Shown here in pieces: positions 1 through 25,231 of a stretch of 25,231 bases of DNA; position 1 is the stretch's first letter; each line of letters opens with the position of its first letter. Below the pieces are notes generated by a model. It did no database searches. It worked only from the letters and a program-made list of their open reading frames with translations, and had not been told where the DNA came from. The stretch lies in IMG/VR virus record IMGVR_UViG_3300042731_003566, positions 1 through 25,231 of that record. The stretch is one strand, 5' to 3'. Source of the DNA: a virus. Position numbers and translations under genes: made by a program.

Positions 1-1
1 T

Positions 2-94
2 GCGATAGCAAAGGACCAAGCCTATCGGGATCAAATGACGATGTATAAGTGGGAGCTTAAAAAGCTCGACGCTTGGGAAAGAGGAGAGGGCTAA
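2..94 (+). CDS. 3' end of the gene upstream of the tape measure gene (partial)
   Basis: An open frame enters from the left edge and ends at the TAA at 92-94. That stop shares one base with the tape measure ATG (TAATG), so the two genes are translationally coupled. About 30 codons are visible, rich in Lys, Asp, Glu, Gln and Trp, with no recognisable domain. By position this is where siphophages carry the tail assembly chaperone or its frameshifted extension (lambda G/GT), but the slippery site would lie outside the window. The identity is inferred from position only. Confidence 0.55.
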   Translation, partial: AIAKDQAYRDQMTMYKWELKKLDAWERGEG

Positions 95-3000
95 TGGCAT
101 TTGGCGCACCCGCCGCCGGCATGGGCGGCTTTCTCGCTGGCGCTATTGTTGGCGCTATGCGAATGGACACGACTCAGTGGGACAGGTCTGTTAAGTCGGT
201 CAAGGGAGATACGGATGCTTTAGGCGGGAAGGCTGATACAGCCCGGGTACGCTTTGACAATCTCGGCAAGGCCATGACTGCCTTTGGAACGGTCGCGGTC
301 CTGGCGATGGGATCGCTGATCGACACGGCCTCCGATGCCGAGGAGACATTTCAAAAGTTTGAGGTTGTTTTTGCTGATGCCCTTGAAGTGGCCGAGACGG
401 CGGCTCAGAATTTAGCCGCTGCCTATGGTGTTTCTGAGATGGCGGCGAAGTCTATGCTGGCATCCACCGGTGATCTGTTGACCGGGCTCGGGATGGCCGA
501 TGAAGTTGCGATCGGACTTTCTGAGGCGACTCAACAGCTGGCGATCGACCTCACCTCTTTTACAAATTACTCTGGCGGAGCTGAGGCTGCAAGCCTGGCC
601 CTGACAAAAGCGATGCTTGGGGAAAGGGAGAGCATCAAAACTCTAGGGATTGTAATCACCGAGGAGATGGTCAAGGAACAGCTCTTAGCCGAGGGCAAAG
701 CAGAGCTCACCGGATTGGCCTACAAACAGGCCGCAGCTGAGGCCACGCTCGCTATCGCCACAGCGCAAAGCGCAAACGCGATAGGCGACTTTGCCCGAAC
801 CTCTGGCAGCTTTGCAAACCAAAGCCGCATACTCCAGGCCAGGCTCGAGGACCTCCGGGTCGAGCTTGGAGAAAAACTCTTGCCGGCAGCAACGTCGATC
901 GTGACCGCGATCGTTGGTGTAGTCGAAAAGATAAACGAATGGGCAAAAGATAATCCGGCTCTCGTGGAGACCATCACTCAATTTGTGGCTGTGCTCGGGG
1001 CGCTGTCTCTTTTAATAGGCCCCTTGATTATCGGCTTTGGAAAAGTTGCCGCAGCGGCGACTGCGATGAATGTTACCTTTGCCGGATTGGCCGGTGGAGT
1101 AGGAATCTTGACCGTTGCTCTTGGCGCCTTGATCGTCGGCTGGATGAAAGTTAAGGCCGCTCAGGATGCGGCAAATGAATCAGCCAAGAGGGCGGCGGAG
1201 CAAGAGGATAGGCTTTTTGCAAAACTCAAGAAGGCCGCCGATCAGGCCGGCCTTACAGAGCTTGAATTTCTAAAGCTCCGCGATGCCTACAAGGGAAATG
1301 CGGCCGCGATGGCAATGGCGATAAAGCGCGGCGATGAAGGGGTCGAGATGCAGAAGGCCCTGGCAGAAGTTGGCCAGGAATCAAAGGAGAAAATCGAGGA
1401 ACAAAAACAAGCCTTCCTGGATTTGACGCCGGCCATAGAGGGGGCCACGGTCGCCGCGGAAACCTGGCGAGACTTTCTCGAGGATCAGGGGATCAAGACG
1501 GTCGAGGAGAAAGGCGAGCGCATAGACGAGCTCACGGGATTTATTGAGGACCTGAATCAGGCATACGCTGACGGAGAGCTGGCAACTGATGATTGGATTG
1601 CAGCAACCAAGGCGGCCCGGGATGAAATATTCGACCTTGGAGAAACCGTCGATACGGTGCCCCTGGCGGCCAGGGACTTAGCCAGCACTCTCAGTCAAAA
1701 CCTTGTGCCAGCCTTGGATGACACGGCTTTCGCTGTGCTGACAAACGAGGAGCAAATCGAATCTTTTGCTCGAGCCTTTGGGCGAGGAACCGAGGAAGTA
1801 AAGAGAAACGCCTATAATATGGTTGCCGCCATGATGCAGCTGAGTCCGTTCTCGGGCCCGGCGCCGATTGCGATCGATTGGGAAAAAGCCTGGCCACAGC
1901 TCCAGCAAGGAGCCAAGGAAACAGAAAGCGTTTGGACTCAGGTTTCTCAGAGGATACAGGATCGATGGACAACGGGCTTGTCGGATATGCTCCAGGGGAC
2001 GAAATCTTTTAAGGACGTTGCGAAAGGAGTTTGGGATACGGTCAAGCAGCAATTCTTTGATCTCGTCGCTCAGATGATCTCGAAGTGGACCATCGGCTTT
2101 GTCGGCAAAATTCTCGGAGCTGGAGGCGGTCTCCTTGACTCGATCATGAGTCCGTTCAAGAAGGCTGCCGGCGCATTGACGGGAGCCGAGAGTGGCGCCG
2201 GTGAGGGCGGGATATTTGGAAAACAAGCCGGCTCTTTCCTGGGCGGCATAGGCAAGATGGTCGGGCCCCTTGGGATCGGTCTCCTGGTCGGTAAGATGAT
2301 CGGATTCGAGAACATCGCAAAAACCTTCAAGGCAGTCTGGCAAGGGATCAGCGACGTTGTAGTCGGGATTATAGATAATATTGCAATGCAGATTGAGGCG
2401 ATCGGCGAGCTGGGCAAGGTAGTCTTTGAGGGGCTGGGCAAGGTTGCCGAGTCTGCATTTGGCGCGGTCTCTGATATTATCGGCGGCCTGGGCAAAGCTG
2501 TTGGCGGGCTCTTGGCTGGGATCGGCGGGCTATTCAAAAAGAAGAAAACGCCAGAGCTCGAGAGGCTCCAGAAAATCCAGGAGCTCCTTTCTCAGATCGT
2601 TGGCCATATAACGATCGACTTCAGGGATCGGCAATTCAACTGGATGCTAGACAAGCAGCAGCAAATGGTGAATCATCTTGAGGCTATTCGGGCAATACTC
2701 AATAACCGTTTCAATGCAAGCATGAGGGGCCTGTTGGATCGGATGCAAAGGACAGCCGACAACGTCGTCGGGAACCGGCAGAACACCGGGCACATCTTGA
2801 ACCACACAAAGAGGTACTTGAAAGAAATCGCTGACAATACATTCGATACGATCAGGGCGATCAAGAAGATCAGTAGCGCACAGGCCGGCGGAGTCTTTAA
2901 GGAGCCGGAGCTGGTCATGACTCACGGAACGGCGTCAAACCCCGAGTACATTTTGCGCGAGGATCAGCTGATGAAGTTGGGCGGAGGTGGTCGAGAGGTC

Positions 3001-3141
3001 AACATTCACAACCATGTCCACATGAACGGGACCATGATCTCAGATCGGGATTATACCAGGAACCGACTTATCCCTGAGATGCTTAACGCCTTGGATGTCA
3101 ACTACAATAAACAGCGACTCATGAATTTATTGGGGATTTAA
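94..3141 (+). CDS. Tail tape measure protein
   Basis: This 1015-residue protein should fill the tail tube, set tail length and leave the tail during DNA injection. It has the usual make-up: Ala/Gly-rich N-terminus, long helical stretches, and hydrophobic segments at about residues 296-317, 330-350 and 717-738, with a charged coiled-coil region at about 355-440. A Gly-rich C-terminal part ends with an EYILREDQLMKLGGGG stretch, similar to the tails of many phage minor tail/tape measure proteins. I chose the ATG at 94 because GAGGAG (81-86) lies 7 nt before it; a TTG at 73 in the same frame has no ribosome site. At about 0.15 nm per residue the predicted tail is near 150 nm. The next gene follows after 2 nt. 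Confidence 0.9.
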   Translation: MAFGAPAAGMGGFLAGAIVGAMRMDTTQWDRSVKSVKGDTDALGGKADTARVRFDNLGKAMTAFGTVAVLAMGSLIDTASDAEETFQKFEVVFADALEVAETAAQNLAAAYGVSEMAAKSMLASTGDLLTGLGMADEVAIGLSEATQQLAIDLTSFTNYSGGAEAASLALTKAMLGERESIKTLGIVITEEMVKEQLLAEGKAELTGLAYKQAAAEATLAIATAQSANAIGDFARTSGSFANQSRILQARLEDLRVELGEKLLPAATSIVTAIVGVVEKINEWAKDNPALVETITQFVAVLGALSLLIGPLIIGFGKVAAAATAMNVTFAGLAGGVGILTVALGALIVGWMKVKAAQDAANESAKRAAEQEDRLFAKLKKAADQAGLTELEFLKLRDAYKGNAAAMAMAIKRGDEGVEMQKALAEVGQESKEKIEEQKQAFLDLTPAIEGATVAAETWRDFLEDQGIKTVEEKGERIDELTGFIEDLNQAYADGELATDDWIAATKAARDEIFDLGETVDTVPLAARDLASTLSQNLVPALDDTAFAVLTNEEQIESFARAFGRGTEEVKRNAYNMVAAMMQLSPFSGPAPIAIDWEKAWPQLQQGAKETESVWTQVSQRIQDRWTTGLSDMLQGTKSFKDVAKGVWDTVKQQFFDLVAQMISKWTIGFVGKILGAGGGLLDSIMSPFKKAAGALTGAESGAGEGGIFGKQAGSFLGGIGKMVGPLGIGLLVGKMIGFENIAKTFKAVWQGISDVVVGIIDNIAMQIEAIGELGKVVFEGLGKVAESAFGAVSDIIGGLGKAVGGLLAGIGGLFKKKKTPELERLQKIQELLSQIVGHITIDFRDRQFNWMLDKQQQMVNHLEAIRAILNNRFNASMRGLLDRMQRTADNVVGNRQNTGHILNHTKRYLKEIADNTFDTIRAIKKISSAQAGGVFKEPELVMTHGTASNPEYILREDQLMKLGGGGREVNIHNHVHMNGTMISDRDYTRNRLIPEMLNALDVNYNKQRLMNLLGI

Positions 3142-3143
3142 CA

Positions 3144-4001
3144 ATGGCCGTAAAATACGCGATAGATAATTTTATCACTGATCAGTGTGATCTTTTTTCC
3201 AGCTCAGAGCACAGCATCTATGTCGTGGAGAATCTTTATAATATCAGGCCGTCGAAACCTTTTAGGACCACGGGAGTCGGCGAGACTTCAGGCGCGAGCC
3301 CGGAGTATGTTTGTGTCGATCTCCTGTCGGCCAAGTCTCCAAACTTTTGCGCTCTGTTCAATGTCAACTTTGAGCTGGGGCAGTCGGGCGATATGCTCGA
3401 GCTCCAAGCCGCAGACGAGCCTTGCTCGGGGCAGTCTGGCGCTGGAGATTGGGGCAGCCCTGACTACACGCTCGATCTTTCCGGGGAGCTGATCTCAGAC
3501 TTTAAGAACCTTTATGGAAAGCCGTCTGCCGGCACCGCCTATGAATACTGGCGGATAGCGATGATAGATGCCGGCAATTCTGACGGCTACCTTGAGATCG
3601 GCGATTGGTTTCTTGGGACCCTAGAGGGATTTACAAAGGCTTATCTCCAGCCGGGCCGCGCCGATGGGCCGGAATTTTATGGCGCCTTCAATATGACTGA
3701 TTATGGACAAATATGGTCTTACCACTATTCGGAGGCCGAGTCATTCAAGCTGGTGATCCAGAACATCGGGAGCACGGAACAGGTCAACGAGCTCAAGCTG
3801 TTTCTCCAGAGGGTGAGAAGAAACAACGGCAAGTTTGTGATCGTCCCGGATGACGATCTAAAGTTTTGTTACTATGTATATCTCAGGAACATGAGTGACT
3901 TCGGCCAGCAACTAGCGAAAGGAAAACAATCCAAGGAAGAATTTTATGCCTGGAACCTTGATCTCAGAACCTTGACTGAAGGAGTCTCTTTGATCGGATG
4001 A
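3144..4001 (+). CDS. Tail-tip (distal tail-like) protein
   Basis: A 285-residue, beta-rich protein encoded 2 nt after the tape measure stop, the usual place for the distal tail (Dit-like) or first tail-tip protein. The N-terminal half has many aromatic and small residues. The C-terminal part runs through a basic FLQRVRRNNGKFVIVPDDD segment to a final LRTLTEGVSLIG strand, as in small phage baseplate proteins. No catalytic motif is visible. A modest GGGG at 3132-3135 precedes the ATG, so translation probably depends on coupling to the tape measure gene. The stop overlaps the next start (ATGA). The structural role is inferred from position and composition; the exact family is not certain. Confidence 0.6.
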   Translation: MAVKYAIDNFITDQCDLFSSSEHSIYVVENLYNIRPSKPFRTTGVGETSGASPEYVCVDLLSAKSPNFCALFNVNFELGQSGDMLELQAADEPCSGQSGAGDWGSPDYTLDLSGELISDFKNLYGKPSAGTAYEYWRIAMIDAGNSDGYLEIGDWFLGTLEGFTKAYLQPGRADGPEFYGAFNMTDYGQIWSYHYSEAESFKLVIQNIGSTEQVNELKLFLQRVRRNNGKFVIVPDDDLKFCYYVYLRNMSDFGQQLAKGKQSKEEFYAWNLDLRTLTEGVSLIG

Positions 4002-6796
4002 ACACAAAGGAACAAACCAAAGACATCTATGAAAAGCTCGCTGACATCAACAAGCGGCTGACAGAGAGTCGAGCTGCGGCGTCTGGCTTTCATAATCTTT
4101 TATCATCGAGGCACACGGACACGCTGGCTGCGACACCTTCCCGCGGAGACATCATCACGGCTCAGACAGCGTCGCCGGAATGGCGGGCCTTGACTGTCGG
4201 AGGGGCTGGGACCTATCTTAAATCTGACGGCACGGATGTTTCTTGGGGTCTCCCCACGGGGCCCTTTGAAATTTCGGAAAACTCTCAGACAATCACCCTT
4301 GGACACGACGGGGCTGATGGTTATATTAATTGGGACTTAGGCGAATTAATTCTCCAGACAGAGGTGACAGACTCCTCTACGACCATTGCGGTAAAACCGG
4401 ACGGAACCAGCAATGTCTCCGCTATCGAGCTGTATGATGCGGGGGGGAAAGAGCTGCGGTTATTCACAGAGGCGAATCGTGGGTACATTACGAGTGTTGT
4501 CGGCGATCTAGGGCTGAACCGGAGTGTGAACAAGAATGTTTTATTTTTTGAGAACGCTGCCTCGGGATTCAATCCTTACGTTTACATTTATGGCTACAAG
4601 TCGGCTGTCAGCGTAAAATACGGGCGGCTGCGGGTTGATGCCAACGGAGACTTTTCCGTGGAGGCTGAGTCGGGGGAGGACTTGCTCCTCATCGGCGACA
4701 ACGTCGTTGTAGATGCACCTCTTGGGATAAGAAATCAGAATGAGCTCCGGTTTTATGACAACGGAAATTATGTGGGCTTTGAGGCGCCGGCCCTTTCAGG
4801 GGATCAGATATGGGTTTTGCCAGATCAGGATGGGGCGTCGGATGGGGACGTTTTGGCGACGGATGCAGCTGGAAATCTAAGATGGGATGCCGCCGGCGGA
4901 GGCGGAGCTCCGAGCGATGGTCAGTATCTCGTCCTGGCTTATGAGACGGGCCTGACTGAGGAGAGGCTGGTGACGGAGGGGGCCGGCATAACTCTGACAG
5001 ATGCCGGTGCTGGCAGCACCTTCACTATTGCCTGTGAGTTTCACGAAACCATCGGCACGGAGACCGGGAACCTTTTGACTCAAGGGTCCATCAAGGCGGA
5101 CGAGTGTTGGATAGAGGCGGCATCGACGGGGTACTATTATCGCTTTAGCAGCTCTGATAGCACACCGACAGCGACCCGCGTAGTTGATTGGAAGTTTGGC
5201 GATGACGCAACGAGGACCATTACTATCACAGAAAACTTTACTGTCTCGGGGGGTGCAAGCGTCAGCCTCGATCAATCTTTAAGGCAGCAAGACTCCCCAA
5301 CTTTTGACAATGTAAAATTAAGAGACACGGACAATTCGCATCCGCTTGTTCTCCATCTTCAGGAGGATTTGTCCGCTGAGAGGGACTTGAATTTTTATGT
5401 GGATGACGGCGACAGGTATGTGTATTTCTACGGCAACCTTTCGGTCACAGCGACAAGTTATATCAATCAGGATTTAAGGACGACCTCAACGGTTGCGACG
5501 TTCCAAAATCTTAGATTATGGGATTCAGCTGGACAGGACTATTATATTAATTTCGATATTTCAGAATCATTGACGGGAAACCGAACAGTCTCCTTTTATA
5601 CGGGGGACGCGGCGAGATCATTCCAGCTTGCGGGAAATCTTTATATTACCGGGACAACTTATGCTGATCAGGATTTAAGAACGACAGCCAGCCCTGAGTT
5701 TGATGCCATCCGAATAACAGCTGGAGGAGGGTTTTACCTTGAGCTTGAGGATTCCGAAACTCTCACCGCTAACAGGGCTCTGAATATCGACGTGAACGAC
5801 GGGAACAGGACCATCGATCTAGCTGGGAATTTTTATGTGGAGGCTTTGTCTAGGGTCGACCAGGACTTGACTTCTGATGCTGAGGTTGTGTTTGGCGAGC
5901 TGCGGCTTGGCACAAATTATGCGGTCTCCGGGCTCATGGGAATCCCGAACAACCAAATCGTCTACGGGAGAAACCAAGCCAATTCATCCGACCTTGCCAT
6001 TTTGTCTGTGACAACTGGCGATCTCATAAAGATGGGATCGCAAACATATATAAACCCAGCCTCAGCTGGCAGCCTCGCTGTGGGCGATACAGACACGGAG
6101 CTGATCCTTTCCGCATCGGTCGGGGGCCGCCTGTTAAAAGTAAAGCACACATCCGGGGACGGGAGGCTTGTGGCCGAGGGATCAAGCGGCGCTAACCTTA
6201 ACCTGGTGGACACCGGGGGCGGCACAGATGACAAGTGGTTTCAGATCGATGTCGATGCCGGCGTTGCTCTGTTCCGGCAAGTTGACGATGACGGGGCTGC
6301 CTCGTCTCAGAGCATCATGAGCTGTGATCTAGGGACCGGGGTCATCGATCTCGAGGATCGGATGCCATCGACAGACTCCAGATTTAGGGCATACCTTTCA
6401 GCCGACATGACCTCGATCACATCAGGGTCCTGGACTGCGATCGCTTGCAATACCGAAAACTACGACACCGGAAGCGATTACAACACGACCACATATACTT
6501 ATGTGACGCCAGTTACCGGCGCCTATCTTTGTTTTGCTCAGGCTCGATTTATTCAGACCGCATCCGGCAGCAACTATTATATTGCCATTGAATACAATGG
6601 CACGAACGTCGCTCAGGCTGTCGACGTTGCTGCGGCCAATAACGATCTTTGTCATTGCACGATCGCTGATGTCTATTGGTTTACCTCGGGAATGAATGTG
6701 ATCCTCAAATATTATACGGACGACGCCTCTGGCAATGCGGATATAGACGGGGGAAATCTGAGGACTTTTTGGGGAGTCCATCTTTTGAGTATGTAA
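3998..6796 (+). CDS. Tail fibre / receptor-binding protein with internal repeats and C1q/TNF-like end
   Basis: A 932-residue protein. The N-terminal 80 residues are helical and then carry a GDIITAQTASPEWRAL...LKSDGTDVSW stretch common in phage fibres. The middle has four repeats of 64-67 residues, marked by (D/N)QDLRTT-type turns with codons at 5270, 5465, 5666 and 5858. Each is followed by (E)SLTANRTLxxxVxDGxRxxxLxGNxYV-like strands, expected to build a trimeric shaft. Roughly the last 140 residues form a beta-sandwich with GAYLCFAQARF and FWGVHLLSM strands, like C1q/TNF-type receptor-binding heads. AAGGAG lies about 13 nt before the ATG, which overlaps the previous stop. Placement between the tail-tip gene and the hub gene is unusual, since fibres more often follow the hub. 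Confidence 0.8.
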   Translation: MNTKEQTKDIYEKLADINKRLTESRAAASGFHNLLSSRHTDTLAATPSRGDIITAQTASPEWRALTVGGAGTYLKSDGTDVSWGLPTGPFEISENSQTITLGHDGADGYINWDLGELILQTEVTDSSTTIAVKPDGTSNVSAIELYDAGGKELRLFTEANRGYITSVVGDLGLNRSVNKNVLFFENAASGFNPYVYIYGYKSAVSVKYGRLRVDANGDFSVEAESGEDLLLIGDNVVVDAPLGIRNQNELRFYDNGNYVGFEAPALSGDQIWVLPDQDGASDGDVLATDAAGNLRWDAAGGGGAPSDGQYLVLAYETGLTEERLVTEGAGITLTDAGAGSTFTIACEFHETIGTETGNLLTQGSIKADECWIEAASTGYYYRFSSSDSTPTATRVVDWKFGDDATRTITITENFTVSGGASVSLDQSLRQQDSPTFDNVKLRDTDNSHPLVLHLQEDLSAERDLNFYVDDGDRYVYFYGNLSVTATSYINQDLRTTSTVATFQNLRLWDSAGQDYYINFDISESLTGNRTVSFYTGDAARSFQLAGNLYITGTTYADQDLRTTASPEFDAIRITAGGGFYLELEDSETLTANRALNIDVNDGNRTIDLAGNFYVEALSRVDQDLTSDAEVVFGELRLGTNYAVSGLMGIPNNQIVYGRNQANSSDLAILSVTTGDLIKMGSQTYINPASAGSLAVGDTDTELILSASVGGRLLKVKHTSGDGRLVAEGSSGANLNLVDTGGGTDDKWFQIDVDAGVALFRQVDDDGAASSQSIMSCDLGTGVIDLEDRMPSTDSRFRAYLSADMTSITSGSWTAIACNTENYDTGSDYNTTTYTYVTPVTGAYLCFAQARFIQTASGSNYYIAIEYNGTNVAQAVDVAAANNDLCHCTIADVYWFTSGMNVILKYYTDDASGNADIDGGNLRTFWGVHLLSM
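5270..5920 (+). repeat. Fibre shaft repeats (4 units of 64-67 codons)
   Basis: Four diverged in-frame units within the fibre gene begin at 5270, 5465, 5666 and 5858, spaced 195, 201 and 192 nt. Each opens with an Asp/Asn-Gln-(Asp/Ser)-Leu motif followed by paired beta strands. The second and third openings are nearly identical in DNA (caggatttaagGACGAC versus caggatttaagAACGAC). The last unit is only partly conserved. Such repeats let fibre length change by unequal recombination. Confidence 0.75.
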
Positions 6797-6797
6797 A

Positions 6798-9626
6798 ATG
6801 GCTAAATCAGATCGCGGAACACACACGGATATGCCGTGGCTGACGTGGACTCAATTTAAGATCGCAACCTTGGAGTCATGCTGCGGCCACTCGGTACACA
6901 AACGCACCTCGGCCACATCTGTTGATAAATGGTCGGCAGAGAGATTTGGAGGGAAACTTGCGCCAGGATACGGGAAGGCTTTTTGGGGCGGTCAATATTT
7001 TGGAGAGGACAACGAGAAAGGCTGGTTTCCTATCTGCATCCCGCAAGGCGATTTGTGGGATAGAATGTCTGACGACCTTATCATGCCGTGGAGTATCGGC
7101 ATTTACTTTACGGTCGCCGAAACAGAGGGCTGTGAGTATGACACGATGGTCGGGATGTCTTGCCGGATTGGCGTCCACTCTCCCTTCCTTACGACCGGCT
7201 GGGGGATCGAGGACTATGACATTGATTGGGGCTTGGTCAGTGGGAAATATTATGATGGCGTCAACGAGTGGGACACCTATCCGACGGGCTATGCCGCGGA
7301 GGCTGATGGCGTTCAAAAGCCCGGGGAGTACGGGCAGCTGCAATGCCTCTTTTCCGAGATGCCAGCCCAGGAGTATATGAGCTGGACTTGCGCCTGGCAC
7401 ACGGGTTATGGCGGATGCAAAACAATAAACGCCAGGGAGTCCTTTTTCAAGCATGGCCTTTTATGGGAGGTGATCAACTACGATCCCGGGCTTGACTCTA
7501 ACGACTATGTAAAAATGGTCTGGATGCCGAACAGGGTTAAGATGTATTTTATTAACCCGATCGTAAACAGCCTAAACAAATACAAATTTAAGGCGGGCGA
7601 AACTGTCGTGATGAATGGCTTGGCCTTTGAAATTCCTGGCGGCACACTCGGCGACTATGCGCTGAATCCTGGCGGGAATTACAGTCATGCTTTGTATGAG
7701 GCTTGGGTTGAGAGCATAGATGGCCAGCACACCTATACGATCAGCCCGGGTGACGTTGCAACGGGGATAGAAAGCAATACCAGGGCATCATTCCCACTTC
7801 CCTCGTCAATGGAGCCCGGGTTTTACTGGATCAAGCTGAGGGGCCGGCAGATGGAACAGCCGGCTGACGAGCTCCTGATGTATGCCGGCGATTACAGGAC
7901 GATAGCGTCGGGTCAAGCATATAAGGGTGATCGCATTGTCATCCAGGTCGGCGAGGTCAATATTCCTCCCTCCCCGCCTGTCCCTTATTGGAAATGGAAA
8001 TGGAAATGGGGGGACCTGGAGATATGGGAATACTATGCGCCGATCGACGTCAGGTCAGACGAGATATTTTGGGAGGGCCGAGTCATGTCTGTCTCGAGCG
8101 TGACTCGATCGCTCGATGACACCTATGGGCTTTATAATATCTCAGACATGGACGTCGAGCTGGCAAACACAGATATGCACTTCTCCTCGCTCCTGGCAAA
8201 CTATCATTGTAAGGGCTGCGCGGCCGCGCTTACTCACGGCTGGGGGACCGAGCCGGCTGCATGGCATGACTCTGTTTTTGTGGGCATCGTCGATGACTAC
8301 TCTTTCCAGGGCCCAGCTTTCCGGGCCAAGCTAAAGGATGTATCTCAGAAATATTTCAAGAGGCAGCTCCCTCGGTATGTTATAACATCGGAGGACTTTC
8401 CGAACGCGCCGAACGAGTCGCTGGGACGAGCTTTCCCTGAGCTCCTCGGCTTGCACAGCCTTACAGAAGGGGATGCGCCTGGCGCGATTGAGGCGATCTG
8501 CGTGGACGAGACAACCTATAAATATGCCCTGGCTGGGGGGCCACTTAAAGAGCTGACAAATGTTTACAGCGATGGAGCCCTTATCGGATCGTCAAACTGG
8601 ACTGAGACCTGGGATGAATATGGCCGAGCTTTTCTTACGTTCGACAGCGATCAGGGAAACAATAAGATCACATTTAATTGCAAAGGATATGTCTTTGAGG
8701 AGTGGAACAGCGATAACGGATATGTTCAAAACCCGGCATATATCCTGGCTTTTTATCTATCGCTCTTGCTCGATGTCCCGATCAACTTCCTGGACATGGG
8801 CACCTTTGACGAGCTGGCCCAGCTTTATGAGGATAGCGGTTGGCATGAGAGCGGGCGGCTGGCAATCACGGCCAAGGAAAACGCTGACTCGATCTTTCAA
8901 TCTTTGCTCTATTCATTCGGAGCAAAATACTGGCTGGCCCATGATGGCCGCTTTTCTGTTGGCCGGAAAGACATCTCGAACCTGACGTCCGATCTTTTCT
9001 TTCATGCCCAGCTCGACCTTAAAGAACACCCGCAACGGCTTTATAATTTTGACCAGGCTGTTAATTCCGTCAAGGCCGTGTGGGATTTTTATCCGGCATC
9101 TGATACCTATAAAGGCGCCAGCGAACAAAAGGATCATCCCTCGATCGATCAGTTTGAATCCGAGCTTGGACCTGATCAGCCGTGGGAGTTTAGGTGGATC
9201 ACAGACGATACCTTTGCAGCCCAGCGGATCACCGAGGACTTGCTCAAGCTCGCATACGGGAACAAAGAGGTTACGTTCACGATCTCAATGGAATGGATCG
9301 GACAGATCGACATCTTCGATAACTTTAGACTTCAGGACCCCTATGGCCTGAGCTCGACGGGCAGCGGAGAGAGTGGCCGGTGGTATTACATCACGGCCCT
9401 CACCTATGATTATACAAACAAGACGATTGGAGTCACGGCAGTTGATTTGTCCTGGCTCCTTCAGCAATACTTTATATTTGGTGACGAGAATGAGATGCCT
9501 CAATATTTCACAGATGCCGGCGACCTATACCGGCTTTATGGATATTGCTGCGATGAAGTCACGGATAAATTCTCGGACGGGACTCAAGGGAAACGCCTGA
9601 TCGACGAGAATTATATAGATCAATAG
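6798..9626 (+). CDS. Large tail hub / tail-associated protein
   Basis: A 942-residue protein rich in Trp, Tyr, Asp and Gly, starting 1 nt after the fibre stop and probably translated by coupling, as no good ribosome site is visible. Residues 1-380 are of unrecognised type with an Ig-like stretch (about 265-380). From about residue 400 a (TGGAAA)n run gives alternating Lys-Trp. Then comes a region with VMSVSSVTRSLDDTYGLY and ISDMDVELANTDMHFSSLL, resembling hub domains of phage tail-tip proteins, which report surface geometry (phage Tal / T4 gp27-like). The C-terminal third is beta-rich. No peptidase or glycosidase motif was recognised. It likely closes the tail tube and supports fibres; hub identity is an inference. 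Confidence 0.65.
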   Translation: MAKSDRGTHTDMPWLTWTQFKIATLESCCGHSVHKRTSATSVDKWSAERFGGKLAPGYGKAFWGGQYFGEDNEKGWFPICIPQGDLWDRMSDDLIMPWSIGIYFTVAETEGCEYDTMVGMSCRIGVHSPFLTTGWGIEDYDIDWGLVSGKYYDGVNEWDTYPTGYAAEADGVQKPGEYGQLQCLFSEMPAQEYMSWTCAWHTGYGGCKTINARESFFKHGLLWEVINYDPGLDSNDYVKMVWMPNRVKMYFINPIVNSLNKYKFKAGETVVMNGLAFEIPGGTLGDYALNPGGNYSHALYEAWVESIDGQHTYTISPGDVATGIESNTRASFPLPSSMEPGFYWIKLRGRQMEQPADELLMYAGDYRTIASGQAYKGDRIVIQVGEVNIPPSPPVPYWKWKWKWGDLEIWEYYAPIDVRSDEIFWEGRVMSVSSVTRSLDDTYGLYNISDMDVELANTDMHFSSLLANYHCKGCAAALTHGWGTEPAAWHDSVFVGIVDDYSFQGPAFRAKLKDVSQKYFKRQLPRYVITSEDFPNAPNESLGRAFPELLGLHSLTEGDAPGAIEAICVDETTYKYALAGGPLKELTNVYSDGALIGSSNWTETWDEYGRAFLTFDSDQGNNKITFNCKGYVFEEWNSDNGYVQNPAYILAFYLSLLLDVPINFLDMGTFDELAQLYEDSGWHESGRLAITAKENADSIFQSLLYSFGAKYWLAHDGRFSVGRKDISNLTSDLFFHAQLDLKEHPQRLYNFDQAVNSVKAVWDFYPASDTYKGASEQKDHPSIDQFESELGPDQPWEFRWITDDTFAAQRITEDLLKLAYGNKEVTFTISMEWIGQIDIFDNFRLQDPYGLSSTGSGESGRWYYITALTYDYTNKTIGVTAVDLSWLLQQYFIFGDENEMPQYFTDAGDLYRLYGYCCDEVTDKFSDGTQGKRLIDENYIDQ
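7989..8010 (+). repeat. TGGAAA microsatellite in the hub gene
   Basis: TGGAAA is repeated three times and followed by TGGGGG, giving Trp-Lys-Trp-Lys-Trp-Lys-Trp-Gly in the hub protein at the border of its N-terminal and hub regions. A slippage-prone hexamer would change the protein by two residues per step without a frameshift. Confidence 0.7.
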
Positions 9627-9637
9627 AGGAGATCAAA

Positions 9638-10084
9638 ATGCCAAACCTAGAAACTGGCGGGCTGGTTGCAGCGGATGAATTTTATCCTTTCCAGCAATAC
9701 AATAGGCTGCTTACTCATTTTAGGCAATCCGATCCGGCCTCTGCGCTCACGAACGCACAGGCTGGAATGATCGCCTCTGATGACGATGACAATAGGCTTT
9801 ACCACAAGACGGATGACTCCCTGGTGTGGGACGAGATTTTACAAGAGGCATCAAGCCACGAGGCAGAGCCGATCTTCAAGGCTCTAAAGCTCCAGGTGGG
9901 GGAGTCAAATGTATCCGATCCTCCAACAGACTCCCAGCTCGATTCTCTTTTCGGAACACCATCCTCCCTTGGAAACGGATGGCATTGCTTTGTCAAGGAC
10001 ACCGGGTCTGGCCTGAGTAAGGTCTACCTGGTTGTCGCTTACGGCTCAGAATGGCACACCTTTACCGGCACCCTTGCCGCGTAG
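9638..10084 (+). CDS. Small structural-module protein of unknown function
   Basis: A 148-residue acidic protein with a good ribosome site: GAGGAG (about 9626-9631) lies some 6 nt before the ATG. The N-terminus (LVAADEFYPFQQYNRLL) resembles segments in small phage tail-region proteins that precede a short beta-rich C-terminal domain (WHCFVKDTG...VYLVVAYGSEWHTF). No catalytic residues, signal peptide or membrane segment is visible. Its position between the hub gene and the glycosidase-like gene suggests a virion or tail-assembly role, but I do not recognise the family. Confidence 0.65.
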   Translation: MPNLETGGLVAADEFYPFQQYNRLLTHFRQSDPASALTNAQAGMIASDDDDNRLYHKTDDSLVWDEILQEASSHEAEPIFKALKLQVGESNVSDPPTDSQLDSLFGTPSSLGNGWHCFVKDTGSGLSKVYLVVAYGSEWHTFTGTLAA

Positions 10085-10112
10085 GTGGTCAAATAAATTT
10101 ATGGAGGAAAAA

Positions 10113-10472
10113 TTGAAACTCGATCTTAACTACAAGTTTAAGCAGATCGATGGCAAAGAGCTCAAGTCCCCCGAGGATCAGAAACCACTCACCATGAAAG
10201 CTGTCTGCATTGCTGCATTGCTGGGAAACTATCCAGAGGAATCCAGGACGCTTGACGGCATTGAAAAATTCAAGCGCTTTAACCTGGCCCAGGATATCCA
10301 GAAATCGAACGGACTGTTTGAAGTCACCACAGAAAACATCACGCTCCTCAAAGAATTGATACCTAAAAACTGGCACACCCTCGTTGCTGGCCAGGCATGG
10401 AAGATCATCGAGTCGCTCAGGCCGCCGGAGCCTGAGAAAAAAATCCCATCAAAAAAGGGGAAGAAAAAATGA
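10113..10472 (+). CDS. Small conserved-type phage protein, TTG start
   Basis: I place the start at the TTG at 10113 because GGAGG (10103-10107) sits 5 nt upstream. The product then begins MKLDLNYKFKQIDGKEL, a typical opening for a small phage protein of unknown role. The ATG at 10101 in the same frame has only a distant GGTGG, and an upstream TTG at 10032 lies inside the previous gene. The 119-residue product has a beta hairpin start, a helical middle and a Lys-rich tail (KKIPSKKGKKK). I recall the general pattern, N-terminal KLDL-Gly-Lys and C-terminal LVVGQAW-like helix (here LVAGQAWKII), from phage structural regions but cannot name a function. The stop overlaps the next ATG (ATGA). Confidence 0.7.
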   Translation: MKLDLNYKFKQIDGKELKSPEDQKPLTMKAVCIAALLGNYPEESRTLDGIEKFKRFNLAQDIQKSNGLFEVTTENITLLKELIPKNWHTLVAGQAWKIIESLRPPEPEKKIPSKKGKKK

Positions 10473-12163
10473 GCGTCTGTAATTGCGACAACCTGTGGGA
10501 GAAAAAACAGCCGGGGAAACCTTGCGCCTGGTTTTGGGATTTGATCTGGCGCCTCTGTGGCTGCCGGACCCCAAAAGTAAAAGTCGAGATATGCACGACA
10601 ACAAACAAAAGGGCGAACGATTGGTGCCGGGCTGCCGGGACCGCAGAGTGGAGGGAGTACAATAAAGGAACCGAGCCTCCCGAGGATGATATCTGTCAGG
10701 AGCACACCGAGCCGGCCCCCGTATGGCGCGGCCGTGTCTGCCTCGAGTCGGACAAAAAGAAAGCATCCAAGTATTGCATCCACACAGAGATCAAAGAGAA
10801 ACCGGCCGATCCTGGGCCCTGTGAATTGCCCCTACATCAACCTGTGCAGCAACCGCAGCAAATCCCGGATATACACGCACACTGGCTAGGCGACAAAAAT
10901 TGGTGGACCGTTGAGGCTTGGTCCGAGTCAGAACGCGAAAGGCTCGAGCGCGAGCTCCGAGATCAATGTCGGGCATTGCGAGGACGCGGGATCAAGGTGA
11001 AGGACTCTTTCGGCTGGCTGTGCAGCGGGCGGCAAGAGCACCGTCACCTCAACACGAAAACTCCTTGGGAGTTTGAAAGATCGAATGGCAAGATGGTTTT
11101 CCATCTCGATCGATGGAACGAGAAATGGTGGGAGCTCTTTGAGCACTACTTGACGATCCACAAGATATGCGAGATCGACTATTGTCTGCACCTGTTCATG
11201 GGCTTCGGATATAACAAATATCCCTTTGAGAACAATTTCAACGATGTAACGCGATTCTTAGTTACAGGCGTCCCGATCAATGAGCAGCCCGCATTTCGTT
11301 ACCAAAAAAGTTTTGCGGTGCGCGTCTGCGAGACTTATCGGAAGGTGTACGGATCAAGCTATAAGCCTTGGATCAAGATAATAAATGAGCCAGCGCACGG
11401 CGGGAGCGGCCAGAAGTTTCATGACTGGATGTACTTTCATGAGGAGCTATCCAAGCAAGTGCTGTTAAATTATACCGATCTCAAAAAAATTGTGTATGAT
11501 ATGTCAGCTTGCGAGGGAGTGCTCGGCGAGATGCGCGAGCCTCACCTTTGCCCAAAGCCCGGCGCTTGTGATCGAGAGGCAGAGATGACCGTCACAAAAA
11601 TTGAGCCGGCTCGGGACAGGATGCAAGTGCATGACCCCACGAAAAATTTCAAGGGGTGGGCAAAGCTCGTTCCCGGGATGGCAGTCGGAGACAAGATAAC
11701 TCTTGGCCGTCACGGGGACCGGCCCTATGATCGGCTGGGCATGGGCGAGATGCACGGCTTTTCAACGGCTTGTGACTTCGGACCCGAGGAAGAAGGCGGC
11801 CGGCCTCGTGTTGAAATCTTCGCTGGCAGCGCAAACCGCTGGAGAAAATTTACCGAGGATGCCGGCGGCCATTGCAAAGACGGGCGGGGCATCACTTGGT
11901 ATCGATATGTTTTTGCCAACGCCGAGCAAGGTTACGAGTGCGCGAAGTATATCTATCCGATTGTCAAAAGGAAAAACAAGAGGATCGTGTTCGGCAGCTT
12001 TCCGATCGAGTGCTTGTTTGAGCTCGAGGAGGACGGGAAGAAAATTTTCAAATCTTTCTACACTTTGGAAAATCTCGAGAAAAAGCAAGAGTACGGTGAC
12101 TCGTATTTCGATCGGCTCGACGGCTGGATCAAAGGCTGGAAGGAAGTTTATCGGCCGGAATAG
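10469..12163 (+). CDS. Cysteine-rich protein with clan GH-A-like glycoside hydrolase domain
   Basis: A 564-residue protein. Residues about 38-80 carry Cys42, Cys53, Cys76 and His79 with a Gly-Thr-Glu-Pro turn at 67-70. This matches the pattern at the C-termini of many penicillin-binding proteins (IC...WC...GTEPxxxxC..H). A second partial copy follows (Cys91, Cys103, Cys118). From about residue 140 a TIM-barrel-like domain begins. IKIINEPAH at 302-310 ends a strand with Asn306-Glu307, the acid/base pair of clan GH-A glycosidases. The nucleophile is uncertain; Glu427, Glu449 and Glu463 are candidates. There is no signal peptide, so it is probably virion-bound or released at lysis. The ATG overlaps the previous stop. 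Substrate unknown; peptidoglycan or surface polysaccharide is plausible. Confidence 0.65.
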   Translation: MSVCNCDNLWEKKQPGKPCAWFWDLIWRLCGCRTPKVKVEICTTTNKRANDWCRAAGTAEWREYNKGTEPPEDDICQEHTEPAPVWRGRVCLESDKKKASKYCIHTEIKEKPADPGPCELPLHQPVQQPQQIPDIHAHWLGDKNWWTVEAWSESERERLERELRDQCRALRGRGIKVKDSFGWLCSGRQEHRHLNTKTPWEFERSNGKMVFHLDRWNEKWWELFEHYLTIHKICEIDYCLHLFMGFGYNKYPFENNFNDVTRFLVTGVPINEQPAFRYQKSFAVRVCETYRKVYGSSYKPWIKIINEPAHGGSGQKFHDWMYFHEELSKQVLLNYTDLKKIVYDMSACEGVLGEMREPHLCPKPGACDREAEMTVTKIEPARDRMQVHDPTKNFKGWAKLVPGMAVGDKITLGRHGDRPYDRLGMGEMHGFSTACDFGPEEEGGRPRVEIFAGSANRWRKFTEDAGGHCKDGRGITWYRYVFANAEQGYECAKYIYPIVKRKNKRIVFGSFPIECLFELEEDGKKIFKSFYTLENLEKKQEYGDSYFDRLDGWIKGWKEVYRPE

Positions 12164-12438
12164 GCGCCAGAAAATTCCCATACCATAGGCCCTAGACGGC
12201 CTGTACGGCCCGTCTCGTGGACGTCAGCGGCCTCTAGGCATACCTGAGAGCCGGTCCCGGACAAAGTCGAAAAATAACGGCCGGCAGCGGCGCTCTCAGC
12301 GCGTCAGCTGCGGGATGTAGGCAAAAAAAAAGGGCCCGGAGACTTTCGTCCCCGGGCCCTATGTCCGATCGATCAAAGCACTTTTGACGATCTCGAGATA
12401 ATCTTTTGGGTGCTAAGAAATGCCCTTTCTTTTTCCCA
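12164..12438. other. Convergent junction between late genes and minus operon
   Basis: This 275-nt gap separates the two convergent gene blocks and has no supported gene. It holds a hairpin at 12194-12215 (8 bp, one bulge, loop TGTAC), a competing pair CCTAGA 12191-12196 / TCTAGG 12233-12238, and a long-range pair CTGAGAGC 12244-12251 / GCTCTCAG 12292-12299. The minus-strand terminator is at 12323-12360. No U-tract follows the first hairpins on the plus strand, so how the late transcript ends is unclear. The fold may be a termination or processing structure, or a small RNA. Confidence 0.5.
12323..12360 (-). terminator. Intrinsic terminator of the minus-strand operon
   Basis: AGGGCCCGG (12331-12339) pairs perfectly with CCGGGCCCT (12352-12360). 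After one A/C mismatch, GAC and GTC extend the stem around a TTTC loop. An A-run at 12323-12331 reads as a U-tract right after the hairpin on the minus strand, about 80 nt past the last minus-strand stop. This is a classic Rho-independent terminator in that direction. On the plus strand no U-tract follows. Confidence 0.85.
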
Positions 12439-12591
12439 TTAATTATTTTTTGTTATCTCGGAGATGGCCTTGTCCATGCGCTCGGTGATCTCCCGGATTT
12501 TTTTTAGATGGCGCTCCAGCACTAAAGCGTAGATAGTGCCGGCGCCGATCCAAAGACAAACTAGGATCAGAGCGGCTTGTTTCCAATTCAT
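12439..12591 (-). CDS. Small single-helix membrane protein (50 aa)
   Basis: The ATG (12591-12589) overlaps the stop of the preceding minus-strand gene (ATGA), and the frame runs 50 codons to TAA at 12439. The sequence is MNWKQ, then a hydrophobic segment at about residues 6-25 (AALILVCLWIGAGTIYALVL), then a charged helix (ERHLKKIREITERMDKAISE) likely to form a coiled coil. It is the last gene before the terminator. One N-terminal membrane helix with a charged tail fits a small holin-like or membrane-anchored accessory protein, but nothing decides between these. Coupling and the clean membrane profile support a real gene. Confidence 0.65.
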   Translation of the reverse strand: MNWKQAALILVCLWIGAGTIYALVLERHLKKIREITERMDKAISEITKNN

Positions 12592-12887
12592 TCGATCCTC
12601 CCGTTTTCAACGCACTCTCTTTTGAGTCCGTGCCGCTCGATCCACAAGATCGGATACTTGTTTTCCCGCTCGTACCCTCCCGTGTCCGAGGCGTACCGCT
12701 TTGGAATCCAGCCGACGTCGAGCATGAGCTTTCGAGCTGTCCATCGGTACTGGTCCCCGTAGCCGTATTGGAACGGCGCCGTGATAACAAAGCCGTCCCA
12801 GCAGCGGGTGATCCGACATGAGTGATAAGTGTTTCCGTTGACCTTGTCGAACCACTTGACCACTTGCACTACAAATTTGATTTTCAT
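12588..12887 (-). CDS. Hypothetical protein, 99 aa
   Basis: The start is the ATG at 12887, because GGAG lies 8 nt upstream; a TTG two codons earlier is less likely. The product begins MKIKFVVQVVKWFDKVNGNTY and is rich in aromatic residues (Trp, Tyr, Phe) with several Cys and His. It looks like a compact beta-rich phage early protein of the VNGNTYHS type seen in phage genomes, whose function I do not know. It starts 2 nt after the stop of the DUF932-like gene and its own stop overlaps the small membrane protein start, so it is translated with both. Confidence 0.75.
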   Translation of the reverse strand: MKIKFVVQVVKWFDKVNGNTYHSCRITRCWDGFVITAPFQYGYGDQYRWTARKLMLDVGWIPKRYASDTGGYERENKYPILWIERHGLKRECVENGRIE

Positions 12888-12889
12888 AT

Positions 12890-13981
12890 TCAAATCTCCT
12901 TCCCGCAGCTCGGGCAGTCCTGTAAACCATTTGTAACAATAGAGTTACAGTACGGGCACTTCTTGAGGTCAGCCGGGCCGGCCGGCTCCGGGGTTTCCGG
13001 AGCCGTGGCCTTTTTCTGTTTCTTTTTCTTCTTGGCTGCTTTTTCTTCTGCGGCTGCTTTTTCTTCTGCGGCCTTTTGTTTTGCTTGCCGCCGCAGCTCC
13101 CGCTGGACTTCCTCGCGGATACGGCCGGCGGATTGCTGGGCCTTGGCTTGCTGGTTTTGCTGTTCCTTGCTCTGAAGTGATTCGGCTTTTTTTGTGATCT
13201 GCGGAAGATTTACTATCGGCTTTTTGCTTGACAGGATCGCGGGCGCCTCGTATTTCAAGAACCGGTTGAGGCCGGCGTTTTCGTATTGGACCGTCAGGAG
13301 TGAATGATCCCGGTATATCTCAGTGAGTGCTCCATGAAAACCGTGCAAGGTCCGGGTGTATCTTTTTTGTGCTTGGAAGTAAAGGTCGTCAAACTGTTTG
13401 AAATTCTGCGGGGTCACAAGGCCGCGCTTGAGCGCGGCCACTAGCAATGTCGCTGCTTGCTGATCGCTCAGTTTGATTTTCTTTAGGTTTTGATGCCAGC
13501 TGTAAAGCTCTTTGAACCTCGGCATCAAAGCCTTCAGTGATTCGATGGCAATCAGCGTAATCTCGTCAATCGTCAATCCGCCGGTATGCTTTCGGAACAG
13601 GACAAAGTCGCCGTCCATGATCAGATTGTCGCAAACAAAGACGTGCCCACCGGCACAAAGCCCGTGGGCAAAATGTTTGTCGATCGCTCCGCGGAATCCC
13701 ATCGCAAGGTTGAGCTCCTTGCCGACAAGAGTCAAGCCGGAGATCGCTTTGACCTTCAGGTCCCACACTCCAAAGAATCTTGAGCCGCTTTTGGTCATCG
13801 AGTATTGCCGGCCGATAACGTCGGCGCCGACAAAGTCGCAAGCCTTCTCAAGCGCTTGGATCACTGTCTTGTGCGAGAATGGTCTCCAGGTTTTCGTAAA
13901 CTCAGGCTCCGGGACCGCCATTACGGCGGCCTCCGGTACTCGCTGAGTGTCACAGTGGGCCATCAAAGTTGACGCGCTCAT
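12890..13981 (-). CDS. DUF932-like protein with C-terminal zinc ribbon
   Basis: A 363-residue protein. The N-terminal ~255 residues resemble the phage/plasmid DUF932 family: GFRGAIDK at about 95-102 and VFVCDNL at about 114-120 are its best-known motifs. The biochemical role of that family is not established. An Ala/Lys/Glu/Gln-rich coiled coil follows at about 265-320, then a C-terminal zinc ribbon with Cys342-x2-Cys345 and Cys356-x2-Cys359. The ribbon is an addition to the usual family layout and suggests nucleic-acid or protein binding. The start at 13981 is set by GGGGAGG 5 nt upstream; it shares one base with the previous stop (TAATG). It is the largest gene of the minus operon and the only one with a recognisable family. 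Confidence 0.75.
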   Translation of the reverse strand: MSASTLMAHCDTQRVPEAAVMAVPEPEFTKTWRPFSHKTVIQALEKACDFVGADVIGRQYSMTKSGSRFFGVWDLKVKAISGLTLVGKELNLAMGFRGAIDKHFAHGLCAGGHVFVCDNLIMDGDFVLFRKHTGGLTIDEITLIAIESLKALMPRFKELYSWHQNLKKIKLSDQQAATLLVAALKRGLVTPQNFKQFDDLYFQAQKRYTRTLHGFHGALTEIYRDHSLLTVQYENAGLNRFLKYEAPAILSSKKPIVNLPQITKKAESLQSKEQQNQQAKAQQSAGRIREEVQRELRRQAKQKAAEEKAAAEEKAAKKKKKQKKATAPETPEPAGPADLKKCPYCNSIVTNGLQDCPSCGKEI

Positions 13982-14577
13982 TATATCCTCCCCTTGTATC
14001 TGTCTGAGTATCCGGTGCAATGCGGTGAGAAGTGCGGCTTGTTTTTCACGCGGCCGTTCAAGTCGTGGATGACGTGGTAGAGAATTTTAACGACCGGCGT
14101 CGATCGCTCCTGGAGAAGGTGGATCATGCACAAGAGGTCCTTCTCGAATTTCTCGTCCCGGTAGTTTGGCTCTTTGATCTCCGCATAGAATTGATGCTTT
14201 CCTCGCTCGTGCTTGCAGCAAGCCAGCCGGCCGAGCTTTTGCTCGTGGTTGATTAGGGCCTGGGCCTCGTCGGTTGATTCTGTTTCCAGAATGAAGGTAA
14301 GGGTTTTGCCGGCGTACTGGATTTTCCTGTCGATCACGGGCGCAAGTTTTTCTGTTTCCTGATTCCACTTTTCGCAAGTCTCATGGTACTCTTTGAAGTC
14401 CAGCGAGAGGCGGCACCACAACCTCGTGGGCTTGCCGGCCTCGATCTGTTCCTCGCCGTCAAAGCAATTAGCACAGGTCTTTTGAAAATCGTCGCTGCGC
14501 TCGGCCTCTGCCTGGATCGCGTCACATTCTTTTTTGATCCGATCCTTTTCCTTTTGGCTGTTCGGTTTCGTTATCAT
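13981..14577 (-). CDS. Hypothetical protein of the minus operon, 198 aa
   Basis: AAGGAGG lies about 5 nt before the ATG at 14577, and that ATG overlaps the previous stop (ATGA). The product is charged, with a helical N-terminus. A CANCFDGEEQ stretch near residue 35 has further cysteines before and after (Cys18, Cys55, Cys68), perhaps binding a metal. The middle contains a Gln/Glu/His-rich helix and ends in a basic region (NGRVKNKPHFSPHC). No known family was recognised. The tight coupling on both sides makes it part of one functional unit with its neighbours. Confidence 0.7.
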   Translation of the reverse strand: MITKPNSQKEKDRIKKECDAIQAEAERSDDFQKTCANCFDGEEQIEAGKPTRLWCRLSLDFKEYHETCEKWNQETEKLAPVIDRKIQYAGKTLTFILETESTDEAQALINHEQKLGRLACCKHERGKHQFYAEIKEPNYRDEKFEKDLLCMIHLLQERSTPVVKILYHVIHDLNGRVKNKPHFSPHCTGYSDRYKGRI

Positions 14578-15221
14578 TGTTTCCTCCTTGTGCTCGGCTC
14601 ATTTGGGAGTCCAGTTTTCGGATACTGGCCGGCGGCGATCTTCTTTAGAATTTCTTTGCCGCCGCAATCTTCTGTGTCGAAGTATTCGCACGCGGCGCAA
14701 GCCTTGATCCCTCTAAACTGGATCATCCAACAATCACTTGTGAGCTTTGAGCTGTTGATGACTTTCGTCTCGACCTTGCAGCCCAGGTCCCGGGCCAGCC
14801 TTTCGGCTGGCCGGTGCTGGTCCGCTCCACAGTCGCAGAGCTCGCTCATGCCCGCGGGGGCAAATTGCGATCCGCAGTTGATCTCGTTCCAGGGGTCCCC
14901 GGGCTTGACCGTAAACCTTGCGGTCTTGATCACAGCTGCCGGCGGGAGCGCGTCGAAAAAATGGCCGTGGACGTGCCAGCAAGCCGCGCTTATTCGGCGC
15001 CGCTCGCCGTCCTTCCGGCGCTGCCACGAGGCAGAAAACCGGGTGCCCGGTCCCTTTGTCGAATGGACCGACAATCGGAACCACCAGCTCTCACCGCCTC
15101 CTCGGGACTTTCCCTTGTAAACTGGATCAGCGAAAAATTTGATGTTGCCATCAAAGAGCTCGTTGACCTTGTCAAGAGCGATCCGTAAATCGTTCTCAAA
15201 AATGTTTCTGACTATCATCAT
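14574..15221 (-). CDS. Hypothetical cysteine-containing protein of the minus operon, 215 aa
   Basis: The product starts MMIVRNIFENDL. Two tandem ATGs (15221 and 15218) follow GGAGG; the second has the better spacing (4 nt versus 1 nt), so the true protein may be 214 residues. A first domain carries many Trp, Arg and Gly (GGGESWWFRLSVHS), and a RISAACWHVHGHFFDAL segment follows. A C-terminal cysteine set (CAACEYFDTEDCGG, near residues 173-186) looks metal-binding. The function is unknown. The start overlaps the stop of the upstream gene and its stop overlaps the next start. Confidence 0.7.
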   Translation of the reverse strand: MMIVRNIFENDLRIALDKVNELFDGNIKFFADPVYKGKSRGGGESWWFRLSVHSTKGPGTRFSASWQRRKDGERRRISAACWHVHGHFFDALPPAAVIKTARFTVKPGDPWNEINCGSQFAPAGMSELCDCGADQHRPAERLARDLGCKVETKVINSSKLTSDCWMIQFRGIKACAACEYFDTEDCGGKEILKKIAAGQYPKTGLPNEPSTRRKQ

Positions 15222-15817
15222 ACCTCCTCGTCTACTTTGTCGAATCCTTCCAGCACTCCGAAAGAGTCTTTCGTGTACCGGATCATGCGGCCGTAAAAAG
15301 CGGCGATGCCGTCCCGGCCTTCATTGATATTGAAGGCGCGGGCCAGCTGCCGCATCCCGTGGCCGGATTCGATTAATGCCATGTCCCCGGTGTCAAACCT
15401 GATTTGCCAGAGCCCGCTCATGGGGTGGCCGTCAATTCCCACGATCCGGCCGACCTGTGTCCCGGCCTCAAACTCCATCCTTTTAGTGAGCCAGAAAATC
15501 AGCTCCTCTGTTTCCAGGAAGTTGAGCTGGCTCGGGATGACTTCAAGCTCTTGGGGGTGGTCGACGTCGTAAAGGAAAATTCGGATCAGGTTTTTCTCGG
15601 CCTTGCTGCTATCGCGGCGCCTGGTCGGCTGGGAAACCTTGACGATATCGTCACGAGTGAAACCGGGAGCATATTCGGTCCCGATTTTTTTCTTGTCCCA
15701 GCCGGCCTTGATCTTGGCGGCCCGCGAAGCTCGCAGCCGTGCGAGAAGTTTTGACATCCAGGATCGCCTTTCGTTTTCGTCCCGCTGATTCTGTTCCGGC
15801 GAAAAATATTGATTCAT
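15218..15817 (-). CDS. Hypothetical protein of the minus operon, 199 aa
   Basis: The start is the ATG at 15817, which overlaps the previous stop (ATGA) and has GGAAGG about 6 nt upstream; longer in-frame starts at 15844 lie inside the previous gene. The N-terminal ~60 residues are basic and helical (SKLLARLRASRAAKIKAGW), suited to nucleic-acid contact. The remainder mixes strands and helices with a DTGDMALIESGHGMRQLA segment. No family was recognised and no catalytic motif is clear. Confidence 0.7.
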   Translation of the reverse strand: MNQYFSPEQNQRDENERRSWMSKLLARLRASRAAKIKAGWDKKKIGTEYAPGFTRDDIVKVSQPTRRRDSSKAEKNLIRIFLYDVDHPQELEVIPSQLNFLETEELIFWLTKRMEFEAGTQVGRIVGIDGHPMSGLWQIRFDTGDMALIESGHGMRQLARAFNINEGRDGIAAFYGRMIRYTKDSFGVLEGFDKVDEEV

Positions 15818-16368
15818 CGCCGGCCTTCCTTCAGCGAAAAGCAAGAGACCGTGCTCTCGGTGACGTACCCATATTGATACATCCCGCGCTTGACCGGGAC
15901 CTTGACTTGTTCAGGTCTCGTTTTCCAGGTCTTAGGTTTCCCGTTGACCTTCCAGCGCTGCGGCGATCCGTCGCTGTTTCGATATTGTAAGTCATACAGG
16001 ACGGTCCCAACCTCGAGCTTTTTCGCTTGCTCCAAAGTAAGCGGCGGCTGGTCCGGGATGTAATCCCGGACAAAGTCATACATTGTCCGCCGCTCGTCGC
16101 TGTCGGATTGAAAAAATTCAATCGGTCGATCCCAATTAAATTTTTCCTCAGCTGCGGTCACGAATACCTTGGCATCGTTGAGACGGCTGAAGTCAGGCCC
16201 GACTCTGCGGCCGGTCGGCAAGTGAGTAACTTGCCAATCGTGCCAGCCCGAGCCCGTCCTCTTGATGATCCCAAAACACTTTGAGACATAGCCGGTGGTC
16301 GGCGTCTCAGTCATCTTGTGGGTGCCGTCAACATTCCACATTCTGAAAAAGGTTTTCTTCGTAAACAT
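15814..16368 (-). CDS. First gene of the minus operon, hypothetical protein, 184 aa
   Basis: GGAGG lies 5 nt before the ATG at 16368. The N-terminal half has a compact beta-rich segment (GWHDWQVTHLPTGRRVG) followed by a helix, resembling small phage domains of unknown role. The C-terminal half (KLEVGTVLYDLQYRNSDG, then WKVNGKPKTWKTRPEQVKVPVK) looks like a second small beta domain. It lacks membrane segments and known catalytic residues. As promoter-proximal gene of a long-leader transcript it should be the most strongly made product. The function is not recognised. Confidence 0.7.
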   Translation of the reverse strand: MFTKKTFFRMWNVDGTHKMTETPTTGYVSKCFGIIKRTGSGWHDWQVTHLPTGRRVGPDFSRLNDAKVFVTAAEEKFNWDRPIEFFQSDSDERRTMYDFVRDYIPDQPPLTLEQAKKLEVGTVLYDLQYRNSDGSPQRWKVNGKPKTWKTRPEQVKVPVKRGMYQYGYVTESTVSCFSLKEGRR

Positions 16369-16640
16369 TTGATCCTCCGATTTGGATTTTGGCTTTTAAT
16401 TCTGATATGGGTTTCCGTACTCCTCGCCACGGTTCCACCGCTCGCGGTTTCCTTTCACCTTTATTTCCTGGTCCGCCGTGCTGGAGGTTTAACCTATTCG
16501 CTGGAGTTTAGGAGCTCCGACAATCGGGAGCCGGCGCGGGACCGGCAGCTCGTTTGAGCCGCTGAGTTTCAAAGATCGGAGCCGCCGCCATCCCGGGCGG
16601 CGGTGGGGCCTGGCGGCCGTCCCTGGGGGCGGCCTCCCCA
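16369..16640 (-). promoter_or_regulatory. GC-rich structured leader of the minus operon
   Basis: The minus transcript should start near 16640 and runs about 270 nt before the first gene. It holds GC-rich foldable sequence. The clearest is a hairpin with CCGCCGCC at 16582-16589 pairing with GGCGGCGG at 16596-16603. The block 16605-16639 can form further GC stems near the 5' end. Such a leader is long for a phage early operon and suggests RNA-level control, such as attenuation, protein binding or transcript stability. A 20-codon frame (16396-16458) lies in its 3' part. The fold was not computed. Confidence 0.45.
16396..16458 (-). CDS. Possible 20-aa leader peptide (GTG start)
   Basis: A GTG at 16458 is preceded by AGGA with 7-8 nt spacing and opens a 20-codon frame (MKGNRERWNRGEEYGNPYQN) to a TAA at 16396, 27 nt before the first minus-operon gene. 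Composition is protein-like and hydrophilic. It could be a leader peptide or simply chance. The only support is the ribosome site, location and composition. Confidence 0.3.
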   Translation of the reverse strand: MKGNRERWNRGEEYGNPYQN

Positions 16641-16645
16641 TTATT

Positions 16646-16674
16646 ATTATACCATACTTGTATAGCATTTTCAA
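16646..16674 (-). promoter_or_regulatory. Sigma-70-type promoter of the minus operon
   Basis: On the minus strand TTGAAA (16674-16669) and TATAAT (16651-16646) are separated by exactly 17 nt, with a TGG just before the -10 (extended -10). This is close to the bacterial housekeeping consensus, so the operon should be read by the host polymerase early. Start of transcription is predicted near 16640. Confidence 0.8.
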
Positions 16675-16851
16675 GCAAAAGTTTGACACGGTTAGACAAG
16701 ATTCGTGCCAAATTTTCGACCGCTACAAGTTACATTCCGGGGGTTTTGATCGAAGCCTGATACCAAATACACCTCAATCGTTGGATGTAATTGCGAATCA
16801 TGTAATTTGTAATTCTCAGTAAAGCAAAAAATAATAAATGTAAATTTATGC
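16675..16851. promoter_or_regulatory. Divergent control region with TGTAATT repeats
   Basis: This AT-rich stretch lies between the two divergent promoters. TGTAATT occurs at 16786-16792, 16801-16807 and 16808-16814. An inverted repeat ATAAAT-GTAA-ATTTAT (16834-16849) abuts the plus-strand -35. A GTTACAT at 16729-16735 is close to the reverse of the same motif. These are candidate operators for the ribbon-helix-helix protein encoded just downstream, a family that binds short repeated sites near its own promoter. The binding itself is inference. Confidence 0.45.
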
Positions 16852-16881
16852 TTGACAAGCCATTTCCTTTTTTTGTAACAT
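16852..16881 (+). promoter_or_regulatory. Plus-strand early promoter
   Basis: TTGACA (16852-16857) is a perfect -35. With an 18-nt spacer it is followed by TAACAT (16876-16881), a fair -10. Transcription should start at about 16888, directly before the ribbon-helix-helix gene. An imperfect inverted repeat (GTAAC...CCTC / GAGGTTAC, 16875-16897) covers the -10 and the ribosome site. Confidence 0.75.
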
Positions 16882-16900
16882 CCTCATGCGAGGTTACGAG

Positions 16901-17101
16901 ATGGCGGTAAAACAAAAAAAACAAAGGACAAAAGAGGTCCAAGTCAACTTCCGTGTGGAAGAAAATCTCCTGGAGAAAATCCGGGAGGCTGCGGCAAAAG
17001 AGGAGCGCACTCAATCCCAATTAATTCGATTGGCGATCAAACACTATCTTTCCGTTCACTATCCGAGCTCGGTCGTGGGCTCTGCCGTCAACTCTGAATA
17101 G
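16901..17101 (+). CDS. Ribbon-helix-helix (CopG/Arc-type) transcription regulator
   Basis: A 66-residue basic protein with the ribbon-helix-helix pattern. A strand (EVQVNFRVEENLLEKI, residues about 12-27) would enter the DNA major groove as a dimer. Helix-turn-helix-like segments (LLEKIREAAAKEERTQSQLIRLAIKHYL) follow. I chose the ATG at 16901 because GAGG (16890-16893) lies 7 nt upstream and the predicted transcript starts at about 16888; the ATG at 16886 would fall outside the message. Location beside two divergent promoters suggests it represses one or both. Which is controlled is not known. Confidence 0.75.
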   Translation: MAVKQKKQRTKEVQVNFRVEENLLEKIREAAAKEERTQSQLIRLAIKHYLSVHYPSSVVGSAVNSE

Positions 17102-17143
17102 CCTCCAGAAAATCCATACACGCATTTATACGAAGGAGCTGCG

Positions 17144-17527
17144 ATGGCTGCGAAGGACGGGGGTCAGAAATATAATCGGCTCTTAGACGGCTCCTCACGG
17201 CCGCAAGTGAGGAAATTCAAATACTACAAAAACTGCAAGCTGCCGACGTGCGGCAAGCGGTTCGGAACAAACCGGGAGTGGACTGACTTCTGTCCCGGCA
17301 CAAATCATCAACAGGAATACCACAAACTCCTCAGACGAAAGCACGAGGACGTGATCGTCGAGATCGCAGCGCTCAAGGAAAACGTGATCCGGCTGGCGGA
17401 GATTGTCTCGAAAAATATCGAGCTGATCTCAGCGCTGGCTGACGGCATGAGGGCCACGGGTTTGATCCGTCGGCAGATAGAACAGGCGCGGGAAAGGGCT
17501 AGTGAGACTGCGAACGCAACTAAATGA
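17144..17527 (+). CDS. Zinc-finger/coiled-coil protein, 127 aa
   Basis: GGAG lies 6 nt before the ATG. The N-terminus contains a likely zinc site, Cys31-x4-Cys36-x13-Cys50-x4-His55 (with His60 as alternative), of the FCxxxxxxxxYH kind found in small phage zinc-ribbon proteins. The C-terminal half (residues about 65-120) is a charged amphipathic helix expected to form a coiled coil. The role is unknown; a DNA- or RNA-binding accessory factor fits. It sits between the regulator gene and the putative recombination pair. Confidence 0.65.
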   Translation: MAAKDGGQKYNRLLDGSSRPQVRKFKYYKNCKLPTCGKRFGTNREWTDFCPGTNHQQEYHKLLRRKHEDVIVEIAALKENVIRLAEIVSKNIELISALADGMRATGLIRRQIEQARERASETANATK

Positions 17528-17562
17528 TCTATCCCCGTTTATCGGGTTTAGAAATCCAATAC

Positions 17563-17665
17563 AAGGAGGTTCAGCTCTTTTATTTTTTCTGAGTGATAAG
17601 AAAGGCTGAGGGGCCCGGTAAAGGGCTGCCGGGCCCCGCAAAAAAAAAGAGCTGAGAGAATTATG
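17563..17665 (+). promoter_or_regulatory. Hairpin-bridged ribosome binding site
   Basis: A perfect Shine-Dalgarno sequence (AAGGAGG, 17563-17569) has no start codon in range, while the ATG of the next gene is 93 nt away at 17663. The strand between can fold. TCAGCTCTTTT (17571-17581) pairs with AAAAGAGCTGA (17645-17655) over 11 bp, with four more U-A pairs after one mismatch. Inside lies a GC hairpin, GGGGCCCGG (17610-17618) with CCGGGCCCC (17629-17637). Folded, only T plus GAGAATT separate the SD from the ATG, 8 nt. The only other SD-like sequence is a weak GAG. T4 genes 38 and 25 are known to use such a fold. Confidence 0.65.
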
Positions 17666-18634
17666 ACAAATAAGAAAAAGGAAGATGCCATCGCGCTCAG
17701 GGCTGACTTTGGCGCTGTTTATCTAAAGACATACCAGGGCCAGCTCATGAGGCCGGTGCGATCGAAGATGACCTTAAAGGATAAGCGCGGCCACTTTTAC
17801 ACGGTCAAGGGAAAGACCGCGATCTCGAGTCAGGGCTATCGCCACGTCAACAAGGTTGCGTCTATCTCGATCGTCACCCCCACTCACGTCGTTGTCGACG
17901 GGAACAAGATGCCGAATCCGATGATCGAGCGGAGCGGAATGACGAAGTTTGTCGAGGCTGTGGCGATCAGGAAGATCGGGATCGGATTCTCTCCGATCGG
18001 AAACCTGGTCGTGATCGACAAGACTTTGTTCTATAACGTGCACACCTATTTGATCCAGAGTCTCCAGGCAAAAATGAAAAAGGATACCAGGAAAAACAAG
18101 TGCGCCGTCCTCGGCACTCAAGACGACAAACCGAAAGAGCCAAAGGATGCAAAATGGATTTTCTTCGAGATGACAGAGACCGGCGGGATCAAGCTGGGGA
18201 TTTGGGCCAACTATGCCGACGCCTTGATCGTAGATGTGATCGAGGAGCACACGCAGCGGCAGAAGTTTGGGGACCGGATCGCTCAGTCGATCGTTGAAAG
18301 GAATATCCTACGGGATCATCCCGCGATCGCTGTCTCTCAGGTTGACGTTGATCAGAGGACCGGCCAGGCGCAAGTCGACGTCTACGGCTGGAGAAATGAG
18401 ATGGGGCCCGAAGATTTTCAACAGGTCCTCCAGCAAGCCGAGCGCGGAGCGCAAGAGCTGGAGATCAAGAAAGAGGAGATCAAGGTTGTCCCCGAGGAAG
18501 AAGAAAAGGAAGTGATCGAGGCTGAGGCCGTGGCTGACCAAGAGGCGCCGGCCGAGCCCGACGTTGACGGCTCCCTGTTTGCCGAGCCGCCAGATGAAAG
18601 GGAGGAAACTACTGATGCCAGCAAAAAGCGATGA
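17663..18634 (+). CDS. Putative DNA recombination protein (single-strand annealing type)
   Basis: A 323-residue protein. Residues 1-120 are basic and beta-rich (TAISSQGYRHVNKVASISIV). The middle has GIGFSPIGNLVVIDKTLFYNV followed by helices and a basic EEHTQRQKFGDRIAQSIVERNILRDHPAIA segment that resembles the RecT/annealing style of helix. The last ~70 residues are strongly acidic, as in many phage single-strand-binding or annealing partners. The neighbour gene encodes a Cas4/RecB-like nuclease, a common pairing, and this supports the call. I do not recognise the exact family. Its ribosome site is the hairpin-bridged element upstream. The next gene starts inside its last codons. Confidence 0.45.
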   Translation: MTNKKKEDAIALRADFGAVYLKTYQGQLMRPVRSKMTLKDKRGHFYTVKGKTAISSQGYRHVNKVASISIVTPTHVVVDGNKMPNPMIERSGMTKFVEAVAIRKIGIGFSPIGNLVVIDKTLFYNVHTYLIQSLQAKMKKDTRKNKCAVLGTQDDKPKEPKDAKWIFFEMTETGGIKLGIWANYADALIVDVIEEHTQRQKFGDRIAQSIVERNILRDHPAIAVSQVDVDQRTGQAQVDVYGWRNEMGPEDFQQVLQQAERGAQELEIKKEEIKVVPEEEEKEVIEAEAVADQEAPAEPDVDGSLFAEPPDEREETTDASKKR

Positions 18635-19625
18635 ACAGGTCGTAAAAACTCTAAAAGAATTGTCGGACCTGGTCACGGTTAGTTTGGATTCGACCATGCA
18701 GATCGAGGCCGAAAAAAAGTCCGGCTACTCCTCGACCAGGGCTGATTGGAATTATGCCAGCGAGATCGGACATCCCTGTGATCGAAATCTCGTTTATGCC
18801 AGGACCAGGTATAAAGAGCGCCGGCCTAAAGACATCAGCTCTCTTTATCGGTTCCGGGAGGGAAACAAACAAGAGGACGATATCGTCATGCTCCTGATGG
18901 CGGCTGGGCACAAGCTGAGGCTCCAGCAAATGTCTGTGGAGTGGGAGAAGTTTTTTGTCAGGGGGCGGATCGACGGGGCCTTTTATTTCCAGGGTGCCGA
19001 GTGGCCGGCTGAGGTCAAGAGCATCAGCCCTTGGTATTGGGAAACGACTCGAGACCTGGATTCGATTACGGCTCACCCTAAGTTTTGGATCAACAAGATT
19101 CCTTGCCAGCTCTGTATGTACTGCCTTATGGAAGATAAGCCAGGCGGGGTTTTGATCTTAAAAACTTTTGGCCAGCGGCCGCGGATCATCCCGGCGCCTG
19201 TGGACTATGAGCTTGGAGAGCGATGTATCAAGCAAGCCGAGCGAGTGAATGAGCACGTTGCCGCCGGCACTTTGCCCGACCGCATCGTGTACGATCCATC
19301 GGTCTGCAACCTCTGTGACTTCGATCAAATCTGTCAGCCTGTCACCGTTGCGAATATCAGCGACGTGACTGACGCGCAGCTCAAGCTGATCCGGGAATAC
19401 ATCGCACTCGAGGGCGCCTACCGGGAGCGAGAGAGGCTAAAAAAACAGCTGATCGGTAGCTCGAAAAAGCCCGGGGTTTTCCACGGCAAGAACGCGCTGG
19501 TCGAGGACATCCAGATTGTCTCGAGAGAATCAGATCAGACGTACTATGATGTCCCGGATAAGATCAAAAAGAAATATAAAAAGATTCGCAAGATCATCAA
19601 GACCTCGATCGGGATGGCGGGATGA
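18615..19625 (+). CDS. Cas4/RecB-like PD-(D/E)XK nuclease with likely 4Fe-4S cluster
   Basis: A 336-residue protein with the PD-(D/E)XK signature: Asp120 in RGRIDG, Glu133 and Lys135 in AEVKS, and Gln165/Tyr169 in the QxxxY helix. Cys55 (in IGHPC) plus Cys231, Cys234 and Cys240 (SVCNLCDFDQIC) match the four-cysteine arrangement that binds an iron-sulphur cluster in Cas4 and AddB-type nucleases. It probably resects or trims DNA for recombination with the upstream protein. The start at 18615 is set by GGGAGG (18600-18605) at 9 nt, overlapping the previous gene by 20 nt; the longer frame from 18564 has no support. The C-terminal helix is Lys-rich. Confidence 0.8.
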   Translation: MPAKSDEQVVKTLKELSDLVTVSLDSTMQIEAEKKSGYSSTRADWNYASEIGHPCDRNLVYARTRYKERRPKDISSLYRFREGNKQEDDIVMLLMAAGHKLRLQQMSVEWEKFFVRGRIDGAFYFQGAEWPAEVKSISPWYWETTRDLDSITAHPKFWINKIPCQLCMYCLMEDKPGGVLILKTFGQRPRIIPAPVDYELGERCIKQAERVNEHVAAGTLPDRIVYDPSVCNLCDFDQICQPVTVANISDVTDAQLKLIREYIALEGAYRERERLKKQLIGSSKKPGVFHGKNALVEDIQIVSRESDQTYYDVPDKIKKKYKKIRKIIKTSIGMAG

Positions 19626-19852
19626 CCACGAAATTCTGCCCATTTATTATCGGCCATGCTCATGCTCTTGATAAGCCGACCAGCCCAGGCTCCCTTGAGT
19701 GTATGAAGGGGGCTTGCGGTCTTTGGGATGCGACCTGGTTTCGCTGCGGTGAGCTGACGAAAGCGATCAAGCTCTATGATATAGACACAGAGCTCAAGGA
19801 GATAAAAGCGCAGCTGATAAACCTTTGTCAGATTGAGGCTCACAAGAAATGA
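19622..19852 (+). CDS. Small cysteine protein, 76 aa
   Basis: The ATG overlaps the nuclease stop (ATGA). The protein has Cys6 (FCPFIIG) and a CMKGACGLWD motif near residues 27-36 with another Cys at 42, the usual look of a small zinc-binding phage protein next to recombination genes. The C-terminal half is an amphipathic charged helix. The function is unknown; it may be a cofactor of the nuclease or annealing protein given the coupling. Confidence 0.6.
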   Translation: MTTKFCPFIIGHAHALDKPTSPGSLECMKGACGLWDATWFRCGELTKAIKLYDIDTELKEIKAQLINLCQIEAHKK

Positions 19853-20052
19853 CCTATCGCCGCCGGTTCCGACATCTTTCACCTCGAGGTTCAAATCACC
19901 TGGACTTCTGCCGGCGGCTTTACTTTCATGCTAGGGCTGCCCGCTGGGAAACAGGAGTCAACCTGTATAAAAAACGCCTTTTGATTCCCATCAATAACCC
20001 CCTTTTTGCTGATTCCACCCAGCGGGCCGGCCCGCTTATAGGAAGGCGGTGA
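19849..20052 (+). CDS. Small basic protein, 67 aa (tentative)
   Basis: The ATG overlaps the previous stop (ATGA). A possible GAGG lies about 11 nt upstream, longer than usual. The protein is very Arg-rich at the start (MTYRRRFRHLSPRGS) with no recognised domain. If it is not a gene, this is a 196-nt spacer before the initiator gene. It includes a 14-nt palindrome GCGGGCCGGCCCGC near 20021-20035 that could hide or shape the next ribosome site. Confidence 0.45.
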   Translation: MTYRRRFRHLSPRGSNHLDFCRRLYFHARAARWETGVNLYKKRLLIPINNPLFADSTQRAGPLIGRR

Positions 20053-20054
20053 CA

Positions 20055-20861
20055 TTGAAAGACAAAAAACCTTTAGATTGGATTCCTTTGTGGGTAGACA
20101 AACACCTCTTTGGATCGATGCGGATCGAGCTCGAGCCTGATGAACGCGGAGTGTGGATCGATCTCATGGCGCTTGCCGGCAAGGACGAGGGATATATTCG
20201 TGCGAACGAGGGGTGCCCTTACATCCCGGCGCAACTTGCTGGGATGCTGGTGATCCCCGTTGAGCTCCTCGATCGCACGATCGCTAAGTGTATTAAATAC
20301 AAGAAGTTAAAGCGACAAAGAGACGGCACTTTATACATGATCAGCTGGGATAGCTATCGGCTGTCGCGCCGGCACCAAAGGCGGTTCGAGTCCGCGGAAA
20401 CGGACACGAGGTCCGGGAAAAAGGACGACGGGTCCGCAAAAGGTGTTCCTAGAGAAAGAGAAAGAGAAAGAGATAGAGAAAGAGAGAGAGATAAAAAAGA
20501 AAAGAGAGTACCTACCGGTACTCTCTCAAAGAAAGCCGCCGATGAAATCATGAGTCAGTGGAACAGCTTTGCAACGATTTACAGATTGCCAAACATAGAG
20601 GGCCTCACGAAAACAAGAATGAGTTATCTCAACGCTAGGCATAGGGAACATTTTAATAAACCCCACGGGATCACTTTTAAGAAACTTTTGGATATCATCT
20701 CGAAGTCACCGTTTCTTTTGGGCCAGAAGAAAGATTTTATTTGCACGTTTGATTGGATCATTCGGCCGACAAACTTTCAGAAAATTATCGAGGGCAATTA
20801 TCTCGATCGAAAATTTTCGGAGCTCAAGCGATGGCTCGATGAATACGGAGAAAAGGAATGA
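20055..20861 (+). CDS. Phage replication initiator-like protein
   Basis: A 268-residue protein. Residues about 5-115 (DWIPLWVDKHLFGSMRIELE, then RGVWIDLMALAG) form a winged-helix domain like the N-terminus of phage replisome organisers/lambda O-type initiators that bind the origin. A disordered Arg/Glu repeat follows (about 130-155), then a C-terminal domain with W-x-FDWIIRPTNFQKIIEGNYLD near the end, typical of such proteins and used to recruit the helicase loader. I prefer the TTG at 20055, 8 nt after GGAAGG; a GTG at 20049 is possible but sits 2 nt from it. The next genes fit a loader and accessory replication proteins. Confidence 0.75.
   Translation: MKDKKPLDWIPLWVDKHLFGSMRIELEPDERGVWIDLMALAGKDEGYIRANEGCPYIPAQLAGMLVIPVELLDRTIAKCIKYKKLKRQRDGTLYMISWDSYRLSRRHQRRFESAETDTRSGKKDDGSAKGVPRERERERDRERERDKKEKRVPTGTLSKKAADEIMSQWNSFATIYRLPNIEGLTKTRMSYLNARHREHFNKPHGITFKKLLDIISKSPFLLGQKKDFICTFDWIIRPTNFQKIIEGNYLDRKFSELKRWLDEYGEKE
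20451..20526 (+). other. Polypurine tract and hairpin, candidate replication origin
   Basis: Inside the initiator gene the plus strand is nearly pure purine from 20451 to 20508, made of AGAGAA-type repeats (only T at 20474 and 20492). It runs into a perfect 10-bp hairpin, AGAGAGTACC (20503-20512), TACC loop, GGTACTCTCT (20517-20526). Lambdoid phages place their origin inside the initiator gene, so this is a candidate for DNA opening. It also encodes the Arg/Glu linker, so the repeats could be protein-driven instead. Confidence 0.45.
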
Positions 20862-21103
20862 ACATACAAACATGGGCGGGCTTGAAAAAGGGAGACTCGA
20901 TAAGGAGCAAAAGGACCGGGATGACATTTCAGATCGGCGGAAAGCTGATCGTGCAGCCGGGGAAAGATGACAAGGGAGAGGTGATCCCTCCGTTCGTGTG
21001 TTTTGTGGCGACGGCAACTGTGTTCGTGGCGGCTAAACAGGCGGAGGATTATGATTTGGTTGCTTTCTCAGTTGACGACTCGACCTTTAAGGTAAGCGGA
21101 TGA
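20858..21103 (+). CDS. Hypothetical protein, 81 aa
   Basis: The ATG overlaps the initiator stop (ATGA) and follows GGAGAAAAGGA, so translation is coupled. The protein has a short N-terminal helix and a beta-rich core (MTFQIGGKLIVQPG, then FVATATVFVAA). No family was recognised. Position between initiator and putative loader suggests replication. Confidence 0.6.
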   Translation: MNIQTWAGLKKGDSIRSKRTGMTFQIGGKLIVQPGKDDKGEVIPPFVCFVATATVFVAAKQAEDYDLVAFSVDDSTFKVSG

Positions 21104-21591
21104 CAAAAGCTGATAGGGAAAGATTTGCAAGAGCCCTGGCGCTGATGGCGATCGCTCTGGATCGAGAGCCCTCCGCGGAACGAGTCGAGGTTTACTGGAA
21201 GTATCTCCGGGACCTCGGGATCGAGGAGATAGAGCGGGCGATAAACCACCTTATCAAAAACAGGAAGTATGATCGCTTTCCTACGATCGGGGAGATCAGG
21301 AGCTTGATCGTCCAGGAAGAAGATGAAAGGCTCGAGCTCGAGGCGCACCTTGCCTGGAAAAATGCGAATGAAATCGTCTTTGCCGGTAGGTATGAAACCG
21401 ACGACCCGGTCCTGGATCGAACGATCTTAACTCTTTATGGATCGTGGGCAAACTTTGGGCGGAGCTCAGAGTTTAACGAGGTCGCGGATCGCCGGGAATT
21501 TCTGAAAATTTATAAGCTCCTGGCCAGGCAAGAGTACCGGCTGCTAGAGGCTAAGGTAAAAATTGCCCGGGAGCTGAAGGGGAAGAAATGA
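21100..21591 (+). CDS. Putative helicase loader
   Basis: A 163-residue, mostly helical protein starting at an ATGA overlap. The N-terminal domain (residues about 1-60) has VYWKYLRDLGIEEIERAINH and a following RFPTIGEIRSL, which resembles the small helical loaders/inhibitors of replicative helicases found next to initiators in phages such as SPP1 (G39P-type). The rest is helical and ends in a Lys-rich tail. The operon position supports the role, but no helicase gene is visible in the window, so the phage may rely on a host helicase or one further along. Confidence 0.5.
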   Translation: MTKADRERFARALALMAIALDREPSAERVEVYWKYLRDLGIEEIERAINHLIKNRKYDRFPTIGEIRSLIVQEEDERLELEAHLAWKNANEIVFAGRYETDDPVLDRTILTLYGSWANFGRSSEFNEVADRREFLKIYKLLARQEYRLLEAKVKIARELKGKK

Positions 21592-21773
21592 AAAAAGATT
21601 ATCACATTGATTTTGGTACAGGTGAGATTCACAGGGGAGAGCCGGCTGAGAAATATATGCACGGCCTAGTCACCCGGGGATACAAGACAGCTCAGTCCGT
21701 CTCGAGGCTTGTGAAAAAAGGAGAGCTGGACCAGGCGCTTAAAATTGCGAACGAGGGGCTGCGAGGAAGTTGA
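21588..21773 (+). CDS. Hypothetical protein, 61 aa
   Basis: The ATG overlaps the loader stop (ATGA) with AAGGGG about 5 nt upstream. It begins with a beta-like stretch (YHIDFGTGEIHRGEP) and continues with two amphipathic helices (LVTRGYKTAQSVSRLVKKG, DQALKIANEGL). No recognised family. A small accessory of replication is plausible. Confidence 0.55.
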   Translation: MKKDYHIDFGTGEIHRGEPAEKYMHGLVTRGYKTAQSVSRLVKKGELDQALKIANEGLRGS

Positions 21774-21774
21774 A

Positions 21775-22035
21775 ATGAAGGCATACGAATTTCAAGAGTT
21801 TTACATCCCGGAAAGAATGATGTCCGGGATAAAAATGTATGTAGAACAAGGCATCAGGCCGGGCGACTTTCTAGTGTCTATAATTCAAAACAACCTGAAA
21901 CTCGCTGTAATGCTGGCCGATCCTGAGAACCTGAGAAACATCCCGGCGTATGTCGCCTACTTCCACGAGAAGTGTCCGGCGGCTTGCTGGGGGTCTGAGG
22001 AAAAAATGGTCGAATGGAGAAAGAGGTTTGAATGA
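21775..22035 (+). CDS. Small conserved-type phage protein, 86 aa
   Basis: The start at ATG 21775 follows AGGA with 8 nt spacing; a longer frame from 21745 would begin inside the previous gene. The sequence contains the pattern GIRPGDFLVSIIQNNL...AVMLADPENLRNIPAYVAY...CPAACWGSEEKM, which is seen in small early proteins of many phages and has no known function. It is helical, with one conserved Pro-Ala-x-Cys-Trp-Gly motif. Its stop overlaps the next start (ATGA). Confidence 0.7.
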   Translation: MKAYEFQEFYIPERMMSGIKMYVEQGIRPGDFLVSIIQNNLKLAVMLADPENLRNIPAYVAYFHEKCPAACWGSEEKMVEWRKRFE

Positions 22036-22442
22036 GCGAACAAACAACAGATAGAAAAAAGGTTGACAGAAAGGCGATGCGGCCGGTCCTCGAGGCGGCC
22101 TTCAAGGCTTTAAGAGAGGATCAGAAATTCCTGGGACCAGGGGCCGAATTTACGGACGAGCAAATGAGCGCAGCTTTCGAGGAGTGTGACAAATACCTCA
22201 TAGCTGATTTTGTCCACATGACAACGATCGGCGGGAATGTCATCGACCTAGATGAAAAGGGCTATAAGGATTTAGGCTGGATGAACAGCTGGTATAAAGA
22301 AAGCCCGGCCGAGTACAACGCCTGTCGATCTGCCGGCCACAAGGCTCGGCACATGAACCTCGACCCGACGATGCACGGCCTCCATCACAAATATGTGTGC
22401 GATACTTGTCGGATCGTATGGCACGTTGATTCGTCTGGATAA
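22032..22442 (+). CDS. Hypothetical protein with possible C-terminal zinc site, 136 aa
   Basis: The start at ATG 22032 overlaps the previous stop. The N-terminal ~75 residues are helical. The C-terminal part has Cys and His residues in CRSAGHKARH...HHKYVCDTCRIVWHVDSSG, a likely zinc-binding finger with Trp and Ser/Gly end as in DNA-binding phage proteins. The function is unknown. Confidence 0.6.
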   Translation: MSEQTTDRKKVDRKAMRPVLEAAFKALREDQKFLGPGAEFTDEQMSAAFEECDKYLIADFVHMTTIGGNVIDLDEKGYKDLGWMNSWYKESPAEYNACRSAGHKARHMNLDPTMHGLHHKYVCDTCRIVWHVDSSG

Positions 22443-22454
22443 GGGGAGATGGAA

Positions 22455-22664
22455 ATGAAAATTGACGGTAGGCTGCGCCGGAACATAAACTTCCAGAGCC
22501 TTGCGGTCTCGAGAAATTGCAAGACCTGTGTGACCGGCTACTATGACGGCGGCATCTATCGATGCGGGAGGTTTCCGTTGGAAATCGAGTTTGGATTGAG
22601 CGACCCGAGCAAGTATGTTTGTAGCTTGTGGGCCGTGGAGGATGCCGATGATATTAAGGGTTAA
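22455..22664 (+). CDS. Small cysteine-rich protein, 69 aa
   Basis: The start is the ATG at 22455, which has 6 nt to the GGGGAG upstream; another ATG at 22449 has only 2 nt. The protein has four cysteines in the CKTC...RC...C layout (near residues 22, 25, 37 and 56), suggesting a zinc site. It ends 17 nt into the next gene. No recognised function. Confidence 0.55.
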   Translation: MKIDGRLRRNINFQSLAVSRNCKTCVTGYYDGGIYRCGRFPLEIEFGLSDPSKYVCSLWAVEDADDIKG

Positions 22665-22857
22665 TTTAGCAAGGCCGGCCATGAAAATCATAACGATCCG
22701 CGAGGCCACGATTGCGCTGACTAAAGCTGACCCGAAGAAAGACGTCTGGCCGTACCGGCTCGAGGTCCGGTATAAAGGCAAAGAAAACAAAAGGGGCGCC
22801 GAATATCTTTACGAGCTCCTCGGGAAATTCTGGCAGCGGAGGGGGCTCGACCTTTGA
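22648..22857 (+). CDS. Hypothetical protein, 69 aa
   Basis: The start at ATG 22648 has GGAGG (22637-22641) 6 nt upstream and overlaps the previous gene by 17 nt. A later ATG at 22681 with AAGG is the alternative. The C-terminal half is basic with a WPYRLEVRYKGKENKRG strand-loop and a helix. Stop and next TTG start overlap (TTGA). Confidence 0.5.
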   Translation: MILRVNLARPAMKIITIREATIALTKADPKKDVWPYRLEVRYKGKENKRGAEYLYELLGKFWQRRGLDL

Positions 22858-23372
22858 AGGACCATAAAAACTTTGTCATTTGGATTCGATCCTGGCTGCG
22901 GCATCGCGGCTGGGATGTCGAGGGAGTCAGGTATGTCTTTGGCTGCGACCTTGTGGCCCGGAAATTTGTCGGCGGTCCGAGAGGCGCGATCATGAGGGAG
23001 GTGTGGATCAAGGCAATTACAAACGAGAGCTTTCTTGAGAACCACCTGAAAAACATTGCTGTTCATCCGATCCCAAGGCAGCCGATGATTCGAGATACGC
23101 TGGAAGTTGAAACCCAGGTATGGATCAGGGGTCCTGAGTGGAAAAGAGGCGGCCAGATCGAGGTCAAGAGAGTGTTGAAAGACTTTACAAAGACAGGAGC
23201 GCCTAAGCATGGGCTGGGAGGCAGAGGGCTCCCGGAGCCGGCCGTCAAACTAGACGACCTTTACTCTGCTTTTTTGATCGAGCTGGGGAAGATTCTCCGG
23301 GGAACATTTTATCGAGCTGAAGGAATAAATTATGAGTTTGGAAAAACTACCATGCCATTCAAGGAGATTTAA
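22854..23372 (+). CDS. Hypothetical protein, 172 aa, TTG start
   Basis: The frame starts at a TTG in TTGA overlap with a GGAGG about 10 nt upstream. The N-terminus has a GWDVEGVRYVFGCDLVARKF stretch and a following EVWIKAI strand, the beginning of what could be a nuclease-like fold. The Asp-Leu-Val motif is present but a full E-x-K is not, so I do not call it a nuclease. The remainder is basic and helical. The function is unknown. It is the last gene before the AT-rich block. Confidence 0.55.
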   Translation: MKDHKNFVIWIRSWLRHRGWDVEGVRYVFGCDLVARKFVGGPRGAIMREVWIKAITNESFLENHLKNIAVHPIPRQPMIRDTLEVETQVWIRGPEWKRGGQIEVKRVLKDFTKTGAPKHGLGGRGLPEPAVKLDDLYSAFLIELGKILRGTFYRAEGINYEFGKTTMPFKEI

Positions 23373-23374
23373 CC

Positions 23375-23461
23375 ATTGGTGAAAAATGGGAATGTAGAGA
23401 ATGTGGAAAACTATGCACCCCCGTAGAGGGGAAAGAAAAGGAGAAAAAAGATGGCGAATGA
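23375..23461 (+). CDS. Possible 28-aa zinc-ribbon peptide with ATT start
   Basis: The frame GEKWECRECGKLCTPVEGK... has a Cys-x2-Cys plus a third Cys, like a small zinc ribbon. AAGGAG (23361-23366) lies 8 nt before an ATT at 23375, and no standard start is in this frame. A TTG at 23376 in another frame gives only 17 residues. ATT starts are known but rare (infC), so this could instead be a relic of a longer gene. It ends 11 nt into the next gene. Confidence 0.3.
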   Translation: MGEKWECRECGKLCTPVEGKEKEKKDGE

Positions 23462-23603
23462 AAAAGAAGAAAAGAATCGTTGTCACACCCAAATTAAAGG
23501 TAATAAAAAAGCAATAGATAAAATTTTGAAATTAGCAGAGAAGATAGAATCTCTTGGTGTGGAAGTGCAACTCACAATAGAAAAATCTGGAAGAGGCAAA
23601 TAG
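23451..23603 (+). CDS. Small charged protein, 50 aa, in the AT-rich block
   Basis: GGAG sits 7 nt before the ATG (MANEKEEKNRCHTQIKGNKK). The protein is Lys/Glu-rich and ends with IESLGVEVQLTIEKSGRGK. Its codons favour A-ending forms (AAA, GAA, ATA, AGA), unlike the GC-richer genes around it. No family was recognised. The LGVEV stretch echoes the C-terminus of the next full gene (EIGVEVDD). Confidence 0.55.
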   Translation: MANEKEEKNRCHTQIKGNKKAIDKILKLAEKIESLGVEVQLTIEKSGRGK

Positions 23604-23605
23604 AC

Positions 23606-23647
23606 ATGCTCAAAGAAATAGGCGTGGAGGTGGATGATGGCGAATAA
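23606..23647 (+). pseudogene. C-terminal remnant of a 23637-type gene
   Basis: A 13-codon frame, MLKEIGVEVDDGE, repeats the last residues of the intact gene ending at 24011 (LKEIGVEVDDE). It is best read as the end of a lost copy, left by deletion or unequal recombination. It could also be made as a tiny peptide, but the ribosome site (GGAAGAGG) is only fair. Confidence 0.5.
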
Positions 23648-23651
23648 ACTA
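23609..23651 (+). repeat. Gene-boundary repeat, copy 1
   Basis: The 43 nt beginning CTCAAAGAAATAGGCGTGG matches 23976-24015 with one substitution and a 3-nt GGC insertion. In both copies the repeat holds the coding end ...KEIGVEVDD..E-stop, GGAGG and the M(M)(A)NKL start of the next gene. In this copy the end belongs to no intact gene: a remnant frame (ATG 23606 to TAA 23647) gives only MLKEIGVEVDDGE. Confidence 0.85.
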
Positions 23652-24011
23652 ACGGAAGAGGCTATCAACTATCGGATTGCCCGACTCATTCTTTATTGTC
23701 GCAAACACCATAAACTTCCGTCATGTAGAGATTGTCACCATCTAACGGAATGTGGGCAAGAGGTGAAGCAACTCAGGGAGATAGTGGAGGGACATTTCAA
23801 GTATGACTATTTACGGAATGACCCCGAATGTAGAAGTGTTGATGAAGTATTAGAAGAAAAAGCACGACAGCAAAAGCCCACCGTGAGTAGGGAGGTGGCG
23901 CAAGAAATTGGCAGAGAAATGATAGAGGATTATCATGAAATGGGATTTAACGTAACATCAATCTTAGTTAAGCGACTCAAAGAAATAGGTGTGGAGGTGG
24001 ATGATGAATAA
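23637..24011 (+). CDS. Zinc-binding hypothetical protein, 124 aa, in the AT-rich block
   Basis: The ATG at 23637 has GGAGG (23626-23630) at 6 nt; an ATG at 23634 is closer than usual. Residues 21-40 contain Cys21, Cys30, Cys33, His34/35 and Cys39 (CRKHHKLPSCRDCHHLTECG), a likely zinc knuckle. The rest is helical and acidic with a C-terminal helix ending in KEIGVEVDDE. The function is unknown. It ends within the second boundary repeat, 11 nt into the next gene. Confidence 0.65.
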   Translation: MANKLTEEAINYRIARLILYCRKHHKLPSCRDCHHLTECGQEVKQLREIVEGHFKYDYLRNDPECRSVDEVLEEKARQQKPTVSREVAQEIGREMIEDYHEMGFNVTSILVKRLKEIGVEVDDE

Positions 24012-24015
24012 ACTA
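23976..24015 (+). repeat. Gene-boundary repeat, copy 2
   Basis: The 40-nt partner of the 23609-23651 repeat. It codes for the C-terminus of the intact upstream gene, contains GGAGG, and covers the ATGATGAATAAACTA start of the downstream membrane protein. The copies start 367 nt apart in direct orientation, so recombination between them would delete or duplicate one gene cassette. Confidence 0.85.
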
Positions 24016-24159
24016 CCATTTGAGCGGATTATGATGCAGACGAAAAATATGTGGCTGCCCTTTAAGGTTTTCTTCACGATACTATACAACATCTTTCTCC
24101 TGTTCTATGTGCCGATTCGATATCTTTACATCAAGATTATTGGGGAGAAAAAGGAATGA
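24001..24159 (+). CDS. Small membrane protein, 52 aa
   Basis: A frame from ATG 24001 (or 24004, with better spacing to GGAGG) to TGA 24159. It gives a short Lys/Met-rich N-terminus, a hydrophobic segment (WLPFKVFFTILYNIFLLFYV, about residues 18-37) and a basic end (RYLYIKIIGEKKE). A single transmembrane helix is likely. It overlaps the next start (ATGA). The role is unknown; small single-helix proteins of phages include holins and accessory membrane factors. Confidence 0.6.
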   Translation: MMNKLPFERIMMQTKNMWLPFKVFFTILYNIFLLFYVPIRYLYIKIIGEKKE

Positions 24160-24662
24160 AGGTTTTACCGCACCTGAATGAGGCCGAGCGCCAGGCGATT
24201 AATTATCTAATCAAGAGCCGAGAGAGGTATGACAAGAAAAAACACGAGAAGATGGCCTTTGAGGCGATGGCGCTGGGGGGGTTTACGGATACCGAGATGC
24301 TGCTCCACGGGACGGCTGCCGAGATTGCTTTTTGCAAGTGGCAAAATATTTATCCGAACCTGGAGACAAGAAGGTTTAGGACCCCGGACTTTGTAAAAGA
24401 GCACGGGCCCTTAAAGCTGACCGGCGAGGTCAAGCATACGATCCGGGTCGATGGAAACCTCCTGGTGCCACACTGGAAAAATCCAAGCAAGTATGACATA
24501 TATGTTTTAGTGACCGGCCGGATGCCGCAGCTGTGCTATGTCGGCTGGATCGGAGGAGAGGAAGTTTTCAAAGAGGAGCGGATCGAAAAGGGAAAGTACG
24601 GGAAATCATATTATTTTATCAGCCGCTTTGAGCTGGAGGAGATTTTACCTTGGGAGAAATAG
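24156..24662 (+). CDS. PD-(D/E)XK-type endonuclease-like protein, 168 aa
   Basis: The ATG overlaps the previous stop (ATGA). The core has an acidic residue in GTAAEIAFCKW (Glu56), Asp78 in RTPDF, and Glu91-x-Lys93 in GEVKHT, followed by strand KYDIYVLV and CYVGWIGG, the layout of restriction-endonuclease-like nucleases. A helical N-terminus (1-50) precedes it. Such proteins in phages may be VSR- or Holliday-type nucleases, but the substrate is not known. Composition returns to that of the main genome. The next gene begins inside its last codons. Confidence 0.65.
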   Translation: MKVLPHLNEAERQAINYLIKSRERYDKKKHEKMAFEAMALGGFTDTEMLLHGTAAEIAFCKWQNIYPNLETRRFRTPDFVKEHGPLKLTGEVKHTIRVDGNLLVPHWKNPSKYDIYVLVTGRMPQLCYVGWIGGEEVFKEERIEKGKYGKSYYFISRFELEEILPWEK

Positions 24663-25231
24663 CGGGAGCGAAAAAAGCGCTGGCACTAATGGCGATGGCC
24701 GCATGGCTGGCCGTATGCGCGGCCGCAGAGATTCCGGCCGAGGACGGCGATCCCATAGTTTATAAAATAGCGAACGGACACGAGCTCAAGCTCCACGTTT
24801 ACAAGCATTATAAAGCAAAGCCTGGAGACAAAAGGATCGGGATTGTATTTTTTAACGGCGGAGCCTGGCAGCGAGGATGGTGGGCGCAGTTTTCTTTTCA
24901 TGCAAATTATCTGTCCAGGCACGGCTATGTTTGTATCTGTGCTGAGTACAGGGTTTACGAAACTCATGGGACGACGCCGTTTGATGCGGTGGAAGATGCG
25001 AAAGATGCAATGCGCTTTGTGAGGGAAAACAGCTACGATCTCGGGATCGATCCAAGCAAGATTCTAGCGGCCGGGTCATCGGCCGGCGGTCACTTGGCGG
25101 CCTGTACCGAGCTAGTCGGCGATCCCGGCATAAATAGCTGCCGGCCAAATGGGCTGATTTTATACAATGCAGTTTTGAGCTGCGATCCGATCGGAGGATT
25201 TGGGGGCGACTACATCGGAGAGGATTGGCCA
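24650..25231 (+). CDS. Secreted alpha/beta-hydrolase (esterase), 5' part only
   Basis: A frame from TTG 24650, 10 nt after GGAGG (24635-24639), runs off the window; 194 codons are visible. The start is MGEIAGAKK, then a hydrophobic core (ALALMAMAAWLAVCAA) ending in AAA-EI, a clear signal peptide. The mature part has FNGGAWQRGW, the oxyanion HGGGW-type loop with His replaced by Asn, and GSSAGGHLAA with Ser144 as predicted nucleophile. This resembles the esterase_lipase/acetyl-xylan-type family that removes ester groups from polysaccharides. The Asp and His of the triad lie beyond the window. It is unusual in a phage early region. Confidence 0.7.
   Translation, partial: MGEIAGAKKALALMAMAAWLAVCAAAEIPAEDGDPIVYKIANGHELKLHVYKHYKAKPGDKRIGIVFFNGGAWQRGWWAQFSFHANYLSRHGYVCICAEYRVYETHGTTPFDAVEDAKDAMRFVRENSYDLGIDPSKILAAGSSAGGHLAACTELVGDPGINSCRPNGLILYNAVLSCDPIGGFGGDYIGEDWP

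Follow-up and report, generated by a model that had tools for sequence, protein, structure and literature searches.

Natural examples of a folded RNA that brings a distant Shine-Dalgarno (SD) sequence to a start codon are few, and they come mainly from bacteriophage T4. The closest described systems include two genes of bacteriophage T4, for which the literature gives a shortening of the SD–AUG spacing from 22 to 5 nt (gene 38) and from 27 to 11 nt (gene 25) (PMC3014915). The gene 25 element occurs in close T-even phages only and is absent from distant relatives (PMC3014915). In the Escherichia coli thrS message, the ribosome binding site contains a hairpin domain, which is reported to be accommodated in its folded state (PMC3936740). 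Modelling of the gene start described here points, with good probability, to a site of this type: a split ("accommodated") ribosome binding site whose insert is branched and unusually large, located at the probable annealing gene of an uncultured phage.

The window, that is, the whole stretch of 25,231 bases that was analysed, comes from an IMG/VR virus record, and the region of interest is the 135-nt gap between two of its genes (Table 1). The AAGGAGG of this gap is the single copy on the + strand of the whole window; the window scan found a second one on the − strand, at 14589, where it precedes a gene. No ATG, GTG or TTG is present in the sequence at usable distance from the AAGGAGG at 17563–17569, which occupies positions −94 to −100 relative to ATG 17663, with a linear gap of 93 nt. 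The local site of this ATG consists of GAG only; it pairs with the anti-SD at about −3.0 kcal/mol, whereas the distal site does so at −12.1 kcal/mol. A strong SD lacking a start codon at usable distance, and a start codon with only a weak GAG, had both been pointed out in an earlier reading made from the sequence alone (hereafter, the sequence-only reading), and both are borne out. Its statement that nearly all neighbouring genes have a GGAG site was overstated, since several nearby starts are weak (for example, 6798 and 21100).

Judged by comparison with the relatives, ATG 17663 is the real start codon; the N-termini specified from it and from the start of relative L007 align without a gap, and relative L006 keeps ATGACAAACAA at the place that matches the window start. 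For the Cas4-like gene, the first listed start, TTG 18564, is probably wrong. A 22-codon open reading frame (MIYPRLSGLEIQYKEVQLFYFF; 17524–17592, + strand), whose start overlaps the stop of the 127-aa gene as ATGA, extends across the distal SD and the adjoining 5' arm. This frame has a weak SD of its own (−2.7 kcal/mol), and its translation, if it occurs, would disturb the bridging fold.

Table 1. Window coordinates of the genes and RNA elements at the start of the annealing gene (MFE, minimum-energy).
Feature	Position	Strand	Basis
Upstream gene, 127 aa, Cys/His-containing	17144..17527	+	L006 homologue at equivalent place
Distal Shine-Dalgarno AAGGAGG	17563..17569	+	Sequence; -12.1 kcal/mol to ACCUCCUUA
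Outer (bridging) stem, 5' arm, contiguous with the SD	17570..17581	+	MFE fold; mean pair probability 0.97 at 37 C
Inner AU-rich hairpin	17584..17605	+	MFE fold; about -3.6 kcal/mol
Inner GC hairpin, 11 bp, 6-nt loop	17610..17637	+	MFE fold; -25.6 kcal/mol
Outer (bridging) stem, 3' arm	17645..17656	+	MFE fold; inverted repeat I1, 16 nt at 94%
Effective spacer from folded element to ATG, 6 nt (total 8 with U-G open)	17657..17662	+	Fold
Single-strand annealing protein gene (probable), 323 aa	17663..18634	+	Relatives; PHROG 32428; AlphaFold model
Cas4-like exonuclease gene, 3' of the annealing gene	18564..19625	+	PHROG 1990; neighbour in nearly all relatives

The minimum-energy fold of 17540–17680 has −47.8 kcal/mol (z −4.76; 0 of 200 dinucleotide shuffles as low) and contains exactly the 11 pairs that had been proposed between 17571–17581 and 17645–17655. 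The outer stem as folded (17570–17581/17645–17656) consists of 11 Watson–Crick pairs and one U–G pair (17570/17656), and closes an 87-nt branched domain, 17570–17656, made of the AU hairpin, a two-pair helix and the GC hairpin. The strong GC hairpin supposed to lie inside the stem is there, although the interior is a three-way branch and not a single nested hairpin. Likewise, the distance of exactly 8 nt between SD and ATG claimed by the sequence-only reading holds with 11 pairs, and becomes 6 nt if the U–G makes 12. Among the structures sampled, 56% have an unpaired SD–AUG path of 6 nt, 38% one of 8 nt and 5% one of 10 nt, compared with 93 nt in the linear sequence, and the path is computed to fall within 6–10 nt in about 98% of them. 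In a 220-nt context the distal SD has an unpaired probability of 0.61, with part of it base-paired in some structures of the ensemble. The mean pair probability of the outer stem is 0.97 at 37 °C and still 0.90 at 65 °C, which leaves the suggested dependence on temperature unsupported. An RNA thermometer was likewise considered and rejected, as the SD lies mostly outside helices and the outer stem is paired at 65 °C.

The two T4 genes, which had been put forward as precedents, were both recovered by the pipeline as positive controls. The identical computation brings the spacing of gene 38 from 22 to 6 nt and that of gene 25 from 27 to 9 nt along the main path, and gives a local site of −2.2 kcal/mol for each. 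When the SD and the ATG were kept fixed and the intervening 93 nt dinucleotide-shuffled, a perfect Watson–Crick stem of at least 11 bp in the bridging register arose in 2 of 20,000 shuffles. A stricter ensemble test, in which SD and AUG had also to be unpaired, gave 0.46 for the window and a mean of 0.014 for the shuffles, 2 of 1000 of which reached 0.5. Start codons were also surveyed on both strands of the window and of all distinct fetched loci (24,105 starts in 284 kb), and six had a strong SD abutting a bridging stem of at least 9 pairs. The window gene has the longest of these stems (12 pairs) and the only one above 10 pairs, and among the bridged cases of the survey only this one was seen at a conserved gene's start. 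The stem counts in shuffles and the start-codon survey, together with the pattern among relatives, therefore make it unlikely that the bridge arose by chance.

Relatives of the annealing gene were collected on IMG/VR with a 60-aa fragment and then with alignments, full-length single-protein scans with the annealing and Cas4-like products having found none. The resulting set holds 42 gene copies, 40 from IMG/VR contigs with a readable gene start and two from genome contigs (Clostridiales and Candidatus Aminicenantes); several of them form near-identical pairs, and their identity to the window protein is about 28–58%. In each of the 38 scored relatives a local site at normal distance scores between −5.4 and −12.9 kcal/mol, its sequence being AAGGAG or AAGGAGG in most of them, and the window, at −3.0 kcal/mol, is the sole outlier against them. 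The sites of L056 and L057 are GG-rich and not a clean AAGGAG, the start of L032 was reassigned by hand to 2507, and four further relatives, L071–L074, read by eye, carry TGGAGGTCA or AAGGAG(G) at normal distance. The bridge is found in 0 of the 42 copies. Thus, among the window and its 42 relatives, the only copy that lacks a local SD is the only one that has a bridge. The sequence-only reading had held that it would be contradicted by relatives in which the gene persists without the outer stem. This is literally what is seen, yet each of these relatives has an SD-like site at ordinary distance, so that absence of the stem marks a lineage-specific arrangement and is not a refutation. For the same reason there is no covariation of the outer stem to be read, the element being absent in all relatives, the closest of which has 58% protein identity.

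Searches beyond this set were also carried out. INPHARED phages gave no match to the region or the gene by megablast or tblastn, and a search with the upstream gene returned only the contig of L006 again. L002 (Hydrogenobaculum phage 1) and L003 (Manatee Spring phage) have Cas4-like genes, and none of their upstream genes that were tried matches PHROG 32428. The leaders of some relatives hold structures of their own. In L023 (about 2860–2935), L014, L020, L030 and L035, a long stem whose end immediately precedes the SD contains a minus-strand TTGACA box, accompanied in L023 by TATAAT, which suggests a divergent promoter or operator in these leaders. L006 has a GC hairpin at 4604–4655, in the corresponding gap, whose loop holds TAAGGAGG and a short GTG frame, and in L005 a perfect 9-bp hairpin, an SD and a very short frame come in that order ahead of the gene's own SD.

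What distinguishes a split site is found at this gene start: an SD at nonfunctional linear distance, ending 93 nt before the ATG; an intervening structure that, by computation, restores a spacing of 6–10 nt; and a start free of a competing SD nearby (−3.0 kcal/mol in the window, −2.2 in the T4 genes). The proposed mechanism is that the 87-nt domain 17570–17656, with its 12-bp closing stem firmed by the GC hairpin, would fold between SD and AUG. The 30S subunit would then meet an SD–AUG spacing of about 6–8 nt, pair with AAGGAGG and set AUG 17663 in the P site, while the folded domain would bulge out of the 30S-bound message. The central proposal of the sequence-only reading, that a hairpin brings a distant SD to the start, gains support from the folding, the chance controls, the T4 positive controls and the relatives. 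Use of the bridged site by the ribosome is what we infer, as distinct from the computed fold and spacing, the missing usable local SD, the start codon and the linear SDs of the relatives.

Comparison with L006, a relative that has the same upstream gene, bears on the origin of the domain. It reads CAAGGAGGACGAATGACAAACAA where the window has CAAGGAGG, 87 nt and AGAATTATGACAAATAA; its leader ends in CTCAAGGAGGACGAATGACAAACAAAG, and that of the window in TACAAGGAGG, 87 nt and then AGAATTATGACAAATAAG. From the aligned leaders, the domain looks like a palindromic insert between the ancestral SD and the start, and we infer that it was probably gained within the window's lineage. Another possible origin is that an SD was lost after the stem (CTGAGAGAATTATG) and reliance shifted to the SD in front of it, since in many relatives (L005, L007, L014, L020, L030 and L035) the SD comes immediately after a long stem. 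No Rfam family reached its gathering score with the element, the best being gyrA RNA with 17.6 bits against the 45 required.

Instead of being permanently bridged, the leader might work as a switch. Folds of the growing chain pass from AAGGAG/CUCUUU (−5.0 kcal/mol) to pairing of the 5' arm with 17602–17609, and to the bridge once the 3' arm is present. The near direct repeats 17602–17611 (AAAGGCTGAG) and 17647–17656 (AAGAGCTGAG) give the 5' arm two possible partners, the nearer of which yields a competing local hairpin. The 5' arm would then pair with the SD, next with 17602–17609 and finally with the 3' arm, the SD staying hidden or distant until the leader's last bases, and a protein may hold one of the states. 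This course of events is unlikely. Forbidding the pairing of the arms does leave an alternative fold, about 5 kcal/mol higher, but the bridged state is ahead by that amount at equilibrium, and therefore a stable second state is not predicted. Furthermore, the SD hairpin is partly explained by the resemblance of the 3' arm (AAGAG) to an SD, the element has neither a known ligand nor a known binding protein, and no relative keeps it. It is quite doubtful that this domain of 87 nt acts as a switch timed by folding or controlled by a protein, in which the SD, at first concealed in a hairpin of its own, is both freed and moved to the AUG upon appearance of the 3' arm or by a factor binding the GC hairpin; if true, it would mean on/off control of phage recombination through the SD–AUG distance and not through hiding of the site.

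It is also rather improbable that AAGGAGG is idle, with initiation at 17663 being independent of an SD or relying on the weak GAG in an A-rich, open start, and with the hairpin serving another end, such as protection of the mRNA. The sequence around ATG 17663 is indeed A-rich, and weakly structured after the ATG; several other window genes have weak sites as well, and in E. coli initiation is reported to take place at the correct sites without mRNA–rRNA pairing (PMC7043885). However, every scored relative keeps an SD-like site at ordinary distance, from which it follows that this gene normally relies on an SD, and a strong SD is unlikely to stand by chance exactly at one end of a stem that has its other end 6 nt from the ATG. 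That restored SD spacing also counts against the element being an attenuator or terminator, or else a DNA inverted repeat (operator, cruciform or small mobile element) whose place is incidental, which is very improbable in spite of the palindromic arms (16 nt at 94%) and of a T-rich run at 17578–17588 after a weak AAGGAG/CTCTTT stem. The scan gave no terminator-like site at 17540–17660 on either strand, and the flanking genes are all on the + strand. An intrinsic terminator or attenuator at the GC hairpin was rejected, the hairpin being followed on the + strand by A9 and not by a U run. Further copies of the element were sought by blastn in INPHARED phages and PLSDB plasmids, where only chance-level matches of 20–28 nt appeared, and by an exact-arm pattern in IMG/VR, where there were none.

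The product of 17663–18634 matches PHROG 32428, a family of unknown function, with an E value of 8e-49, and its AlphaFold model, built with 24 sequences, has a mean pLDDT of 76. Foldseek gave no significant match for this model, and a PDB sequence search with the gene product returned chance matches only. With VIA-align, human Rad52 and yeast Mgm101 fill the first seven places (Z 5.4–6.1, over 105–130 residues, rmsd 4.5–5.6), while RecT of phage A118 has Z 3.7 and unrelated rows reach Z 4.6 at most, values below 8 being middling. The Cas4-like exonuclease gene adjoins the annealing gene in nearly all relatives. The model and this neighbour point to the product, and PHROG 32428 with it, as probably an annealing protein of Rad52/RecT fold partnered with the Cas4-like exonuclease; calling the gene a putative annealing gene, as had been done, was reasonable given the Cas4-like neighbour, with fold evidence that is middling. 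Elsewhere in the window, a long-range inverted repeat (19934–19948/20018–20032, 15 nt, 87%) ends 16 nt before GTG 20049, the start of a DnaD-like replication gene that has its own SD. At 16624–16650 (+ strand) a GC hairpin, TGGGGGCGGCCTCCCCA, is followed by TTATTATTATT, a terminator-like site in a divergent region, and at 24650–25231 (+ strand) an alpha/beta-hydrolase (esterase-like) frame, an unusual cargo among early phage genes, runs off the window end.

The case has consequences beyond this virus, as gene finders that use the local SD only will score such starts as weak. It also provides a compact system for testing what size of folded domain the 30S subunit accepts between SD and AUG, and since the relatives show the ordinary state, one can study how a split site is gained. 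As in T4 gene 38, an AAGGAG abuts a stable hairpin that shortens the SD–AUG spacing, and the local SD is negligible; the T4 structure is a single tetraloop hairpin of 16–20 nt, whereas that of the window is branched, has 87 nt and takes the spacing from 93 to 6–8 nt, and both the phage and the gene are unrelated. With T4 gene 25 the window shares a structure between SD and AUG, as well as the phylogenetic pattern, the element being absent in distant relatives. Gene 25 differs in its short single hairpin, its weaker SD and its translationally adjoining gene 26, and its structure has been proven by mutation, reporter and DMS probing (PMC3014915), whereas that of the window is predicted by computation. 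E. coli thrS likewise has a folded domain inside its ribosome binding site; that domain parts an upstream unpaired standby region from the SD–AUG segment and is a known operator for threonyl-tRNA synthetase, while the window hairpin lies between SD and AUG and has no known binding protein. The proposed mechanism is of a known kind, extended here to an unrelated phage group and to 93 bridged nucleotides in place of the 22–27 of T4, and what sets it apart is an intervening domain that is unusually large and branched.
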